Origin: a virus
Direction: 5' to 3' (one strand)
Length of the DNA: 64,000 nt
Virus record (IMG/VR): IMGVR_UViG_3300009151_000045
Location: 29,325-93,324 of that record
The notes under the pieces were generated by a model that saw only the letters and a program-made list of their open reading frames with translations, ran no database searches and was not told the origin of the DNA. The translations under genes were made by a program, and so were the position numbers. Positions 1 to 64,000 of this stretch are shown here, in pieces. How positions within the stretch are numbered: position 1 is the stretch's first letter; the number at the start of each line of letters is the position of its first letter.

Positions 1-294
1 AATTTGAGTGGTGCTACCGCAGACACAGTTTGGCATTTGGACTGGGCAACATTTAACAAGACCACAGGTGTGGCTAACCTATATTCAGCTACCAGCGTAC
101 AGCCCACGACCTATACGTATACAGCAACCAATACTGCCATACGAGGCCCTAACCAATTGAGATTGTTTAATAGGCAAAGCGGTACTGAGGCACATCCAGC
201 TGACATTGGCGTGATAAAGGTGTGGGATGGTGCCTTAACTTTGGCTCAGGTTCAGACTGAATATGCGGCCTATAAAACCCGATTTGGATATTAA
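1..294 (+). CDS. C-terminal end of a LamG/concanavalin-like virion protein (partial)
   Basis: The frame is open from base 1, so the start lies upstream of the window and only about 97 residues are visible. The end of the protein (GVIKVWDGALTLAQVQTEY, then a short tail) has the pattern typical of the last strand and helix of LamG/concanavalin-like lectin domains, where a line such as IAEVxIYNRALSxxEI closes the fold. It lies just upstream of, and on the same strand as, a set of tail-fibre genes, so a role as a fibre or adhesin binding host surface sugar is likely. The domain call rests on this short C-terminal motif only. Confidence 0.55.
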   Translation, partial: NLSGATADTVWHLDWATFNKTTGVANLYSATSVQPTTYTYTATNTAIRGPNQLRLFNRQSGTEAHPADIGVIKVWDGALTLAQVQTEYAAYKTRFGY

Positions 295-314
295 ACTAGC
301 ACATTATGAAAACA

Positions 315-322
315 GCTAAATA
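315..322 (+). promoter_or_regulatory. T4-type late promoter (GCTAAATA)
   Basis: GCTAAATA lies 20 nt before the ATG of the gene at 343. The same octamer occurs at the same distance before the genes starting at 42369 and 55192, and GATAAATA/AATAAATA occupies the equivalent place before other virion genes. This matches the NATAAATA class of T4-like late promoters with one changed base. Confidence 0.5.
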
Positions 323-342
323 CAAGATAAAGAGAGTTAACT

Positions 343-948
343 ATGCATAAAGATCAAACTGGAGTCCATATTGAAGGTCATATCAAGATATATGATCCTG
401 AATCTAAAGAAGTTTACATCAATAAACGCAATGCAATCCACTACGAAAATATGAGTATTGCTTTGGCCAATACCATGATCAACAACGGTCAAGGCTACAT
501 ATATCAAATGGCCTTTGGCAACGGTGGAACCAGCATTGATCCTACCGGAATCATTACATATCTAACTCCTAATTCAAGCGGAACTAATGCCAGTCTTTAC
601 AATCAAACATATACCAAAGTTGTAGATGGCACAGCCAGTACCAACATGGACGCAACACGCAATTTCACAGAAGTGCGTCATGTAACTGGAACAAACTACA
701 GCGATATATTTGTGACCTGCTTGTTGGATTATGGCGAGCCTAGCGGTCAATCTGCTTTCGACACCACAATCAACGGCGAAACAACATTTGTATTTGACGA
801 ACTAGGGTTACAAAGTTACAGCCCAACAGGCAATAATTTATTACTAACACATGTGATATTCCATCCTGTGCTAAAGAGTTTAAATCGTTTGATACAGATC
901 GATTACACAGTGCGTATACAAAGCCTTACTGGCTTGGTAAATGTTTAA
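343..948 (+). CDS. Putative virion (tail/baseplate-associated) protein
   Basis: This 201-residue protein has no signal peptide or membrane segment. It is rich in Asn, Thr and Ser with alternating beta-type stretches, as in phage fibre and baseplate proteins. It begins MHKDQTGVHIEGHIKIYD and I recognise no enzymatic motif. A late-promoter octamer lies just upstream, and it sits between a LamG protein end and a tail-collar fibre, so a structural role is the best inference. The start is the ATG at 343, with GAGAG about 8 nt before it. The exact function is unknown. Confidence 0.6.
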   Translation: MHKDQTGVHIEGHIKIYDPESKEVYINKRNAIHYENMSIALANTMINNGQGYIYQMAFGNGGTSIDPTGIITYLTPNSSGTNASLYNQTYTKVVDGTASTNMDATRNFTEVRHVTGTNYSDIFVTCLLDYGEPSGQSAFDTTINGETTFVFDELGLQSYSPTGNNLLLTHVIFHPVLKSLNRLIQIDYTVRIQSLTGLVNV

Positions 949-958
949 GGGGCTATAG

Positions 959-3148
959 ATGACATACACAGTTTCATTTACTGACTCAACAAATCCTGCC
1001 AAACCTCCGATTACAGTTGCAGACGGTGCGCTAAACAATCAAACCAGTTTGTCACTGGTAGGTCAAAATTATTCAGGATATGGGCCTGTAATAGCAGGAA
1101 ACTTTTTACATCTGTTAGAAAATTTTGCCAGTGGTATTGCTCCTATCAATCCTGTTCAAGGACAATTATGGTACGACACCAATGTAAATTCCAACATACT
1201 TAGAGTATACAACGGAACTCAATGGATAGAAGCAGGAGCACTGAAAAAAGCCACAGCAGCCAATCAACCTAGTGTTTCGGCCAGTGTAGCAGGAGACCTA
1301 TGGGTCGACACTACCAACAGTCAACTTTATCTATTTTCAGGTGCAAGCTGGTTATTGGTTGGTCCCACATACAGTGCAGGATTGCAAACAGGTCCAATAG
1401 TAGAGTCTATAGTTGATACTTCGAACATAAGCCACCCAGTTATTTCGATGTATGTAACTAGTACAACAGACAATATATCTTATCGACTTGCAATAATAAG
1501 CAAAGACGCATTTACTCCCAAGTCTAGCATCATCGGATATCAAACAATCAAAGAAGGTGTAAACTTATATTCAAACAGTTTAACCAAAGATTCCGCCACT
1601 ATCTGGGGAACTGCTGACGTGGCCAACAATTTACTGGTTGGTTCCAGCACAGTGCCAGCGGCAAATTTTTTAAGATCGGATGTAACCAGCACTTCAAACA
1701 GTGTTCTAAATATTAGAAATGCAGGCGGCTTGAGTATAGGAAATGATCTCAGTTTCAATATTTCACAAGGCCCAACGGCCTTTACGCTATTTTCTAAAAA
1801 TACCACAAGCAGTATTGAATTCAGTGTAAACGGAAGTACGCTGTTACATTTAGATCCATCTGGATATGTGGGCGTGGGTGCAGGAAATACATCCCCTGCC
1901 ACCGCTCTCAGCGTAGCAGGAGTTGTAACTTCGGGTATAGCAGGTGCACCTGGCGGACTGATAGTGACTGATGGAGCAAGTCCTATACCAACTACAGTGT
2001 TAACTGTCAGCACTACCGGTGGAATCACCACGTCTCTGAACATGACCTCTACAGGCAATTTGTCAGTGGGCGGTGTAGTCACAGTTGGATCTGGATCAGC
2101 TGGCGGCGCAGTAATATTACCGGCACCTTCAGTTTCGGTTCCGCTATTTGATATAGGTTCGGCCAGTCAGCCTTTTAGAAACATATATGCCAACACATTT
2201 ACCGGCAGTTTTACCGGAACATTCGTTGGCTCAGTAACAGGTAATGCCAGCGGCACCGCTACCGCACTACAAAATCCTACACAATTTTCCATTACTGGCG
2301 ACGTAATTACCACTGCTCCAATCAATTTTACTGGAAATTCAGGACCAGCTACATTAACTACCTTGGTCAGCAACACAATGATTTCGGGAAAGACGGCAGC
2401 TACCGGAGCCAGTGCAACAGATCAAATGTTGGTATTGCAAACAAATGCCAACACTTCAAATCTAGTCAGCATGACAAGACAGACTTTTCTATCCGGGGTA
2501 GGCATTTTTGCAATACCGGCTGGAGTTATGATGCCGTTTGCTGGCCCAGTGTCTGCAATTCCTGTGGGATGGTTGTTATGTGATGGCAGTGAGATCAGCA
2601 CAGCTACATACAATCAATTGTTTTTAGCGATAGGGTTTGTGTACAAGGCACAAATAAATCTATCGGGCGTAAACACGTTTGCTCTTCCGGATATGAGGGG
2701 TCGCATGCCGTTGGGATTAACCAACATGAACAACTATGGAAACATTCCTGGATTTACTCAAGCTGTCAACAGTAGTGGACAAACGGTTAATACAGGCGGC
2801 CAGCGCGGCACAGTGACAGGAGTGATAACACAAAGTGCAAATCAAACTCCAGCATCTATACTAGGAGCGGTTGGTGGATCCGACGGAACAGTACTATCAG
2901 TTGGCCAGATTCCCCAGCACAAACATAAACTAAGTACTACCAATGCTCAATACTATGCTCCGGGTGTAAATGGAGGATCTCCAGACACTAATGCTTCTCA
3001 AGGATACAGCATACCGCCAGGCGGAACAGGTTACGGATTGACCAATACCGGAGATATGACAACTGGTGGTGCCGGTGATAGTGTAAACTTGATAAATCCT
3101 TTTATGGCAGTTAACTATATAATCTTTACTGGTGCAGGACTAAGCTAA
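959..3148 (+). CDS. Tail fibre protein with C-terminal tail-collar domain
   Basis: This 729-residue fibre has an N-terminal module of about 130 residues (LVGQNYSGYG ... LLENFASG ... GQLWYDT ... NGTQW) shared with the next two genes. A long beta-rich Ser/Thr/Gly shaft follows. The C-terminal part carries a phage tail-collar domain: MMPFAGPVSAIPVGWLLCDG at about 520, then LPDMRGRMPLG, then the QIPQHKHKL stretch and a hydrophobic end. In this family the collar domain makes trimeric receptor-binding tips, and HxH residues near the tip can bind iron. The gene ends in TAATG, sharing bases with the next start, so the two are translationally coupled. Confidence 0.85.
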   Translation: MTYTVSFTDSTNPAKPPITVADGALNNQTSLSLVGQNYSGYGPVIAGNFLHLLENFASGIAPINPVQGQLWYDTNVNSNILRVYNGTQWIEAGALKKATAANQPSVSASVAGDLWVDTTNSQLYLFSGASWLLVGPTYSAGLQTGPIVESIVDTSNISHPVISMYVTSTTDNISYRLAIISKDAFTPKSSIIGYQTIKEGVNLYSNSLTKDSATIWGTADVANNLLVGSSTVPAANFLRSDVTSTSNSVLNIRNAGGLSIGNDLSFNISQGPTAFTLFSKNTTSSIEFSVNGSTLLHLDPSGYVGVGAGNTSPATALSVAGVVTSGIAGAPGGLIVTDGASPIPTTVLTVSTTGGITTSLNMTSTGNLSVGGVVTVGSGSAGGAVILPAPSVSVPLFDIGSASQPFRNIYANTFTGSFTGTFVGSVTGNASGTATALQNPTQFSITGDVITTAPINFTGNSGPATLTTLVSNTMISGKTAATGASATDQMLVLQTNANTSNLVSMTRQTFLSGVGIFAIPAGVMMPFAGPVSAIPVGWLLCDGSEISTATYNQLFLAIGFVYKAQINLSGVNTFALPDMRGRMPLGLTNMNNYGNIPGFTQAVNSSGQTVNTGGQRGTVTGVITQSANQTPASILGAVGGSDGTVLSVGQIPQHKHKLSTTNAQYYAPGVNGGSPDTNASQGYSIPPGGTGYGLTNTGDMTTGGAGDSVNLINPFMAVNYIIFTGAGLS

Positions 3149-4488
3149 TGACATATTCAATTCTTTTAACCAATGGTACTACACTAGTACCCGGTGGCTT
3201 GGCCAATGCTACTATCAATCAAACCACTACCGATTTGACCTTGATCGGACAAAACACCTCGGGCTACGGCACATATATCAATCAGAATTTTGTTAAATTA
3301 TTAGAAAATTTTGCCAATACAAGTCAGCCAAATCATCCTCTCAAGGGACAGTTGTGGTATGATACTAGTCAAAATTTGTTACAAATTTATAATGGCAATC
3401 AATTTACTCCAACTGGAAATACTATCGTAGCTGATTCAGCCCCCAGCGGACTGACCACAGGAGGATTATGGATCAATAGTAAAACCAGTCAACTGTACTT
3501 TAACGATGGCACACAAACTACCCTAGCCGGACCAGCTTACACAAGACAGCAGGGACTATCTGGATTTATTGTCAGTTCAGTGCTTGACACATTGAATGTC
3601 AGCCATACCATTGTGTCTCTTTATGTTGCCAATACACTGATGGGTATTTTTGCCAAGGAATCATTCGTTCCAGCATCAGCCATTACAGGTTTTACTGATA
3701 CAGTTACAATCAACGCCTACCAAACACGTACAATATTAACAGTAGAATCTGCCTCGGCTAATACATTGATAGTAGGTCAAACAATAACTGGTGACGGAGT
3801 ATTACCAAATACAATTATCACCAGCTTGACAGTCAATGGTGTGACAGCTAACGGCGGCGTGGGGCAATACCTAGTAAGTACCAATGCCATAGTAACCTCT
3901 ACAACTATGACCGCAGTGTATGGTACTTTGCAAATCGGGTTTAATGTCAGCACTTATGGAGGCATCAAATTCAATGTTCCAGTAAGTCAAGCCAACTATT
4001 TGTTATCGCCCACTGACGGTTCTTTGAAGAACGCTAATAGTTTTTTATCAACTACGTCGGCCTCTCAGACTACTGGCACAATCTCTATAGCTAATTCGGC
4101 AGTTGATAGTGTTGGGTCGACACCACAATTGGTGCTAGGCCAATCGGGATATACACAAATTAACACTACTTACAGTGCATTTGAAATAAAAAGTAAGATA
4201 GCTAATCAGGATTTTCAAGTCACTTTAAACCCTGCCAATAATGCTACCCAAGCATTTTATATCAACGGCACTGTTTTACGAGTTGGAATCAACGGATTTA
4301 ATGCCAGTAATCTGCCGCAGGCCACACTGGATGTCAACGGTTCCTTTAGAGTCGCTCCGGGCAATGTTCCACTGCACTATAATTCAACGGGTGTGCAAGG
4401 ACAAATTGCATGGGATTCAGGATTTATCTATGTTTGTATTGCAACAAATACCTGGGCTCGAGCACCGCTTACAAGCGTTTCTTGGTAA
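3148..4488 (+). CDS. Tail fibre protein, paralogue of the neighbouring fibres
   Basis: This 446-residue protein shares the N-terminal module of the genes at 959 and 4536 (LIGQNTSGYGTYINQNFVKL, then LLENFAN and GQLWYDT). That module probably anchors each fibre to the same baseplate or collar site. The middle is beta-rich and the C-terminus (about 400-446) ends in a short domain without a collar motif. Its start codon overlaps the stop of the previous gene. A different tip on the same anchor suggests a second receptor specificity or a spacer fibre. The C-terminal function is not recognisable. Confidence 0.75.
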   Translation: MTYSILLTNGTTLVPGGLANATINQTTTDLTLIGQNTSGYGTYINQNFVKLLENFANTSQPNHPLKGQLWYDTSQNLLQIYNGNQFTPTGNTIVADSAPSGLTTGGLWINSKTSQLYFNDGTQTTLAGPAYTRQQGLSGFIVSSVLDTLNVSHTIVSLYVANTLMGIFAKESFVPASAITGFTDTVTINAYQTRTILTVESASANTLIVGQTITGDGVLPNTIITSLTVNGVTANGGVGQYLVSTNAIVTSTTMTAVYGTLQIGFNVSTYGGIKFNVPVSQANYLLSPTDGSLKNANSFLSTTSASQTTGTISIANSAVDSVGSTPQLVLGQSGYTQINTTYSAFEIKSKIANQDFQVTLNPANNATQAFYINGTVLRVGINGFNASNLPQATLDVNGSFRVAPGNVPLHYNSTGVQGQIAWDSGFIYVCIATNTWARAPLTSVSW

Positions 4489-4501
4489 CAGCTTAAAATA
4501 T

Positions 4502-4509
4502 GATAAATA
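4502..4509 (+). promoter_or_regulatory. T4-type late promoter (GATAAATA)
   Basis: GATAAATA fits the NATAAATA late promoter of T4-like phages and lies 26 nt before the ATG of the fibre gene at 4536, the same spacing seen at other late genes here. Confidence 0.6.
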
Positions 4510-4535
4510 CACTGAAATAAGGATGAGCGACTACC

Positions 4536-6011
4536 ATGTCATATACAATTAATCATTATAACGGCACTTTGTTGGCTACTGTAGCAGATGGCACAGTTGA
4601 TACAAGTACTAATCTTACGCTAGTAGGCAAAAACTATGCCGGCTATGGTCAAGCGCAAAACGACAATTTTGTCTGGTTGTTAGAAAATTTTGCCAATACT
4701 TCAAGTCCAGCAAATCCACTAGCTGGACAAATTTGGTTTGACAGCGGTAACAAGAAATTAAAATTTTGGGACGGAGCAAAATTCCGTATTGCTAGCGGAG
4801 CAGAAACTGGAACCACGGCACCTTCCGGACTAACGCTGGGCGATTTTTGGTTCAACACTCAGAGCAATCAGTTGTATGCATGGACTGGCACTACCTTTAC
4901 TTTAATTGGACCTCAACAAGTGGTAGGTGCTGGGACAACTCAGATGCAATCTGTTAGTGTACTTGATGTTAATAATGTAAGTCATGCTATTATACAAGGT
5001 GTTGTTAACGGCCAAACAGTTTTTACTATTGCAGGAAGTGATGCACCATTCAACTTAAACTCTACTACAAATCCAATTACAGGATTTGATACAATACAGC
5101 AAGGGTTAACCTTGCAGTATACTATCAACGCCAATAACGGTGTAACATCGGGCAGTCAACGGTTCTGGGGAACGGCAACCAATGCAGAAAAACTAGGCGG
5201 TCATAGTATTAGCGAGTTCGTGCTGAATACAGGAACCCCGCAGTTTACCTCTCTAGTTAATTTTAGCGATACAGGATTTACAATAGGTAGTCCTATTTCC
5301 AAGCTGGCTATATATAATGCAGGCCAAACGACTCCTACCATACAAAATATTAATGGCACTACAATACAATTTCAAACACTGGTCAACGGATCGACAGTAA
5401 CTCCGTTGATATTGAATGGTAATAGTGCTACTCCTGGAAATACAATAGCTAATTTAGGATCAGCACAGTTACCGTGGGCCAACGTGTACGGTACTTATCA
5501 TTGGGGTACAGCCCAGCAGGCTGATGCTCTAAACGTAAACAATGTGTATGTAACCGCAAGCACATCATCCACTCCCGGAACAATCGTAGCTAGAGATAGC
5601 AGTTCAAATATTTACGCTAATTTGTTCAACGGTACTGCAACTTCAGCACAGTATGCTGACTTGGCAGAAAAATATTTGCCAGATGCTGAATATCCAACAG
5701 GTACAGTTGTAAGTGTTGGTGGTGATCAGGAAATAACTGCTGCCACAGATGGTGATAGAGCTATTGGTGTAATTTCTGCTAATCCAGCATATATGATGAA
5801 CAGCGATCTTGAAGGCGGTGTTTATGTTGCATTGAAAGGACGAGTTCCGGTATTTGTAGTAGGTCCAATTAGCAAAGGTCAGTATTTGATATCTTGCGGA
5901 ACTGGTATGGCCACCGCGGCAAATGACAGTTCAACTCCTGGAATTTTTGCTGTTAGTTTAGAAAACAGTAATCATGACGGAGTCAAACTTGTAGAATGTG
6001 TGATTCTGTAA
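4536..6011 (+). CDS. Tail fibre protein with conserved C-terminal domain
   Basis: This 491-residue protein is the third fibre with the shared N-terminal module (LVGKNYAGYGQ, LLENFANT, GQIWFDS). The last 120 or so residues (from about YADLAEKYLPDAEYPTGTVV to the end) form a separate compact domain. Similar domains occur at the ends of many T4-like cyanophage fibres, where they may act as a trimerisation or self-cleaving cap; that role is inferred. A late promoter lies 26 nt upstream and a GGATG ribosome-binding region precedes the ATG. Confidence 0.75.
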   Translation: MSYTINHYNGTLLATVADGTVDTSTNLTLVGKNYAGYGQAQNDNFVWLLENFANTSSPANPLAGQIWFDSGNKKLKFWDGAKFRIASGAETGTTAPSGLTLGDFWFNTQSNQLYAWTGTTFTLIGPQQVVGAGTTQMQSVSVLDVNNVSHAIIQGVVNGQTVFTIAGSDAPFNLNSTTNPITGFDTIQQGLTLQYTINANNGVTSGSQRFWGTATNAEKLGGHSISEFVLNTGTPQFTSLVNFSDTGFTIGSPISKLAIYNAGQTTPTIQNINGTTIQFQTLVNGSTVTPLILNGNSATPGNTIANLGSAQLPWANVYGTYHWGTAQQADALNVNNVYVTASTSSTPGTIVARDSSSNIYANLFNGTATSAQYADLAEKYLPDAEYPTGTVVSVGGDQEITAATDGDRAIGVISANPAYMMNSDLEGGVYVALKGRVPVFVVGPISKGQYLISCGTGMATAANDSSTPGIFAVSLENSNHDGVKLVECVIL

Positions 6012-6012
6012 A

Positions 6013-6020
6013 AATAAATA
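6013..6020 (+). promoter_or_regulatory. T4-type late promoter (AATAAATA)
   Basis: AATAAATA matches the NATAAATA late-promoter pattern, immediately after the stop of the upstream fibre gene and 19 nt before the ATG at 6040. Confidence 0.5.
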
Positions 6021-6039
6021 ACAAACAAAGGGATATTCA

Positions 6040-7140
6040 ATGCCAAATATAGCCGCTAACGACTATAATGCTATTCAGGGGTTAGTTGCCGGACGATTAG
6101 GCACCGGTATTAATACATATGGTCAGACACTTTACAGCGCACAAGTGTCAACTTCTGGAAACATTACAGCACAACAGTGGCAGGCTCTTCTAACTGATAT
6201 AGCCGCTCTAAACTATCACCAACTAAATGCCGGTCCGCAGTACAATGGATCACCATTAACTGTGCCTTCAAATGGCACTGGTGTATCGATAACGATTGGT
6301 ACGACTACTTATACCAATGCTCCGCCTGCAGTAAAAATTAAAGAATCAGATCGTGCGGCATATCTTGCAGTGGCAAATGCGCTGGTGAATATCAATCCAT
6401 CTACAGTTTCAGCTATAAGTTATCCGGGCGCCTTTACTACTAATATTAATGCGGCACAACGAACTACCGTTGCCGCAGGTTCTTTTATTGCACCCAGTAT
6501 TAGAACAGGCAGTGTTTCTCCTTGGGGAAGCACTATCAACGGAACAGCTCAAGCTAGTCCGGGAGGTCAACAATTGATTAGTATGATTGTTACACTCACG
6601 TTTCCAGATGCACTATCTGCTCAATATTATTTTAATACAGGCGGATCTATTCTAGTATCAGGTAATGCCACTGCCGGACAGACAGCAATTTCAAATACCA
6701 AAGATTATTCCTGGCAAGTTTTATTGTCCAACATGGGCAATGTTGTTTTTAATTATACCGGCACTGCTTCGTCAGCTAGCAACGGCGTTGGAACTCCTTA
6801 TGGCTGGAGTTATTTTAACGCGAATAGAAATACAACCAAAACAATTTATACCATAACCACATCGTCATCGTTATATGCTCCTAATCAAGCTGATATACTG
6901 TGTAATCTAAATTCTACCGGCACTGTACTTACATTCACACTGGAGCTTCAAGATTTATCCACAGCAATTACTAAAGTTGCTAGCGGTGCGTCACCGGGTG
7001 ATACACTGTTATATTCTATTGATACACCTGTAACAGCCACTATCTCTACCGGAATGACTATTTCATACGCTTCGGGAAATTATGTGTCAACTAGTGCATA
7101 CTTGCCAGTGCCTGTGATCACTACGCCTCTCACTGCATAA
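6040..7140 (+). CDS. Putative tail fibre or virion adhesin protein
   Basis: This 366-residue protein is a distant paralogue of the next gene. Both begin with a DYNAIQ/DYNTIQ helix-like segment, share an ADRAAYLA-type motif near 105-130, and continue with long beta-rich, Ser/Thr/Gly/Asn-rich sequence. No enzymatic motif is visible. A late promoter and a run of same-strand fibre genes support a virion role. An AAAGGG ribosome-binding site lies about 7 nt before the ATG. Confidence 0.6.
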   Translation: MPNIAANDYNAIQGLVAGRLGTGINTYGQTLYSAQVSTSGNITAQQWQALLTDIAALNYHQLNAGPQYNGSPLTVPSNGTGVSITIGTTTYTNAPPAVKIKESDRAAYLAVANALVNINPSTVSAISYPGAFTTNINAAQRTTVAAGSFIAPSIRTGSVSPWGSTINGTAQASPGGQQLISMIVTLTFPDALSAQYYFNTGGSILVSGNATAGQTAISNTKDYSWQVLLSNMGNVVFNYTGTASSASNGVGTPYGWSYFNANRNTTKTIYTITTSSSLYAPNQADILCNLNSTGTVLTFTLELQDLSTAITKVASGASPGDTLLYSIDTPVTATISTGMTISYASGNYVSTSAYLPVPVITTPLTA

Positions 7141-7158
7141 GTACAAAAAGAGGATCAT

Positions 7159-8154
7159 ATGGCAGCTGGACAAGGTTCAAAAATACAAGATACTGACTAT
7201 AATACTATTCAGGCAATAGTATATAATATTTTATACAATGTATATGGCCAGAGAGATCTAAATACAGTAACACTCAACGGCGGAACAGGCCAAGTAACAA
7301 ATTCTACAAATTTTAGATCTGATACTCCTACCACTGTTGCGCGAGCCCCGCAGTGGAATGCTCTTCAAAACGATATAAATCGAATACAACGACACATATA
7401 CAATACTGTACCTAGTCTTACCACAGACACTACCACTGTCAGTATTGGTGAAGCTGACAGAGCCGCATATTTAGCCGCTGCCACAGCACTTAATAGTTCG
7501 ACCATTTGGTATGGATATCCGGCCGATGCAGTCACCCCAGCCACAGTTGGCGGCACCAATCGAAGTTTAGTCCCAGCACTAAAAACAGCAGTACACATAG
7601 TGAATATTCCGTTTGCCAGCACCACCGCTGCCACATATTTTTTCAATGCAGGTAGTAAAATTACTATAGCATCGTCATTGACCCCTCAAGCATCAGGTCT
7701 ACCAGGCGACTTTGGAACTCTGAATACTGACTGGGTAAACCTATTGGCTATTTCAGGAACCTTGTCATTTACTAGGAATACAACAACATGTGACACTTCT
7801 CCCAGTTATGTAACTAATACAAATTTTGGATTTGTCGATGTAACCAGTTCAGAGACTACCATTTTTACTAGAAACATTGCTGACAATCTGTATACTGGCG
7901 GAAGTGCTGACAGGTATTATATAACTGTAAAATATGTGGGATCGACATTGACATTTACTAGTTATTTCACCAATACATATACTAGTACAGGTTATGCTAC
8001 GCCTGGATCAACTCAACCCAGTCCTGCAGTGAACTATCCAATAACTGGGACGTTGTACAACACTGTTACTGCCTACTATGCAACTGGATCAAATGTATCA
8101 GTCAGCGGATATTATCCTGCTGCCAATATTACAGATACATTCAACGTTGTTTAA
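7159..8154 (+). CDS. Putative tail fibre or virion adhesin protein, paralogue of 6040-7140
   Basis: This 331-residue protein starts MAAGQGSKIQDTDYNTIQAI and contains IGEADRAAYLAAA, matching the IKESDRAAYLAVA stretch of its upstream neighbour. The two therefore arose by tandem duplication. The rest is a beta-rich sequence without recognised motifs. It closes the plus-strand structural block; an early-type promoter follows before the next operon. AGAGG lies about 7 nt before the ATG. Confidence 0.6.
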   Translation: MAAGQGSKIQDTDYNTIQAIVYNILYNVYGQRDLNTVTLNGGTGQVTNSTNFRSDTPTTVARAPQWNALQNDINRIQRHIYNTVPSLTTDTTTVSIGEADRAAYLAAATALNSSTIWYGYPADAVTPATVGGTNRSLVPALKTAVHIVNIPFASTTAATYFFNAGSKITIASSLTPQASGLPGDFGTLNTDWVNLLAISGTLSFTRNTTTCDTSPSYVTNTNFGFVDVTSSETTIFTRNIADNLYTGGSADRYYITVKYVGSTLTFTSYFTNTYTSTGYATPGSTQPSPAVNYPITGTLYNTVTAYYATGSNVSVSGYYPAANITDTFNVV

Positions 8155-8177
8155 TCAAATTAATTAATTCTAATCGC

Positions 8178-8206
8178 TTGACAAGCTAATTACTATAGTG
8201 TAACAT
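8178..8206 (+). promoter_or_regulatory. Sigma70-type early promoter
   Basis: TTGACA (8178-8183) and TAACAT (8201-8206) are separated by exactly 17 bp, upstream of the ATG at 8227, which has its own GGAG. The -35 is perfect and the -10 matches four of six. This separates the glycosyltransferase operon from the late fibre genes. Confidence 0.6.
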
Positions 8207-8226
8207 AGTACATTACGGAGTCATTC

Positions 8227-8577
8227 ATGGACGAGAGAATTGAAAAAGCATTTGCGGTAGCCAACTATTCAGCTACCTTATCAAATCAACGAAGAATTAT
8301 TTCAGAGGAATATCAGCAAAAACTGGTATACTATGCCAATGGCGCAACATTCAAAGTTTCTCCAGACCTAATTGCATTTATCAAAACAGTTCTAGATTTG
8401 GGGCACACATCAGATATACCATTTTTAGATGCTAATAATTTTCCTGTAGTTATTGAAAACGTTCAGGAATTTTTAGATAATATAGTTTCTGTATACTTTG
8501 AAGCTCTAAACGAATACACAGTAAAATATTCAGAGATCAAAAAGAAAAGAAAGATAGCTGACATAGTTGAACTATGA
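8227..8577 (+). CDS. Hypothetical protein, first gene of the glycosyltransferase operon
   Basis: This 116-residue, mostly helical protein (MDERIEKAFAVANY...) has a charged, Lys-rich C-terminus and no recognised motif. It follows a sigma70-like promoter and a GGAG site 6 nt before the ATG. Its stop overlaps the start of the first glycosyltransferase-like gene, so it is co-transcribed and probably translationally coupled with it. It could be a small partner of the transferases, but nothing in the sequence proves this. Confidence 0.6.
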   Translation: MDERIEKAFAVANYSATLSNQRRIISEEYQQKLVYYANGATFKVSPDLIAFIKTVLDLGHTSDIPFLDANNFPVVIENVQEFLDNIVSVYFEALNEYTVKYSEIKKKRKIADIVEL

Positions 8578-9422
8578 CCACAGGTGCATTGATATTCGCC
8601 CAGAATAACAAAGTTGTTGACTATGTCAAACTGGCAGTATTTGCGGCTAGTCGTGTTGACCAATACTTGGGCATCCCTGTTAGTCTAGTAACAGATGATA
8701 GCATTTGGCTAGAAAAAAATTATCCCGACCACAAATTCAGCTCTGTTATTCAACTAGAGCATGCCACTATGGCGCAGAGCAGAAGATTTAATGATGGTAC
8801 TATAGCAAGTAATTTTGTTGAATGGAAAAATTGGACACGGAGTCAAGTTTATGATCTTACGCCCTACGATCGCACACTGGTACTAGACAGCGATTATGTT
8901 TTAAATTCTAAAGTATTAAAAACTGCACTAGACAATGATCACGATTTTCAAATATATCGTGACAGTTTCGATCTGGCACTAGAAAGAGATACTAGAGATT
9001 TTGTTCGTATCAATCCTTACAGTGTTCCTTTCTATTGGGCCACAGTTTTTATATTCAATAAAACAGCGTTAACAGAAAGTTTCTTTGTGTTAGTAGAGTA
9101 TATAAAAAACAATTGGATTTATTTTAGGACCTTGTACAATATCAATGCGCAGACGTATAGAAACGATTTTGCATTCAGCATTGCAATACACATAATGAAT
9201 GGAAAAACAGCAGGCGATTTTGCTACAGAACTTCCGGGGAAAATGGTTTATATCAGTGATCGTGATTTGTTGCTAGATGCCAAAGAAGATAAAATGAATT
9301 TTCTAGTACAGAAGCATAAATTTTATGGTGAATATACTGCTGTTAAAACTTCAGGCATTGATATTCATGTTATGAATAAATTCAGTCTAAGTAGATATAT
9401 TTCTGGGGAATCTGGTGTCTAA
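8574..9422 (+). CDS. Glycosyltransferase-like protein (GT-A fold, GT8-like)
   Basis: This 282-residue protein looks like a nucleotide-sugar-dependent transferase of the GT-A fold. It opens with the beta strand GALIFAQNNKVVDYVKLA, has a PVSLVTDD strand, and carries the DxD-type metal site LVLDSDYVL at about residue 100. It is paralogous to the next gene (shared FAQN, DYVK, TPYD and DSD/DTD positions). The acceptor is unknown: candidates are modified phage DNA bases, host surface sugars or virion proteins. The ATGA overlap couples it with the upstream gene. Confidence 0.65.
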   Translation: MTTGALIFAQNNKVVDYVKLAVFAASRVDQYLGIPVSLVTDDSIWLEKNYPDHKFSSVIQLEHATMAQSRRFNDGTIASNFVEWKNWTRSQVYDLTPYDRTLVLDSDYVLNSKVLKTALDNDHDFQIYRDSFDLALERDTRDFVRINPYSVPFYWATVFIFNKTALTESFFVLVEYIKNNWIYFRTLYNINAQTYRNDFAFSIAIHIMNGKTAGDFATELPGKMVYISDRDLLLDAKEDKMNFLVQKHKFYGEYTAVKTSGIDIHVMNKFSLSRYISGESGV

Positions 9423-10254
9423 AGGATTTGTCGTATTTGCACAAAACACACAAAAGACAGACTATGTCAAACAGGCCTATGCACTGGCATTGAGTATCAA
9501 ACACAGTCAATCTACAACAACTTTGGTATCAATAGTTACTAATGATCCTGTTCCTAAAAAATATCACAAAGTATTCGATCAAATAATTCCTATTCCCTGG
9601 TTCACAACAGCAGGTGATAGTCCGTTGGCCGCGGAGCATCGTTGGAAATTATATCACTGTACTCCGTATGACGAGACAATTGTATTAGACACTGATATGC
9701 TGTTGCTAGAAGATATTTCAGAATGGTGGCATTATTGTAGGAATTATGATGTTAAATTTTGCTCACGTATAAAGAATCACAAACTTGATTCAGTAGTTGA
9801 CAACATACACAGAAAAGCATTTGTAGCGAACAAACTTACTAATCCTTATTATGCTCTACACTATTTCAAGAAGAATGATAAAGCATTGGAATTTTATCGT
9901 GTGCTAGAATTTGTATGCAACAATTGGCAATGGTGTTGGACTACGTTTGCTCCCGACTTTTACCAAAATTGGTTAAGTATGGATCTAGCTGTGGCTGTGA
10001 CAATTGAAATCGTAGGAGAGTATAATTACACAGTTGACTCGTGTAGTCCTTTAGAATTTATACACATGAAAATCCCATTGCAAGATTGGCCTGCTAGTGC
10101 AGACAGATGGCAGGATACAGTACCTTGGATTTTAAATAATCAAGGGGAGCTGATAGTTTCTAATATTAAACAAACTAAATTATTTCACTATGTGGAAAAA
10201 GACTTTGTAACAGCGTCTATACTGAAGCAATTGGAAAAACTAAATCATGTCTAG
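9415..10254 (+). CDS. Glycosyltransferase-like protein (GT-A fold), paralogue of the preceding gene
   Basis: This 279-residue protein starts at a GTG that overlaps the end of the previous gene, with GGGGAA about 6 nt upstream. It shares the GFVVFAQNTQKTDYVKQAYA opening and the metal-binding TIVLDTDMLLL motif at about residue 85, as expected for a GT8-like transferase. Trp-rich stretches later (NNWQWCWTTF, DWPASADRWQDTVPW) may form the acceptor site. Substrate and acceptor cannot be read from sequence. Confidence 0.65.
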   Translation: MSKGFVVFAQNTQKTDYVKQAYALALSIKHSQSTTTLVSIVTNDPVPKKYHKVFDQIIPIPWFTTAGDSPLAAEHRWKLYHCTPYDETIVLDTDMLLLEDISEWWHYCRNYDVKFCSRIKNHKLDSVVDNIHRKAFVANKLTNPYYALHYFKKNDKALEFYRVLEFVCNNWQWCWTTFAPDFYQNWLSMDLAVAVTIEIVGEYNYTVDSCSPLEFIHMKIPLQDWPASADRWQDTVPWILNNQGELIVSNIKQTKLFHYVEKDFVTASILKQLEKLNHV

Positions 10255-10837
10255 CAAATACATAATACCTCCAAAACAACAGTATTGGGCTCACTACAAT
10301 AAGACAACAGGCGTAATCCGCAGTGCATCAAACGAGCCAACCACCCTGGATGAAGGTAGTATTGAGATTACCTATGACGAATACAAGTTATTTGCTGAAG
10401 GTCAGAAAAAATTACATGAGCATATGATAGGTTATGCTAGAACAGTGGATGGTACTACACAAAAAACTATAATACAAATAGCCGAACAACTGTATGGATT
10501 TAGGAACAATATATTTGAATGGATCAATGAACCTCCTACTCGAAATACCGAACTAACAGTGACTTGGAATAGACAAGCAAAAACATGGAATTTTACACTG
10601 AGCAAAAAGGCTAAAAAAAGAATAGCCAATGATCTGTTAACTAAGACAATATTTTTCATCATGCTTAACAATGATTTTGATTTTTTGATACGCAATATTG
10701 TTATAGATGTATCTGAGTTGGTAGAGAAAGAAAGTATAACAGTGCCGTTTGAAAGCAAGATAGAAACAAATATTGAAAAGATCTCAGTGTCGTGCCAGAT
10801 ATTATTTCAAGGTTATGGATTAAAAATAAATGGATAA
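10247..10837 (+). CDS. Hypothetical protein in the glycosyltransferase operon
   Basis: This 196-residue protein has no clear domain. The first 60 residues (IPPKQQYWAHYNKTTGVIRS, then ITYDEYKLFAEG) resemble small phage tail-associated or scaffold-like domains, but the match is weak. The rest alternates charged and beta-type segments. It overlaps both neighbours by 8 nt, so it belongs to the operon. Function unknown. Confidence 0.55.
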   Translation: MSSKYIIPPKQQYWAHYNKTTGVIRSASNEPTTLDEGSIEITYDEYKLFAEGQKKLHEHMIGYARTVDGTTQKTIIQIAEQLYGFRNNIFEWINEPPTRNTELTVTWNRQAKTWNFTLSKKAKKRIANDLLTKTIFFIMLNNDFDFLIRNIVIDVSELVEKESITVPFESKIETNIEKISVSCQILFQGYGLKING

Positions 10838-11726
10838 AATTAAAATTATAGAACAAGATATTATTTTTCTCAGCTATGACGAACCTAATGCTGAAAAAAA
10901 TTATGCAGATTTATTAGCCAAAGTGCCATGGGCTAAACGTGTACACGGAGTTAAAGGTAGTGATGCCGCCCACAAAGCCTGCGCCAAACTAAGCGAAACA
11001 GAATACTTTGTTACTGTAGACGCAGATAACATTGTAGATCCCAAGTTTTTAGAAGTAGAAATTGATCTGGATGAATTGGGTCTGACTAAGGAAAATGTTT
11101 TCAGTTGGTGCGGCAAGATTCATGTCAATGGACTCATGTATGGTAACGGTGGCCTTAAACTATGGACACGTAAGTTTGTTAACGAAATGCGCACTCACGA
11201 AAATGCTGTAGTAGATGATGTAAAGGGTAGAGTAGAATTTTGTTTTGATGATCGTTACTATCAATTCAATGACAATTATTCAGAGAGCTATACCAATGCA
11301 ACACCATTTCAAGCATGGCGGGCAGGATTCCGTGAAGGTGTTAAGATGAGTCTTAATCAGGGAATAAAAACAAATGATGTAAAAAAAGTGTGGTGGCAAA
11401 ATTATCATAGGCTACTTGTTTGGTGCACAGTTGGAGCAGATGTTGAACATGGTGTTTGGTCAATATTGGGAGCAAGAGAAGGGTGTTACATGACCATGTT
11501 TACAGATTGGGATTATGCCAATGTTAGAGATTTTGAATGGTTGACAAATCATTGGGAAACTACTCATGAGCAAGCAGAGCCAGAAAAAATTACAGAATAT
11601 ATAAATTTTCTAGGCAAGTATCTTATGAAACATAGTGAGTTAGAAATTGCCAACCTAGATCCAGCCGGTAGTAAGTTCTTCAAGACAGTGTATCAAAACA
11701 CTCCTAGGATTTTAAGAAGAAGATAA
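10830..11726 (+). CDS. Glycosyltransferase-like protein (GT-A fold, second family)
   Basis: This 298-residue protein opens with DIIFLSYDEPNAEKNYADLL and carries a DxD-like VTVDADNIVD motif near residue 70, followed by FSWCGKIHVNGLMYGNGGLK. The same order (ISYNEPDAEENF, VVDGDAV, SINSLSYGYGGAK-like) appears in the next gene, so the two are a tandem paralogous pair distinct from the pair at 8574/9415. A nucleotide-sugar transferase fold is the best reading; donor and acceptor are unknown. It overlaps the preceding gene by 8 nt. Confidence 0.6.
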   Translation: MDKIKIIEQDIIFLSYDEPNAEKNYADLLAKVPWAKRVHGVKGSDAAHKACAKLSETEYFVTVDADNIVDPKFLEVEIDLDELGLTKENVFSWCGKIHVNGLMYGNGGLKLWTRKFVNEMRTHENAVVDDVKGRVEFCFDDRYYQFNDNYSESYTNATPFQAWRAGFREGVKMSLNQGIKTNDVKKVWWQNYHRLLVWCTVGADVEHGVWSILGAREGCYMTMFTDWDYANVRDFEWLTNHWETTHEQAEPEKITEYINFLGKYLMKHSELEIANLDPAGSKFFKTVYQNTPRILRRR

Positions 11727-12406
11727 TGTACGACATAGTATTCATATCTTATAACGAACCTGATGCAGAAGAAAATTTTGCCAGTCTAAAGGCACGATTT
11801 CCTAGAGTCAAACGTGTCAGCGGAGTTAAGGGAATTCATCAAGCACACATAGCTGCCGCCAAGAAATGCTTTACTCGTATGTTTTGGGTAGTGGATGGCG
11901 ATGCTGTTATTCTAAATGATTTTAATTTTGATTATAAAGTACCCGATGACGAGTTAGATGTAGTTCATGTTTGGCGCAGTATAAATCCTATTAATAGTTT
12001 GAGTTATGGATACGGTGGTGCAAAACTTCTACCAAAACAATTAACCATCAATATGGATACAACTACTACTGACATGACCATGAGCATTAGCAGTAAGTTT
12101 AAAGCAATGCCAGAGATCAGTAATATCACAGCATTTAATACAGATGCATACAGTACCTGGCGTAGCGCCTTTAGAGAGTGTTGTAAACTAGCAGTAATTA
12201 ACAATGAAGAATCGTTAGCTAGATTAGACGTATGGTGCCAACTAAATGACTCTGCTCCTTATGGATTTTATGCCTATTCAGGCGCACTTGTGGGGCAAGC
12301 ATACGGTGAAAAAAATGCCTCCGATAAAGAGGCATTATCTAAGATAAATGATTTTACTTGGCTAGAAGCTCTGTGGCTAGCGGAAAAATCTCAGCTATCA
12401 CTTTAG
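11726..12406 (+). CDS. Glycosyltransferase-like protein, shorter paralogue of 10830-11726
   Basis: This 226-residue protein begins YDIVFISYNEPDAEENFASL and has the acidic metal-site candidate FWVVDGDAVIL at about 55, then LSYGYGGAKLL. It shares one base with the stop of the previous gene (TAATG). Its 3' end runs convergently into thyX on the other strand: 53 bp are shared, and a thyX-side terminator hairpin is encoded inside this gene at 12309-12336. Confidence 0.6.
   Translation: MYDIVFISYNEPDAEENFASLKARFPRVKRVSGVKGIHQAHIAAAKKCFTRMFWVVDGDAVILNDFNFDYKVPDDELDVVHVWRSINPINSLSYGYGGAKLLPKQLTINMDTTTTDMTMSISSKFKAMPEISNITAFNTDAYSTWRSAFRECCKLAVINNEESLARLDVWCQLNDSAPYGFYAYSGALVGQAYGEKNASDKEALSKINDFTWLEALWLAEKSQLSL
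12309..12336 (-). terminator. Rho-independent terminator of the thyX operon, inside a convergent gene
   Basis: Read on the minus strand, the stem AATGCCTC / GAGGCATT has a 7-nt loop and is followed by seven T residues. It lies 18 nt past the thyX stop codon. The same bases encode residues of the plus-strand glycosyltransferase-like gene. Confidence 0.8.
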
Positions 12407-13022
12407 CACAAGCAATGGCAACTTCTTGATGCTCTTTCTGTGTACCATTAGCACTACGCAATTCAATAAAGTGAATCCAACTACGCAGTGTTCCGTTCAT
12501 ATATAACCGACTTTCAATAAGCCCTTCTGGTAAGACAGCACGAGCTTGTTCCTTTGCTATACCATTAGCGATAGCCCACTCGTACTCTCTTTGTGCGGCA
12601 TATATAACTCTTTTTTGAGCACGTTCCCATTCGTTCTGTAGCAGTTGATCTTCGACTGGGATACTGTTTTGTCTATTGGCAGTGTCTTGGAGTCGTGCTT
12701 CTCGCAATACAAACGACAGGTCTTTAGTAGGATCAGCATATCGCTGACTGAATTCTTGAAAGCTGAAGCTACGATGTCTGAGGATCTGTCGTGCAATATC
12801 TCTGGTGGTGGTAATTTCGATACAGGCGGAGACCATTTCGAGTGGGCTCCAGTGTTGGTGTTTGACCAAGTATCTGATGAGTTTGTCGGATGTTTCTGTG
12901 TTAAGTTGATTGCTTGGATTGGACACACGGGCGCAATACGCAATGAGTTCCTGTGCATCTTCAATGCCAATATCTGCGAATTCCTGTGTGGGTTGGGAGT
13001 AACTGAGTAATCGAACATGCAT
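12354..13022 (-). CDS. thyX: Flavin-dependent thymidylate synthase ThyX
   Basis: This 222-residue enzyme methylates dUMP to dTMP using methylene-tetrahydrofolate, FAD and NADPH. The ThyX signature RHRxxSxxxxSxR is intact at about 82-94 (RHRSFSFQEFSQR). The nearby HQHWSPLEM and the C-terminal RSWIHFIELR segments also fit the family, and length is normal. It supplies dTTP for phage replication independently of host ThyA. It is the last gene of the operon that starts with the VWA protein at 15727, and is followed by a strong terminator. Confidence 0.95.
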   Translation of the reverse strand: MHVRLLSYSQPTQEFADIGIEDAQELIAYCARVSNPSNQLNTETSDKLIRYLVKHQHWSPLEMVSACIEITTTRDIARQILRHRSFSFQEFSQRYADPTKDLSFVLREARLQDTANRQNSIPVEDQLLQNEWERAQKRVIYAAQREYEWAIANGIAKEQARAVLPEGLIESRLYMNGTLRSWIHFIELRSANGTQKEHQEVAIACAKVIAEIFPLATELLAK

Positions 13023-13025
13023 TAT

Positions 13026-13349
13026 TTATAACTTCTTTTTCTTTAAAAATTTTTGAGTTAGTTTTTCCATATCCTTACGAATACGATCTGTATCTAACTT
13101 GAAGTCAACATTATGTATATTGTCTTCATAGTTTTGACACACTTCGGCTAGATTTTTTTCAAAAGACCCCCATCCCTCACGGCGTGTCTTAGCTGTTATT
13201 TTTATTTCCCAAGTTTTACCATCTTTAAAATTGACCAAAACGGTATGGAGATACCTAAGAGGCATTACATTCAAATATACCTCACCAAATACTTCTGGCC
13301 AATGTGCGATAACATCCTTGGGAAGATTTCGTCTTCCCGATTTTGTCAC
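13026..13349 (-). CDS. Hypothetical conserved phage protein
   Basis: This 107-residue soluble protein is rich in basic residues, ending in KKKKL, with a beta-rich centre (VYLNVMPLRYLHTVLVNF, KTWEIKITAKTRREGW) and a helical tail. No signature was recognised. Small proteins of this kind are common in T4-like cyanophage genomes. It overlaps the upstream gene by 4 nt (ATGA) and lies 3 nt before thyX. The basic character would fit nucleic-acid binding, but that is only inference. Confidence 0.6.
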   Translation of the reverse strand: MTKSGRRNLPKDVIAHWPEVFGEVYLNVMPLRYLHTVLVNFKDGKTWEIKITAKTRREGWGSFEKNLAEVCQNYEDNIHNVDFKLDTDRIRKDMEKLTQKFLKKKKL

Positions 13350-13963
13350 GCAGTATCTTTAACCGTTTTCTTTACTGTAGGAGCAAGTTCTTCAGCTTTA
13401 CGACGCATTGCCGCCGCCTGTTTAGCTAGAGCATCTGCTTGACTACGATAGTGTTTGGCTTCAGCTTCTGGACTATCAAATGTCAACGGAGCACTGGCTG
13501 TGACTGTAGGTGCTACTGTAGCTTCTAATACTGGTGCTTTGGTTACATCAGCATCTTTGCTAGGAATATTGGAATCTTTCATAGCTAGATCATCTACTGC
13601 TACACCACGTTGTTCAGCAATAATTTGATTCAATTCGGATAGTGCAATAGCAACACCCGGAGTCGGAGTCATCTCAATATTGCTAGTGGGAGCCTTGATC
13701 AAACGACCCGATGCGTGTAACGCTGGCAACATAGTCGATCCATCTGGGAACTGTGTGCGAGCCAATGCGTCTGCAAATTCAGTTGCATCCTGACCGGTTC
13801 CACTTTCGACCAAATTAATAATGGCGTCATGATAAATGTCAGGTAAATTCTCTGTTGGGATAATCAAGCAACTATACGCATCACCTGGTAATGTACGATA
13901 CGCCACTATACATTTTTTATTAGTGGCTTTGACACGTGCCACGTGTTTGAGTTCTTTAGCCAT
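13346..13963 (-). CDS. Hypothetical conserved phage protein with Ala-rich helical C-terminus
   Basis: This 205-residue protein has a compact N-terminal part (MAKELKHVARVKATNKKCIV ... GDAYSCLIIPTENLPDIYHD), a flexible Pro/Thr/Ala linker around 120-165, and an Ala/Lys-rich helix that is probably coiled coil (AKHYRSQADALAKQAAAMRR). A similar layout is found in small accessory proteins of T4-like phages, but no function is recognised. It sits in the VWA-thyX operon. Confidence 0.6.
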   Translation of the reverse strand: MAKELKHVARVKATNKKCIVAYRTLPGDAYSCLIIPTENLPDIYHDAIINLVESGTGQDATEFADALARTQFPDGSTMLPALHASGRLIKAPTSNIEMTPTPGVAIALSELNQIIAEQRGVAVDDLAMKDSNIPSKDADVTKAPVLEATVAPTVTASAPLTFDSPEAEAKHYRSQADALAKQAAAMRRKAEELAPTVKKTVKDTA

Positions 13964-13964
13964 A

Positions 13965-14222
13965 TTATGCTCCGGTAGCAGGTGCTGTAGCAGGTGCTGG
14001 TTGTTGTGTTCCGTCGGCGGGTTGTTGTTTAGCGACCAGTTCTAAGAATGCTGTCAACTTGTTGTAAGTTTGGCCAACTGCAACCATTTCATTGGGTTTG
14101 AATGCGCCACGTGAGCTAGCAATATCAATAATAACTTTCATGGCGTTAAGATCGTTAATAGTTAGATCTGTGCCAGAAGCTGTTGGATCTGCTTGCTGTG
14201 GTGTTTGTGCTGTATCAGTCAT
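13965..14222 (-). CDS. Hypothetical small protein
   Basis: This 85-residue acidic protein has disordered Pro/Ala/Gln/Thr-rich ends and a central helical part (LTINDLNAMKVIIDIASSRG ... VGQTYNKLTAFLELVAKQ). It has a clear AGGAG ribosome site about 8 nt before the ATG and is one base from the next gene. Its function is not recognised; small proteins with this central helical pattern are common in T4-like phages. Confidence 0.6.
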   Translation of the reverse strand: MTDTAQTPQQADPTASGTDLTINDLNAMKVIIDIASSRGAFKPNEMVAVGQTYNKLTAFLELVAKQQPADGTQQPAPATAPATGA

Positions 14223-14255
14223 GGTATCTCCTTAATATAATCTGTACGTATATAA

Positions 14256-14543
14256 TTATCTCTGTGATAAATGTGGACAGGCAATCGTGAAAAAACTTAA
14301 TTCTTTTTCACTTTCAAAACCTATCTGTGTATTGTATACAATAGTGTTGGTGTTGTCTAAAGCAATTCCTTGCCCTATATAGTACCTATTATTTAAATGA
14401 TGTCGTATCCATAGATCTATGGATTTGAGCATTGTTGGATTGTATCGATCCAAGTATGTGTACTTGAAATGCGGACAGGCAAATTCAACCCTCCGTAGAC
14501 CAAAATAGTTTAGAGGATTTGGTTTGCCTGTCTTCAGTGCCAT
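14256..14543 (-). CDS. Hypothetical protein
   Basis: This 95-residue soluble protein (MALKTGKPNPLNYFGLRRVE...) contains two CPH motifs (ACPHFKYTY near 24 and ACPHLSQR at the very end) and no recognised domain. The paired Cys-Pro-His sites could bind a metal, which is speculative. Its ATG shares a base with the stop of the VWA gene upstream, so it is translationally coupled to it and might work with the VWA/MoxR pair. Confidence 0.55.
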   Translation of the reverse strand: MALKTGKPNPLNYFGLRRVEFACPHFKYTYLDRYNPTMLKSIDLWIRHHLNNRYYIGQGIALDNTNTIVYNTQIGFESEKELSFFTIACPHLSQR

Positions 14544-15727
14544 TACACTGATACCTTAGCTTGTTCGTAATAAGCATATTCTCCAAAAGGTGGAACAATC
14601 TTATCATTGCCGTGGATGATGAATACTGTGTCGCAGTAATTTTCATCACCCCAACTGCCCCAGGGGTAACCGTCTGTGAACATGATAAACTTCTTAGGCT
14701 GAATGTCGTGTTCTTTCATGTAGTCCCAGTTGACATCAAATTCAGTACCACCACCGCCCATTGGTTCGTAGTGATCGAACTCGTCCATGGAGTATCCGTC
14801 AAAATCTGCTTCGTTGTATACACTAGTATCAAAGCACCATACTTTAATTTTAAAGTCTTGGTACTCCTGCATAATACCTTTGATCTCACTCAAGAAATCT
14901 TTGGCTTGCTCGTCACCGATTGATCCTGACATGTCAATACTTACACAGATGTCAATAGTCTCTTGGAATTGTGTGCCGGGTAATACTGCACCAATGTGCC
15001 AACCTTTACGGTTAGGGCGCATAAAAGAATAATCGTTCTTGATAATACTTTGTATTTGTTGACGAAGAATTTCACGCCAATTCATCTTTGGCTCTGTTAA
15101 TTCTTTGATCATACGTTGTATACTAGCAGGAGTGTTACCAGCGCCTGCGGCCTGTGCGGCCTGAATAGTAGCTTCACGCATTTCGTCACGGATTTCTTTT
15201 AATTCTTCTTTAGTATAGCTGGGACGACCGTCCTTGCCTTCTGAACCCCAGTCGATATGTTCATCAAGCAGTTGACCCAATGCTTCAAGTTGTTTCTTAT
15301 CCATTTCATCAAAAATACGATCATACACTTCTTCTGCACCCATACCGTAGTATTTGGCATCGTGAAAGATTTTGATATCTGGAATTTGATGATCACCAAT
15401 ATGATCTCGGACCAATTGTCCATTTACACAGTAGTCAGCGGCAATGTTAAAAATCTGGGGATCACGGCCTTCGCGACGCCCCATGTGATCAAACACATTG
15501 TGTAGGATTTCATGTGCAATTACAAACTCTACTTGTTTGACAGTAAGTTTTTCGAAAAACTCACGACAGAAGAAGATATGGCGTCCGTCAGTTGCGGCAG
15601 TAGGTAACCATTTTTCTGCTTCTTGTATTTTTAGGCGTGTAGCCATATTGCCAAAAAACGGATGTTTCAAAAGCAAACTAACACGAGCTACAATAATTTT
15701 GTCTATGACCGGATCTGTATGCGACAT
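14543..15727 (-). CDS. VWA-domain protein with N-terminal metallopeptidase-like domain
   Basis: This 394-residue protein pairs a zincin-like region with a von Willebrand A domain. Near 72-76 lies HEILH (HExxH), followed by NVFDHMGRR and NIAADYCVN, as in the DUF2201-type putative metallopeptidase family. A linker follows, then a VWA fold with an intact MIDAS DxSxS (IDMSGS at about 264-269) and FTDGYPWG further on. Bacterial relatives pair with MoxR ATPases to remodel or load metal into client complexes. The MoxR-like gene here lies just upstream under a separate promoter. Confidence 0.8.
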   Translation of the reverse strand: MSHTDPVIDKIIVARVSLLLKHPFFGNMATRLKIQEAEKWLPTAATDGRHIFFCREFFEKLTVKQVEFVIAHEILHNVFDHMGRREGRDPQIFNIAADYCVNGQLVRDHIGDHQIPDIKIFHDAKYYGMGAEEVYDRIFDEMDKKQLEALGQLLDEHIDWGSEGKDGRPSYTKEELKEIRDEMREATIQAAQAAGAGNTPASIQRMIKELTEPKMNWREILRQQIQSIIKNDYSFMRPNRKGWHIGAVLPGTQFQETIDICVSIDMSGSIGDEQAKDFLSEIKGIMQEYQDFKIKVWCFDTSVYNEADFDGYSMDEFDHYEPMGGGGTEFDVNWDYMKEHDIQPKKFIMFTDGYPWGSWGDENYCDTVFIIHGNDKIVPPFGEYAYYEQAKVSV

Positions 15728-15756
15728 TTCTGCTCCTAATTTTTTACTATAAGTAT

Positions 15757-15785
15757 ATTATAACACCTCCCGAAGGAGGTGTCAA
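15757..15785 (-). promoter_or_regulatory. Consensus sigma70 promoter with a hairpin filling its spacer
   Basis: On the minus strand TTGACA (15785-15780) and TATAAT (15762-15757) are separated by exactly 17 bp, a perfect consensus. It drives the VWA-thyX operon. The spacer and part of the -35 form the inverted repeat ACACCTCC-TTCG-GGAGGTGT. Confidence 0.85.
15763..15782 (-). terminator. C(UUCG)G hairpin between the MoxR and VWA genes
   Basis: An 8-bp perfect stem with a UUCG tetraloop lies 9 nt past the MoxR stop codon. The following bases (TATAATATAC) are AU-rich but not a T run, so it may be a weak terminator or an mRNA 3'-end stabiliser of the kind common in T4. It overlaps the next promoter. 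Confidence 0.55.
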
Positions 15786-15791
15786 CCAATC

Positions 15792-16883
15792 TTATTTCTC
15801 TGTGGCTTGTGCAATATACTTACCAAACTTTTGGTGGAAAGCGTCAAAACATTTAATTTCATCCGGATCTAATGGCAACTTATAAGTGCTTAGTGCCAAT
15901 TTAGTGCCCATAATAACCAACTCAGTTTCGAAATTGTTCATCAAGAATTCGAAAAAGTTGTTAGTCATGTCGTTCCAATTTTTGGCTTTCTTGTCACATG
16001 CGTCTTTGAGCTCGTAGCACAATGATACAGTCAATGAATACATTGCTGAAATTTCTTTCGAGTCCATTTTCTTAACCTTGCCTGACAAGATATCTTGCGG
16101 GTTAGGCATTTTGCTGGCATGTTTGCGGTGTGCCATAAACTTCACAGCCAGACCTTCACCTACAGAACCTGACACTAAATCGGTTAGTGTGTCATTGTCG
16201 CAGTCGTCATCTGTAAGCAATTCGCTAACGAACGACCAAGAGCGTGGAGTAGCAAATGAGCGTGAGCTAGATTTTGGATCAAAATCATACAAGTCTTTCT
16301 TGCTAAAGGTCAAGTATCCAATAACATCTGGATGGATATTGTTGTCTACGGCCCAGTCAAAGTAGTCATCCCAATCTACAGCCATTTCCAAGTGAACAAA
16401 ACGGTTTGCCAACGGACTTGGCATACGATATGATACACCTTTGTCTGTTTCACGGTTGCCTGCGGCAACCATCACTACATTGTCTGGCAGTTCATAAGTA
16501 CCGCATTTACGATTAAGAACCAGTTGATAAGCCGCGGCTTGTACGCTGGGAGCGGCGCTGTTCAATTCATCCATGAACAAGATGATAGTTTTGTGATTTT
16601 TAGCAAACTCTTTGCTAGGCAATTCTGAAGGAGGAGCCCATTTCATTGTGCCATCGATTGAGTCAAAGTATGGAATACCTTTGATGTCTGTTGGTTCCCA
16701 TAGACTCAAACGGATATCGATAACATGGGCATCAAGTTCTGTACCCAATTGTTTGATAATATCTGACTTGCCAATACCCGGAGGACCCCAGATAAAGATA
16801 GGACGTTTTGTATTAAACGCCTTACGAAGACTTTTCTTTGCACCCTTTGGGCCTACTGTACGGGTTACTAGTTCTGATGCCAT
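15792..16883 (-). CDS. MoxR-like AAA+ ATPase
   Basis: This 363-residue ATPase has Walker A GPPGIGKS at about 33-40, Walker B LFMDELNSA at about 102-110, the GNRETDKG sensor-1 segment and the PSPLANRF arginine-finger region. These features place it in the MoxR/RavA-like branch that works with VWA proteins. The gene that follows encodes a VWA protein with a metallopeptidase-like domain, so the two probably form a chaperone pair acting on a host or phage complex. It has its own consensus promoter. Confidence 0.85.
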   Translation of the reverse strand: MASELVTRTVGPKGAKKSLRKAFNTKRPIFIWGPPGIGKSDIIKQLGTELDAHVIDIRLSLWEPTDIKGIPYFDSIDGTMKWAPPSELPSKEFAKNHKTIILFMDELNSAAPSVQAAAYQLVLNRKCGTYELPDNVVMVAAGNRETDKGVSYRMPSPLANRFVHLEMAVDWDDYFDWAVDNNIHPDVIGYLTFSKKDLYDFDPKSSSRSFATPRSWSFVSELLTDDDCDNDTLTDLVSGSVGEGLAVKFMAHRKHASKMPNPQDILSGKVKKMDSKEISAMYSLTVSLCYELKDACDKKAKNWNDMTNNFFEFLMNNFETELVIMGTKLALSTYKLPLDPDEIKCFDAFHQKFGKYIAQATEK

Positions 16884-16931
16884 TTTGTTTCCTATCTTAA
16901 GTTGGGATTAAATTTGTTACGCTATGTAAGT

Positions 16932-16960
16932 ATTATAGCACCAACTAGACCTTATGTCAA
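16932..16960 (-). promoter_or_regulatory. Consensus sigma70 early promoter for the MoxR gene
   Basis: TTGACA (16960-16955) and TATAAT (16937-16932) are spaced by 17 bp, a perfect consensus. The -35 overlaps the TGA stop of the upstream gene. The inverted repeat GCTAT/ATAGC surrounds the -10 and start region (16921-16939) and could be an operator. Confidence 0.85.
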
Positions 16961-17355
16961 TTAGAATTTAGATCTTTTTCACGCTCTTTCATGGCTTTTA
17001 TTAGTCCAAATTTTCTAATGTCGTCACTAAACAACATAAGCTCAAAATTCTTGCGCTCTGTGAACACAGTGATTGAAAGGGGAGTTAGATAGTAAGGACA
17101 GTCCAAATATCTTTCCAAAAATATAATAGTTTGGGGGCTCAGCTCAATTGGTTCGGTAAATGGCACTTCGTAAGCTCTAAGTTCCAAATCGTTAACCAAA
17201 AAGGCATATCCGTCGTCACTTAATCTAAATGCGGTTTGTTTGCCTGCACGATTACTTTGCCACCAGTTGCGTGAGTACAACTTTACATTTACATCGTCTG
17301 TTGTTTTGCCCCACTGCTGTAAAAATATCTTAGTGTAGGCATCCTGTGTCATCAT
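16957..17355 (-). CDS. Hypothetical conserved phage protein
   Basis: This 132-residue soluble protein begins MMTQDAYTKIFLQQWGKTTD and has a central RLSDDGYAFLVNDLELRAYEVPF segment and a Lys/Glu-rich C-terminus. The general layout recalls small conserved proteins of T4-like cyanophages, function unknown. It overlaps the upstream gene by 4 nt. Its stop codon is part of the -35 element of the MoxR promoter. Confidence 0.6.
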   Translation of the reverse strand: MMTQDAYTKIFLQQWGKTTDDVNVKLYSRNWWQSNRAGKQTAFRLSDDGYAFLVNDLELRAYEVPFTEPIELSPQTIIFLERYLDCPYYLTPLSITVFTERKNFELMLFSDDIRKFGLIKAMKEREKDLNSN

Positions 17356-17636
17356 TTTAGTATAGTGCCCTGAGTAAGGGTAATCACTTGAAAATCTTCA
17401 CAGCCAAACATGAGATTTAATTTTTTGGCTAGATTAAGAGCATGCCCTGGATTAGAGAATGAAACTTTTTTGTATTTTGGTCCAGGATAGGAGGTAAGAC
17501 TATTGAAACTTTTCAAATTGAATGGCTCGTTCTTGTAGAACACAGCCCAAATGGCTTCAGCTTCTAAAATCTGTTCAGATTTGTAAGTTTTTTTATTTGT
17601 GTACTCTAACAGTACTTTTGGCTTAGGTCTAGACAT
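17352..17636 (-). CDS. Hypothetical small protein under a late-type promoter
   Basis: This 94-residue basic protein (MSRPKPKVLLEYTNKKTYKS...) has no membrane segment or recognised motif. A GATAAATA late-promoter element lies 27 nt upstream, so it may be expressed late together with the gene at 16957. Function unknown. Confidence 0.55.
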   Translation of the reverse strand: MSRPKPKVLLEYTNKKTYKSEQILEAEAIWAVFYKNEPFNLKSFNSLTSYPGPKYKKVSFSNPGHALNLAKKLNLMFGCEDFQVITLTQGTILK

Positions 17637-17663
17637 AGTGCGTATCCTAGTAATATACGCATA

Positions 17664-17671
17664 TATTTATC
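17664..17671 (-). promoter_or_regulatory. T4-type late promoter (GATAAATA)
   Basis: On the minus strand GATAAATA occupies the gap between genes and ends 27 nt before the ATG at 17636, the spacing seen at virion genes. Confidence 0.5.
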
Positions 17672-17673
17672 TT

Positions 17674-18246
17674 CTATTCAGTGTATAAACCAGGCTTTAA
17701 TTCAGTATCCATGTTCCATGAAATAATGGTTTTACGCTTTGTACTGCTGTTAATAGGTGCTCTATGTATAACATAACTTGGGAATGTTAAAATGTCGCCT
17801 TCTTTAACATCAAACTCTCCGATAGTAGTTTGATTGTATGGATCTATGAATTGTGTTTTAGGACAATCATACGGAAGTTCTAAGAAGTATACATTAGTCC
17901 AGTTGCTTCCGTGTACATGCCAACCGTGTAATGAATTTTGTTCATACTGCTGAAACCAAATTTCTCTAAGTTTAAATTCAGCATACCCTAACATATCGGT
18001 TACTTGCTGAAGATGTGCCAATAGTGATGGCTTAATAACTTGCAACCAGGGTCGATTGTAATCCCATCGACTAGTATTCCAGTCGCATCGGGTAATATCA
18101 ACGGCGTCTTCAGTTTCAACTAATCGATCAAATTCTTTTTGATTGTTAATCTCATTAAGGATTTGATTTTTAAGTTCTAAGTGGTCTTTGAATTCGCCAA
18201 TAACATATGGGCTATTAAGATTTATTTTCTTCAAAGCCACCGCCAT
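17674..18246 (-). CDS. 2OG-Fe(II) oxygenase family protein
   Basis: This 190-residue protein has the layout of the 2OG-FeII_Oxy_5 group common in T4-like phages. It has HGWHVHGSNWTNVYFLELP near 112-130 with iron-ligand histidines, TQFIDPYN, then GDILTFPSYVIHRAP supplying the distal His, and KTIISWNM as the final strand with the basic residue for oxoglutarate. It is predicted to hydroxylate an unknown substrate using oxoglutarate, O2 and Fe(II). The start overlaps the upstream gene by 32 nt. A second family member is at 35140. Confidence 0.75.
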   Translation of the reverse strand: MAVALKKINLNSPYVIGEFKDHLELKNQILNEINNQKEFDRLVETEDAVDITRCDWNTSRWDYNRPWLQVIKPSLLAHLQQVTDMLGYAEFKLREIWFQQYEQNSLHGWHVHGSNWTNVYFLELPYDCPKTQFIDPYNQTTIGEFDVKEGDILTFPSYVIHRAPINSSTKRKTIISWNMDTELKPGLYTE

Positions 18247-18466
18247 CTATTTCAATTTGCACTTCTTCTTGCTGTACATGACTCTTCAAAGCATTAAACA
18301 TGCTTTCATAGTCTTGTCGTACCTGTTCCATCAGTTCAACAAGGGCCAAATTCATTAGTCTAGCCTGTTGAATGGGAATCTTTACTTCTTTGCTTTGTGA
18401 AAGTTCTGCGGCACGTAAGAGATGTGCAAACTGTGTAATAGGTGTTAAATTAATCTGATTTTGCAT
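18215..18466 (-). CDS. Hypothetical helical protein
   Basis: This 83-residue, mainly helical protein (LTPITQFAHLLRAAELSQSK ... VELMEQVRQDYESMFNALKS) has an acidic C-terminus and no recognised motif. It overlaps both neighbours. Small helical proteins like it are conserved in T4-like phages without known function. Confidence 0.55.
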   Translation of the reverse strand: MQNQINLTPITQFAHLLRAAELSQSKEVKIPIQQARLMNLALVELMEQVRQDYESMFNALKSHVQQEEVQIEIDGGGFEENKS

Positions 18467-18929
18467 TGGCTAGCACCTGTTTCATCTCAAGTTCATCTTT
18501 GAAAGGACCACGATAGTCATTTCGTTCCAATGTTATTAGTTTTGGACAGAATGATTTTACCCAACCTTTATTGAATCTAATAGTGTAATAGCCTGCACAA
18601 TACAAGCTCTTGCTAGCATTGCTCTTGGTAAACAGGGGTAGTTTGTTGCGTACATCATACATGGCATTGAATGGTTTACCGCTGGTTGGAAATCCATGGC
18701 ATTCATGTACGTCTGGCGCAGTAACTTTGATTTTGGTGCTGGTCAAAAAGAACCCTTCACCAAAATGTTTAGTTATGTCTTGTTTTTTATTAAACATAAC
18801 TTCACCTGTAGTACTGCTCAGTACAAATTTGTTATTTTCTTTTTTGTGTAATGTTGCGACCTTAGAGCCGTCTTGCTCCACGATCCAAAATTTACCATCC
18901 ACAATAGGCTTGGCGTGTAATTCGGTCAT
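18450..18929 (-). CDS. Hypothetical conserved phage protein under a late-type promoter
   Basis: This 159-residue beta-rich protein (MTELHAKPIVDGKFWIVEQD...) has two conserved-looking regions, VHECHGFPTSGKPFNAMYDVRN and LYCAGYYTIRFNKGWVKSFC, the second ending with CPKLITLERNDY. I do not recognise a function. The promoter-proximal position suggests late expression. AAGGAG precedes the ATG. Confidence 0.6.
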   Translation of the reverse strand: MTELHAKPIVDGKFWIVEQDGSKVATLHKKENNKFVLSSTTGEVMFNKKQDITKHFGEGFFLTSTKIKVTAPDVHECHGFPTSGKPFNAMYDVRNKLPLFTKSNASKSLYCAGYYTIRFNKGWVKSFCPKLITLERNDYRGPFKDELEMKQVLANAKSD

Positions 18930-18977
18930 TTGTTTCTCCTTATATACTCAGCCCCGGAGGCACTTGAGTAATGTATG

Positions 18978-18985
18978 TATTTATC
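18978..18985 (-). promoter_or_regulatory. T4-type late promoter (GATAAATA)
   Basis: On the minus strand GATAAATA lies just past the stop of the RNase H gene and 48 nt before the ATG at 18929. The spacing is longer than at most late genes, but similar to the site at 47446. Confidence 0.45.
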
Positions 18986-18987
18986 TC

Positions 18988-19974
18988 TCATTGTTGTGGA
19001 TATTTGGCCTGGAATGGCTCTGCATACTGCTGAATGTTGTCTGAAATTTTCTTCATATCCCACGCATTACAGAACTTCAGCAAGCGAATTCCTACCTGAT
19101 CTACCGCCTTGGGCACAGCATTAGACTGTACAGTTTCACGTATTTTAGCCTTGATCTCATCAGGTTGTGCTGTGAGATCGCATAGTTGTACATTGCGTTG
19201 ATAGTCTTCCAACACACGATGTTCTAAACCGTTGTGGTCGACCCAACGTTGGAGCATGAGATTGTTCCAATTATATCCGCGAGTCTTACGATCGGAAAAT
19301 GCCTCTTGGAGACCAACTTTATTCTTTGTGCCTTTCGTTCGTACACCTGGATAAGCCGAAAAGACATTGTCACTTGTGTCACCCCGCATGCATTTCTCGA
19401 ACAGCATCCATTCTGGATCTTGTGCAGGCTTAGGCTCGCCAGTCTTTTTGTCTTTAACGGGTTTACCTTTAGCATCAAAGATTCCTTCGTGTGTAATATG
19501 CAAATCGCCAACACCATTATATTGGCTTACAGTAGGACTTACCAGCTGTGCAAAGTCTCCGTCTGTTGAGATAATAACATGTTTAGCATCTGGGTGTGCT
19601 TGGACCCAACCAGCAATTAGATCATCTGCTTCTAGATTAGGATGTTGCATCACAGTAGCATTGGTCTTCTCTGACACGAACTTTTTAAATTCGTCAAATG
19701 CTTCCCAGAACAATTTGTCTTCTTCTTGCTGTCGCTCAGTCAGCGCATCTCTTGCTTCTTGTCTATTGGCCTTGTAGGGCTTGTAATGATCTTTACGCCA
19801 TGATCGACCTTCAAGGCAGAATACCACGTGAGTACCACCAAAGTCTTGCCATGCTTTCTTGATACTGTTAAAGGTAATATGAAAGGCCATACCCAGTTTG
19901 ATGTCGCTGGAACCTTGCACCACATGTCTAGCACGAAAAAACGTGTTAGCAGTATCAACTATGATGTGTGTCAT
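18988..19974 (-). CDS. rnh: T4-type RNase H / 5'-3' flap exonuclease
   Basis: This 328-residue nuclease belongs to the FEN/5'-3' exonuclease family that removes RNA primers during lagging-strand synthesis. Visible acidic metal-site motifs are IIVDTANTFFRAR (about 4-16), the helical arch region RSWRKDHYKPYKANR, LEADDLIAG, IISTDGDFAQL and GDTSDNVFSAYPGVRTKGTK with its helix-hairpin-helix-like DNA contact. Length is close to T4 RNase H. The start overlaps the gene upstream. Confidence 0.9.
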   Translation of the reverse strand: MTHIIVDTANTFFRARHVVQGSSDIKLGMAFHITFNSIKKAWQDFGGTHVVFCLEGRSWRKDHYKPYKANRQEARDALTERQQEEDKLFWEAFDEFKKFVSEKTNATVMQHPNLEADDLIAGWVQAHPDAKHVIISTDGDFAQLVSPTVSQYNGVGDLHITHEGIFDAKGKPVKDKKTGEPKPAQDPEWMLFEKCMRGDTSDNVFSAYPGVRTKGTKNKVGLQEAFSDRKTRGYNWNNLMLQRWVDHNGLEHRVLEDYQRNVQLCDLTAQPDEIKAKIRETVQSNAVPKAVDQVGIRLLKFCNAWDMKKISDNIQQYAEPFQAKYPQQ

Positions 19975-20384
19975 TCTATTTGTGCCCTACCATTTGGTAA
20001 TCTACTTACATTAATATAACCACCGATTGTACGACTTGGGTTAGTCTGTCCAGCTTCGGCTAGCATATTGCCTGCCAAATCTCTAAACCAACGATCTACA
20101 ATCTCTTCTTCTGGATCACCTTCAAATCCGTATCCAGCTTCCCTTAATTGTACTATAAACTCTGGGTTCCAGTCAAGTTCAAAAAAGCCATTCCGTACAT
20201 TATCCTTGTTGACATGTGTGTCCAGCACAGCAACCCACGGCTCGCCTCGCTGTGTGGCACGTTCTTTCGGACCCATTTTAGCATTTTCTTCTGCTTTCTT
20301 TGCTTCAGCGGCTCCGGCCAGTGCCACTTCTTTTTCTTTTAGAATATCATCGATACCTAGCCATTTTCTTAATAATTGTTTCAT
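19971..20384 (-). CDS. Hypothetical conserved phage protein
   Basis: This 137-residue protein has an N-terminal helix (KQLLRKWLGIDDILKEKEVA) with an Ala/Lys/Glu coiled-coil-like stretch, then a compact region with GEPWVAVLDTHVN, RNGFFELDWNPEF and DPEEEIVDRWFRDLAGNM. No catalytic motif was recognised. Its ATG overlaps the stop of the small gene upstream (ATGA). Confidence 0.6.
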   Translation of the reverse strand: MKQLLRKWLGIDDILKEKEVALAGAAEAKKAEENAKMGPKERATQRGEPWVAVLDTHVNKDNVRNGFFELDWNPEFIVQLREAGYGFEGDPEEEIVDRWFRDLAGNMLAEAGQTNPSRTIGGYINVSRLPNGRAQIE

Positions 20385-20518
20385 TTGGTGTCCTTACAAT
20401 CACAATCTCTACCTTGTCTACAATTCCCAGTACAGGCACTGTTGATATTTTTTGGCCATCTTAGGCATAATGCTATCAATATAGCCCAACCAACTATAAA
20501 GCAAAATAGAAAAAACAT
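20381..20518 (-). CDS. Small membrane-anchored Cys-rich protein (45 residues)
   Basis: This short gene starts at an ATG at 20518, with AAGGAG 8 nt upstream; a nearer ATG at 20524 is too close to that site. Residues 2-20 form one hydrophobic segment (FFLFCFIVGWAILIALCL), followed by the tail CTGNCRQGRDCDCKDTK with four cysteines. Similar Cys-rich tails are found in tiny phage proteins of unknown function. It overlaps the next gene by ATGA, which supports it being real. Confidence 0.7.
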   Translation of the reverse strand: MFFLFCFIVGWAILIALCLRWPKNINSACTGNCRQGRDCDCKDTK

Positions 20519-20528
20519 TTTCATCTCC

Positions 20529-20696
20529 TTATATGCCCAATCGGCCTATAAACCATTTTTTGGCAAATTTACTATAGCGAACTAGATAAATTTTTTTATT
20601 CCATTTTAGTCTTAAACCAATACTGCTCATACTAGACAAAGGATAAAAATTTATGCCGTTATCTAATTTATCACCCTCATGTCTAAAGTATATCAT
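20529..20696 (-). CDS. Small basic protein (55 residues) after queE
   Basis: The ATG at 20696 overlaps the queE stop (TAATG), giving 55 residues (MIYFRHEGDKLDNGINFYPL...). The C-terminal half is basic and aromatic, including LRLKWNKKIYLVRYSKFAKK. No motif was recognised. The stop/start coupling on one side and the next gene's ribosome site directly after its stop support a real gene. Confidence 0.6.
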   Translation of the reverse strand: MIYFRHEGDKLDNGINFYPLSSMSSIGLRLKWNKKIYLVRYSKFAKKWFIGRLGI

Positions 20697-21550
20697 TAGG
20701 TTCCCCATTCGTTCTTGAATAACGGCACTTGTAAACGGTCGCTGTAACGCAGTCCGTGTTTCATAGCCGCCACTGCTACTGCACGATTGTTCAATGCGTA
20801 TACGCTTTCAACTCCGCCAATGGGCATTAGATAACAATGTCCTGTAAAGCCGTTTTCTCGATAGATATCCAATGTTTCAATTGCTTCTTCAATATCGTCT
20901 TCGGTAGCAACTACAAATTTGAGATAAGTGTGTCCTATATCTTGATATTGCAACAGTACTTCTGGTTTGATAGCTTCATCTCTACTTTCGCCTGAACAAC
21001 TTAATTTGGCACTGACACTAAATGTAACTTCACGAACTTTAAAATCTTCAGGAAATTGCCACTTCATTAAGTAGTCTTCAAATTCTTTAGTCAAAGATTG
21101 AGTGCCATTTGTTTCAAATGTAATTTCTTGTAAGTCTGCCATGCGAGGATGATCTAATAAATCTGGATAAGCCTTTTGCCAACCCAGCAACGGTTCACCG
21201 CCAGTTATAACAAGATGTGCATCTTGCCATTTGTTTTCGGGAAGTATCTCCATTGTGCGTTCTACAATAGCATCAGTAGTCAGCATTGGGCTAAGATTCT
21301 TAAAGCGTGGATCCCAACTGGCATAGCTGTCACATCCTGTACTAACAAGCGGTAGTTCTTTGTAGTCATTGAACATGTGTACAACTTCAGCAATATCTTC
21401 AACTTCTTTGCTTAGTTCACCTTTGGGCATACCAAAGCCTGCACATTTAAAATTACAACCAAATGTACGCAAGAAAACAGACGGTACACCCATGTAACGT
21501 CCTTCACCTTGGATACTATAAAATAATTCTGCTATTTTAATTTTACTCAT
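20696..21550 (-). CDS. queE: 7-carboxy-7-deazaguanine synthase QueE (phage-type radical SAM)
   Basis: This 284-residue radical SAM enzyme turns 6-carboxy-tetrahydropterin into 7-carboxy-7-deazaguanine. It opens with SIQGEGRYMGVPSVFLRT, which fits QueE, then GCNFKC gives the first two cluster cysteines (C32, C36). The usual third cysteine is replaced by GF, and a plausible substitute is C73 in STGCDSYASWDP, so a loop of about 36 residues is inserted in the cluster motif. ITGGEPLLGW and TFETNGTQ are the next SAM-site motifs. FolE is two genes upstream. Confidence 0.9.
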   Translation of the reverse strand: MSKIKIAELFYSIQGEGRYMGVPSVFLRTFGCNFKCAGFGMPKGELSKEVEDIAEVVHMFNDYKELPLVSTGCDSYASWDPRFKNLSPMLTTDAIVERTMEILPENKWQDAHLVITGGEPLLGWQKAYPDLLDHPRMADLQEITFETNGTQSLTKEFEDYLMKWQFPEDFKVREVTFSVSAKLSCSGESRDEAIKPEVLLQYQDIGHTYLKFVVATEDDIEEAIETLDIYRENGFTGHCYLMPIGGVESVYALNNRAVAVAAMKHGLRYSDRLQVPLFKNEWGT

Positions 21551-21945
21551 TCACAATCACCTTGTTCTGCTAATTTTGTTACTTTAGCACGTTCTGCCTT
21601 GTTTTGTCTAGTATTACGAAAAGATTCTACATCTTCCACTGCACTTAGTAATGTATTAGCATAATTGAATGCCTGTTGTCGACTCATTATCACAGTGGAT
21701 TCTGTGTCAATATAGCCTTTGGTCAACAATGTCCAAACAGCATGCCAGCGAGTTTTACTCCACCAGTTGCTTTTTACAGTTGTATAGATAGTAACACTAA
21801 CTTCGTGATCATCAGCTTCTACCCATACATGATGATCGTGATCCGATGCACCGCAGTTACATGTAACACGATAAACTTTTGAGTCTCCCCAATCGTTTGT
21901 TTGCATTATGCCTTCGGCAGGTACTTGTATTTCTAATGATTTCAT
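21547..21945 (-). CDS. Hypothetical protein between folE and queE
   Basis: This 132-residue protein has a possible metal site CNCGASDHDHHVWVE near residues 29-44 and a WW-rich centre (TVKSNWWSKTRWHAVWTLL), with a charged helical C-terminus. It overlaps folE and queE by ATGA on either side, so it is translationally coupled to both. The cysteine/histidine cluster could bind zinc. Its place in the cluster suggests a link to deazaguanine synthesis, which is only inference. Confidence 0.6.
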   Translation of the reverse strand: MKSLEIQVPAEGIMQTNDWGDSKVYRVTCNCGASDHDHHVWVEADDHEVSVTIYTTVKSNWWSKTRWHAVWTLLTKGYIDTESTVIMSRQQAFNYANTLLSAVEDVESFRNTRQNKAERAKVTKLAEQGDCE

Positions 21946-22697
21946 CTCGGAGCAAACTCCTGTTGCATTTTGATATTGTCAAAAAATTCTTTCTTTGTTC
22001 CTGGATCGGTATTAAAAGCACCTTTGAGTACTGTAGTCTGTGTTAGACTAGAGTGCGCCATAATGCCACGATTCTCACAGCATCCGTGTACAGCTTGAAT
22101 GTACACACCTAGGTCTGTGGCTCCTGTGGCTTTAGCAATTTCTCTTGCGATGTCGTTGCACAGTTCTTCCTGTAAAGTACCACGCCGAGCACACCACTGA
22201 GCAATGCGAGTATACTTAGACAAACCAATGAGCTTCTCGGCAGCGATGATTCCAATATATGCAACTCCGCTAACTGGTTGATGATGATGAGAACACATAC
22301 TGCGGAGTTCACTGCGAACAACGAGCATGCCTTCATAACGGTCTGCCGAATCATTTGGAAATGCTGTTGCGTCTGGTGCTGATTCATATCTTCCTGCCAT
22401 TATTTCATTAAAGTACATCTTGGCCAAGCGTCGGGCTGTGCCTTTGCTGTTAGGATCGTTTTCACGATCAATTAACAAGCAATCTAACACTTTTTCAAAT
22501 GCTAGAGTTGTTTCATTAATTAAATCTTCTTTCATTTTATCATCAATATATTCACTGATGTTATCTCCAGCCCAGAACCTTTTACCATTACGTTTCATTA
22601 CAAAACCTAAATAGTTGTGTGCAGTGCCTTCTTGATATCCGCTATCGCCGTACATGGCGTCAAGTGCTGTTTCGTTGTATGTTCTTGATTCTGTCAA
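21942..22697 (-). CDS. folE: GTP cyclohydrolase I (FolE)
   Basis: This 251-residue enzyme converts GTP to dihydroneopterin triphosphate, the first step to queuosine-type deazaguanines (and folate). Zinc and catalytic motifs are intact: RSMCSHHHQP at about 132-141, AAEKLIGLSKYTRIAQWCARR, and HGCCENRG near 204-211. An N-terminal extension of about 50 residues precedes the catalytic core. The start is TTG at 22697 with GGAG 8 nt upstream; the next in-frame ATG would remove 14 residues and lacks such a site. A promoter lies at 22737-22765. Confidence 0.93.
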   Translation of the reverse strand: MTESRTYNETALDAMYGDSGYQEGTAHNYLGFVMKRNGKRFWAGDNISEYIDDKMKEDLINETTLAFEKVLDCLLIDRENDPNSKGTARRLAKMYFNEIMAGRYESAPDATAFPNDSADRYEGMLVVRSELRSMCSHHHQPVSGVAYIGIIAAEKLIGLSKYTRIAQWCARRGTLQEELCNDIAREIAKATGATDLGVYIQAVHGCCENRGIMAHSSLTQTTVLKGAFNTDPGTKKEFFDNIKMQQEFAPR

Positions 22698-22736
22698 TTT
22701 TATTCTCCGAGTTAGTGACGTGGATGTCTTAGTACT

Positions 22737-22765
22737 ACTATATAGGTTTATTTAGGTTTTTGCAA
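22737..22765 (-). promoter_or_regulatory. Sigma70-type early promoter for the folE-queE operon
   Basis: TTGCAA (22765-22760) and TATAGT (22742-22737) are separated by 17 bp, 39 nt before the TTG start of folE. The -10 matches five of six and the -35 four of six. Confidence 0.6.
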
Positions 22766-22776
22766 ATATTTTGTGT

Positions 22777-23034
22777 TCAAATTTTTTCTGATATCAGTAC
22801 TTTGCATAAAGTAGCATCTATCTCTGACTTGAAGTAAAAATCCATTTTGTCATGACTGGGGTGACTGGTGTATCTATTTCCAGGTAATCCAAAGACGTCT
22901 AATACATCTGCGCAGGTATCGTTCCACCAGTATTCTTTCTGTCCACGCCATGGGATACTTACAACATGTGTGTATCCTGCATCACGTGCAGGAATACGAC
23001 TGTCCCAATTGCGATGTTTTTTACTGCCCTTCAT
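22777..23034 (-). CDS. Hypothetical protein (85 residues)
   Basis: The chosen ATG at 23034 overlaps the end of the upstream small gene; a longer reading from a TTG at 23073 would lie wholly inside that gene. The protein (KGSKKHRNWDSRIPARDAGY...) is basic at the start and continues WRGQKEYWWNDTCADVLDVF and LPGNRYTSHPSHDKMDFYF. It is the last gene of the long clamp-to-23-kb operon. No function recognised. Confidence 0.55.
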   Translation of the reverse strand: MKGSKKHRNWDSRIPARDAGYTHVVSIPWRGQKEYWWNDTCADVLDVFGLPGNRYTSHPSHDKMDFYFKSEIDATLCKVLISEKI

Positions 23035-23179
23035 GCTTCTTGGCCTCTGCAATTTCGTACTGCAGATATTCAATGTAGGACATCAATGCTTCGCGCCCTC
23101 TTTCAGTAGGCATTTTTAAAGTGTCTTCAGTAGCTTGTTTGAGTTTATCTTCAAGCTCTTGTACAGATAAACTTTTCAT
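23021..23179 (-). CDS. Small helical protein (52 residues)
   Basis: This short gene runs from an ATG at 23179, which overlaps the stop of the membrane protein upstream (ATGA), to a stop at 23021 inside the start of the next gene. The product (MKSLSVQELEDKLKQATEDT...) is a charged helix, probably coiled coil. Overlaps at both ends support a translated gene; function unknown. Confidence 0.65.
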   Translation of the reverse strand: MKSLSVQELEDKLKQATEDTLKMPTERGREALMSYIEYLQYEIAEAKKHEGQ

Positions 23180-23385
23180 TTTCTAGTTCCAAGTTTAATA
23201 ATACTGCTACCGCCAAACAAGATATTAAAAGCCAACCAAGTTTGCCAAGTCAACTGTATATTTAGGTACTGCGGAAACAAAGTGTTCAACGCCCAAATAC
23301 CTATGATAGGTCCAAAAGCAACGGCAACTACAATTAATGCAATACCAAAGCCAAGTTTAATTAGTGATCCAGTTAATGATGTCAT
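23176..23385 (-). CDS. Small membrane protein (69 residues)
   Basis: The ATG at 23385 is chosen because it overlaps the stop of the phosphoribosyltransferase gene (ATGA); longer readings lie inside that gene. The protein has two hydrophobic segments (LGFGIALIVVAVAFGPIIGI at about 11-30 and a weaker one near 47-60), so it is probably a double-spanning inner-membrane protein. Function unknown. Confidence 0.6.
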   Translation of the reverse strand: MTSLTGSLIKLGFGIALIVVAVAFGPIIGIWALNTLFPQYLNIQLTWQTWLAFNILFGGSSIIKLGTRK

Positions 23386-23870
23386 TTCCAAAATTCCTCC
23401 CAAGGATAAACGAGCCAGCAATCTTCTTCTGCTTTATTGACTTCCCAATAGGTATAATCAACATCCTGGTTGCTAGATAGATTGTTGGTCAATGTAGCAA
23501 ACCGAACATTTTGTCCCCAGATATTGTTCCATTTGGGATCATCGGGAAGCGCACTGGATTGCCAATCGTGCTTGATCCATTCAATTGTGCTGCCTTGGTC
23601 ATTGATATCGTCAACAACCAAAATGTTTACACCATTGAATGCATCTTCTGCCATTCCACAATCACTTACACAAATGCCGCCGTCTCTCAGGCTGACCATA
23701 AGTGTGGCCATGGGAATATCTAAATATTGACTGATCAAGTTAGCGGGTACTAGCCCACCTCGATTAAGACCAACTATGTATTTTGGTAACCAATTATCTT
23801 GAACCATTTGACGAGAAAGGTCTAAACAACCACCTTCTACTTGTTGCCAAGTGTAGTATATTTTCTTCAT
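23382..23870 (-). CDS. Phosphoribosyltransferase-like protein
   Basis: This 162-residue protein has the type I phosphoribosyltransferase layout. IVGLNRGGLVPANLIS holds the pyrophosphate-loop region at about 32-47, and ILVVDDINDQGST at about 83-95 matches the PRPP-binding motif (two hydrophobic residues, two acidic, then DxGxT). It should act in nucleobase salvage. Together with the deazaguanine genes it might use a purine or purine-like base, but the base is not set by the sequence. Confidence 0.75.
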   Translation of the reverse strand: MKKIYYTWQQVEGGCLDLSRQMVQDNWLPKYIVGLNRGGLVPANLISQYLDIPMATLMVSLRDGGICVSDCGMAEDAFNGVNILVVDDINDQGSTIEWIKHDWQSSALPDDPKWNNIWGQNVRFATLTNNLSSNQDVDYTYWEVNKAEEDCWLVYPWEEFWK

Positions 23871-24085
23871 TGCAGTATCGCTGGTGTAAATTTTTTAACT
23901 TGTGTTCTACTAGCTGAAATATTGTCAACCATTGCATTGTAGTCAATTTCGTCTAGCCCTGATTTGTATATGCTTAAAGAAATAGCCATCATAACAGCGG
24001 CAACTTCCATAGCACCGTATTTCTCAACCATACCGTCGGCAATACCCAAATATAAATCGTATAATTCTTGTAAATTATCGCTCAT
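23867..24085 (-). CDS. Hypothetical conserved phage protein (72 residues)
   Basis: The ATG at 24085 overlaps the stop of the gene upstream. The protein (MSDNLQELYDLYLGIADGMV..., then GAMEVAAVMMAISLSIYKSG) is helical. A similar AAVMMAxxLSIYK pattern is found in small proteins of T4-like cyanophages. Function unknown. Confidence 0.6.
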   Translation of the reverse strand: MSDNLQELYDLYLGIADGMVEKYGAMEVAAVMMAISLSIYKSGLDEIDYNAMVDNISASRTQVKKFTPAILQ

Positions 24086-24312
24086 GCTGTCAATGCCTGT
24101 GCAAGAGTTGCCATTTCTTCTTTGGTCATAAAGAAATTGTATACAGCAGTATCTGTGATTTTGCCGTCTTTCAAACATTGCTGTTCCATATCAACACTGA
24201 ACAAGCCTTTAGGCATGAGTACTTCATGTTTTTTCAACACAAGGCGGAACCCTTCGTGTTCTTTAATAATTGTTTCTGTGTAGGTATCTTTGATCGATTC
24301 ATGTAGTTTCAT
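24082..24312 (-). CDS. Hypothetical protein (76 residues)
   Basis: The start is ATG 24312, with AAGGAAC 8 nt upstream and a 14-nt overlap with the preceding gene. The product (MKLHESIKDTYTETIIKEHE...) has a beta-rich centre (GFRLVLKKHEVLMPKGLFSV) and a helical end. No domain was recognised. Confidence 0.55.
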   Translation of the reverse strand: MKLHESIKDTYTETIIKEHEGFRLVLKKHEVLMPKGLFSVDMEQQCLKDGKITDTAVYNFFMTKEEMATLAQALTA

Positions 24313-24700
24313 TGTCAGTTCCTTTAATTGCATGCCACATTCTGTATTTGGCAAGTTCGTTTATATAATCGTAGTACATTTTTTGTAGCTTGGGATGCTT
24401 CTTTTCAAGTATAACATCTCGTTCTGGAATTTGCAATACCTTTTCGATTGTGTTTAACCGTTCTTCTAAATTTCGTCCGTTAATTACTAGATCACCTTTG
24501 ACGTCAAGTGTAGGCTGACTTTTGCCTGCATTAACAGTCAACACTTGGTCGTAGTTGTTGAGTGTCGCCCAATTGACAGTACCGGTTCCTGTAGTTGTGT
24601 AAACTTGTCCGCTCAACTGCGGAGGTACGGCTCCGTATCCAGATAAAGTAGTGGCAACGGTATTAACCGTTTTGTTTACGGGAAGCGAGATAGTTGTCAT
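24299..24700 (-). CDS. Hypothetical conserved phage protein
   Basis: I chose the ATG at 24700 (MTTISLPVNKTVNTVATTL...); a TTG at 24724 lies deeper in the upstream gene without a better ribosome site. The first half is Thr/Gly-rich and beta-type (VYTTTGTGTVNWATLNNY, TLDVKGDLVINGRNLEERLN), similar to phage structural tags. The C-terminal half is helical with KKHPKLQKMYYDYINELAKY. Possibly virion-associated, though it is located in an early operon. Confidence 0.55.
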   Translation of the reverse strand: MTTISLPVNKTVNTVATTLSGYGAVPPQLSGQVYTTTGTGTVNWATLNNYDQVLTVNAGKSQPTLDVKGDLVINGRNLEERLNTIEKVLQIPERDVILEKKHPKLQKMYYDYINELAKYRMWHAIKGTDNETT

Positions 24701-25142
24701 TGTGTATCCATTTATTATCGACAAGGAATCCCCATTGTCGTTTGTGTGGGCCCGGCATAAACAATGTCCATGCTGTAACGCCTGGTTTTAATTCTACTCG
24801 ATGATAGCTGTTGGGCCTGCATATACGGAAATGCCCAGGACCACGCCATTTACGAATTTCACAACTTTTAGTTCCATCTGGATTGAATTGGGGGATCCAT
24901 TCATAATAACCGCCAGCTAAAATAAATGTAGCATATGACCATGGGTGATCATGCACATCGTCTGGATCGCCTTTTAGAAACTTGTGAATGTAGATATTGA
25001 ATCCAGTGTGGTATCTGGTATTGAATAATGGATAGTAACGTTCCAAGTATGGCTCGTTATCCACACGATCCATGATCACACGTTTACGGCCTTTGCTATC
25101 AAGCCAATTAAGGAAGCGGTCTCTGATCTTCTGGAGTATCAT
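24663..25142 (-). CDS. Cupin-like protein
   Basis: This 159-residue protein has the histidine pattern of a small cupin: DPDDVHDHPWSYATFILAGGYYEW at about 59-82, then FRICRPNSYHRVEL near 106-119 and WTLFMPG. These would form a metal-centred beta barrel. The enzymatic role, if any, cannot be told. It overlaps both neighbours and is part of the long early operon. Confidence 0.65.
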   Translation of the reverse strand: MILQKIRDRFLNWLDSKGRKRVIMDRVDNEPYLERYYPLFNTRYHTGFNIYIHKFLKGDPDDVHDHPWSYATFILAGGYYEWIPQFNPDGTKSCEIRKWRGPGHFRICRPNSYHRVELKPGVTAWTLFMPGPHKRQWGFLVDNKWIHNDNYLASRKQNG

Positions 25143-25479
25143 AATGGTCTTTTACTAGTTTATATGTTGTCTTAAATTTATCAAATGCTATTTTTAATGC
25201 TGGGTATTCTTTACACATTGTCTGGATTCTATTCCAGTCGGGAAAACAGCCATCCCATTCTTCAGGTGCACTCCAACTGAATCCACTACCGGCACCACCA
25301 ATAGTGAATCCTGTACTAGAACTGCTAGTACCGCCACTACTGATAGTTATTGTACCACTGTTGGACCCACCCATACCTGCACCTGTAGTATAATAGTAGC
25401 TGTCACTGGTACTATTACTAATGGTGATAGTATCAGTTGATGTGATCGAGTAATTTGTTAGCACTGAAGAAGTTGTCAT
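25108..25479 (-). CDS. Hypothetical protein with Ser/Thr/Gly-rich N-terminus
   Basis: This 123-residue protein has a low-complexity first half rich in Ser, Thr and Gly (ISSGGTSSSSTGF). A compact conserved-looking end follows, PEEWDGCFPDWNRIQTMCKEY then KIAFDKFKTTYKLVKDHY. It overlaps the glycosyltransferase upstream by 47 nt and the cupin gene by 35 nt. Function unknown. Confidence 0.55.
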   Translation of the reverse strand: MTTSSVLTNYSITSTDTITISNSTSDSYYYTTGAGMGGSNSGTITISSGGTSSSSTGFTIGGAGSGFSWSAPEEWDGCFPDWNRIQTMCKEYPALKIAFDKFKTTYKLVKDHYDTPEDQRPLP

Positions 25480-26533
25480 GCAGATCCCTTGTCTGTTTAC
25501 GTATGGCAGGTATCCTTGTAGAATAATTGTCCATATGTTCTATAATCTTACGGCACAAATCTGGGCGATACACAGTGTATGTATCATAATCATTTGTCCA
25601 TACGCTGGGATATTTGAATGTGTCGTAATACATTTCACTGTAACTAAGTCTATCTGGAACCATTGGTATAGCATCTACTACTGCACCTTCGTAACAACTG
25701 ATGCCCAGCGTTTCTTGCAGATTGGCACTGAATACCATTTTTGCTTCGCCTAACAAGTTGTGATATTCATTTTTTGTTAACTGTTGATCCTGACACACTA
25801 CAAATTCATACTGAGGCAAATGATGTGCTAAGTCTCTAAAAATCTCAACTTGTTTTTCTGGGGCAATACGATGTGGAAAAAGAATAAGGTCACGTTTGGG
25901 CATATTCTTGTACATGGTCAAGGTATCGTCCATATACTCCATGGGCCAACCTGTGCGTACAAATTTATCACTAAATGTGCCAGCACGTAGTTCTGCTAGA
26001 TCGTCCTCAAACCAAGGATTCTCTGTTGGATAATCATTTAATAGATTGGTAAAGAATAATTCAATGTGAAACTGTGTAGCAAAGTAATTATAATCAAATG
26101 CGTAGAAGAAACTCTTCTCTGCATGACGTACCCAGGGTTTAGCACCAACCAGTCGACCCAAGAAGTCTTGAGGATCATAACTACCAGCATGCCATAGGCC
26201 ATGCGTAGTTACTGGTATATTCAGCAACTCACTCATGTACTTTAAGTTTATGATGCCAGGGTGCCAAGCATCAGTAAAGATGAAGTGATCATTAGGATTA
26301 ATTGATCCGGAGCAAAATAAGCGGCCAATCTTCTCAACTTGACTAGCCTTGTAAATATTGGTGCCGCCAAAATTAAGAAAAGCACCAGGAGTAGTGGCTT
26401 TAGGAATATCCTCAGGGCCAGAGATAATTTGAACATTGTGTCCTGCCTTGCGTAAGAGATTAGGTACATGGCGTTTCCATTCGCCAGTGTACCGTGTGTC
26501 AACAGCTTCTAGATCAACTAGGAATACGGTCAT
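25433..26533 (-). CDS. GT-B fold glycosyltransferase
   Basis: This 366-residue protein (ATG at 26533; a longer reading lies inside the gene upstream) has a Rossmann start MTVFLVDLEAVDTRYTGEW. Its C-terminal half has LILFPHRIAPEKQVEIFRDL, the usual phosphate-binding region, and LQETLGISCYEGAVVDAIPM, close to the E-x7-E motif of GT4-type retaining transferases, then DRLSYSEMYYDTF. The context (DpdA, QueD-like) raises DNA-base glycosylation as one option; lipopolysaccharide modification is another. Confidence 0.75.
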   Translation of the reverse strand: MTVFLVDLEAVDTRYTGEWKRHVPNLLRKAGHNVQIISGPEDIPKATTPGAFLNFGGTNIYKASQVEKIGRLFCSGSINPNDHFIFTDAWHPGIINLKYMSELLNIPVTTHGLWHAGSYDPQDFLGRLVGAKPWVRHAEKSFFYAFDYNYFATQFHIELFFTNLLNDYPTENPWFEDDLAELRAGTFSDKFVRTGWPMEYMDDTLTMYKNMPKRDLILFPHRIAPEKQVEIFRDLAHHLPQYEFVVCQDQQLTKNEYHNLLGEAKMVFSANLQETLGISCYEGAVVDAIPMVPDRLSYSEMYYDTFKYPSVWTNDYDTYTVYRPDLCRKIIEHMDNYSTRIPAIRKQTRDLHDNFFSANKLLDHIN

Positions 26534-26774
26534 TGCTATTGTACCGTGGATTCTTACCGAGGTAAGGTTTACGTTCGCCTGTGAACGGCTTTTTAGGACG
26601 ACGACTCTTGTCGAAGTTGCGCCACTGCCAGCTTTCTCTATTGTAGAGATGACCTTCGTTAAACTCACAAAGTTCTGAACGGCACCAGTTATGGAATGCC
26701 TCTAGATCTTCGAACAGTTTTACAATGTCCGGACGAGTTGAAAAGTAACTGACTTCTTTGTAATTCTTAGCCAT
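26514..26774 (-). CDS. Hypothetical conserved phage protein (86 residues)
   Basis: The ATG at 26774 is used (MAKNYKEVSYFSTRPDIVKL...); a reading from further upstream lies in the queD-like gene. The protein has FEDLEAFHNWCRSELCEF and a strongly basic C-terminus (FDKSRRPKKPFTGERKPYLG), suggesting nucleic-acid contact. It overlaps the glycosyltransferase gene by 20 nt. Confidence 0.6.
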   Translation of the reverse strand: MAKNYKEVSYFSTRPDIVKLFEDLEAFHNWCRSELCEFNEGHLYNRESWQWRNFDKSRRPKKPFTGERKPYLGKNPRYNSNDRIPS

Positions 26775-26787
26775 AATAGCCTCTATT

Positions 26788-27180
26788 TTAATATTTGATA
26801 AATGAACCATTTTCTCCATCTTCGGAGACCTCAATCCAAACCTCACGGCCTGGATACTTTGCTGAGATAGCGTCAAACAAATCGCCTGACATCATCTCAC
26901 AACTTTTGTAGTCTAACGCCAGTATACTATCTTTATAAAGATTTAGCAACCATCGTTTGAACTGAATAAACTCAATATCACGATCGTCATGTGTAACACT
27001 TATCCATACTTTGAAATGGAATATATGACGATGCGGAGAAGCCAAAAACGACACATCATATTCATCCCCTGTTGCTAGGGTAGGATCGGTAGCTGCCGCT
27101 GGATATGCATGGATTCCTTCTTTGCTAAATGTGACCCAAATCATTTTGTTAGGTCTAATGTCTTGTCGTATTGTAATCAT
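26788..27180 (-). CDS. queD: 6-pyruvoyl-tetrahydropterin synthase-like protein (QueD-like)
   Basis: The ATG at 27180 gives 130 residues. SPHRHIFHFKVWISV at about 47-61 corresponds to the HxH zinc region of the PTPS fold, DDRDIEFIQFKRWLLN to the conserved Asp-Phe segment, and EVWIEVSEDGENG near the end to the substrate-binding Glu region. QueD makes 6-carboxy-tetrahydropterin, the substrate of QueE, so the assignment fits the folE, queE and dpdA genes nearby. Sequence similarity to bacterial QueD is low, so the exact reaction is inferred. Confidence 0.6.
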   Translation of the reverse strand: MITIRQDIRPNKMIWVTFSKEGIHAYPAAATDPTLATGDEYDVSFLASPHRHIFHFKVWISVTHDDRDIEFIQFKRWLLNLYKDSILALDYKSCEMMSGDLFDAISAKYPGREVWIEVSEDGENGSFIKY

Positions 27181-27596
27181 TGTGCAGGTTCCCATAGTGA
27201 GCCAGGTAGTTCAATTTCGTAAGAATATCTGTTTAGATGATGTTTACTTTGTATTGTAACATGAGCATGACAGTTTTTGCAAAGTATTTCTTTATTGGCT
27301 GGATCATTGTTATGACGATTTCCGTCTATATGATTTATGTCCAACTGTTCAGGATACATGATGGTTGCTGTACACTTGAATCCGTGATGTGCATCTACGT
27401 TTGAACACCCTTGTTTTAATTTCCAATTATCCACTTCTGATTTCCTTTCATTTCTATGAGACTCACAACAGTTTTTCCATTTGATATTTGCAGACCCATC
27501 TTTTCCTTTATCTAAGTTATGATAACTTACTTTTGATGCACAGTCTGGTGCCGAGCATACTGGTGCATAGTTGTTGTATGGAGACCGTTTTCTCAT
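27177..27596 (-). CDS. HNH endonuclease
   Basis: This 139-residue protein has an HNH core (LDINHIDGNRHNNDPANKEI at about 88-107, then CKNCHAHV) and further zinc-type cysteines (CSAPDCASKVSYH, CCESH). Free-standing HNH nucleases in T4-like phages are often mobile homing endonucleases. It lies between the dpdA-side genes and the queD-like gene, overlapping both by 4 nt, so it is co-expressed but may be an insertion. Confidence 0.85.
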   Translation of the reverse strand: MRKRSPYNNYAPVCSAPDCASKVSYHNLDKGKDGSANIKWKNCCESHRNERKSEVDNWKLKQGCSNVDAHHGFKCTATIMYPEQLDINHIDGNRHNNDPANKEILCKNCHAHVTIQSKHHLNRYSYEIELPGSLWEPAQ

Positions 27597-28144
27597 TTTA
27601 TAATCTCGTCTTTTGTATATTCATCCCAATTGGTAAAATACTTGCGTTGTGTGACGGCACCAATTGGTACACACCACACCCCTGGATTAGTTGCATCAAA
27701 GTCTTTGTCATCGATCTTGATTGTAGCATTATATCCTAGCTGATTTAGATAAGGCAATTTTACACTAATTTGTGGAATAAATCTACGATGTTCGGTTAAA
27801 CCACTTTCTAAAAGACCTTCATGTTCACGTATATCAAAGTCCAAGGTACACCAATATCCAGCTTCTAAACAGTCCTGGATCATGTATTCCCATGGGCGCC
27901 AAGTGTCTACATCATTCACGCCATTAGTTTTGAAACTTTGATTAGCACCAAAATAGATATGTTTGATACGTTTGCTCTCGTCTAACAGTGCTTGGGTATC
28001 GTTAACAATATGTAACACAGTCTTAGGATCATGTACACCTACTACAAACAGAGTTTTCATTCCGTATGCAGGAGTGCGTTCAATTTCAGTACCAACAAAG
28101 AATGTTACATCTTCGCTAGTACCACTAGTATATTCACGTTTCAT
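27593..28144 (-). CDS. Conserved phage protein of unknown function in the deazaguanine cluster
   Basis: This 183-residue protein opens FFVGTEIERTPAYGMKTLFVVG, continues IKHIYFGANQSFKTNG and AGYWCTLDFDIREHEGLLES, and ends in a beta-rich half. The alternation of strands and helices suggests an alpha/beta barrel-like fold, and the DFDIREHE segment looks like an active-site strand. I recall a similar opening in T4-like cyanophage proteins. It lies between dpdA-side genes and queD, so a role in base modification is possible but unproven. Confidence 0.6.
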   Translation of the reverse strand: MKREYTSGTSEDVTFFVGTEIERTPAYGMKTLFVVGVHDPKTVLHIVNDTQALLDESKRIKHIYFGANQSFKTNGVNDVDTWRPWEYMIQDCLEAGYWCTLDFDIREHEGLLESGLTEHRRFIPQISVKLPYLNQLGYNATIKIDDKDFDATNPGVWCVPIGAVTQRKYFTNWDEYTKDEIIK

Positions 28145-28394
28145 TTGTAAATTTTTTCCCTTCTTCCCAGTATTTGATCATACGTTGTACATCTTCCATG
28201 CGTTCTGTTACAACCTCTGGAGCGGCACGTTCCAATTCTTTCATGTTGTGATAACTGGGATAGTGACGTAAACACCAACGTGCTCGTTCACGGATTTCTT
28301 TAGGCAGACGCGGGGTTTTTTGAGGATTCATTAGATCCTGTAAAAACTCTTCTGTTTTTTGTATGCTTCGAAATCTTTCATCTGGTAATGTCAT
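28134..28394 (-). CDS. BPSL0761-like small conserved protein
   Basis: This 86-residue protein (LPDERFRSIQKTEEFLQDLM, TPRLPKEIRERARWCLRHYP, APEVVTERMEDVQ) matches the helical pattern of a small family found in many proteobacteria. There the function is also unknown. Host-type small proteins in a phage suggest gene capture from a proteobacterial host. It is one base from the dpdA stop and overlaps the next gene by 11 nt. Confidence 0.65.
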   Translation of the reverse strand: MTLPDERFRSIQKTEEFLQDLMNPQKTPRLPKEIRERARWCLRHYPSYHNMKELERAAPEVVTERMEDVQRMIKYWEEGKKFTNET

Positions 28395-30101
28395 TTAAAC
28401 CTCAAATAGTGATTCGTTTAAGATTGGTTTTGTAGGTTCTTTGACAACTTTTTCCATAGTCAAGTCTCCTTCAAATTCGATATGCACATTGGCCATGGTG
28501 GTTGCATTAGTGATACGATCACCAGTATTGCCTCTAGTACCGATAATACGATCAAAATAGCCTTCGTAGTGTTCTACTACATCCATTGCATCTTTTCTAT
28601 TATCCATGCTAAAGATCAAATCAACAATGTCTTTGAACTTGTTGGGTAATGGACTATAGTCCATAGTTCTACCTTCTGCTGTGGTAGCACTCATCATTGC
28701 TGGAATACAACCTAGGTCGCTTTGACGATTGGCTTCTTGTACAGCATTAATATGCATCCAAACATTATGCCCCATCATGATAGCATAAGTGAAGCTATCC
28801 CAACTGGTACGTCCTTCTTTACCAACTTTGTTTACATCGCCTGGTGCGTAGATACAAATTTCCTTCATTTGTATTTGATCCATGATAGGACTATATTCAA
28901 ACTTGTCAAATATGCCATCTTGTACCACTGCATCTTTGAACAGTCTAGTATCCGACGAATACTTTTTATCATCAGCTGATGCTTGCATACGATACACCCA
29001 TTTGTCTGCTGGCGGCGTTTCTGTAGCCATATAAATCTGTCCATTGGCAGTTGCTAAGAATGGACTAGCACAGTCGAAACTGATAGTAAAGTCTGGATTA
29101 TGATACTTGCGTACAGCACGTTGGATATCTGTTAGTAGCACTGCCCATTCTAATTTACTGGTACCTAAAAAGTGCATCCAATCTTGGTGTCCTTGTTCCA
29201 ACAATCCATCAAAGCGCAGTGCTACTAATCGTTTGAGAATCAAGTGAACATCACACATGTTTTGTCCACCCATACCCCAACCGTTGAATGGCTTGTCGTA
29301 TTTGGTTGGATCGCAAAAGTCTTTCATTTGCTGATACCAATCTTCTGCTTGTGTGTGACTCTCACCTTGTAGCACGTTCAAAAACTTACATGCACCTGTA
29401 CGATTTTTAATAAAGTATTCATTATTGTACTTGGTAGCATCTGCGGCCTGCTGATATGTTTCTATGCCTGTGGCCTTGCGTCCTTCTGGACTGCGTTCTA
29501 CCCAAGCTGGAATATCAAGAACCATTCCGTATTCCATGTAAGCATCCATCCATGCCAGCACTTGTTCACGTTTTTTCTGTGCGGCATCGAGTCTGGCTTG
29601 ATACAGTTTAGGATGATCTACTTTGGTAAATTTAGGATTACCATTTTTATCAGTCTTTGGATGGCCTGTAGGATGTAATTGCGGAACCAGTTCAACACCT
29701 AAGGCATTAACTTCGGCCCACTTAGCGGCAACTTCGGGTCCAGTAGGGTCTCGCCATTCGCCTTCCCACACACCTTTACCAATCTGGAATCCGCCTGAAT
29801 CTCCAACTACCCAACTAGTGGAGCGATCTCGATTACGGAACATATCTTCACTGTCGTCCTTCTTAGTCATGTCTAAGTTAGCATGACCTGCTGAGTACAA
29901 GCAATGATCATAGTAGAATATCGCATTGGGATTGAGATAGTTCATAGCTTCAATTCCTAACGGTCCAAAACTTGCCGGAATACGAGCTGGATCTACATAC
30001 GGTCCAAAACGTTGTTTGCCTATGAACGTACTATAAAACCCAGACGTAGCTGGCAAAAAGTACGCATAGTCCGATTGAGTTGCTGTTAAATTTTTATTCA
30101 T
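28395..30101 (-). CDS. dpdA: DpdA-like DNA/tRNA guanine transglycosylase
   Basis: This 568-residue protein belongs to the TGT superfamily. It has VVGDSGGFQIG at about 98-108 (catalytic Asp of DSGGFQ), FLNVLQGE near 240-247, GWGMGGQNM near 274-282, HFLGTSKLEW, and SFDCASP near 341-347 whose Asp matches the TGT nucleophile. The Cys-rich zinc site usual near the end of bacterial TGT is not evident, as in DpdA proteins. DpdA swaps guanine in DNA for a 7-deazaguanine, protecting it from host restriction. FolE, QueD-like and QueE in this window would supply the base. Confidence 0.88.
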   Translation of the reverse strand: MNKNLTATQSDYAYFLPATSGFYSTFIGKQRFGPYVDPARIPASFGPLGIEAMNYLNPNAIFYYDHCLYSAGHANLDMTKKDDSEDMFRNRDRSTSWVVGDSGGFQIGKGVWEGEWRDPTGPEVAAKWAEVNALGVELVPQLHPTGHPKTDKNGNPKFTKVDHPKLYQARLDAAQKKREQVLAWMDAYMEYGMVLDIPAWVERSPEGRKATGIETYQQAADATKYNNEYFIKNRTGACKFLNVLQGESHTQAEDWYQQMKDFCDPTKYDKPFNGWGMGGQNMCDVHLILKRLVALRFDGLLEQGHQDWMHFLGTSKLEWAVLLTDIQRAVRKYHNPDFTISFDCASPFLATANGQIYMATETPPADKWVYRMQASADDKKYSSDTRLFKDAVVQDGIFDKFEYSPIMDQIQMKEICIYAPGDVNKVGKEGRTSWDSFTYAIMMGHNVWMHINAVQEANRQSDLGCIPAMMSATTAEGRTMDYSPLPNKFKDIVDLIFSMDNRKDAMDVVEHYEGYFDRIIGTRGNTGDRITNATTMANVHIEFEGDLTMEKVVKEPTKPILNESLFEV

Positions 30102-30294
30102 CTTTTGTCTTTACCCACATTTCGTAGTATGGATCATATCTCCACCCTTCTGGCGGTTCACACGGATCATAGTTTTGTGGATGTGTAAATGGCGTTTTCG
30201 CAGGTGAGTGTCGTTTTTTATATCCTGTTCGAATATAGTCACGCACTAACTCGTCTGCGTATTGATCCGCCCAAGTGCTTTCCTGTATAATCAT
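30094..30294 (-). CDS. Hypothetical protein (66 residues)
   Basis: The ATG at 30294 overlaps the stop of the membrane protein upstream (ATGA). The product (MIIQESTWADQYADELVRDY...) is soluble and ends with HPQNYDPCEPPEGWRYDPYY, a Pro/Tyr/Trp-rich tail. Function unknown; it overlaps dpdA by 8 nt. Confidence 0.6.
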   Translation of the reverse strand: MIIQESTWADQYADELVRDYIRTGYKKRHSPAKTPFTHPQNYDPCEPPEGWRYDPYYEMWVKTKDE

Positions 30295-30644
30295 TTGATC
30301 CAGTGCTGTGCTAGAACCATTAAGCTCAACCATGCCCACATGGTATTAAATCCTACCAGCGTGGGCAATGCTTTTTTACGGCTTGCCCAAATAAGTGTTA
30401 CGCTGGTTAGCAGTGTTAGGTAATACAATTCCCATATTTGAATACCAAAGATTAAACCTGGGATAATGATGATGGCTTTGGCCAACCAACTGACAAATTC
30501 TACAGTATTATATCCTGTCCAGTATTCTCGTGTAAACCACATACCGTAACATTCTCTCATATTGCGCCATCCAGTATGCGTATAGCAAATAGCCATCAAT
30601 ACTAACCATACACCTACTGCTAAAAAAATTTGATCTTGTGTCAT
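30291..30644 (-). CDS. Membrane protein (three to four spans)
   Basis: This 117-residue protein has hydrophobic segments near 4-21 (QIFLAVGVWLVLMAICYT), 52-67, 70-86 and 98-113 (TMWAWLSLMVLAQHWIK near its end). Similar small inner-membrane proteins occur in T4-like phages without known function. It overlaps both neighbours by ATGA. Confidence 0.65.
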   Translation of the reverse strand: MTQDQIFLAVGVWLVLMAICYTHTGWRNMRECYGMWFTREYWTGYNTVEFVSWLAKAIIIIPGLIFGIQIWELYYLTLLTSVTLIWASRKKALPTLVGFNTMWAWLSLMVLAQHWIK

Positions 30645-30844
30645 TCTATTTTACCCCATTTAATTTTAAGCCAGATTCTTTCATGTATATAATAATCTAT
30701 ACTTAGGAGAATATGTAGCACAGTGGCAAATCCTGTAGCACTTCCTAAGTCTCCTGTGAACAAGTATGTCCACAGGATTGTGAATACCCATGCTGTTAAG
30801 CGATAGGTAATCATTCTCACAACTGTTCGTTTACGTGTTTCCAT
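30641..30844 (-). CDS. DUF2061-type small membrane protein
   Basis: This 67-residue protein (METRKRTVVRMITYRLTAWV, FTGDLGSATGFATVLHILLS, YYIHERIWLKIKWGK) matches the pattern of the DUF2061 membrane family: a basic start, a TAW-type segment, a GDLG turn and a final YYxHERxW...WG. The family is found in bacteria and phages. Its function is unknown. Confidence 0.75.
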   Translation of the reverse strand: METRKRTVVRMITYRLTAWVFTILWTYLFTGDLGSATGFATVLHILLSIDYYIHERIWLKIKWGKIE

Positions 30845-31575
30845 TATTTGCTTTGCGCTGGCAGGATATATTCGTATACAGCAACTCCACTGTCAATAGT
30901 GATAGCCAATGCACCTGCATCTGCAATCTTCATAGTGATATCGCCTGACAGTGCCAAAATTGCTTGCACAGCATTAACTGGCCATGACCATGTTTGCTTT
31001 AGCTTGCCTGTAATCCCACTTTGGAAAGTAAATGATCCTGCGTGTGTGCTGGCGTCGCCGAAACTAAACACTAGATTGCTACCATTCGTGGACACTTGGA
31101 ACACCTGTTCTTCAGTATGTGCCGCCGCCTGATACTTCAAGCGTTGGATACTTGATACAGTAGGCTCAAATTCAACTTCCCAACTTGTTCCTTTGAACTT
31201 GACAGTCTTGAGTTTTTCATTGATCACATCTTGATTCATAAAACGATAGTCGTTTTCAAAGTCACCAGTTGCATTTTGAAAATGCAAACCTGTTGGAATA
31301 TCTTCACCATTGCGTTGTTGTTTTACAACCTTGATGCCGGCACCTTCTTTGTATTCTGGACATTTCAAATGCAAGTCTAGCTTGTTCAAATTAGGCATAC
31401 CAAATGTGCCTTCAAGTCCGTCGATTGGATTGTGTGATTTGGCATTAAGGATAACTGAACGGTCTTCAGCAAGCGATTCTATAGTGGTTGCTTTTGAGCT
31501 GGATGTTACCTTGACCAAAGGTAAGAAGCCCAAACTGTGTGTATGTGCTACTAGGTCTTGTAAAAAGTCTTTCAT
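30844..31575 (-). CDS. 45: T4 gp45-type sliding clamp
   Basis: This 243-residue protein has the length and layout of T4-like gp45, the trimeric processivity clamp of the polymerase and mobile activator of late transcription. Recognisable segments are KDFLQDLVAHTHSLGFLPLV at the start, a SVILNAKSHNPI strand, FGMPNLNKLDLHLKCPEY and the final VAVYEYILP beta strand. It is first in a long early operon under a perfect consensus promoter. With gp43 and gp44 in the same window it completes most of the holoenzyme. Confidence 0.85.
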   Translation of the reverse strand: MKDFLQDLVAHTHSLGFLPLVKVTSSSKATTIESLAEDRSVILNAKSHNPIDGLEGTFGMPNLNKLDLHLKCPEYKEGAGIKVVKQQRNGEDIPTGLHFQNATGDFENDYRFMNQDVINEKLKTVKFKGTSWEVEFEPTVSSIQRLKYQAAAHTEEQVFQVSTNGSNLVFSFGDASTHAGSFTFQSGITGKLKQTWSWPVNAVQAILALSGDITMKIADAGALAITIDSGVAVYEYILPAQSK

Positions 31576-31595
31576 ATGATTCTCCGTGTTTAATG

Positions 31596-31624
31596 ATTAT
31601 ATAGGGTTTGTGTGACTATGTCAA
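31596..31624 (-). promoter_or_regulatory. Consensus sigma70 early promoter for the sliding-clamp operon
   Basis: TTGACA (31624-31619) and TATAAT (31601-31596) are separated by 17 bp, perfect consensus. The -35 overlaps the last codons and stop of the dehydrogenase gene. GGAG precedes the clamp start. Confidence 0.85.
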
Positions 31625-32392
31625 TGTTTTTCTTATCTTCTTGTTGTATTTTATTGCCGATTCTACCAGGGTATTTGATACAGATAGCTTATCGGCGTAC
31701 TGTATAAATGCGTTTATGTCTTTGGGAAAGCAAGCACCCCCAAATCCTCGAGCTCCGTCTGGTCCCGGAACTTGCATATGACTACGTCCAATTCGATCGT
31801 CTAATTGTAGTAGACCAACAACAGTGGCATAATCTATATTGTCTGCTTGACACATATCATATAGTTGATTAAAAAATGTAACTTTGATACTGAGAAACGC
31901 ATTAATGGTATATTTCATCATGGCCGCTTCACCCAATGTGCAATAGAACGCTGTTTTCAACTTTGGCAGAGACTGTCTGAATAGGCTGTGCCAAAATCCA
32001 TTAGGATCATCACCGCCTAGAATAATATCTTGTTGATTAGCAAAGTCTTGATCGGCAGTGGCCGCACGTAGAAATTCTGGACTGTAACATATTTTATGAT
32101 TGGGGTAGTCTTTGACCAGTTTATTTAGGTAATCCGGCCTCACAGTGGATTTAATCAGTACAGGTATATGACTGGGTGTTTGATCCATTACATCATAAAT
32201 TTGGCTAGTATCACAATCACCCAGTACTGTACTGGGTGTGCTGACACAAATTATAACGCCATCGGCATCTGGATAATCTTTTACTGTTTGCGTACTTATT
32301 TTTGGATCAACAACATATACTGTGTTTGTTTTATCTATAGCAGTAGCAACTGCTTTGCCCACAAATCCATAACCTGCAATTATAATTTTCAT
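31616..32392 (-). CDS. UDP-glucose/GDP-mannose dehydrogenase-like protein
   Basis: This 258-residue protein (ATG at 32392, just after the polymerase stop) begins with the NAD-binding fingerprint KIIIAGYGFVGKAVA. It has ICVSTPS, SPEFLRAA, the central-domain helix with EAAMMKYTINAFLSIKVTF, and FGGACFPKDI with the catalytic Cys near residue 219. The family oxidises UDP-glucose or GDP-mannose to the uronic acid. It is shorter than most relatives, which usually have a C-terminal sugar-binding domain, and seems to end after the second domain. Confidence 0.85.
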   Translation of the reverse strand: MKIIIAGYGFVGKAVATAIDKTNTVYVVDPKISTQTVKDYPDADGVIICVSTPSTVLGDCDTSQIYDVMDQTPSHIPVLIKSTVRPDYLNKLVKDYPNHKICYSPEFLRAATADQDFANQQDIILGGDDPNGFWHSLFRQSLPKLKTAFYCTLGEAAMMKYTINAFLSIKVTFFNQLYDMCQADNIDYATVVGLLQLDDRIGRSHMQVPGPDGARGFGGACFPKDINAFIQYADKLSVSNTLVESAIKYNKKIRKTLT

Positions 32393-32393
32393 A

Positions 32394-35063
32394 TTAGAAC
32401 TCAAATAATGAATTAAAAGTATTCTTTTCTTCTGTACTGGCAACATCCCATTTGAGAACACCAATCAAGTTATCTAGTTTATTATCAATAATGGTCTGTT
32501 CCATTTCTGCATGATCAAACGGCAAGTCTTTGAACCATTGTGGCAGTCGTAGTTCATCTACAGGATATGCAACTGATGTAAAGCCCAGGGGGTTGGGTTT
32601 GAGTTTACACACAATAACCTTGGCACCGTCGGTAATGGCCATTGAATACTTGTCATCATACATGCGCTTGAGTGTGTTCCAGTTGATACTGGCACGAACA
32701 TGTCCAGGCATGTTGGCTTTGCCCTGTTTCTTTTCCTTGGCCTGATACTCTGTGATGTTGTTGGCACGTTTAGGACTACCTTTTTCCCAACCTGGTCGAG
32801 CTTTGAATTTGATACGGAATTCGCTGATATGGTCAAGCACTTCCTGTTCAGGCTTGCCCATCAATACCATTTCAAGAACATCGCTTAAAAAGTTTTGAAT
32901 AAATTCCGGAGTGTCACTGCGCTTCAAATCCAAGCCCATGGCTTTGATCTTGCCAGGCTTGCCATCTATATCCTGACGTTTACCTTCTTTGTCATATGAC
33001 AGCACTGCATAACGCTTCTTGGTAATAAACAAGCCTTTGAGAGCAACAATCTCGCGACCAGCTTTGATAACATCACCACGCGATTTAGGCACATGAAATG
33101 CGTCCAGCATAAACTGCGGGAATGTTTGATTGACTTCGTCACCTATTTGATCATACAGTTGGATCACAGTTTCTTTTGTCCAAGGAATCAGTCCAGCTTC
33201 GATGTCTTTTTGTAGTGTTTTGTAAGCTGAGAAGTAACAGGAGTCAGTGTCACCATAGATAACTGCCTTACCTATGTGATTGTATTCGCCTGTTACAATT
33301 TCATTTACTTTACTCGCCATATGTTTTGCGATTTGGCGCCCGACCAGCGTTGTTGATTGTCCGATTCGTTTATCAAAGAATCTGCAACCGCTGTTAAGAA
33401 TAGCACCGTACAGGCTATTAAGATTAATTTTCTTAACAAGCTGTCGCTTATCCCAGTATTCTTCTTCGACTTTGTTTCCTGCATTGATAGACTCCTTTAG
33501 TTTGGCCTGCATCTCTTTACGTTCTGCGTACCAGCGTTTAAGTAGCCCCGGAATGATACCTTCATTTTCGTGGCTGAAGATAGTGCCATTACTTGAAAGC
33601 ATCCAGGGCTGATTGCTTTCAAATATCAATCTATATACTTCTGCGGCACTGACCACATCGACATCACCGTTTTCCCAATCAATAGTGATGTCAGTGCCAA
33701 TTTCTTGATTCATCACTGATTCGTATTCATGTGTGCCGAACTTGCCTTCCCACGCGGCCGCAAAACTCTTGTTCTGCGCCATCTTGAGTTCAATGTATTC
33801 GTCAGTGCGTGTTTGACGTAGCTGTCCAATAATGGTTTCTGGACCCATGTTGAGTGCTCTAATGGCGCTGGGATAAAGACTGTTGATGTCTAGTGAGCCG
33901 ATCCAATCTTGCAATCCTTCTTTGGGATGTGCCACATAAGCACCAGCTGCCGCTGTGTTCTCATCTCTATCGTCTTTCTTGATACGATTGGGAACAACAA
34001 ATCCTCTGCGGTGAGCTTCATTGATAATGGCCTGCTCGGTCACAGCCACAGCACCCATTGTGGTTTGTAGCAACACAGTATTTTCATGTGCCAATGTATT
34101 GGCTAGATCCATGAACTTGAGTTTCTTATCTAATTTTTCAAGAAGCATACAGTCGTTGATGTTGTATTCAACGAACGTTTTAAAATCGTTGTTGTACAGT
34201 TGATCCAGTGTGCCTTCGTACTGTGTTTTGCGCTCACCCAGTTCATATTCTGCGATAGCATCTAGCCTGTAGGTGTGACGTTCTTCATAGGTGTACTTGC
34301 GATACAGTTCAAGGTAGTCTAGATGTACACGACCAATGTAGTCATAGGTCACACTGTCACGACCGTATTTTTCATATTCTCTGCGTTTGGGAAATTGATC
34401 GAATAAACAAAACCTACGTGTGTCTTCTTTGCTCAGTGCTTTGACTACACGGTTAGTGGTATAGGGAATATCAAAGCCTTCCGAGTTCCAGCCACTGATA
34501 ACATCTGCATCTTTGATCAGATCCAAAAACATGTCTAGCAAGTCAGCTTCTTTTTCAAACAGGTACGTGTTGGGAAAGTCTTTGACCATCTCCTTGGCAT
34601 CTTCCATCTTGAGACCCTTGGGCGGAATAGCTAGACAAACCATAGTTTCCATCCATTGTAGGTAAACCGCAATGGCAGTAATGGGCATAAATGCATCATC
34701 TGGCGATGCATAGCCACGCTCGGGATCAAAGTCTACCTCAATATCGAAAAATGCCACATTGAGTTTGGGAGGATCTGCGTTGAGATAATTTTCTGACAGG
34801 GTAACAAATATGGGATTGATGTCTGCTTCATACAGAGTCTTGCCACTGTTGATGGCTTGTTCTTTACGAAGTTCTTTGGTATTTTTACAAACGATCCGTT
34901 GTACAGGATCTCCGTATATGGAGGTGTGTTTGCCTCTAGGATCTTTTACATAGAAAGTGTGACGAACAGGAATATCACGGAACTCCCTTTCACCTTTCTT
35001 GTTGCGTTCAACGATCTTGATGATGTCGTTGTCGCGGTCAAACCATGCGTCTACGTAAGACAT
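32394..35063 (-). CDS. 43: Family B DNA polymerase, T4 gp43 type
   Basis: This 889-residue replicative polymerase has all key motifs: exonuclease ExoI FFDIEVDFD near 105-113, ExoII GWNSEGFD near 191-198, ExoIII YNINDC near 300-305; polymerase motif A SLDINSLYPS near 390-399, motif B KINLNSLYG near 545-553, motif C YGDTDS near 603-608. Both proofreading and synthesis residues look intact. No intein or split is present. It lies downstream of dsbA and an oxygenase gene, with a small hairpin over its ribosome site that may be an autoregulatory operator. Confidence 0.97.
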   Translation of the reverse strand: MSYVDAWFDRDNDIIKIVERNKKGEREFRDIPVRHTFYVKDPRGKHTSIYGDPVQRIVCKNTKELRKEQAINSGKTLYEADINPIFVTLSENYLNADPPKLNVAFFDIEVDFDPERGYASPDDAFMPITAIAVYLQWMETMVCLAIPPKGLKMEDAKEMVKDFPNTYLFEKEADLLDMFLDLIKDADVISGWNSEGFDIPYTTNRVVKALSKEDTRRFCLFDQFPKRREYEKYGRDSVTYDYIGRVHLDYLELYRKYTYEERHTYRLDAIAEYELGERKTQYEGTLDQLYNNDFKTFVEYNINDCMLLEKLDKKLKFMDLANTLAHENTVLLQTTMGAVAVTEQAIINEAHRRGFVVPNRIKKDDRDENTAAAGAYVAHPKEGLQDWIGSLDINSLYPSAIRALNMGPETIIGQLRQTRTDEYIELKMAQNKSFAAAWEGKFGTHEYESVMNQEIGTDITIDWENGDVDVVSAAEVYRLIFESNQPWMLSSNGTIFSHENEGIIPGLLKRWYAERKEMQAKLKESINAGNKVEEEYWDKRQLVKKINLNSLYGAILNSGCRFFDKRIGQSTTLVGRQIAKHMASKVNEIVTGEYNHIGKAVIYGDTDSCYFSAYKTLQKDIEAGLIPWTKETVIQLYDQIGDEVNQTFPQFMLDAFHVPKSRGDVIKAGREIVALKGLFITKKRYAVLSYDKEGKRQDIDGKPGKIKAMGLDLKRSDTPEFIQNFLSDVLEMVLMGKPEQEVLDHISEFRIKFKARPGWEKGSPKRANNITEYQAKEKKQGKANMPGHVRASINWNTLKRMYDDKYSMAITDGAKVIVCKLKPNPLGFTSVAYPVDELRLPQWFKDLPFDHAEMEQTIIDNKLDNLIGVLKWDVASTEEKNTFNSLFEF

Positions 35064-35073
35064 ATACTTTCTT

Positions 35074-35096
35074 CTCCATGCAATTTACGGCTTGCA
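35074..35096 (-). promoter_or_regulatory. Possible gp43 translational operator hairpin
   Basis: On the minus strand TGCAA-GCCGTAAA-TTGCA forms a 5-bp stem with an 8-nt loop directly followed by TGGAG, the polymerase ribosome site 10 nt before the ATG. T4 and RB69 gp43 repress their own translation by binding a hairpin of the same shape (5-bp stem, 8-nt loop) at this place. The loop sequence differs. Confidence 0.35.
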
Positions 35097-35139
35097 AACA
35101 CCATCTTTGCTGTTTATGGCCAGCGGGCCTTACATTTAT

Positions 35140-35724
35140 TTACTCTGCAAATCCAGCAGTGAATTTTTCTGGCAATGTGTTGAATGAAATAGTAATTCTA
35201 GTAGCATTGCCGTAATGTCCGTCTGTATAGTGTTGTACATAACTTGGAAAAATCACCATTAACCCCTGCTTTGGTGTTATAGTAAGTCTATCAAAATTAT
35301 TGACAATTGGAATCTCTATACTTGACAAGCTTCTAGCGTACACTGGGTCTAGGAATTTAGTATCTGCACCTTCACTGATGTAAATTATTCCACTCCACAA
35401 CGAGTTAGGATGTCTGTGTACTGAATGCCCACCACCACTTCCGGCTAGTGAAATATTTGCCCACATTCTAGAAATTTTAATTTTTCCAAAATTTTGATCA
35501 TGTATTTCATAATCTTGAATCTCTTGCAAACATAAATTCACCCAATCGACCAAAAACTTCCAACTAGGATCTTTGTGCAATTCTTGATTATATGTTTGAT
35601 TCAAACTGGGGTAGTTATGACTAATGCCGTTAGGCTCCGAAGCCAGTTTAATGTTAACTGCCTCGGAAATTTCAGGATTAGTGAAAGAATAAAATGATAC
35701 AGGAAAACAGTTACTAACTTCCAT
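35140..35724 (-). CDS. 2OG-Fe(II) oxygenase family protein (second copy)
   Basis: This 194-residue protein is a 2OG-FeII_Oxy_5-type oxygenase: HSVHRHPNSLWSGIIYI near 99-115 has the first iron ligands, TKFLDPVY the conserved turn, GLMVIFPSYVQHYTDG the distal histidine, and ATRITISFN the oxoglutarate-binding strand. These small oxygenases are common in T4-like cyanophages. The substrate is not known. It shares one base with the dsbA stop (TAATG). Confidence 0.8.
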   Translation of the reverse strand: MEVSNCFPVSFYSFTNPEISEAVNIKLASEPNGISHNYPSLNQTYNQELHKDPSWKFLVDWVNLCLQEIQDYEIHDQNFGKIKISRMWANISLAGSGGGHSVHRHPNSLWSGIIYISEGADTKFLDPVYARSLSSIEIPIVNNFDRLTITPKQGLMVIFPSYVQHYTDGHYGNATRITISFNTLPEKFTAGFAE

Positions 35725-35981
35725 TAGATTTTTTTGGTAATATCTAAAATAGCTTCAATTTCTGCCCAGTCTTCATTGTGACTGGTCCAATCGCCTTTGT
35801 GTGCAATCTTGATAGCACGGTTGATAACTGATGGCTTGATTTGTAATTCTTCTGCCACTGCCTTGACTGTTTCTTTTAGGCCTTCTGATAGGTCTTCTAC
35901 TTCACGAAGTACTGTAGATCCTTCGTTGATCAATCGTTCTAGTTTTGCCTTTTCTTCTGGCCCGTAATTGCGTCCTGACAT
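35724..35981 (-). CDS. dsbA: DsbA-like double-stranded DNA-binding protein
   Basis: This 85-residue helical protein has the layout of the small double-stranded DNA-binding protein DsbA that T4-like phages use near late promoters: NYGPEEKAKLERLINEGSTV, LSEGLKETVKAVAEEL, KPSVINRAIKIAHKGDW. It is first in the polymerase operon under a perfect consensus promoter. The assignment relies on pattern and size; T4 DsbA itself is only weakly similar. Confidence 0.6.
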   Translation of the reverse strand: MSGRNYGPEEKAKLERLINEGSTVLREVEDLSEGLKETVKAVAEELQIKPSVINRAIKIAHKGDWTSHNEDWAEIEAILDITKKI

Positions 35982-36002
35982 GAATTATCTCCTATATTGC
36001 CT

Positions 36003-36031
36003 ATTATATACTAATTATCTGTACTTGTCAA
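36003..36031 (-). promoter_or_regulatory. Consensus sigma70 early promoter for the dsbA-polymerase operon
   Basis: TTGACA (36031-36026) and TATAAT (36008-36003) with a 17-bp spacer, perfect consensus, 21 nt before the ATG. The hairpin at 36045-36070 lies immediately upstream. Confidence 0.85.
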
Positions 36032-36044
36032 ATTTTAGAGGTGG

Positions 36045-36070
36045 AAATGGCAGAAATTAATCTGCCATTT
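36045..36070 (-). terminator. Hairpin terminating the upstream late gene
   Basis: A 10-bp perfect stem AAATGGCAGA / TCTGCCATTT with a 6-nt loop lies 4 nt after the stop of the 844-residue gene. Only TTTCC follows, so it is a weak intrinsic terminator or an RNA-stabilising end. The next promoter starts 14 nt later. Confidence 0.55.
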
Positions 36071-36074
36071 GACT

Positions 36075-38609
36075 TTAACCGCGAGCTATTTTGAGCCAGC
36101 GATTTAGTTCTGCATCAGCTGATTCGGCTTGTTGCATGTAATTGCCCGACGGACCACCGTCCATTCTCATACCTGATTTTACGTTGCCCGGTAAACTTAC
36201 AGTACCACTCATATTGACACCTGCTGGTGCTGGATTAGCATTTTGTTCACTACCTGTTGGTTGAGTACAACCGGCCAACGCCGCGTCCATAACTTCTTGT
36301 GCTCGGGCAAGAGCTTGCGCAACTGCCGCATCTTGTACCTCACCGCCCATCGGCCCACCGCCATTTTCTTTGTTCAATGCAGTCATTTCGTCTTTGATCT
36401 GTCTAATTAGATCCATTTGTTCTAGACTACACATAGGTTTAGCATCAGGTGCTGGATTAGGATTCACAACTGTGCTGTCTGGTACACAGCTCTTGCCATC
36501 TGTGCCTAGTTTGTATCCTGGCGGACATTTGCCATCCGGACCTGGGGGAATTGTTGTTGTAGTTGTAGTTGTTGTGTTATCGTTTTCGTGTCCACCAGCT
36601 AGTAGACCACCTATTCCGATTAAACCTAGCAGTCCGAGAAGGCCTGTTGACCATTTTGCTCGACCTTTGTTACGTTCCCACCATGTACCAATGGCTTTCT
36701 TGTCACCAGTTTTTACAGCGGCATCTAATTCTTTAGCAACAACTGGACTTACTTCTTTTTCCACTTGAGCAATCACTTTTGGCGCAGCCGTTTTTTCTGC
36801 GGCTGTTATTGGGCCAGCACCATTGACATGTATGTTAATTACCGGATTGGCATTTTGTGTTATGTTTCCGCCGTTGACTGAAGAACTGCTGTTATTGCTG
36901 ACGTTATTTCTTACTGTTGGTTCTTTTGGCGCAGGAATCCTTTTCTCTACTTTAGATATGTTCTTATTCAGCGCCGCCGAAAATGCCGCATCAAACTCTT
37001 TCTGGGTCATTTTCATTACATCGGCGGCACCTATGCCTAGCATTTTTTCGATGAATTTGGCACTAGCGTCACTTCCTGGTACACGTGACGCTTCGTCTAA
37101 TCTACTCAGACGTTTTTTCAGCTCAGACATCTTTTCAGATTCAGTTAATGGAACTTGTTTAGCATTATCGAATGCTTCATTGATCTCCATAATTTTACCC
37201 ATAAAATCTAGTGTTGCTGGATCCAGCTTGCCGGTTTGCGGTAGCCCTGCTTTGGCCTGACTTTGTTTTATGATGGCTGGATTCATGTTAATAAGTTTAT
37301 CTACCAATGGCTGTGTAACACCGGTAGTGGCTTTATCGTGAATGGCCTTGGTTATATCTGCAACCACCGCAGTACCAAAGTTGACTCCAGCGTCGATACC
37401 TAAACGAGCCATACCTTTTAGTAAACCGCCGCCCCTTACTAATCCGTTAGCGACCAGTCCTCCGGGGATAGGTGCGCCAATGGTTCCTGCAATATCACCT
37501 ACGTCGTAGGCGTTGACTTTGAATGTTTTGTCAGCACCCAGCTTGTCACCTAACCATGTTTGATATAATGGGTTATTAAATTCAGCGGAGCTTGATTGTG
37601 ATTTGGCTCTAGCAGTATTGGCCATCTCTTTGCCCAATGCTGTTTTATAATCTTTCTCAATACCCAATCCTGCTTTGGCACCAGCAAGTATGTTGTCGCC
37701 ATAACCGAATGTCAACCCGTTGCCAAGCCCTCGAGCGCCTGCTCCCACATCAGTGGTAAATTGATTCATGCTGTATTCATCTAGATCAGTTTCGTATCCG
37801 AAACTTTCTACCAGTGCGTTACCTAGTCCTAAGCTGAATGACTCTGCCTGTGTTGAGCTGTTGGCATTATTTTGAACATTAGCATTTGCCTGTGTAGCGG
37901 ATTTTCCAACATTGGGGAACTGTTTGGCAATGTCGGGATATTTTTGCATTGCGCCAATAGTTTCTGGCCCTAGCTTACCATCTGCATGATATTTGGGCAA
38001 TGCATTGGGATCCTTTTGTAGGATAGCGTTTTGCATCTTTTGTACTTCGGCATCAAATTTCAAGTTGGGTTGTGGCACAGTACCAGTATTAGTACCAGCA
38101 TTAGGGTCAGCTTGACCAGTTGTACTAGTTGGAGGTGGTTTTACAACATCTGGTTGTTTGACCGGATCTGGTTTGGCTACCTTCAGTTTTGATAACAGCT
38201 CACCCAGTTTTGCGATATGCTCTTGATTGAATTCACGATGATCTTCAGCTGTATTGTATTGCGCACTTTGATCACGGATTTGCTTGTCATACGTGTCGCC
38301 ACTTACGCCACTTATTCTTCCTAGGAAAGATGAACTGTGTGAATTAGGAGGAATAAGTCCTTTTGATTGAAGTTTCATGTCAACGTCTTTGCTAGGAACA
38401 CTGCCACGACTACCTGAGCTGGTGACAAATTCACCGTCGACCGGATCATACAATCCTGGCAACTGATTCTTAACTGCTAGGTCAGCAATAATTTTTGCTC
38501 GAGCATTGGGATCAGTATTTTGCCCAACTGCGGCCTGAACATCTTTTAGACGAAATTCGTCCAACTGCTCAATACTTTCTAATCTTGTCATTAGGTCTCT
38601 AATATTCAT
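36075..38609 (-). CDS. Large virion protein with peptidoglycan-binding-like region and a membrane-type segment
   Basis: This 844-residue late protein begins MNIRDLMTRLESIEQLDE, a start resembling T4 capsid-targeting peptides. Near 185-235 is MQNAILQKDPNALPKYHADG, then KLGPETIGAMQK, the pattern of peptidoglycan-binding domain 1; a weaker copy (AGLPQTGKLDPATLDF) lies near 455. A Gly/Ala-rich amphipathic middle (about 285-430) and one hydrophobic stretch near 655-675 (LLGLLGLIGIGGLLAGG) follow, then a Thr-rich linker and CPPGYKLGTDGKSC. It may be ejected into the cell or help cross the envelope. Confidence 0.6.
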   Translation of the reverse strand: MNIRDLMTRLESIEQLDEFRLKDVQAAVGQNTDPNARAKIIADLAVKNQLPGLYDPVDGEFVTSSGSRGSVPSKDVDMKLQSKGLIPPNSHSSSFLGRISGVSGDTYDKQIRDQSAQYNTAEDHREFNQEHIAKLGELLSKLKVAKPDPVKQPDVVKPPPTSTTGQADPNAGTNTGTVPQPNLKFDAEVQKMQNAILQKDPNALPKYHADGKLGPETIGAMQKYPDIAKQFPNVGKSATQANANVQNNANSSTQAESFSLGLGNALVESFGYETDLDEYSMNQFTTDVGAGARGLGNGLTFGYGDNILAGAKAGLGIEKDYKTALGKEMANTARAKSQSSSAEFNNPLYQTWLGDKLGADKTFKVNAYDVGDIAGTIGAPIPGGLVANGLVRGGGLLKGMARLGIDAGVNFGTAVVADITKAIHDKATTGVTQPLVDKLINMNPAIIKQSQAKAGLPQTGKLDPATLDFMGKIMEINEAFDNAKQVPLTESEKMSELKKRLSRLDEASRVPGSDASAKFIEKMLGIGAADVMKMTQKEFDAAFSAALNKNISKVEKRIPAPKEPTVRNNVSNNSSSSVNGGNITQNANPVINIHVNGAGPITAAEKTAAPKVIAQVEKEVSPVVAKELDAAVKTGDKKAIGTWWERNKGRAKWSTGLLGLLGLIGIGGLLAGGHENDNTTTTTTTTIPPGPDGKCPPGYKLGTDGKSCVPDSTVVNPNPAPDAKPMCSLEQMDLIRQIKDEMTALNKENGGGPMGGEVQDAAVAQALARAQEVMDAALAGCTQPTGSEQNANPAPAGVNMSGTVSLPGNVKSGMRMDGGPSGNYMQQAESADAELNRWLKIARG

Positions 38610-38637
38610 GTCTTTTTCCTATATCGTACAATGTACT

Positions 38638-38645
38638 TATTTATT
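38638..38645 (-). promoter_or_regulatory. T4-type late promoter (AATAAATA)
   Basis: AATAAATA on the minus strand overlaps the stop of the upstream gene and ends 28 nt before the ATG at 38609. Confidence 0.55.
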
Positions 38646-40710
38646 CTAAGTGTTTACTGATTTGAGAGCGACGCTTGGGAGCTACACCCTTGCCGGTTTG
38701 CCTAGCTTGCTTTAGCTGTTCTATCCCGTGTGCTATCTGTGCCGCACGTCCGGCCAGTGTTTGCATAACTCCGCCAGTGGTAAATTCCTGCGCGATACGT
38801 TGCCATAACAGCAGTTTGCTGGACAAGTCCATGTTCTGCATACTTTTAACGTCATCAGCCAGTCTAATTATGTCATGGTTGGCCATGTTGATCACAGTTT
38901 CCAACGGATGTGTATTGGCTTTGCCGTGGCTAACGTCGGGATTATGTACATCTCTATCAGGTTGATCGAACATAGGACTTTCTGTTAATCCATGTTGTTT
39001 GTACAAGTGATGCAGTTCGTCATCTGTTGCATGCTCTAGATCGCTGAGATCTATACCTGCTCGTTTGCTTATACGACGCATCATACGATATCGTTTCATT
39101 GGCTCCATAGTGCTTGGCGCTTCCTCTAATCCCAGCTGATCACGACCGTCATGATCTAGCACATTGTCCTGTGGACCAGGGCCTGTACTTAATATTTTGG
39201 CATGTGATAATTCACGTGTGGTGTATTCGTTGAATGGCATTTCACCCTGCAGAGGTAGACTTTGTTGTGATGTAGGCACTGGTGCTTTGAGAAATCCCCT
39301 TAATGATCCGGGATCATGTATGATGTCGTTTTCAATAGCGGTGCGCATTTCGGGAGTACCATGCATGTGATGTGTTATCAGTTTGCCTATTTCGTTTCTC
39401 GGGATAGTCAGTTCGTATCCTGTGGGATATTGAACTATTGCTGCCTGCGATCCTTTTGAATAGGATGCTACTAGATCTTTCCACAAGGCAGAACCAGCTT
39501 TGATAACTGCTCCTGCAATAGCACTGCGAGCATCTTCAGCTACGGTATCTGCTGTATTAGGCACGCCTTTTTTGATATTGTTGAGATGGTTACTGGTTTT
39601 TTCATGCCCGGCCAATAGACTTTGAATGTATGCAGATGCAGGATTATCAGGATGGTGCAGATTAGCTAGATCATTGTTGGGTGAAGATGCTACTCGAGAC
39701 CTTGTCGGTAATCCTTTGATATTGGGAATAGCATGCTGTCCAGTCATTTGTGCAACAGTTTGTGCAAACGGATTCACAGCTGGCGTCTCGGGCTGACTAG
39801 TAGTAGGTGTTGGAACTGTTGCTTTCACAGCACGTGGTGCCGTCGCCGGTTGAGAGCTAGCAGTAGTTTGTGTTACTGCTCTAGGTTGTGCTGTTGCTGT
39901 GGTCTTTGGTTTGGCTTTGGGTTGTGCGGCTACTGCGGCTACTGCGGGTGATTGGGTTGATGATTGGGTCGGCTCAGCATGTCGCATCTTTTCAGGCTCA
40001 ACATCGTGTTTATGTTGTTTAGCTATCTCACCTTTTTCAGTGTCATGGTGTCGCTCTATCTCTTGTGCCGCTACTGCCGCATCTTGCTGTGTAACTTCGC
40101 CACTGGCAACCTTGGCATTTAGATCACGGAATCTTTCCTCAGTATTGGCCAGCAGGTCCTGTAGCTGGGTATACATATCCATCTGGCGATCTATAGTTAC
40201 CTGTTGCTGTTTAGCAGTATCTGCCAGTTCGCTGGCAGCGGCAGCCATTGCTTCTATATCTCCTTCGTCTCCGGGACTCATCTGATGAGCCTGTTGTAGG
40301 AAACGATTTGCCTTAACACTTAATTTATTTGTATTGAGTTTGTGTCCGTGTTCTTTATCGTCATGGTCACGTTCTTTGAACTCGCGCATCAGTACACGTT
40401 CAGCTATAGTTTGACTATACTGTCTTAATAGCTGTTGTTTGTTGGTTTTTTCTTCTGCAACTTCTTGTTCAACCTCGTGGAAAAACTTACGAATACCGGT
40501 ATTTGTAAACTTTTTCTTTTCTATTTGGGGAGTTTGCTGATAGTGTTGCATTGCCATTTGTACTGGCAAAGACACTTTGTGAGGATTAGTTGCTTCGTTG
40601 AGAATCTCGACATCGTTTTTATCAATCACTGATAGAAACTTGGCCATGCTGTCAGCACCTACTACAGGCTTTGTAGCAACTCCATCCATCGCCTGTAGTA
40701 TGCGCTTCAT
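38641..40710 (-). CDS. Putative virion protein with long coiled-coil and Pro/Ala-rich linker
   Basis: The ATG at 40710 is used (MKRILQAMDGVATKPVVGAD...); a GTG two codons earlier is also possible. The 689-residue product has a helical Lys/Glu/Gln-rich first third, probably coiled coil (DRQMDMYTQLQDLLANTEER), a disordered Pro/Ala/Thr/Gln linker near 240-320, and a more compact end. No enzyme motif is seen. It follows another late gene and is probably a packaged or structural component. Confidence 0.55.
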   Translation of the reverse strand: MKRILQAMDGVATKPVVGADSMAKFLSVIDKNDVEILNEATNPHKVSLPVQMAMQHYQQTPQIEKKKFTNTGIRKFFHEVEQEVAEEKTNKQQLLRQYSQTIAERVLMREFKERDHDDKEHGHKLNTNKLSVKANRFLQQAHQMSPGDEGDIEAMAAAASELADTAKQQQVTIDRQMDMYTQLQDLLANTEERFRDLNAKVASGEVTQQDAAVAAQEIERHHDTEKGEIAKQHKHDVEPEKMRHAEPTQSSTQSPAVAAVAAQPKAKPKTTATAQPRAVTQTTASSQPATAPRAVKATVPTPTTSQPETPAVNPFAQTVAQMTGQHAIPNIKGLPTRSRVASSPNNDLANLHHPDNPASAYIQSLLAGHEKTSNHLNNIKKGVPNTADTVAEDARSAIAGAVIKAGSALWKDLVASYSKGSQAAIVQYPTGYELTIPRNEIGKLITHHMHGTPEMRTAIENDIIHDPGSLRGFLKAPVPTSQQSLPLQGEMPFNEYTTRELSHAKILSTGPGPQDNVLDHDGRDQLGLEEAPSTMEPMKRYRMMRRISKRAGIDLSDLEHATDDELHHLYKQHGLTESPMFDQPDRDVHNPDVSHGKANTHPLETVINMANHDIIRLADDVKSMQNMDLSSKLLLWQRIAQEFTTGGVMQTLAGRAAQIAHGIEQLKQARQTGKGVAPKRRSQISKHLE

Positions 40711-40722
40711 GTCCACGGAGGA

Positions 40723-42369
40723 TTACCCCAATAGACGTTGTGTCAATGCACGGATTTGATCAACTTCGCGGTTTTCAACTAGAGCTGGAGTTTCATTACG
40801 ATTTAAACGAGCCAGTTGTTCTTGCATGCGAGTAAAATCTGTTGACTCTGGAATTGGCTTTCCTGGTTTAACTGGTAGGGTTTTACCGCCTACATTCATT
40901 GTGGTGTCGCCATTTTCACGAGCGGCTTTCAACTTACCGGTCAACTCATTGCCGCCTTCGTCGGCCATCTTGTCGCCTTTGGACAACTTGTCTTTCTTTT
41001 CAATAGCTTTCTTCTCGGCCATGTAAGCTGTAGTTTCTTTGATATTCTTCCACATAGCGGCAGCGGCAATCTTCTTGCCTTTTTCACCACCGCCTGCACT
41101 CTTGGCCACTTTGTCAAAACTCTTACCTGGTTTGCCGATGTCACCACCTGCTTTAGCTTTTTTAACTACTGCTGATTTCTTAGCGGCACTTAGACCTGCA
41201 CTTGGCTTACCTTCTGCCATTGGTGCTGGCATCATTGATGGACTGCACTCATACATCTGTCCACCTTGGATAGCTGGGTGGCTGTGATAGCATTCACCCA
41301 TTGCACCGTGACTAATCTTTCCACCACACTTTTGGCACTCATCTTTGTGATGTTTCATCAAATCAATATTGCCTGCTTTATGATGTTTGGAATATTCACT
41401 AGCATGATGATGAGCCAGTTCAGCTGGACTCATGTCTTCCTTTAGCTTCTTTTTGGTCAAATCATTTTTGCCCTTGCCATCTGCCGCAAATGCTGGCACA
41501 CTTTTGCCATTGACTTTCTTCATTGGCATGCTGCCTTCTGGGATCAATTCATCATCACTGCTTTTGTTCATGCGTTTGATGGCGGCTTGCGTGGCCTTCA
41601 TCTTGGTATGGTATGCTTCTGCTTTGGCAACTGCCGATGGGTGCGCACGATCTCTTGCAGGAGCTTTGGCCACATGACCTTCTCCACCGCAATGTGGGCA
41701 TGGCTCTGACATGCCTTCACCTAGATCTTTGTCTTTGCTGGCACCGTGACCTTTGAAGCTGTCTGAATATTGTTTTTCGTGACGTTTGCTGTCGTCTTTG
41801 TTGTTGAGTTTGGTCACTTTGCCGCCTTTGGCAGTTTTATAAGTGTCACCTTCTTTGGCACGATTGTCAAAATCATCTTTGTTATCGTGTTCTTTGCCTT
41901 CTTTCATATCGTCACATGTGCATTTCTTAGCTGGTTTATGACAGCCTGAACATGTACTTTCCATCTTCATTTTTTCAGCTTGAGTCTTTTTAAGGTCTTT
42001 CATTTTATCTTTGGCTTCACTCAATAGATTGATAAGATGATTTCGTTGGCCTTCACTTAGAGTGTGCATGGTTTCAGCATCGCTTAGATGTTTGCTGTAG
42101 TCATTGAATTTCATTTCGTACTCAAGATAGTGATATACTGATGCAATATAGTCAGCTGCCTTGGTTACCTTAGCTTGAACCCATGATTCTAATTGATCAT
42201 CATCATGAAGCTGTTCGAACAACTTTTTACTGTAGCTCGCTAGTTTGTATAGATCTGCTTTAGCCATTTTACCCTGTTGCTCCTTTTCTTCTGGTGATAA
42301 TTCTAAATGATGATTTGCAACATCATCTTGACCGCCCATTGCTGGGTCCATATTATCTAAATCTGCCAT
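40723..42369 (-). CDS. Lys/His-rich virion-type protein with several CxxC motifs
   Basis: This 548-residue protein has an N-terminal helical part (DLYKLASYSKKLFEQLHDDD...) and then a highly charged, Lys/Gly/Asp-rich body. It contains at least three Cys clusters: CSGCHKPAKKCTC near 139-151, CPHCGGEGH near 225, and CQKCGG near 345 with CYHSHP after it, which look like zinc knuckles. It probably binds nucleic acid or metal and may be packaged with the genome. A late promoter precedes it. Confidence 0.55.
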   Translation of the reverse strand: MADLDNMDPAMGGQDDVANHHLELSPEEKEQQGKMAKADLYKLASYSKKLFEQLHDDDQLESWVQAKVTKAADYIASVYHYLEYEMKFNDYSKHLSDAETMHTLSEGQRNHLINLLSEAKDKMKDLKKTQAEKMKMESTCSGCHKPAKKCTCDDMKEGKEHDNKDDFDNRAKEGDTYKTAKGGKVTKLNNKDDSKRHEKQYSDSFKGHGASKDKDLGEGMSEPCPHCGGEGHVAKAPARDRAHPSAVAKAEAYHTKMKATQAAIKRMNKSSDDELIPEGSMPMKKVNGKSVPAFAADGKGKNDLTKKKLKEDMSPAELAHHHASEYSKHHKAGNIDLMKHHKDECQKCGGKISHGAMGECYHSHPAIQGGQMYECSPSMMPAPMAEGKPSAGLSAAKKSAVVKKAKAGGDIGKPGKSFDKVAKSAGGGEKGKKIAAAAMWKNIKETTAYMAEKKAIEKKDKLSKGDKMADEGGNELTGKLKAARENGDTTMNVGGKTLPVKPGKPIPESTDFTRMQEQLARLNRNETPALVENREVDQIRALTQRLLG

Positions 42370-42394
42370 GTTAAACTCCGTGTTTATCTTTATG

Positions 42395-42402
42395 TATTTA
42401 GC
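42395..42402 (-). promoter_or_regulatory. T4-type late promoter (GCTAAATA)
   Basis: GCTAAATA on the minus strand, partly inside the end of the upstream gene, lies 25 nt before the ATG at 42369. Same octamer as at 315 and 55219. Confidence 0.5.
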
Positions 42403-42619
42403 GTCGTTTGATGATCGCTGCCTTCTTACCGGGCTTGCTCTTTATGTTTTCCATAGGTGCGCCAAACAAACTTACTTCGTCTTGATCCAATGCGTTAACG
42501 CTTTTTACCGGCTTATTATTGGCATTGTTAGCATAATCTGGGTTGACCACGGTGGCTATGTTGGCACTACTGGTAGCACCCATACTGGCTGATTCATCTA
42601 TTATTTCTTTGAATCTCAT
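42398..42619 (-). CDS. Small late protein with capsid-targeting-like N-terminus
   Basis: This 73-residue protein starts MRFKEIIDESASMGATSSAN. The first 9 residues are amphipathic and end in I-D-E, matching the (I/L)xE cleavage rule of the T4 prohead protease; the rest is disordered and ends basic (KPGKKAAIIKRR). Together these features resemble a small internal head protein. It shares bases with the upstream gene. Inference only. Confidence 0.5.
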   Translation of the reverse strand: MRFKEIIDESASMGATSSANIATVVNPDYANNANNKPVKSVNALDQDEVSLFGAPMENIKSKPGKKAAIIKRR

Positions 42620-42846
42620 CGCTTTCTTCCTCTAAACCCAGGACCTATTGCTGTTTCGCCGCCCATGAATTTGGGCAAACTGAACCATAGTTTAAACCAT
42701 TCTTCTGTACCGGGTTGTATGTTTTGTTCACGTTCGATAATCTTTTTTTCTGTACCAGTTATGCTGATGTTACTGCCGCCATAAGGTTTCAAACCTGCAT
42801 ATTCTGTTATGCCTGCCAGTTTCCTAAGACGTGCTAGGTCATCCAT
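42616..42846 (-). CDS. Small late protein (76 residues)
   Basis: The ATG at 42846 overlaps the stop of the Dps-like gene (TAATG). The product (MDDLARLRKLAGITEYAGLK...) has an amphipathic start with an I-T-E site at about 13-15, a possible prohead-protease cleavage site, and a basic end (GFRGRKR). Similar starts occur in T4-like phage virion proteins. Probably a head component; function unknown. Confidence 0.55.
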   Translation of the reverse strand: MDDLARLRKLAGITEYAGLKPYGGSNISITGTEKKIIEREQNIQPGTEEWFKLWFSLPKFMGGETAIGPGFRGRKR

Positions 42847-43289
42847 TACTTCAAACTCGAGCGTAGCATCCAACTGTGCTTCTTGTGTGCATCTTGTCGA
42901 TCAGCTAGAAAATTACTCAGTCCGTGATCTCCGTGTGCTTCAGCCATATCAAATGTTATACGGAATATCTCCGCCATTTTTTCGCTGTCTGTTAGCAATT
43001 CTTGTAGCATACCCGTCCAGTCTGGCACATGATTTTCATCTTCCACTGCTGTAAGCAGACTAAATCTTTGTAGGCTAGCAGGTGTGTAAACTTGCAGTGC
43101 TCGTAGATGCTCGGCAAATGGATCTATAGCACCGTATACTTCTTCATATATGGTCTGAAACAATTCATGCAGTTGGCCAAACAACGGTCCTTCCACATTC
43201 CAGTGGAAGTTGTGTGCTTTTAGATAGAAACTAAATTCACTAGCAAATGCTGTTTTCAAACTCAAATGATATTTGTTATCGTCTTCCAT
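42846..43289 (-). CDS. dps: Dps-like ferritin-superfamily protein
   Basis: This 147-residue protein matches the Dps/ferritin-like family: FYLKAHNFHWNVEGPLFGQL at about 22-41 carries the family HxxHW-type ligands, then LHELFQTIYEEVYGAIDPFA and EHLRAL complete the intersubunit ferroxidase site pattern (H, D/E, E). A C-terminal four-helix core follows. Dps proteins oxidise iron and protect DNA. It sits among late genes with packaging-like signals, so it might be a virion-associated or late protective protein. Confidence 0.8.
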   Translation of the reverse strand: MEDDNKYHLSLKTAFASEFSFYLKAHNFHWNVEGPLFGQLHELFQTIYEEVYGAIDPFAEHLRALQVYTPASLQRFSLLTAVEDENHVPDWTGMLQELLTDSEKMAEIFRITFDMAEAHGDHGLSNFLADRQDAHKKHSWMLRSSLK

Positions 43290-43705
43290 TATACACCGTA
43301 TCTATTCTTTTTCTTTTGGGCCACAATGCTAGTAGTATTTGTTTCTTTTGGCTCTTGGCTACCTTTTTTAGTAATAGCTTTCAATTTAACACCCAGTGCT
43401 TTGGCACTGTGATTGATCATATCAGTGTCTACTTCGGTAAATTGCGTTAGAACCATTTCGTTAGAGGCATAGCCTTGATGCTCTGATTGATTGTGCGGAC
43501 TGCCGGCCATGTGTACACCCAAACGATACATGTCATAGTAGTGACCAGGCCAATCTGGTATTGATACCATACCGGGTATAGCGGCTTCGTGGTGATCGTG
43601 TATTTTATTGCGTTTGCCGTTGTGAACATGTCCGGGGTGAGTACCGCTTCCGTCTGTTACACCGCCGTCATCCTCTTTGAGTATTATAAATTCTTTTGCT
43701 CGCAT
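43289..43705 (-). CDS. Late protein with capsid-targeting-like N-terminus, paralogue of a C-terminal domain next door
   Basis: This 138-residue protein starts MRAKEFIILKEDDGG and ends SQEPKETNTTSIVAQKKKNR plus YGV. Both ends are copied in the last 130 residues of the 1105-residue protein upstream (MRAKEFLAELST ... SQEPKDTNKTS ... NRYGV). The middle is His-rich (HPGHVHNGKRNKIHDHHEA) and could bind metal. The N-terminus resembles a T4 internal-protein signal. Function unknown. Confidence 0.55.
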   Translation of the reverse strand: MRAKEFIILKEDDGGVTDGSGTHPGHVHNGKRNKIHDHHEAAIPGMVSIPDWPGHYYDMYRLGVHMAGSPHNQSEHQGYASNEMVLTQFTEVDTDMINHSAKALGVKLKAITKKGSQEPKETNTTSIVAQKKKNRYGV

Positions 43706-46700
43706 TATACACCATACCTATTGCGCTTGGGCTTGTTTACAGGACTAGTTTTATTCGTATCCTTGGGTTCTTGACTCTTGCCGCGTTTATCTAATTCTCC
43801 AGCATCACTTGGAATCGTAGCAAGAGCTTGGTACATCATCATCTGCTCTTCATCTGTGTATGGAAAAGCCACATTGTATTTTTCAACAAAACTACTGGCC
43901 GGCATATCTACAGCTTTTTTGCTCTTGCCATCGGCCATAGCAGCCGCCATCATAATACGATTTAGATGATATGTGCGATCATACCCGCCCACATCTCGCA
44001 TCAAAACGCCACCGCCCTGCCCAGCATCAACTGCATGGTCGTGACGGTTATCGGTAGGCTTTGTACTTAATTCTGCTAAAAACTCTTTTGCTCGCATTTT
44101 TCTAATCCAGCTGTTGGCTTCTTTTATATTTAGCGGATCTGCAGGCGGCTGTTCTTGTTTGTCGTGTAGTCCCATACCTTGTCTGGTTAGATTCATCAAG
44201 TGCTCAATCCATTCTTTACCTAATTTTGCCTCATCAAATCCGTGTTTCCAAATTTGATATTGTTGTTCGGGAGTACCTGATTTCAATGCGTTTCTTAAAT
44301 TACTAAAACTTATACCAGTTCCCCCTGCAGCCTCGTCACGCTCTGTGATATACGGAGTTACTTTCACATGTTCATAGCCTTGGAATTTATTAACAGCCTT
44401 CATCAGGGCCGCAGCCATATTTGTTGCCATTTTAGCGCGATCTTTGCCCACTGCGATAACAATATTATCATAACGCGGGGATTTTCCTGGCAAAGGATTA
44501 ATTAGTTCATGTTTGATTTTTTGTATTAATGCACCACCCTGTATCACTGTACCTATGTTGTTTGCATATTCTGGATACAGTTTATGCCATGTTTGTACTT
44601 TTACTGCTGGGGGAATAGGATCATCTTTGCCTTCAGCATTGCCAATAAACAAATAAGGATCCCCTCCCAATGATTTAGCCAAGGTAACAGTGTGATTCCA
44701 TAATTGTTCATGCCCTTTATGCCCAACAAAACTGCCAACAGCAACTACCGCAGTTTTGACATTGCCTCTCGGACGTTCTGTACGAGCGCTGGCCTTGGCA
44801 GCATTTTTACCTGCAATGACTGCACGTTGCTCAGCACTGGTAACTTTGATAGGGCCTAATCTGCTGTTGATAACTATACCTTCGTAGTCTTGCCCTAATA
44901 GGTCTTTGCCTAAAATGTTGGGATCGTTAATGATAGCCTTTTCTAATTCCAATGCAATCGGCTGTAGAATTTCTTTGGCTTCACGTTTTAGTGCCAGTTT
45001 GCCGCTGGACAGCATCGCTTTGATCTGTTCAATGTTTTCCATCGGCGGAACAATAGCAGTAACATCCAATGCTTGGCTTTGTGTTAAACTGTTGTTAATA
45101 AACATCACACTGCCTTGTTGTCCAAGCCCTGTTAATTTCTTAACCACTTGGTTGCTATCGGGCAGTGCTTCCCCGGTTGATGCATCGCTGACATGGAAAG
45201 GAACAAGCGCCAGCTGTATACCGTCTGGCAATCGATCATATTCGATACCTACAAATCTCAATTTACCTTCTGGAGTTTCTGTAGCAAATGGCAGAAATAA
45301 TACTTCGCAGGTCACTTGCTTGTTGACTAAAAAATCTTGCCCTAATTTACTGTCAACTAGCTCAACTGCTTTCATCATTTCGTTAAACAAATCATCAAAC
45401 ATTTTTGCACGGCCCAGTATGTCCGTATCTTGTGTGCCTTTTTCTTGATGATACTTTAAGAATGTTGCTTCATAGCGCGGAGGAGTTCGACTAGTACCCA
45501 TAAAAGGTTTGCCATCTGAATTTTTACCAAATCGACCACCGAAGCCGTCTACTTTTACATTCAATGGAATATTTTGCAATTTAAAGTTTCCGTTGCCGTC
45601 GTGAATCTCATCTAGGAGATCTAACAAATCCATTGGTTTTAAATCACGAAGATGTGGCATGCCTTTACGCAGTTGTGCCTGTACTTCTGCTTCGTTCAAC
45701 TGTTGCCCACCGTGCCAATCTGGCCAAGTACCATTGGCTACAGCAATCTTTCTTTCACGACCATACTGTATCTTTTTACCTGCTTGATCTGGTCTAGGTT
45801 TATATTGGCGTTTAAAGTTTTCTAAGTCTAAATAATCTCCCTCGTATTCTCTAGCCATTTCAACAGCCATGGGCCTTAGATTTGTTAGTTTTAGTTTTTC
45901 TAACATCTGATCAATAGCGGCGAATTTGATATCCCCATCAGCCTTAGGATCGTCGCGTTCGATCATTTGACTACCGGGCTCGAAACATATTTCAAAGAAA
46001 CGTTGCATGGTTTCTTGTTTTTGTCTTTCAGTTAGGTATTTGCCTACTAGATCAACAGTGCCTAAAAAAGTCCATTGTAGTTTGCTATCTTCCGGAGTAG
46101 GCTCGTGACCAAATAGTTTTGCAAACTGACTTTGCAAATTTTGATCGTATGGTCTATCTTTAACTTCAACAGGCTTTACTACCGGCAGTTCCTCTTTGGA
46201 ATTATCTGGATGCGGCAAATGTCGTTGTTCACCAGTCTTTTCATCGTTAACTGGCCCATATGGCTCACTTAGTCCGCCGCCTTGTTTACCCGATACACCG
46301 AATGAATATTTTTGAACCCAGTCCGGAGCTACAACGTCGACCTTGTTCTTGCCTCTTCCGGTACCAGTTTGCACTTGAGCATGTATTTTTATAGCACCAG
46401 CTAGGGCTCTATAGAGATATTTGTGGAACACACCTTTGATACCAGCTGTCAAGTCACTCCACTCTGAGCTGTGACTAAATCTAAACCAATCAGTGGGTTT
46501 ACCATCTTGGTACTCGCCGAACTCAAAATCTATCTGTATTTTTATTGGAGGATTACTAAACTGAAATAGACCATTATACTGTTCGTTACCACTACCAAAC
46601 CCTAAAAATACAGTATCACCAATTTGTTTATTTGTGTGGCTTGTTAAGAAATCTCTAACTTGCGGTTCTAAATCTCTATCTACTTGTGTATCAATATCAC

Positions 46701-47022
46701 CGACCTTGGGTTTATACTGTGTAAATTCCTCATCACTAACACCTTCTGTATTAAAAAAGTGTAAACTGCTACCACTTAGGAATTCTCTGCTGGTCAATAA
46801 GTCAGGTTCCCATAAGTTCTTTCTTGTCTGTTTATGAAATGCTAGATTGATATCGTGCAGTAACTTATTTAAAAGTCCAACCATAAAGGTGCGGTTATGC
46901 ACTTTTAAATCTATCTTGTCAGCATAATGTACTGGTTCGCCTTTCTCAGCATCTCCGATACTTAGGTTACCACCTTCGATAATAATTCGTCTGGGACTGA
47001 TAAACAGCTCGCGTAGTAGCAT
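43705..47022 (-). CDS. Large late protein with three predicted nucleotidyl-transfer domains
   Basis: This 1105-residue protein starts MLLRELFISPRRIIIEGG, a targeting-like N-terminus. Three enzyme-like regions follow. About 105-170: VGDIDTQVD and IQIDFEFGE give the three acidic residues of a pol-beta-type nucleotidyltransferase. About 488-728: NVKVDG, CEVLF, EGIVI and PIKV match ligase motifs I (KxDG), III, IV and V. About 755-915: GHKGH and ISFSNLR match the HxGH and ISxSxLR signatures of cytidylyl/NMN-adenylyltransferases. The tail repeats the neighbouring 138-residue protein. Known relatives in T4-like phages are unnamed. Confidence 0.6.
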   Translation of the reverse strand: MLLRELFISPRRIIIEGGNLSIGDAEKGEPVHYADKIDLKVHNRTFMVGLLNKLLHDINLAFHKQTRKNLWEPDLLTSREFLSGSSLHFFNTEGVSDEEFTQYKPKVGDIDTQVDRDLEPQVRDFLTSHTNKQIGDTVFLGFGSGNEQYNGLFQFSNPPIKIQIDFEFGEYQDGKPTDWFRFSHSSEWSDLTAGIKGVFHKYLYRALAGAIKIHAQVQTGTGRGKNKVDVVAPDWVQKYSFGVSGKQGGGLSEPYGPVNDEKTGEQRHLPHPDNSKEELPVVKPVEVKDRPYDQNLQSQFAKLFGHEPTPEDSKLQWTFLGTVDLVGKYLTERQKQETMQRFFEICFEPGSQMIERDDPKADGDIKFAAIDQMLEKLKLTNLRPMAVEMAREYEGDYLDLENFKRQYKPRPDQAGKKIQYGRERKIAVANGTWPDWHGGQQLNEAEVQAQLRKGMPHLRDLKPMDLLDLLDEIHDGNGNFKLQNIPLNVKVDGFGGRFGKNSDGKPFMGTSRTPPRYEATFLKYHQEKGTQDTDILGRAKMFDDLFNEMMKAVELVDSKLGQDFLVNKQVTCEVLFLPFATETPEGKLRFVGIEYDRLPDGIQLALVPFHVSDASTGEALPDSNQVVKKLTGLGQQGSVMFINNSLTQSQALDVTAIVPPMENIEQIKAMLSSGKLALKREAKEILQPIALELEKAIINDPNILGKDLLGQDYEGIVINSRLGPIKVTSAEQRAVIAGKNAAKASARTERPRGNVKTAVVAVGSFVGHKGHEQLWNHTVTLAKSLGGDPYLFIGNAEGKDDPIPPAVKVQTWHKLYPEYANNIGTVIQGGALIQKIKHELINPLPGKSPRYDNIVIAVGKDRAKMATNMAAALMKAVNKFQGYEHVKVTPYITERDEAAGGTGISFSNLRNALKSGTPEQQYQIWKHGFDEAKLGKEWIEHLMNLTRQGMGLHDKQEQPPADPLNIKEANSWIRKMRAKEFLAELSTKPTDNRHDHAVDAGQGGGVLMRDVGGYDRTYHLNRIMMAAAMADGKSKKAVDMPASSFVEKYNVAFPYTDEEQMMMYQALATIPSDAGELDKRGKSQEPKDTNKTSPVNKPKRNRYGV

Positions 47023-47024
47023 GT

Positions 47025-47399
47025 TTAGTCCTTGTACTTGCCTTCGGCGTGGTGTTGATCGTGCTCGTCGTATAACAGTTCACATACTTGCTTAACAGTA
47101 TCTTCGTCCAGTTCGTCTGGTAATTCACGGATAGGAAATTTTCTGACATACACTCTGTATGCATCTTTTACTGCTTCGCTGAAAATTGCAGGTTTAGGAT
47201 GACCTTTGCCTTCCTTCATATCGAGGAATTTAGCCAGGGCCGGATATGTGTAACGACGATAGCAATGATCATCGTGGTCCATGTAATGTGCTATGTCTTC
47301 GGCTAGATCGTAATCGATAACTCGTTGTCCATCGTCTTCGTGTTTTACGAAGTCTGTATCTTTGAAGAAATTACCTTCTAATAGTTCTCTTAAGCGCAT
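47025..47399 (-). CDS. Late protein with capsid-targeting-like N-terminus
   Basis: This 124-residue acidic/His-rich protein starts MRLRELLEGNFFKDTDFVKH, again an amphipathic start with an L-L-E site followed by G, as at T4 prohead-protease sites. It has HYMDHDDHCYRRYTYPALAK and ends DEHDQHHAEGKYKD, both potential metal-binding. It is the first gene of the late block under the promoter at 47446. Function unknown. Confidence 0.55.
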   Translation of the reverse strand: MRLRELLEGNFFKDTDFVKHEDDGQRVIDYDLAEDIAHYMDHDDHCYRRYTYPALAKFLDMKEGKGHPKPAIFSEAVKDAYRVYVRKFPIRELPDELDEDTVKQVCELLYDEHDQHHAEGKYKD

Positions 47400-47445
47400 T
47401 TTTAAGCCCGTTTAAATAAATCAGCAGAAGACTCTGCAGTTAGAG

Positions 47446-47453
47446 TATTTATC
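47446..47453 (-). promoter_or_regulatory. T4-type late promoter (GATAAATA)
   Basis: GATAAATA on the minus strand lies 46 nt before the ATG at 47399, in the short gap after the early clpA operon. It starts the block of head-type genes. Confidence 0.5.
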
Positions 47454-47456
47454 GCT

Positions 47457-48065
47457 TTAGCTTTTAACAATGCGTTCTATTTTGGAGATACTTTCGCCTA
47501 GATGCATCTTGACTATCAAAAGATTGTTATCACCTGTGACATAGCAGTGTGTGCCACCCCAACTGCGCTGTTTTCCTAGATCTCTTATACAGCTTTTGGT
47601 CAGTTTGCACTTGGGACTAGTTTCAGCCCACTCAACAAACGCAGGGTTAGGATGCAGTGTTCGCCCAAGTGTGATACGATAATCGTAATCCATCTTGGGC
47701 ATAACAATGGTATTTTCTGCTAGGGTAGTATTTGCAGATGGCTGACTTATATACTTGACTTTGCTTTTATCCAGCTTGATCAGTTTATCTATCTGTTTGC
47801 GATCATTGGTGTAGACCGTGATCCAAGGTGCTTCTACTCTGATATCAATATCTGGTATCTTTTGCAAAGTTGATGCTAACAGTAGGGCGTAGTCTAAATC
47901 TTCTTGATCTCTTACTGTGTTTACACCACCATTGGAACTGATAGATAATTTAGATATCTTTTCAAAAAAATCTCCGCTACGAAACCAGCTGGCGCCAGCA
48001 ATGGCCAACACTATCTTGTATTGGTACTTGCTTTTGAATAGTTTTGTAGTTGTTTTAACCTGCAT
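47457..48065 (-). CDS. Hypothetical protein at the end of the clpA operon
   Basis: The ATG at 48065 overlaps the end of clpA by 11 nt. The 202-residue product (MQVKTTTKLFKSKYQYKIVL...) has alternating strands and helices, basic clusters (KQIDKLIKLDKSKVKYIS) and a CxxxxC pair (CKLTKSCIRDLGKQ). I recognise no motif. Co-expression with ClpA, deformylase and DnaJ suggests an early role, perhaps as an adaptor, which is speculative. Confidence 0.55.
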   Translation of the reverse strand: MQVKTTTKLFKSKYQYKIVLAIAGASWFRSGDFFEKISKLSISSNGGVNTVRDQEDLDYALLLASTLQKIPDIDIRVEAPWITVYTNDRKQIDKLIKLDKSKVKYISQPSANTTLAENTIVMPKMDYDYRITLGRTLHPNPAFVEWAETSPKCKLTKSCIRDLGKQRSWGGTHCYVTGDNNLLIVKMHLGESISKIERIVKS

Positions 48066-50340
48066 CTGGTATCTCAACCAACGAAGCGGCAGAATCCACA
48101 GTCAGCAAAGGAACATTTTTAGATTCTTTTCCTTTGCTCACTATTACCAACTGATCTGCATTTCTGCTGATAGTGGCCCAACCACCATTCTTTAAATCAC
48201 CAAACAGCATGAGTTTGGCCAACGGACGTTTGATTTCTTTGTCAATAACACGTTGTAGAGGACGAGCACCCATCTTAGGGTCAAACCCTTTCTCAATAAG
48301 ATACTCTATAGCATCTTTGTTGATCTTGATACGAATAGCTTTGTCCTTGACCTGCTCACGTAGTTCATCCATAAACTTGCCCACAATCTTGACCATGGTA
48401 TCTTTGCTGAGCTTGCTAAATGTAACAACCCCATCTAAACGATTGCGGAACTCTGGAGTAAAGAACTTTTTCAAATCTTTATCGCTATAGTCCTTTTCTT
48501 GACCACCAAAGCCGATTGCATTCTTTTCAGCATCGGCAGCACCGGCATTGGTTGTTAGAATTAGGATCAAGTTGCGACAGTCGGCTCGTTTGCCATTGCT
48601 ACCGGTTATAGAGCCATTATCCATCAGCTGTAGTAACACAGTCATTACATCTGGATGAGCCTTTTCAACTTCGTCTAGAAGCAAAACAGCATTTGGGGCT
48701 TCTTGGATCTGTGTAATCAGTTGTCCAGCATCTTCTTCAAACCCAACATAGCCCGGTGGACTACCAATCAGCTTACTGATACTGTGTTTCTCTTGATACT
48801 CACTCATATCAAAACGTAGCAGTTTTACACCTAGATTCTTGGCCAACTGTTTGGCAGTTTCAGTTTTGCCAGTACCCGTTGGACCCATGAATACAAATGA
48901 TCCGATCGGTTTGTTTTCTGATTTAAGTCCTGCTTGTGCCACCATGATCTTATCTACAACTTCTGTTATAGCTAAGTCTTGACCATACACCACCTGTTCA
49001 AGATTTTCTTGTAGGTTACTGAGATTTGCACTTTCAGTCTCCATGATCTTTTCTTCGGGCATGTTAATCATCTTGGCCAGCTCATACTGTACTTCACGTT
49101 CAGTGATGATTCGCTCATCTGCAAGTTTGAGATTGAAACGACTACATGCTAGGTCGATCAGATCGATTGCCTTGTCAGGTAGTTTCTTATCTGTCTGATA
49201 CTTGACCGACAGTTTGATAGCCGCTTGTAATGCATCATCACGGATTTTGGTATTATGAAATCCTTCGTAGTATTTCTTAATACCTTTAAGGATCTGCAGA
49301 GTCACTTCAATTGTGGGTTCGTCAACAGTGATACGTTGGAAACGACGCATCAGCGCACGATCCTTTTCAAAGTGCTTGCGATATTCTTCCCAGGTAGTCG
49401 ATGCTACAACTTTGATGTTGCCTTTGCTTAGAGCCGGTTTCATCATGTTAGCGAGATCGTTAGCTGAGTTGCTAGCAGATCCTGCGCCACTGATCATGTG
49501 TGCCTCGTCGATGAACAGCACAGTCTTACCTTTCTTTTGCAGTGCTTTGATAACTTGTTTGAAACGTTCTTCAAAGTCACCGCGATACTTACTACCGGCC
49601 AACATGGCACTGATATCTAAACTATAGACTTTATATTCTTTCAAAAACTCCGGAACTGAACCGTTTACAATATTAAAGGCAAGTCCTTCTGCAATAGCAG
49701 TCTTACCAACACCTGGATCTCCTACGAGAATCACATTGTTTTTATTGCGACGACCCAGTGCTAGGGCAATATTTTCTAGTTCATCAATACGACCAATTAC
49801 TGGATCAATCTTCTTTTTAACTACTAGATCATTTAGGTTGCTTGTAAATTGATTTAAAGCTCGATCGCTATTCATGTCGGCGCCGCCTGTTTCTTCTTCA
49901 GCGTCTTCAGTGCTGTTGTTAATGTAATCAGCAAATTTATCTTTGTCAATATTTGCCTGTTGGATATAAAACACAGCCCAGCTACGCTTCTCGCCCATCA
50001 TAGCAAGGAATACATCTGTTGGTTCAATACGTTGCCGTCCATTGAACAACACTTGAGTGAATGCACGATTAAGTACACGCTCTACACTTTGTGTCTTTTT
50101 GGGTTTGACTACCACATCCGGAACAGTAATTTCACCGCATTTGTTTTGCAAGTAGTCTGTTAAACTATTCTTAAGCAAACTGGGATCACTGCCGTATCCT
50201 TGTATAGAACTAGTAAAAGTTTCATCAGACAACATAGCCGCCAGCAAGTGTTCTATTGTTAGATATTCATGATGCAGTTTTTTAGCAGTTTCGATAGCCT
50301 GTTCAAAAACTGCTTGTAAGTTGTCGCTGGGTTCAACCAT
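48055..50340 (-). CDS. clpA: ClpA-type AAA+ unfoldase
   Basis: This 761-residue protein has a Clp N-domain (about 1-140) and two AAA modules: Walker A GDPGVGKT near 207-214 with VLFIDEAH, and GPTGTGKT near 486-493 with LLLDEVEKAHPD. The middle coiled coil of ClpB is absent, and length fits ClpA. The second module keeps the NAIGFGG loop (IGF near 609-611), the ClpP-docking motif. No ClpP gene is in the window, so it probably uses host ClpP to degrade selected proteins. Confidence 0.92.
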   Translation of the reverse strand: MVEPSDNLQAVFEQAIETAKKLHHEYLTIEHLLAAMLSDETFTSSIQGYGSDPSLLKNSLTDYLQNKCGEITVPDVVVKPKKTQSVERVLNRAFTQVLFNGRQRIEPTDVFLAMMGEKRSWAVFYIQQANIDKDKFADYINNSTEDAEEETGGADMNSDRALNQFTSNLNDLVVKKKIDPVIGRIDELENIALALGRRNKNNVILVGDPGVGKTAIAEGLAFNIVNGSVPEFLKEYKVYSLDISAMLAGSKYRGDFEERFKQVIKALQKKGKTVLFIDEAHMISGAGSASNSANDLANMMKPALSKGNIKVVASTTWEEYRKHFEKDRALMRRFQRITVDEPTIEVTLQILKGIKKYYEGFHNTKIRDDALQAAIKLSVKYQTDKKLPDKAIDLIDLACSRFNLKLADERIITEREVQYELAKMINMPEEKIMETESANLSNLQENLEQVVYGQDLAITEVVDKIMVAQAGLKSENKPIGSFVFMGPTGTGKTETAKQLAKNLGVKLLRFDMSEYQEKHSISKLIGSPPGYVGFEEDAGQLITQIQEAPNAVLLLDEVEKAHPDVMTVLLQLMDNGSITGSNGKRADCRNLILILTTNAGAADAEKNAIGFGGQEKDYSDKDLKKFFTPEFRNRLDGVVTFSKLSKDTMVKIVGKFMDELREQVKDKAIRIKINKDAIEYLIEKGFDPKMGARPLQRVIDKEIKRPLAKLMLFGDLKNGGWATISRNADQLVIVSKGKESKNVPLLTVDSAASLVEIPDAG

Positions 50341-50821
50341 TTAATTTCCTTTGCTTTTTACGTGCCATACTTAGTTTTAAATCACTTACATATTCTGTAA
50401 ATGTAATTCCGTCTAAATGATCCAACTCATGCTGGAAACACCTACTATCAATGCCTTCAAGTTCTATTATACACTGTTTTCCAGTGCTGTCAAGATAGCT
50501 GGCGGTAATTTTGTTGTGGCGAGGAACTTTGAGCCATAGATTGGGAAAACTTAAACAACCTTCATTGCCTTCTATTTTATCGTTATCACCAAACATGATC
50601 CATGGATTAAAGCAGCCAAACTCACGTCCGTCAGTGGTACGCATAACAAACACTCTGCGTAGCAAACCAACTTGATTTCCGGCAAGCCCTATACCACCAG
50701 AGGCTTTCATAACTTCTAGCATGTCACGTTCTACAACTGCGGCATCAACATGTTTAACAAAGTCCCAATGTTCTGCCTTTTGTTTTAAAATTGGATCAGG
50801 CTCTTTTACTAAGTTCAGCAT
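50333..50821 (-). CDS. def: Peptide deformylase
   Basis: This 162-residue metalloenzyme removes formyl groups from new proteins. All three motifs are intact: GIGLAGNQVG near 43-52 (motif 1), EGCLSFP near 87-93 (Cys metal ligand) and QHELDHLDG near 130-138 (HExxH). Unlike many cyanophage deformylases it has a near full-length C-terminal helix. It lies between dnaJ and clpA and overlaps both, giving an early proteostasis operon. Confidence 0.95.
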   Translation of the reverse strand: MLNLVKEPDPILKQKAEHWDFVKHVDAAVVERDMLEVMKASGGIGLAGNQVGLLRRVFVMRTTDGREFGCFNPWIMFGDNDKIEGNEGCLSFPNLWLKVPRHNKITASYLDSTGKQCIIELEGIDSRCFQHELDHLDGITFTEYVSDLKLSMARKKQRKLNG

Positions 50822-51659
50822 CTAGAGTTCTCAACCGTTCTATTAAATTTGGATTAGTTACTGCGGGAGTCTTAATTTTGATTATGCTTACAAATCTGCC
50901 CTTGTACCCAGTGTTCACATTGGGAAATCCTGAACCGTTGCTGGCAAATTCTGTACCATGCTCTACCCCAGCTCGTATATCTAGATCCAACTGCTGTCCT
51001 GTTAAACTTGTTATTTTTTTCTTTACACCGATCATAGCTTCTATAGCACTGATCTCAACGTATTGATATAAGTCGTCACCTCTGCGTTCGTAGTTAGGGT
51101 CAGGCAGTACTAGGATAGTAACATTTAAATTACCTCTTGGAACTCCGGGCATACCGTCATCTCCAAGACCAGGATAGCGTATAGTGTCACCATGGCTAAC
51201 ACCAGCTGGTACATTGATAACCACGTTCTGATTGCGACCACTTGGCAGTCTATAATTGGCTTCTAGTTGTTTACCGTGATAGCTATCGACAAAACTTACA
51301 GAACATTGAATATTTAAATCTCTATTTCTACGTATCTGCTGTCTATGCATCTGTCCAAAAATATCACCAAATGGATGCCCGCCACCGAACATACCTCCAA
51401 ATGGATCAGCACCGGGTTGGAATGGATTTCCAGTATTAAAATGGAATTGTGTTCCGTTACCAAATTGTCGTTGCTGGTCATATTCAGCTCGCTTTTGCGG
51501 ATCACTTAGTATATCGTTAGCAACACTGATATCTTTGAACTTGGCTTGATCACCGCCTTTGTCCGGATGATGTTTATTAGCCAAGCTTCTATACGCTTTC
51601 TTTATTTCTTCAGGGCTAGCCGATTCGCTAACACCTAGTGTTTGGTAATAATCAGTCAT
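50796..51659 (-). CDS. dnaJ: DnaJ-like co-chaperone (CbpA type)
   Basis: This 287-residue protein has a full J domain with HPD at about 31-33 (ANKHHPDKGG), a Gly/Phe-rich linker near 70-105 (GGMFGGGHPFGDIFGQ), and a C-terminal two-domain substrate-binding part. The Cys-rich zinc domain of DnaJ is missing, as in CbpA. It would stimulate host DnaK. It is first in the operon with def and clpA, under the nested promoter at 51690-51718. Confidence 0.92.
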   Translation of the reverse strand: MTDYYQTLGVSESASPEEIKKAYRSLANKHHPDKGGDQAKFKDISVANDILSDPQKRAEYDQQRQFGNGTQFHFNTGNPFQPGADPFGGMFGGGHPFGDIFGQMHRQQIRRNRDLNIQCSVSFVDSYHGKQLEANYRLPSGRNQNVVINVPAGVSHGDTIRYPGLGDDGMPGVPRGNLNVTILVLPDPNYERRGDDLYQYVEISAIEAMIGVKKKITSLTGQQLDLDIRAGVEHGTEFASNGSGFPNVNTGYKGRFVSIIKIKTPAVTNPNLIERLRTLDAELSKRA

Positions 51660-51665
51660 AGTCGT

Positions 51666-51711
51666 AAAAAAGCTCCATTAATAATAGTAATTATACTATC
51701 TTTAATGGAGC
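51666..51711 (-). terminator. Rho-independent terminator enclosing the dnaJ promoter
   Basis: On the minus strand the stem GCTCCATTAA / TTAATGGAGC is followed directly by six T residues. The 20-nt loop region contains TATAAT and ACTAT-type bases. It terminates transcripts coming from the lysis genes. Confidence 0.75.
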
Positions 51712-51718
51712 CTGTCAA
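51690..51718 (-). promoter_or_regulatory. Consensus sigma70 promoter inside a terminator stem-loop
   Basis: TTGACA (51718-51713) and TATAAT (51695-51690) are separated by exactly 17 bp. The left arm of the terminator forms part of the spacer; the -10 lies in the loop. New transcripts contain only the second arm, so they would not form the hairpin. Confidence 0.85.
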
Positions 51719-51731
51719 GTTTTTGAATTAC

Positions 51732-51932
51732 TTACTTTTTCTTTTTTGGTGCCACTGTGTCTGGTTTTGTACCCGCAACTTTAGTGCCATCTGCTTTTTT
51801 ATGTTTTTTGACTTCTTTTTTAGCTGGCGCTTTCTTTTCAGCTACTGGTTTCTTAGGAGTTTCGGCATGTGCTAACTGAACACACACAATACTCCAAATC
51901 ACAATGTTTAATGCAATTAAAAACTTTTTCAT
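51732..51932 (-). CDS. Small secreted Lys-rich protein
   Basis: The ATG at 51932 (with AAGGAAA before it) gives 66 residues. Residues 1-23 are a classical signal peptide: MKKF, a hydrophobic core LIALNIVIWSIVCVQLA, and an AHA cleavage site before ETPKK. The mature part is almost entirely Lys/Ala/Pro (EKKAPAKKEVKKHKK). It follows the holin-like gene, so it may aid envelope disruption or occupy the periplasm late in infection. Function unknown. Confidence 0.65.
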   Translation of the reverse strand: MKKFLIALNIVIWSIVCVQLAHAETPKKPVAEKKAPAKKEVKKHKKADGTKVAGTKPDTVAPKKKK

Positions 51933-51942
51933 AATATTTTCC

Positions 51943-52500
51943 TTATAGTGCTGGTTGATCAAAAGTTGGAATAACTTTTTTACCACTTGTGCTTACTGCT
52001 GGGGTTGCCACTGGAGTTGTACCCCAGCTTGGTGCTGGTGTAAAACTTGTTGTTGAAGCTGGGGTACCAAAGCCACTTGCTGGTGCGCCGAATCCTGCTG
52101 AAGGTACGCTAGGTGCTGTAGACCCGCTTGATGGTACATTGGTTGTTGCATTTCCAAATCCTCCGATTATAGGTGTTGGTGGAGTGTATGAAGTTCCAAC
52201 TGCGCCACCATTGTTGGCCCCTGCTAATTTTTCTTGTGTGCGACCGTATGCCGCAAGTCCTAGCACAGCACCCATACTGATATGGAATAAACCTGCACCC
52301 TGTAATGTCAGTGGTTGCCATTGTACATTGACGCCACCGTGAAACAATGCTTGTATCAAAGACCATAATACAGGTGCGATAACAAAGTCAAATATACATA
52401 CACCCATGTACATCCAACCCATCATCGGACGCCACTTGGAGTTCATCCAATCTTCTTTTTTCTTTTCACTTGCGCTCATTTCTACTGTTTCTTCTGACAT
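51943..52500 (-). CDS. Holin-like membrane protein (3TM-holin type)
   Basis: This 185-residue protein matches the 3TM holin family pattern: KWRPMMGWMYMGVCIFDFVI near 22-41 (family WRPxxGW), APVLWSLIQALFHGG, and GLFHISMGAVLGLAAYGRTQ near 69-88, all in the first 100 residues. A long Pro/Ser/Gly/Ala linker follows (about 100-170), unusual for the family. A late promoter lies 27 nt upstream. It is beside spanin-like genes and an endolysin. Confidence 0.7.
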   Translation of the reverse strand: MSEETVEMSASEKKKEDWMNSKWRPMMGWMYMGVCIFDFVIAPVLWSLIQALFHGGVNVQWQPLTLQGAGLFHISMGAVLGLAAYGRTQEKLAGANNGGAVGTSYTPPTPIIGGFGNATTNVPSSGSTAPSVPSAGFGAPASGFGTPASTTSFTPAPSWGTTPVATPAVSTSGKKVIPTFDQPAL

Positions 52501-52527
52501 AGTTTTCGCTCCTTTGTCGTTGTTACG

Positions 52528-52535
52528 TATTTATT
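52528..52535 (-). promoter_or_regulatory. T4-type late promoter (AATAAATA)
   Basis: AATAAATA on the minus strand in the gap after the lipoprotein gene lies 27 nt before the holin-like ATG. Confidence 0.55.
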
Positions 52536-52794
52536 TTATGCTGTTGAATATCTTCTTCTGATGAGTATACCAATCAATCCAAGTGTCTACTTTGATCTGA
52601 CACTCTTGATATTGCCCGTAGTTGCCAGCTACAACACCAATAACTTCGCTTAATTTGGTAGTAGCAGGGTCTACAAGTTTTAAATCGGGACATGCAACTA
52701 ACAGCTCTGCAGGAACTTCGGGAAAAGTTTCTGCAACTGGTGTAGTCAAACATCCGGCTAGTAATAAAGGTAATAATAAAATCGCTATTCTCAT
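52531..52794 (-). CDS. Putative outer-membrane spanin lipoprotein (Rz1-like)
   Basis: This 87-residue protein has a signal peptide with lipobox (MRIAILLLPLLLAGC, Cys at about 15), so it should be a lipoprotein. The mature part is Pro-rich at first (TFPEVPAELLVACPDLKLVD) with a helical end (DTWIDWYTHQKKIFNSIK). This fits an o-spanin paired with the coiled-coil protein directly upstream, which would fuse inner and outer membranes at lysis. Confidence 0.65.
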   Translation of the reverse strand: MRIAILLLPLLLAGCLTTPVAETFPEVPAELLVACPDLKLVDPATTKLSEVIGVVAGNYGQYQECQIKVDTWIDWYTHQKKIFNSIK

Positions 52795-53243
52795 TTTTTA
52801 CCCTTTGGCATAGCTGCCGCGTTTAAATCTAAAATAACTTCTGGAGCCAGTTTACATTCTGCATCAATTACTGTGCTGTCTTTAACAATACGGTCTTGTA
52901 TTTGCACTTGTAGTTCTTTGACAGTTTTTACACGATCAATATATTCTTTTTGTATTACTACGTTTACTTCTTTACTTTTAGCTTCTGCGGCTTGGATGCG
53001 AGCATTGGCTTCCTTTATCTGCGCTTGCCATATACTAGTGACACCGTCACCTCCGCACATGAATGTGCCACCTAGGCAAATAACTATGAAAGCAATCTTA
53101 ACTGGTTCTTTATAAGGCATCAAAAATGGTATCATGGTAATGATGCCAGAAAAGAAGTAGCCTATCCCACCGGTACAGGCAATGGCCAACCAAACCCAAA
53201 AAGGTACTATCCCGATGATGTTGGCAATTAACCAGCTGAACAT
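52791..53243 (-). CDS. Putative inner-membrane spanin (Rz-like)
   Basis: This 150-residue protein has two hydrophobic segments (about 6-28 and 47-62) and then a long charged coiled coil (IKEANARIQAAEAKSKEVNV, KEYIDRVKTVKELQVQIQDR). It ends with a Cys and a short tail. The layout and its overlap with the lipoprotein gene fit an i-spanin, although the extra membrane segment is unusual. Confidence 0.6.
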   Translation of the reverse strand: MFSWLIANIIGIVPFWVWLAIACTGGIGYFFSGIITMIPFLMPYKEPVKIAFIVICLGGTFMCGGDGVTSIWQAQIKEANARIQAAEAKSKEVNVVIQKEYIDRVKTVKELQVQIQDRIVKDSTVIDAECKLAPEVILDLNAAAMPKGKK

Positions 53244-53244
53244 G

Positions 53245-53874
53245 TTAACCTTGTAATACCTGTAGTGCGTGAGTGTAATGCTTTTGACGATCTTCTAAAC
53301 CAAGTGTACCACCGTTGATACGTTTGGTCATGGTCAGGATGTCGCCTGTGTCAGCATACTGATTCAAATTGTTGCTTTCCCAGAACCAGCAGGCACTTTG
53401 TACAGCTCCCTCAAATGTTCCCAAGAACTCTGGAATTTGATCTAATGGAGTGTCGATACTTTCAGCAAATTTGGTGTAGTTTTGTTTACCAGTCAACTGT
53501 ATTAGGCCACGACCGCAATAACGAAATCCGTCACCTGACTCTTCTGGGCCATTGCCCATACGTCCGCCGTAAGCACGGTTGGCAATCTTTTCTGGATTAT
53601 GTGCATATTGGTTAGCAATATCCATGTTGGGAAAATAATGCGGCCATACTTTACACAAACTTTCTGCTTTGTAATTTAAATTTTCTACCAGTGCTCTGTA
53701 CCCGCCGCTTTCGTGCATGGTTTGCGCTAGGAATGCCGCCACACGTTCCGGTGTGTTGATATCGTAGTCAGGCAACACTTTGCACAATGCTTCGTGCCAA
53801 TGCTCGCTGTATTGATTATTTTCTAATATTGCTGTGCATTTTTCTTGTGAAAAATCAAATGTAAAATCTGTCAT
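53245..53874 (-). CDS. GH19-type endolysin
   Basis: This 209-residue enzyme belongs to the GH19 chitinase/lysozyme family: RVAAFLAQTMHESGGYRALV near 44-63 supplies the catalytic Glu, then AESLCKVWPHYF, ANRAYGGRMGNG and the substrate-site GRGLIQLTGKQNY. It has no signal peptide, so it depends on the holin. It would cut peptidoglycan at the end of infection. It shares one base with the upstream gene (TAATG). Confidence 0.9.
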   Translation of the reverse strand: MTDFTFDFSQEKCTAILENNQYSEHWHEALCKVLPDYDINTPERVAAFLAQTMHESGGYRALVENLNYKAESLCKVWPHYFPNMDIANQYAHNPEKIANRAYGGRMGNGPEESGDGFRYCGRGLIQLTGKQNYTKFAESIDTPLDQIPEFLGTFEGAVQSACWFWESNNLNQYADTGDILTMTKRINGGTLGLEDRQKHYTHALQVLQG

Positions 53875-54608
53875 TACTGTTTCCTTTTTAGTGACACGGC
53901 CCAGCCGTTGTTTTCAAATATAAATGTATCACCGATCTTGTTGATATTATAGTTTCCGATGACTTTGGTCAAGAACATTACCTCTGCCATATCTTTGTTT
54001 GCCATCATGATAGGACCTTTGACAGATTCATGGATTATTTCTTTACTGCCACTATTTATGATATCAAATGTTACACTACCGCTAAATTTTCGTTGGAAGC
54101 AAATACTTTCGTCAAGCACTGTCATTTTATCTGCATAGCTACGTTTGAAGAACTCACTAAAGTTATTTAATTTGTTTTCTTCAGTAGCAACATTGTATGA
54201 ATTCTTATCCTTGGGAACTATACTAGTCAAATTTTCTTCAGTGGCTTCCTGGCTTTTAAAACTCTTAAAATAACGAAAACGCATTTCGTCATAGCCTGTT
54301 ATTTTTTTAATACCTTCTATGATTTCAAAGATTTGTCTACCAATGTGCCTACTTCGTTCTATTTCAACATAGACTCTGTAATTACCATCATCAAGCTCGC
54401 CAGGAGTACAGTCTGCATCTAGTACAAAATTGTAACCCATCTCAATAAAGTTCTCTAGGTCTTTAGCAGGGTCCTGTTCATCTACGGTGAAACTTAGTAC
54501 ACAGATATCCTCATCATTACCGATATTGCTTCTGAAACTGTCTATCTCGAATACTTTTTTAACGAGATTTTTTAGATCGCCGGCTTTTAGACTTTCGGTT
54601 AGCTTCAT
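53874..54608 (-). CDS. Conserved phage protein of unknown function in the lysis/late block
   Basis: This 244-residue protein starts MKLTESLKAGDLKNLVKKVF and has a compact first half with FVLDADCTPGELDDGNYRVY near 80-99 and VEIERSRHIGRQIFEIIEGI. The second half is beta-rich. Similar proteins are conserved in T4-like cyanophages near virion genes. The start resembles the amphipathic targeting-type starts of other late genes, but lacks a clear cleavage site. It overlaps its upstream neighbour by ATGA. Confidence 0.6.
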   Translation of the reverse strand: MKLTESLKAGDLKNLVKKVFEIDSFRSNIGNDEDICVLSFTVDEQDPAKDLENFIEMGYNFVLDADCTPGELDDGNYRVYVEIERSRHIGRQIFEIIEGIKKITGYDEMRFRYFKSFKSQEATEENLTSIVPKDKNSYNVATEENKLNNFSEFFKRSYADKMTVLDESICFQRKFSGSVTFDIINSGSKEIIHESVKGPIMMANKDMAEVMFLTKVIGNYNINKIGDTFIFENNGWAVSLKRKQ

Positions 54609-55192
54609 GCAGGTGCTCCTGTGGGTGCGGAAGGCATTCCTCCTGCTGGTGCCGCACCTGGTGCTCCTGTAGGTGCAGGCGGAGGCATACCACCAGCGAT
54701 TGGTGCTGGCGCAGGCGGTTTTGCAACTGCTCCATCATTCAACATGGCTTCTTTATCATCGCCTCTCATCTTGTCCATATATCCTTTGTAGATATCAAAC
54801 GCAATTTTCTTTGGCATCTGCACTTCTACAACCCAAATAGGCTTGCGGTCTATGCGACCTTTTTTGCTGTTGGGACGTAGGTCGTCTGGGCTCTTGATTT
54901 TACGAGGCTCTAGTAAATGTGTCTCTTGATACAGAACTTTACAACCTAGCTCGGTCAAACGCTTGGCGGCTGTTGGATTAGGCATCTTTTCACGCGGCCA
55001 CATAAAGCCAGCTGTGATCCAATGACGATCTACTTTTGGTCCGTAGGCCAGTTCGCCATCTTCCCAGTTTTCATAAGCATACATGTCCATCTCGTCTAGA
55101 ACACGTTCAAAATCCTTTAATACAGCAAGGCCTGAATTGTTTTCGTAAAGTTCTTGAATGTTGCGAATAACGTCTAAAATGTCATGATGCAT
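54605..55192 (-). CDS. Conserved virion-type protein with Pro/Ala/Gly-rich tail
   Basis: This 195-residue protein has a compact part (VLKDFERVLDEMDMYAYENW, EDGELAYGPKVDRHWITAGF, KPIWVVEVQMPKK) and a disordered C-terminal tail of Pro, Ala and Gly from about 150. A similar core is conserved in T4-like cyanophages, where it is classed as a structural protein. A GCTAAATA late promoter lies 26 nt upstream. Confidence 0.6.
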   Translation of the reverse strand: MHHDILDVIRNIQELYENNSGLAVLKDFERVLDEMDMYAYENWEDGELAYGPKVDRHWITAGFMWPREKMPNPTAAKRLTELGCKVLYQETHLLEPRKIKSPDDLRPNSKKGRIDRKPIWVVEVQMPKKIAFDIYKGYMDKMRGDDKEAMLNDGAVAKPPAPAPIAGGMPPPAPTGAPGAAPAGGMPSAPTGAPA

Positions 55193-55218
55193 AGTGGTGT
55201 CCTAGATGATCTTATACT

Positions 55219-55226
55219 TATTTAGC
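55219..55226 (-). promoter_or_regulatory. T4-type late promoter (GCTAAATA)
   Basis: GCTAAATA on the minus strand 26 nt before the ATG at 55192, in the divergent gap upstream of phoH. Starts the lysis block. Confidence 0.5.
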
Positions 55227-55352
55227 TGGTTTTAAACGATAACTGATAAGTTTATTATTCTGTACAACGGTTAAATAATAGTGTAGGACCTCTGTAGTTA
55301 TCAAGGGCGGTCACTACAAGTCTTACTTTTTTATAAGAGTAGGAGCAACTAG

Positions 55353-56072
55353 ATGAGTAAACAACGAGTGAAAAAGCGTTTTACATCAGAAGTTAATATC
55401 ATTGATTTTCAGCCGTATCTTCCGGCAAAAAAGCAACGTGTGAGCATTAATGCACGTAACGCTAATCAGAAACTATATCTCAGTAAACTGTATGCAGAGA
55501 ACACTAGCATAGTACTTGCTATTGGTCCTGCCGGCACGGGTAAAACCATGTTGGCTGTACAGTATGGTGTCAAATTGTTTCAGGAAGGTAAAGTTGATAA
55601 GATCGTGGTAACCAGACCCGCCGTGTCCGTAGATGAAGATTTGGGATTTTTACCAGGTGACTTAAATGAAAAGATGGCACCATGGACCCGTCCTATATTT
55701 GATGTCTTGGGCGAATATTATCAGAAAAAAGAAATAGCAAGTATGCTAGAGGAAGGTACTATTGAAATAAGCCCACTGGCCTATATGCGAGGACGTACAT
55801 TTAAAAACGCATACATAGTTGCAGATGAAATGCAAAATGCCACGCAGAATCAAATGAAAATGCTACTGACCCGACTAGGAGAAGGGTCCAAGATGGTAGT
55901 GACAGGCGATCTAGCACAAGCAGACCGAGTGAGCGATAATGGTCTGATTGATTTTTGCAATCTACTCGAACAAAAAGAATATTTGGAACATATCGACATT
56001 ATTCGATTTGACGCCAAGGACATCGAACGCCATAATGCCGTGAAGGAGGTGCTTGCGGTTTATGGAGAATAA
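55353..56072 (+). CDS. phoH: PhoH-like ATPase
   Basis: This 239-residue ATPase has Walker A GPAGTGKT near 58-65, VVTRPAVSVDEDLGFLPGD as the family-specific segment, and YIVADEMQNATQNQMKMLL as Walker B. The length fits the single-domain PhoH proteins widespread in marine phages, role unclear (RNA metabolism or phosphate stress). It is the only plus-strand gene in the right half, with GGAG before the ATG, and has its own terminator. The 160-bp leader (55193-55352) holds an inverted repeat TGTAGT/ACTACA at 55293-55318 but no clear promoter. Confidence 0.93.
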   Translation: MSKQRVKKRFTSEVNIIDFQPYLPAKKQRVSINARNANQKLYLSKLYAENTSIVLAIGPAGTGKTMLAVQYGVKLFQEGKVDKIVVTRPAVSVDEDLGFLPGDLNEKMAPWTRPIFDVLGEYYQKKEIASMLEEGTIEISPLAYMRGRTFKNAYIVADEMQNATQNQMKMLLTRLGEGSKMVVTGDLAQADRVSDNGLIDFCNLLEQKEYLEHIDIIRFDAKDIERHNAVKEVLAVYGE

Positions 56073-56086
56073 AGCGGAAACGCTTT
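56071..56086 (+). other. Short GAAA-tetraloop hairpin after phoH
   Basis: AAAGCG-GAAA-CGCTTT is a perfect 6-bp stem with a GNRA tetraloop overlapping the phoH stop. No T run follows, so it may be an mRNA 3'-end stabiliser. Confidence 0.4.
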
Positions 56087-56098
56087 AGATTGTCATCG

Positions 56099-56124
56099 AA
56101 AAAGGGCCTTAACGGCCCTTTTTT
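56099..56124. terminator. Bidirectional rho-independent terminator between phoH and clamp loader
   Basis: The stem AAAAAGGGCC / GGCCCTTTTT with a 5-nt loop has A and T runs on both sides, so it can end transcripts from phoH (plus) and from the clamp-loader gene (minus). Confidence 0.85.
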
Positions 56125-56125
56125 A

Positions 56126-57040
56126 TTATAAGTGACTTAGTCTAATAAGTGTACTGGCCAGATTAATTTCTGGATCTATAACTAATGCGTGATCAACCAG
56201 TCCTTGCTTGATGATCATAATAGCTTTTTCTTGTTTGGTATCATCACCGAATACTTCGATATTATCGTATAACCAACGATAAATTTCACCCATCTCTTCA
56301 GGAAGAGCCTGCCCGCAAACTAGCTTACGTGCTTCACTTATTTTACCTGCTTTGAACAAATCTACCATGGCCACACGATAATCTGTACTCGAATCTGTAG
56401 TTTCAGGATTGTGTAATTTGCCATCCAAACTGTTTTGTTGTAGATTATTAATACATTTTCGCAGGTCCGGATATGTGCCTTTGACATATGTATCTAACGT
56501 ATCCAAGTCAAACTCAATATCTTCCGTGACAAGTATTGTAGCCACCCGTGCAGTAAATTCTGTCAAGTCTGTTTTTTCAATGTGCAGTTTTTGGCAACGA
56601 CTATGTAATGCTGGCAGTATCTTGTTAGGGTAGTTACAGGTTAAAATAAATCTAACTGAGTTGCTGTAATCTTCCATTAGGTTACGTAGCGCAGGTTGCA
56701 CCGAATTTACGTTCATAAAGTCAGCCTCGTCGATCAGCACAATCTTGAAATCACCAAACGGCATAGTCTGGCAAAATCCAATCAGTTTGTCAACCCATTC
56801 AACCTTACGTGCTTCTTTGGATCCGTTAGCAAATAGTACATCGTGGTCTTCTACGCCCAGCTTGTTGATCAATATCTTGGCTAGAGTTGTTTTGCCTACC
56901 CCAGCATTGCCACTGAACAGCAGATGAGGAATTGATCCTTCTTTGATCCAATTCTCAATTTGTGCTTTTTGATGATCATCAGCAAACACGTACCCGTCTA
57001 GTGTGTCTGGTCTATATTTTTCTACCCACAATTCTTTCAT
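56126..57040 (-). CDS. 44: Clamp-loader ATPase, T4 gp44 type
   Basis: This 304-residue AAA+ protein opens WVEKYRPDTLDGYVF, typical of RFC/gp44 subunits, followed by Walker A GNAGVGKT near 44-51, Walker B IVLIDEADFM near 100-109, and LHSRCQK with the SRC arginine finger. A helical collar domain completes it. It loads the gp45 clamp. It is transcribed from the nested terminator/promoter at 57062-57099. A gp62-type small subunit was not seen in the window. Confidence 0.92.
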   Translation of the reverse strand: MKELWVEKYRPDTLDGYVFADDHQKAQIENWIKEGSIPHLLFSGNAGVGKTTLAKILINKLGVEDHDVLFANGSKEARKVEWVDKLIGFCQTMPFGDFKIVLIDEADFMNVNSVQPALRNLMEDYSNSVRFILTCNYPNKILPALHSRCQKLHIEKTDLTEFTARVATILVTEDIEFDLDTLDTYVKGTYPDLRKCINNLQQNSLDGKLHNPETTDSSTDYRVAMVDLFKAGKISEARKLVCGQALPEEMGEIYRWLYDNIEVFGDDTKQEKAIMIIKQGLVDHALVIDPEINLASTLIRLSHL

Positions 57041-57061
57041 AGCGATTCCTTAGTTGTTACT

Positions 57062-57090
57062 AGTATACAGATGAAAACAGGGCTAGTCAA
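57062..57090 (-). promoter_or_regulatory. Sigma70 promoter overlapping a terminator hairpin
   Basis: TTGACT (57090-57085) and TATACT (57067-57062) are separated by 17 bp. The -35 forms the loop of the terminator hairpin at 57077-57099. Drives the clamp-loader gene. Confidence 0.75.
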
Positions 57091-57099
57091 TAGCCCTGT
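57074..57099 (-). terminator. Rho-independent terminator of the GroES-like operon
   Basis: The 9-bp perfect stem ACAGGGCTA / TAGCCCTGT has a 5-nt loop and is followed by TTTC on the minus strand. It lies about 18 nt after the GroES-like stop. Confidence 0.7.
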
Positions 57100-57116
57100 T
57101 GCTCGTTTATTGTAGA

Positions 57117-57518
57117 TCAATGCTCGAAGCTGGGTCTTGCGAATGTGCTTGGATCAACAGTTGCATGTGTAACAGTTGCGTGGGCACCGTAGATGATTTG
57201 ATTGGGTTTCTCGTCTGTGACCATTAAGATAGCCTTGACCTCGGCACGACGAATGATAATTTCTGTGCCGTCCTCTTCAACTACTGTAACGCCGCGTGTC
57301 CAACGTCCGTGTTCAAGTAAGATCCATTCACCCACTTTAACATCTTTTTGTTCAGGACCAACAGCCCAAACCCGCCCCCAGCGTGATTTGACACCTTCGC
57401 TTTTGCCGTCATCGCTGAGTAGCACTAGACCACCGGCTGTCTTTTGTTCACCAAATTCCATATCTGTGATCAATACATTATCACGTATGGGGATTAGTTT
57501 ACCTGTTACTTTTGACAT
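57117..57518 (-). CDS. groES: GroES-like co-chaperonin
   Basis: This 133-residue protein has the Cpn10 layout: LIPIRDNVLITDMEFGEQKT with the mobile-loop region, AGGLVLLSDDGKSE, RVWAVGPEQKDVKVGEWILL and a C-terminal IIIRRAEVKAILMV. It is longer than bacterial GroES by about 35 residues at the C-terminus. T4-like phages use such proteins (gp31 and relatives) to fold the major capsid protein with host GroEL. It shares one base with the next gene upstream. Confidence 0.8.
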   Translation of the reverse strand: MSKVTGKLIPIRDNVLITDMEFGEQKTAGGLVLLSDDGKSEGVKSRWGRVWAVGPEQKDVKVGEWILLEHGRWTRGVTVVEEDGTEIIIRRAEVKAILMVTDEKPNQIIYGAHATVTHATVDPSTFARPSFEH

Positions 57519-57805
57519 TATTCTTTACCTTCTGGATCCATTTTAGTTACATCTTTTTTACTAGATGCTGACTGTACTACAACTACTGGAGCAGGTTCTT
57601 CTGCCACTGGAGCCGATACTGATGCCAGTCTTTCTGATAAGATTTCTTCTCGAGTCTTTACAATTTGTCCATCCGGACCTAATTTATCTCCTCGAGCATT
57701 AACACCAGCATTGCCCACAGCCACGGTCATTTCATTTTGTTTGACCAATTTCATCATGTCAACTTCTTTGCCACGTGCTGTTCTATAAATTTGTTTAGCT
57801 GCCAT
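57518..57805 (-). CDS. Hypothetical conserved phage protein
   Basis: This 95-residue protein has a basic first part (AAKQIYRTARGKEVDMMKLV), then NEMTVAVGNAGVNARGDKLG, a charged helix and a flexible Val/Pro/Ser end. Similar small proteins accompany late genes of T4-like cyanophages. Function unknown. It shares bases with the GroES-like start. Confidence 0.6.
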   Translation of the reverse strand: MAAKQIYRTARGKEVDMMKLVKQNEMTVAVGNAGVNARGDKLGPDGQIVKTREEILSERLASVSAPVAEEPAPVVVVQSASSKKDVTKMDPEGKE

Positions 57806-57833
57806 TTTAATTCTCCTTGAACTATGCTATTAC

Positions 57834-58343
57834 TTATCTCAGGAATTCCTGCCAGTCTAAATTATATTTGACCGAATCTATCTGATGCACACCCAATAAA
57901 AACAGCACAAAGCTGGCCACACTGCTTCCGCGTCCTACTCCCCATACAATACCATTTTCGTTGCAGGTATCTACAAAGTGTTTGGTCCATTGTAGTAATG
58001 GAATCATGCCTCGCTCGTTGTATGCCGCCATTTCTGCGGTAACGCGAGCAATTTGCTCTGGAGTAGTGCATCGAAGCAAACACCAATCTTCTACATCAAA
58101 ATCTTTGTATTCCTGCGGCATGAACCAATCACTTTGCAGTGCGGAATCAAAGTCTTCAATAGTGATAGTGTCTAATTGTTCGTTGAATTTTTGAAAGGTA
58201 AATCCAGCAACATGTTCTAATTGTTCAATATCTTCGGTGTAGTCTACTGTGATATCTTTAAGATTGGAAATTTTTCCTTGGTAAAGGAATTTGAATATAT
58301 CTTGTGAATTGAAAATGGGATTACTGAATTTGTCTAGGCGCAT
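57834..58343 (-). CDS. Stand-alone protein resembling part of DNA polymerase III alpha
   Basis: The last 55 residues of this 169-residue protein (WTKHFVDTCNENGIVWGVGR, GSSVASFVLFLLGVHQIDSV, KYNLDWQEFLR) match the segment of bacterial DnaE that reads GVGRGSxxxS...ALxIxxIDPLKYNLLFERFL. The protein ends just before the point where DnaE places its catalytic Asp residues. The first 110 residues are unmatched. The function may be DNA or primer binding; it cannot polymerise alone. Confidence 0.6.
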   Translation of the reverse strand: MRLDKFSNPIFNSQDIFKFLYQGKISNLKDITVDYTEDIEQLEHVAGFTFQKFNEQLDTITIEDFDSALQSDWFMPQEYKDFDVEDWCLLRCTTPEQIARVTAEMAAYNERGMIPLLQWTKHFVDTCNENGIVWGVGRGSSVASFVLFLLGVHQIDSVKYNLDWQEFLR

Positions 58344-58352
58344 GACCTTAGT

Positions 58353-58586
58353 TTAACTTATATTGATAAGTTTGTCAAGGCCTTTATCTTTATTGTTGTC
58401 CATTAGTTTCTTCAAGGCCAGTTGTTGACGATTTCGCTGTTCTTGTTTGTAAGTATCCAAAAGTGCAGAAATTTGTGATCGGACTCCGGGATTTGAAGTC
58501 ATGAAGTATTTTTTAGTAAGATCTGAAATCTTGCTGTCAACTTCGCTGTCTTTGAGATTGGTAAAATCCCCGGCTAGTGGGTGCAT
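58353..58586 (-). CDS. Conserved late phage protein (77 residues)
   Basis: This 77-residue helical protein (MHPLAGDFTNLKDSEVDSKI..., then SNPGVRSQISALLDTYKQEQ) matches a pattern of small conserved proteins in T4-like cyanophages found near tail genes. It shares one base with the fibre gene upstream. Function unknown. Confidence 0.65.
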   Translation of the reverse strand: MHPLAGDFTNLKDSEVDSKISDLTKKYFMTSNPGVRSQISALLDTYKQEQRNRQQLALKKLMDNNKDKGLDKLINIS

Positions 58587-60166
58587 CAGTATTGACCCAT
58601 GTATCTTAGATTAACAGTGGTACCTGCGTTTGTAGTAAAGGCATAGATTACTTTGGTCTTGCTTGCTGTACCGCTGGTCAGTGTTGTAATAGCAGATGCA
58701 ACAGTACCTGGATTAGCACCTGTGATAGTAACTGACGGTGGAGTAGAAGTATACCCAATACCTGGACTTGTAATAGTCAATGCACCAATTCCGCAACTGA
58801 GCACAGCTCTTGCTCCGCTACCTGTACCGGTAATAGTTTGTATTTGATAAAGTGCCGCAGATAAAGGATTAGTAAACGTACCACATGGTGTGCCAGTAAA
58901 CGTACCAATTGGGCCTGTAGTGCTGGTGTATGTGACTGTTATAGTTTGAGTAACAGCACCTGTAGCATTTAGGTTAACACCACCGCTATCTCCCATTACT
59001 ATAGAAAATATTCCGGCACCTATTGTACCAATACTCTTTATTTGAGCCCCAACCGGTATCGTAGTTCCACTAAGTGGCATGCCAATTGATAGCAGACTAA
59101 AATAGCTAGCAGGAATATTGCCAATGTTTGGTTGACCTCCTACTATTTGACCTGGGAATGTAGTAGATAGTGTGGCCACTTGCAAGTATGTGTTGGGATA
59201 ACCAACAACACTGACAAGGTCACCGACAGCGTATCCGCTGCCAGCTATGCCACCCTGTATGGTGCCACCTGATGCATAATTTGCAGTTGCAGGACAAGTA
59301 ACAGTGACACTGGTTTGTGTACGACCAGTAATGACCCATACACCGTTATATGCCGACGGGGTAACTCCTGTAACCAAAATACTTTGTGTGTTTACAAAAG
59401 GTATAACATTATTAGTCCCGCTATACTGACTGGTAAACGTAAATGTAGTACTAGTTCCACTTCCGGCATTGTTAGTTATACCTGTTATTGTTATAGGCGT
59501 AGGTGCCAAGTTGGCCACACTGGCAGATACAACTGTGTAGCTAGGAGTAGCTGAAGGAGTGACAGCACCTGTTTGTGGACTGCCCCCACTGAATCCCACT
59601 ACCACTGCACTGGTATATCCAGTCCCGGTCCCGGTAACAGAAACAGATGCTACACTTTCGCCACCCACACTCAATGGTGATGGAAACGAAGTATCATATT
59701 TTATTGAGCCGTTTGTGGTAGCAAATGTAGGAGTCCATACTCCGTTGGTGTCGCTAGTAATAAGAATGATGGCATCTGAAAACACGCTGGTTGCGTTGTA
59801 TGCAGGCCAATTGGTAAATGTCAATGTAGCATTACCAGCCAAGGTGAATTTTTGTACAGCACCGATAGATAGGTCAATATTGGTTGCCGATGCAACTCCA
59901 CTGGCGCTGTATAACGATCCTGAAAATTGTTGGTAAAGCCCGTTACTGAGTGTACTGCCCAGTAGGTTGTTAACCACAGGTAATGTCTGCGTGGCTAGGT
60001 CAGCTTTGAGTATCGTGGACGATTGTAAGGCCGATATCTCGCTGGCCGCAGTGGTAAAATCAGCTACGATGGCAGCAAAATTACTACGAAAGCCTTGACT
60101 ATCGTTGTCTTGCCCTGCTACAGGGAAAGTGGTTGAAATTGTTGAGGGGTTTATTGCACTTGTCAT
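58586..60166 (-). CDS. Putative tail/virion protein with beta-rich repeats
   Basis: This 526-residue protein begins TSAINPSTISTTFPVAGQDN and SQGFRSNFAAIVADFTTAAS, a short N-terminal module seen in T4-like phage tail proteins. The rest is Gly/Thr/Val-rich, with repeated TITGTG-, YTSAVVVGFSG- and GYTSTPPSVTITGA-type units, which look like stacked beta domains. A GATAAATA late promoter lies 30 nt upstream. It overlaps the peroxidase-fusion gene by 4 nt. Confidence 0.65.
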   Translation of the reverse strand: MTSAINPSTISTTFPVAGQDNDSQGFRSNFAAIVADFTTAASEISALQSSTILKADLATQTLPVVNNLLGSTLSNGLYQQFSGSLYSASGVASATNIDLSIGAVQKFTLAGNATLTFTNWPAYNATSVFSDAIILITSDTNGVWTPTFATTNGSIKYDTSFPSPLSVGGESVASVSVTGTGTGYTSAVVVGFSGGSPQTGAVTPSATPSYTVVSASVANLAPTPITITGITNNAGSGTSTTFTFTSQYSGTNNVIPFVNTQSILVTGVTPSAYNGVWVITGRTQTSVTVTCPATANYASGGTIQGGIAGSGYAVGDLVSVVGYPNTYLQVATLSTTFPGQIVGGQPNIGNIPASYFSLLSIGMPLSGTTIPVGAQIKSIGTIGAGIFSIVMGDSGGVNLNATGAVTQTITVTYTSTTGPIGTFTGTPCGTFTNPLSAALYQIQTITGTGSGARAVLSCGIGALTITSPGIGYTSTPPSVTITGANPGTVASAITTLTSGTASKTKVIYAFTTNAGTTVNLRYMGQY

Positions 60167-63100
60167 ACTGTTATCCTATCGTCTCTGAATACAAGATATT
60201 TATCGCTTGTGTAACCGGTGACAGCAGAGATCGTGAATCTGTCTACGGTGTAGTCTATAGTGTTGAAATCAAATCCACTATGCTTGATATTAAGGGCTAT
60301 GCCGGCACTAGTTCCTGGTTTACAGAAGCAAATTGGCACACAAAGTACATATCCCGGCTGTGCTTTAGATCCTTTAGGGATACTGCGCATCCAAAGCGGC
60401 AAGTAATTGCGCTCGGTTAATCCAACAGTACCTATACGTTTTTGCCAATTAGTGATACTGTTGTTGTAATAGGTGTTTGTGTTCGGGTTGCTGACTTCAT
60501 AACCTGTACTGTCCACGGTTATCTCATAAGCAGGTCGCACATTCGAAGGTGCGCTAGCAGTCAAGTCGCTAAGATTAGTTGACCATATGCTGTTGCTATC
60601 ATCCACTGTGATGGTTTGCGGTGCTGAACTACCTGTATTGAATGAAGCAGAGGGATGCAGGTTGTCTGGCTCAGACGGATCAAGCATCTGTATATACACC
60701 ACTTCGTACACATTGCTATTGGAGTTGGGATCAACTGCAATAGCTGTTTTAACACTGCCGAATTTGAATCTTTTTCTCTTTACTCCTAGCCCTATTGCAC
60801 CAACATAAGCTGCCGCTGATTCTGTTTGGATACCAGCATATACTAACATCTTTAGATTGGGTTGTAAGCCAAATGATGGATCGTTAGTTCTATAGATACT
60901 GTTGGGAGTGAATATGGCTGTGTTATTTACAAATGCCTTCCATGCATTGCGTTGTGTTGGTGCCAAGAATGGTTGAGTGTACACGTTGCTGTATGGAACT
61001 GTATTTGGTGTAGTTACAGATATGGTAAATGTTTTTGGCAGTGCGCTGTATTGATAGGAGTCACTGGCAGTTACAGTAAATTGGAATGATCGGTTAAAAG
61101 TAGTCAGATTCTTGTCAAAGGTAGTGTCACTGTTATTGAAGGTGGTCAATCCCAGCAAACCTGTAGTGCCATTATAGTATTGATTCGGAGTGCCAATAAT
61201 CTCGCCATCGGAGGTCAACTGTAAACCAGGTGGCAAACTTCCACTAGTTATTGTGTACAACACTGTAGTGTTGATCACATTACTACTGGCAGATATACTC
61301 AAGGTAGATGGATAAGCCGCCGGTATAGAACCGATATTGGAAGGTGTATTCCAAGTTATCTGGCTAGTGACACTGCCTAGTATCAAAATGTTAAAGGTTT
61401 TAAAACTGATTACAGTTTCTGTACTTAGTAATGATGCTGAAGATCTAACAGCAGTCACAGTAAAGGTATACGATGTTGTGATAGCTGGAGTATAGGGCAC
61501 ACGACCAAAAATTTCACCAGTGTTGACATCGAAACTGGTTCCCAGTGGCAGTTTGGTCAACGACCCTATGTAAAATACACTAAGGTCCGGTGGTGCTAGA
61601 TCTAATGGACGATTGAGAGTTAATCTGTACGATCCAGATCCTAAACTGGCTACTTTGGATATTTGATATAGAGTTTCCGTAGCACCTGCTATGTAGTTGT
61701 TAAATGTAAAATATTGTCCCACTAGTGGAGTGCCGCTGGCATTGATTATGCTGAGAGTGGTACCGCCATAGATAATGATAGTAGAAGCTATGGAAGATAT
61801 GGTACAATTATTAGACAGTGTTACAGTATATGCATTAGATGTGAATACTACACCCGAAGGTGTACCGGCAACGGTGACAACAGCACTGCCATCGCGTTTT
61901 GTGGACAAGGTAAATTGAGTAAATCCGTTGGTAGCAATGACATAGTATACCGATGATGTGGTTGCATTGGTATAGTTTGAAATCATTTGTGGTATAGAAA
62001 ATTGTCCCGATACAGTGATTCGTTGTCCCACATACAGTTGTTGGCTAGTATAAGCGCAAGAAAATGTTCCTCTAACTCCAGTGATCACAACAGAGGCTAA
62101 TGTTAAATCACTGCTCACACTGTTGATCAAAGTTCCTGGTGGAATACCGTCTGATTGGACACTTTGCCCTACCTGATACACATTGGCATTATTGACATCA
62201 GTTATGATATTGCTACCTGCTGTGATATTGCCGCGTATGCTCAGTGACTGTATATTGTCAGTCAACGCTATTCTTTTGGTTTGGGCATAAACTTCACAAT
62301 TGGTGGTTTCTAAACGGAATATCACGTCCTTGCGGTCATACAGTAGAACAGGAACAGTTAGATAGTTATTGGCTCTGAATGTACCAAGATTAGACTTTGA
62401 CAGCCAAACTGGGTTTCTGAGAAAACTAGAGTCTGCAGTAAATGCACCCGCGAACCCGTCAGTGCTGGTTGAGTCAGCTCGAAACTGATCAGTTCCCAGT
62501 ACAAATATCTTAAAGATACGTTGAGCACTGGTTACTCCGTCTGATACTGTAACTTTAAATTGATAGTTTTGATTAAGAGTGCTAGGTACACGCACATTAG
62601 AACTGTAGTCCCACGTTACATCATCGTACTGATAACTGTCAAAACCGTCCGTAGGAACAACAGCAAAGTCGTAGCCGGCATTATCAAAATAGGTATCATC
62701 AAATGCACCACTTCCGTCTGATACTGAGATCACAGTTTGTGGATTAGGTAGTACATAACCACTGATCAACCCGTCATCACTTAGTGTAAGTCCCGGAGGA
62801 AGATTACCATCACCACTTGCTATAAAGTATTTTAAATGAGCACCTAATACAGTATTTAGATCAAATGCTTCTATCTGATAAGCAACAAAGTTGCTGTCTA
62901 AGGTGTATAACTGTTGATGAACTCCTACTGGTAAATTACCTGCGGGAGTTAAAAATACAGGAGCATTGGCTCCGTTTATCTGCATGGTAAACGTACGATC
63001 AGCAAATCCTGAGCCGTTTGTTGCAACACTGGTGATATTTTTTGTGATGTTTACGGCGAATGTACCGTCACCGTTGGGCGATACTATGTAAGTTCCTACA

Positions 63101-64000
63101 GGAATGCCAGGTCCAGACAAGACCATTCCTTGCAAAAATGTGCCAGTGGTAGTTCCGCCTGGTATAAATTTGCCAGCATTGAATCTGGCGGCAGTTGACT
63201 TGGCAGTACTGCTGGCTCTAATGCAGAAATTGTAAGTGGGCGTTCCTTGTGTGACAAATGGACTTCCAATGATTGTACTACCTTGCAATATCAATCCAGG
63301 CGGTAATGATCCACTAACCACCGTAAATGTTATTCCAGCAGTATCGGACAATGGAGGAGGACTAGTGCTAGGTGATCGAGCAACTATGCTTGGAACAGCG
63401 CCTGAAATAAGGTCTGCACGTTCTACTGCTACAAATGCATCAGTCTGCATGTGTACTGTATCAGTATTACGTAAAATTATATCAGATAAAGTAGTGTTAT
63501 TAATCCAGGTTAAATCTGTTGGATTCCATGGTTGATTTTGATACCAAGATTGATCGCCATCTCGTAATCGACTCATTTGATCTGCTATGATGGCACGGAA
63601 TGTTGGACCTACCATTGCTCCTGGATAGCGATCCTCTGCAAGACCGCCAACCCATAAATCTATGTCATTAATATTAACATAAGCTGAATGTAATGCATTG
63701 GCTGTAGTTGCATCGCTAGTAATTTGACTAAAGCTAGTATATGCTGAAAACCCTAATGCTACACGCATTTGATTTAAACTTGGAAGGCCTAAATCACGCC
63801 CACGTTGTATGTTTGTTGCGGCAAGATCTAACGCTGCCGGAGGATCGTTAAGCAAGTTACGTAAGTCTTCAATAATGTATACATCTAATTTGTTAGATAT
63901 ATCGCTGGCTAATTTTCTTAAGAATCCGTTTGCGCCACCGTTGCGTTCATACTGTGCAGGTGTTAAGAAAAACGCTTGTCCTAAAGTTAAAGATTCTGTA
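60163..64000 (-). CDS. Tail/adhesin protein with animal-type haem peroxidase domain (partial)
   Basis: The frame is open to base 64000, so the true start is outside; a TTG at 63855 is internal. At least 1278 residues are seen. The first visible 130 (FLTPAQYERNGGANGFLRKL, VYIIEDLRNLLNDPP, AATNIQRGRDLGLPSLNQMR, DIDLWVGGLAEDRYPGAMVG, MSRLRDGDQSWYQ) closely match the C-terminal half of the animal/bacterial peroxidase domain. One conserved His is Leu (RGRDLG). Then come several putative-Ig repeats (SGSLPPGLxL) and a phage structural C-terminus. Heme residues upstream cannot be checked. Confidence 0.85.
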   Translation of the reverse strand, partial: TESLTLGQAFFLTPAQYERNGGANGFLRKLASDISNKLDVYIIEDLRNLLNDPPAALDLAATNIQRGRDLGLPSLNQMRVALGFSAYTSFSQITSDATTANALHSAYVNINDIDLWVGGLAEDRYPGAMVGPTFRAIIADQMSRLRDGDQSWYQNQPWNPTDLTWINNTTLSDIILRNTDTVHMQTDAFVAVERADLISGAVPSIVARSPSTSPPPLSDTAGITFTVVSGSLPPGLILQGSTIIGSPFVTQGTPTYNFCIRASSTAKSTAARFNAGKFIPGGTTTGTFLQGMVLSGPGIPVGTYIVSPNGDGTFAVNITKNITSVATNGSGFADRTFTMQINGANAPVFLTPAGNLPVGVHQQLYTLDSNFVAYQIEAFDLNTVLGAHLKYFIASGDGNLPPGLTLSDDGLISGYVLPNPQTVISVSDGSGAFDDTYFDNAGYDFAVVPTDGFDSYQYDDVTWDYSSNVRVPSTLNQNYQFKVTVSDGVTSAQRIFKIFVLGTDQFRADSTSTDGFAGAFTADSSFLRNPVWLSKSNLGTFRANNYLTVPVLLYDRKDVIFRLETTNCEVYAQTKRIALTDNIQSLSIRGNITAGSNIITDVNNANVYQVGQSVQSDGIPPGTLINSVSSDLTLASVVITGVRGTFSCAYTSQQLYVGQRITVSGQFSIPQMISNYTNATTSSVYYVIATNGFTQFTLSTKRDGSAVVTVAGTPSGVVFTSNAYTVTLSNNCTISSIASTIIIYGGTTLSIINASGTPLVGQYFTFNNYIAGATETLYQISKVASLGSGSYRLTLNRPLDLAPPDLSVFYIGSLTKLPLGTSFDVNTGEIFGRVPYTPAITTSYTFTVTAVRSSASLLSTETVISFKTFNILILGSVTSQITWNTPSNIGSIPAAYPSTLSISASSNVINTTVLYTITSGSLPPGLQLTSDGEIIGTPNQYYNGTTGLLGLTTFNNSDTTFDKNLTTFNRSFQFTVTASDSYQYSALPKTFTISVTTPNTVPYSNVYTQPFLAPTQRNAWKAFVNNTAIFTPNSIYRTNDPSFGLQPNLKMLVYAGIQTESAAAYVGAIGLGVKRKRFKFGSVKTAIAVDPNSNSNVYEVVYIQMLDPSEPDNLHPSASFNTGSSAPQTITVDDSNSIWSTNLSDLTASAPSNVRPAYEITVDSTGYEVSNPNTNTYYNNSITNWQKRIGTVGLTERNYLPLWMRSIPKGSKAQPGYVLCVPICFCKPGTSAGIALNIKHSGFDFNTIDYTVDRFTISAVTGYTSDKYLVFRDDRITV
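60197..60204 (-). promoter_or_regulatory. T4-type late promoter (GATAAATA)
   Basis: GATAAATA on the minus strand lies inside the last codons of the peroxidase-fusion gene, 30 nt before the ATG at 60166. Confidence 0.55.

Follow-up and report, generated by a model that had tools for sequence, protein, structure and literature searches.

A viral contig carries, at its very end, a gene in which an animal-type haem peroxidase is joined in frame to a carrier protein of immunoglobulin-like (Ig) repeats, and a comparison with its relatives makes it very probable that this fused peroxidase is an exchangeable module. The window, that is, the whole stretch of 64,000 bases analyzed, corresponds to bases 29,325 to 93,324 of a 93,324-base IMG/VR contig, base 64000 being the physical end of the record. 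Because the window ends where the contig ends, the fusion gene is cut at base 64000 and no start codon is visible. Its N-terminal half is absent from the record, from which absence from the gene itself does not follow. The features used below are as follows.

60163 to 63999, reverse strand: gene of the carrier-peroxidase fusion, of which 1278 codons can be seen; the contig end truncates it on the 5' side, and its stop codon occupies 60165-60163.
63433 to 63993, reverse strand: what the window shows of the animal-type haem peroxidase domain, its C-terminal part (PF03098 profile 337-530); relatives have the full domain.
63811 to 63813, reverse strand: Asn codon of NIQRGRD, partner of the proximal His and the equivalent of N421 in myeloperoxidase (MPO).
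63302 to 64000, reverse strand: window part of the exchangeable module, 98.3% DNA identity to locus L003 over 699 b and beyond it 76-81% or no match in most pieces.
63184 to 63366, reverse strand: the He_PIG (putative Ig) domain that comes first behind the peroxidase, with further He_PIG stretches downstream.
60166 to 61155, reverse strand: conserved 330-residue C-terminal carrier domain, common to more than 550 viral loci and gp329 of phage Atu_ph07.
58586 to 60166, reverse strand: next gene, 526 residues, with structural-type repeats, its start overlapping the stop of the fusion gene by 4 bases.
959 to 6011, forward strand: as context, tail-collar and tail-fibre-like genes in another part of the window.

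The frame from 63999 to 60163 runs to its stop without a break, its 5' end being open. Residues 3-189 of the translated frame match PF03098 up to the end of the 530-position profile (E = 2e-49), and four stretches match PF05345, the He_PIG family (E = 1.3e-7). Together with the motifs ATNIQRGRDLG, NDIDLWVGGLAE and LRDGDQSWY, the peroxidase match is, as a sequence match, far beyond chance, which bears out the sequence-only reading of a peroxidase signature followed in the same frame by putative-Ig repeats and a structural-type C-terminus. The 526-residue next gene gave no Pfam family at cut-off and no PHROG match. Also, a short ORF at 57834-58343 (reverse strand) resembles the PHP/N-terminal end of the DNA polymerase III-type PHROG_11127, and its homologue in locus L008 likewise lies downstream of the fusion gene. 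Farther away, a protein of 1105 residues at 43705-47022 (reverse strand), with no Pfam family at E 1e-4, matches phrog_19290 (unknown function) and, elsewhere along its length, a cytidyltransferase PHROG.

The whole protein can be read in relatives of the window gene. A scan of viral contigs gave 19 related loci at first and was extended later; the in-frame fusion of peroxidase and carrier is present in about 30 contigs, at least 10 contigs read through it completely, and the whole genes encode about 1,350-1,640 residues. For example, L008 (P0002) starts with a 33-residue head, MSLNIWTQRSGYSLGSFPEQVSVNLPLPLIP, followed by the complete peroxidase (PF03098 profile 3-530 of 530, E = 3.2e-114, 382.9 bits against a curated cut-off of 25), a linker, He_PIG repeats (E = 1.9e-20) and the conserved C-terminus. 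A sequence search of the PDB recovers 8s6c (E = 1.5e-82) and peroxinectin A (1e-63), and no INPHARED phage record matches the peroxidase domain. The window contig and several others end at the same codon because the module is nearly identical in otherwise diverged genomes; the idea that the breaks stem from a second copy of the gene within one genome is unsupported, since each genome record has a single PF03098 match and no more than one carrier. Moreover, locus L020, at the end of a contig of 265,680 bases, breaks off after the first 40 codons of the stretch that opens the window gene, with identical residues there, as would be expected of the two sides of one assembly break.

The peroxidase domain of these proteins is predicted with high confidence by AlphaFold (pLDDT 91.4), and Foldseek places it closest to the Cyanobacterium TDX16 peroxidase (PDB code: 8s6c, TM 0.87), with peroxinectin A, MPO and LPO ranking next. 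When predicted viral proteins are searched for this fold, the matches with a name are giant-virus enzymes, and a third match is short and unnamed. The domain belongs to the peroxidase-cyclooxygenase superfamily and is a relative of MPO, an enzyme of human immunity. The signature of the superfamily comprises Gln and His in GQxxDHD, Arg and Glu in RxxE, and a proximal His paired with an Asn, families 4 and 7 being exempted from the GQxxDHD motif (PMC4420034). All of these (distal Gln and His, catalytic Arg, ester Glu, proximal His and partner Asn) are invariant in 14 phage sequences. The codon of the NIQR Asn lies inside the window itself; the remaining residues of catalysis and haem ligation fall past the window edge and are kept in the full-length relatives. 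The Ca-site Thr/Asp/Ser-or-Thr is also kept in the phage copies, active-site and Ca-site residues being assigned by MPO numbering. However, the first Asp of GQxxDHD, which forms a haem ester bond and is present in 31 of 31 cellular rows, is replaced by Thr in all 14 phage copies. This suggests that the chemistry of the phage enzymes may differ from that of MPO and LPO.

The sequence-only reading had raised the replacement of the usual His of RGRDHG by Leu as a possible sign of inactivity. This position is Leu or Ala in the phages, and because the bacterial sister clade has Leu too, the substitution says nothing on activity; nor is the residue a haem ligand. Moreover, dN/dS among the phage copies lies at 0.07-0.24, with close pairs in agreement although dS is near saturation in many comparisons. 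This is the pattern of a coding sequence under purifying selection, and with the complete active site it disfavors the suggestion of an inactive binding module. The phage peroxidases have 0-1 cysteines, which suits folding in the cytoplasm. On these grounds, we infer an active enzyme with altered haem attachment and consider its catalytic competence probable, with good confidence.

The carrier is far more widespread than the peroxidase. Its C-terminus is found in 558 confirmed viral loci, mostly without peroxidase, and in most of the 80 carriers that were read, the head is joined straight to the first He_PIG repeat. Such peroxidase-free carriers (L026, L031, L278 and most loci) have the same head, He_PIG repeats and C-terminus, with flanks up to 99% identical. 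L004, which has the peroxidase, and L278, which does not, are 98.9% identical along 5,159 b on the upstream side and 99.3% identical along 9,513 b on the downstream side; between these flanks, they differ by a segment of 1,768 against 166 b. This segment covers the start of the gene; therefore, the head and the first Ig edge have been swapped together with the peroxidase. In a second pair with and without the module (L030 and L031), identity is 97.9% over 9.4 kb and 91.7% over the first 120 b. Also, a DNA identity of 95.1% between L008 and L003 is confined to residues 34-579, their protein identity being 97% inside the module versus 48-68% in the rest of the carrier, and the window gene shows the boundary with L003 listed above. 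Finally, on a tree of 135 carrier C-termini, the presence of the peroxidase requires at least 12 changes, at least nine of them forced by well-supported branches. These genome comparisons establish, at the level of sequence, that the peroxidase has been exchanged between phages as a unit.

At the position of the peroxidase, the enzyme-free carriers examined hold only small inserts, and Pfam detects no other enzyme there in ten unusually long carriers, nor in L249 and L214. An insert of about 60 residues (VGTTDFTKIGA..GTIFTAT), the only one in some peroxidase-free carriers, lies inside the head, near the site of the module, in L070, L082, L084-L086, L105, L256, L261, L273, L276 and L280. In L101 (5033-8029), a different long N-terminal region precedes the He_PIG repeats, with a weak match to CBM_5_12 (E = 0.005, below the cut-off).

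Regarding where the protein sits, the only isolated relative of the carrier C-terminus in INPHARED is gp329 of the jumbo phage Atu_ph07, with about 24-26% identity and E = 3e-9 over 290 residues in this one isolate. This protein combines a Peptidase_S8 (subtilisin-type) domain, He_PIG repeats and the homologous C-terminus; thus, the likeness resides in the shared C-terminal domain and repeats behind an N-terminal enzyme, whereas the enzyme is a peptidase instead of a peroxidase and no MxLNIWT head is seen. From their sequences, the carrier looks like a platform for different enzymes. The virion proteins of Atu_ph07 identified by ESI-MS/MS cluster at CDS 284-329 (PMC6102473), and the gp329 gene, which adjoins a tail-fibre gene, is the last of this cluster. 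Because of this position, a virion location of the fusion protein is likely by analogy, and we hold it with fair assurance. In L008, long genes of structural type precede the fusion gene, and the one closest to it encodes an Mtd_N (tropism determinant) domain. Together with the tail-collar and tail-fibre-like genes of the window, this context and the gp329 parallel support the assignment as a tail or adhesin protein made in the sequence-only reading, short of proof. A predicted model of the C-terminal carrier domain was too poor for a structure search (pLDDT 56).

The 16 phage peroxidase domains form one clade (SH-aLRT 100) beside 18 cellular sequences. These come mainly from Rhizobiales and Acetobacteraceae, but some Synechococcus MAGs and a single MAG bearing the label Mycobacterium are among them; the best identity between phage and cellular copies is about 51-54%. 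These cellular relatives were found by an alignment-based scan of genome contigs, a single-sequence scan having found none. The DNA polymerase of the window is closest to those of Sinorhizobium phage Phosso (50%) and Agrobacterium phage Atu_ph07 (45%). Both lines of sequence comparison point to an alphaproteobacterial host, and the window would best be explained as coming from a large phage of the T4 superfamily, a relative of Atu_ph07 and Phosso. Other viral haem peroxidases occur at 13 loci: 12 are distant (25-28%), and those inspected have leader-like N-termini and are probably host DNA, whereas one is a stand-alone gene in another phage (L285:5974-7422, IMGVR_UViG_3300000651_000012). The latter encodes 482 residues with a normal GQFLDHD, 51% identical to the bacterial L109, flanked by a phage-like DNA polymerase III alpha and Thy1 on one side and a SNF2-type helicase on the other; apparently, it is an independent acquisition.

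Based on these data, we moderately favor a virion-displayed oxidizing enzyme that acts at adsorption, on a surface protein of the tail-fibre cluster. The peroxidase would fold in the host cytoplasm, where its few cysteines would require no disulfides, and take up host haem and Ca2+, and the Ig-repeat and C-terminal carrier would build it into the particle. Once outside, the haem would reduce H2O2 supplied by respiration, photochemistry or neighboring cells, and the enzyme would oxidize a substrate close by, which could be a halide or thiocyanate, a phenolic or tyrosyl group, or Mn(II). With the adhesin holding the enzyme at the host surface, the oxidation could modify or open the envelope or matrix during adsorption, as an oxidative counterpart of hydrolytic depolymerase tail spikes, and the module would be gained or lost by recombination at its edges, as expected for a host- or habitat-dependent trait. 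That surface modification is the purpose of the module has about even standing in our judgment; haem loading, activity and substrate, as well as the benefit to the phage, are what we infer.

Other roles are compatible with part of the data. In a protective role, the particle-borne peroxidase would clear H2O2 or organic peroxides from the surroundings of the adsorbing virion or of a cell just infected; it would use the same catalytic residues, and the patchy presence of the module could track peroxide-rich habitats. As free-standing scavengers of peroxide, however, enzymes of this superfamily do poorly beside catalases, and an enzyme that is secreted or stays inside the cell should give better protection than the few copies on an adhesin. 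Protection appears unlikely, also because oxidizing a second substrate is what these enzymes mostly do (PMC4420034). Exchange at the N-terminal side of an adhesin resembles receptor-module swapping, and with the ester Asp replaced by Thr, the fold could mainly bind a surface ligand, as in peroxinectin-like cell adhesion, catalysis being incidental or lost. This is doubtful, since all the other catalytic and haem-ligand residues are invariant in the 14 phage copies and binding alone needs none of them. The oxidation of Mn or another metal, depositing an oxide coat on particle or host or generating Mn(III), could be proposed because the alphaproteobacterial MopA haem peroxidases belong to the same Pfam family (PMC6247904) and the nearest cellular relatives here are alphaproteobacterial; nonetheless, the likeness to MopA is at the Pfam-family level only and no Mn-specific feature was identified, making it improbable. 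Lastly, a host peroxidase joined to a phage gene by misassembly, as could be suspected from a contig that ends inside the domain and from several contigs breaking at the same codon, is rejected as next to impossible, since many contigs hold the full-length fusion in frame, no cellular sequence was found closer than the identities given above, and a shared break point is expected from a near-identical module in diverged genomes.

Among known systems, the following come closest to the proposed virion-displayed oxidizing enzyme. The bacterial secreted members of the peroxidase-cyclooxygenase superfamily (TDX16 8s6c and those of Bradyrhizobium, Methylobacterium and Acetobacteraceae) have the same domain, fold and catalytic residues, whereas the phage copies are fused to an Ig-repeat carrier, have Thr for the first ester Asp and form their own clade. 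The giant-virus haem peroxidase of Orpheovirus (A0A2I2L5A1) has the same fold (TM 0.77) but comes from a eukaryotic virus, with 23% identity and 596 residues. Depolymerase tail spikes and other virion enzymes likewise place an enzyme on an adsorption protein and are swapped as modules, although these enzymes are hydrolases, lyases, esterases and peptidases, against a predicted haem oxidoreductase in the present case. We know of no oxidoreductase among them, and our literature searches found neither an oxidoreductase on a phage adsorption protein nor a published phage PF03098 protein; a mention of heme peroxidase in an estuary-virus paper proved to be a reference on KatG. Adsorption proteins that carry an enzyme are thus familiar in phages, and to our knowledge an oxidoreductase in that place is not described in the literature searched.

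A haem redox enzyme as an exchangeable adsorption module, by which the virion attacks the cell surface oxidatively rather than hydrolytically, is a reading we regard as evenly poised. If the particle is oxidizing, infection would depend on environmental peroxide and on halides or metals, and phage entry would be linked to photochemistry and respiration. Moreover, phages 99% identical with and without the module offer a ready natural experiment on its use, and the carrier platform can be mined for more enzymes.
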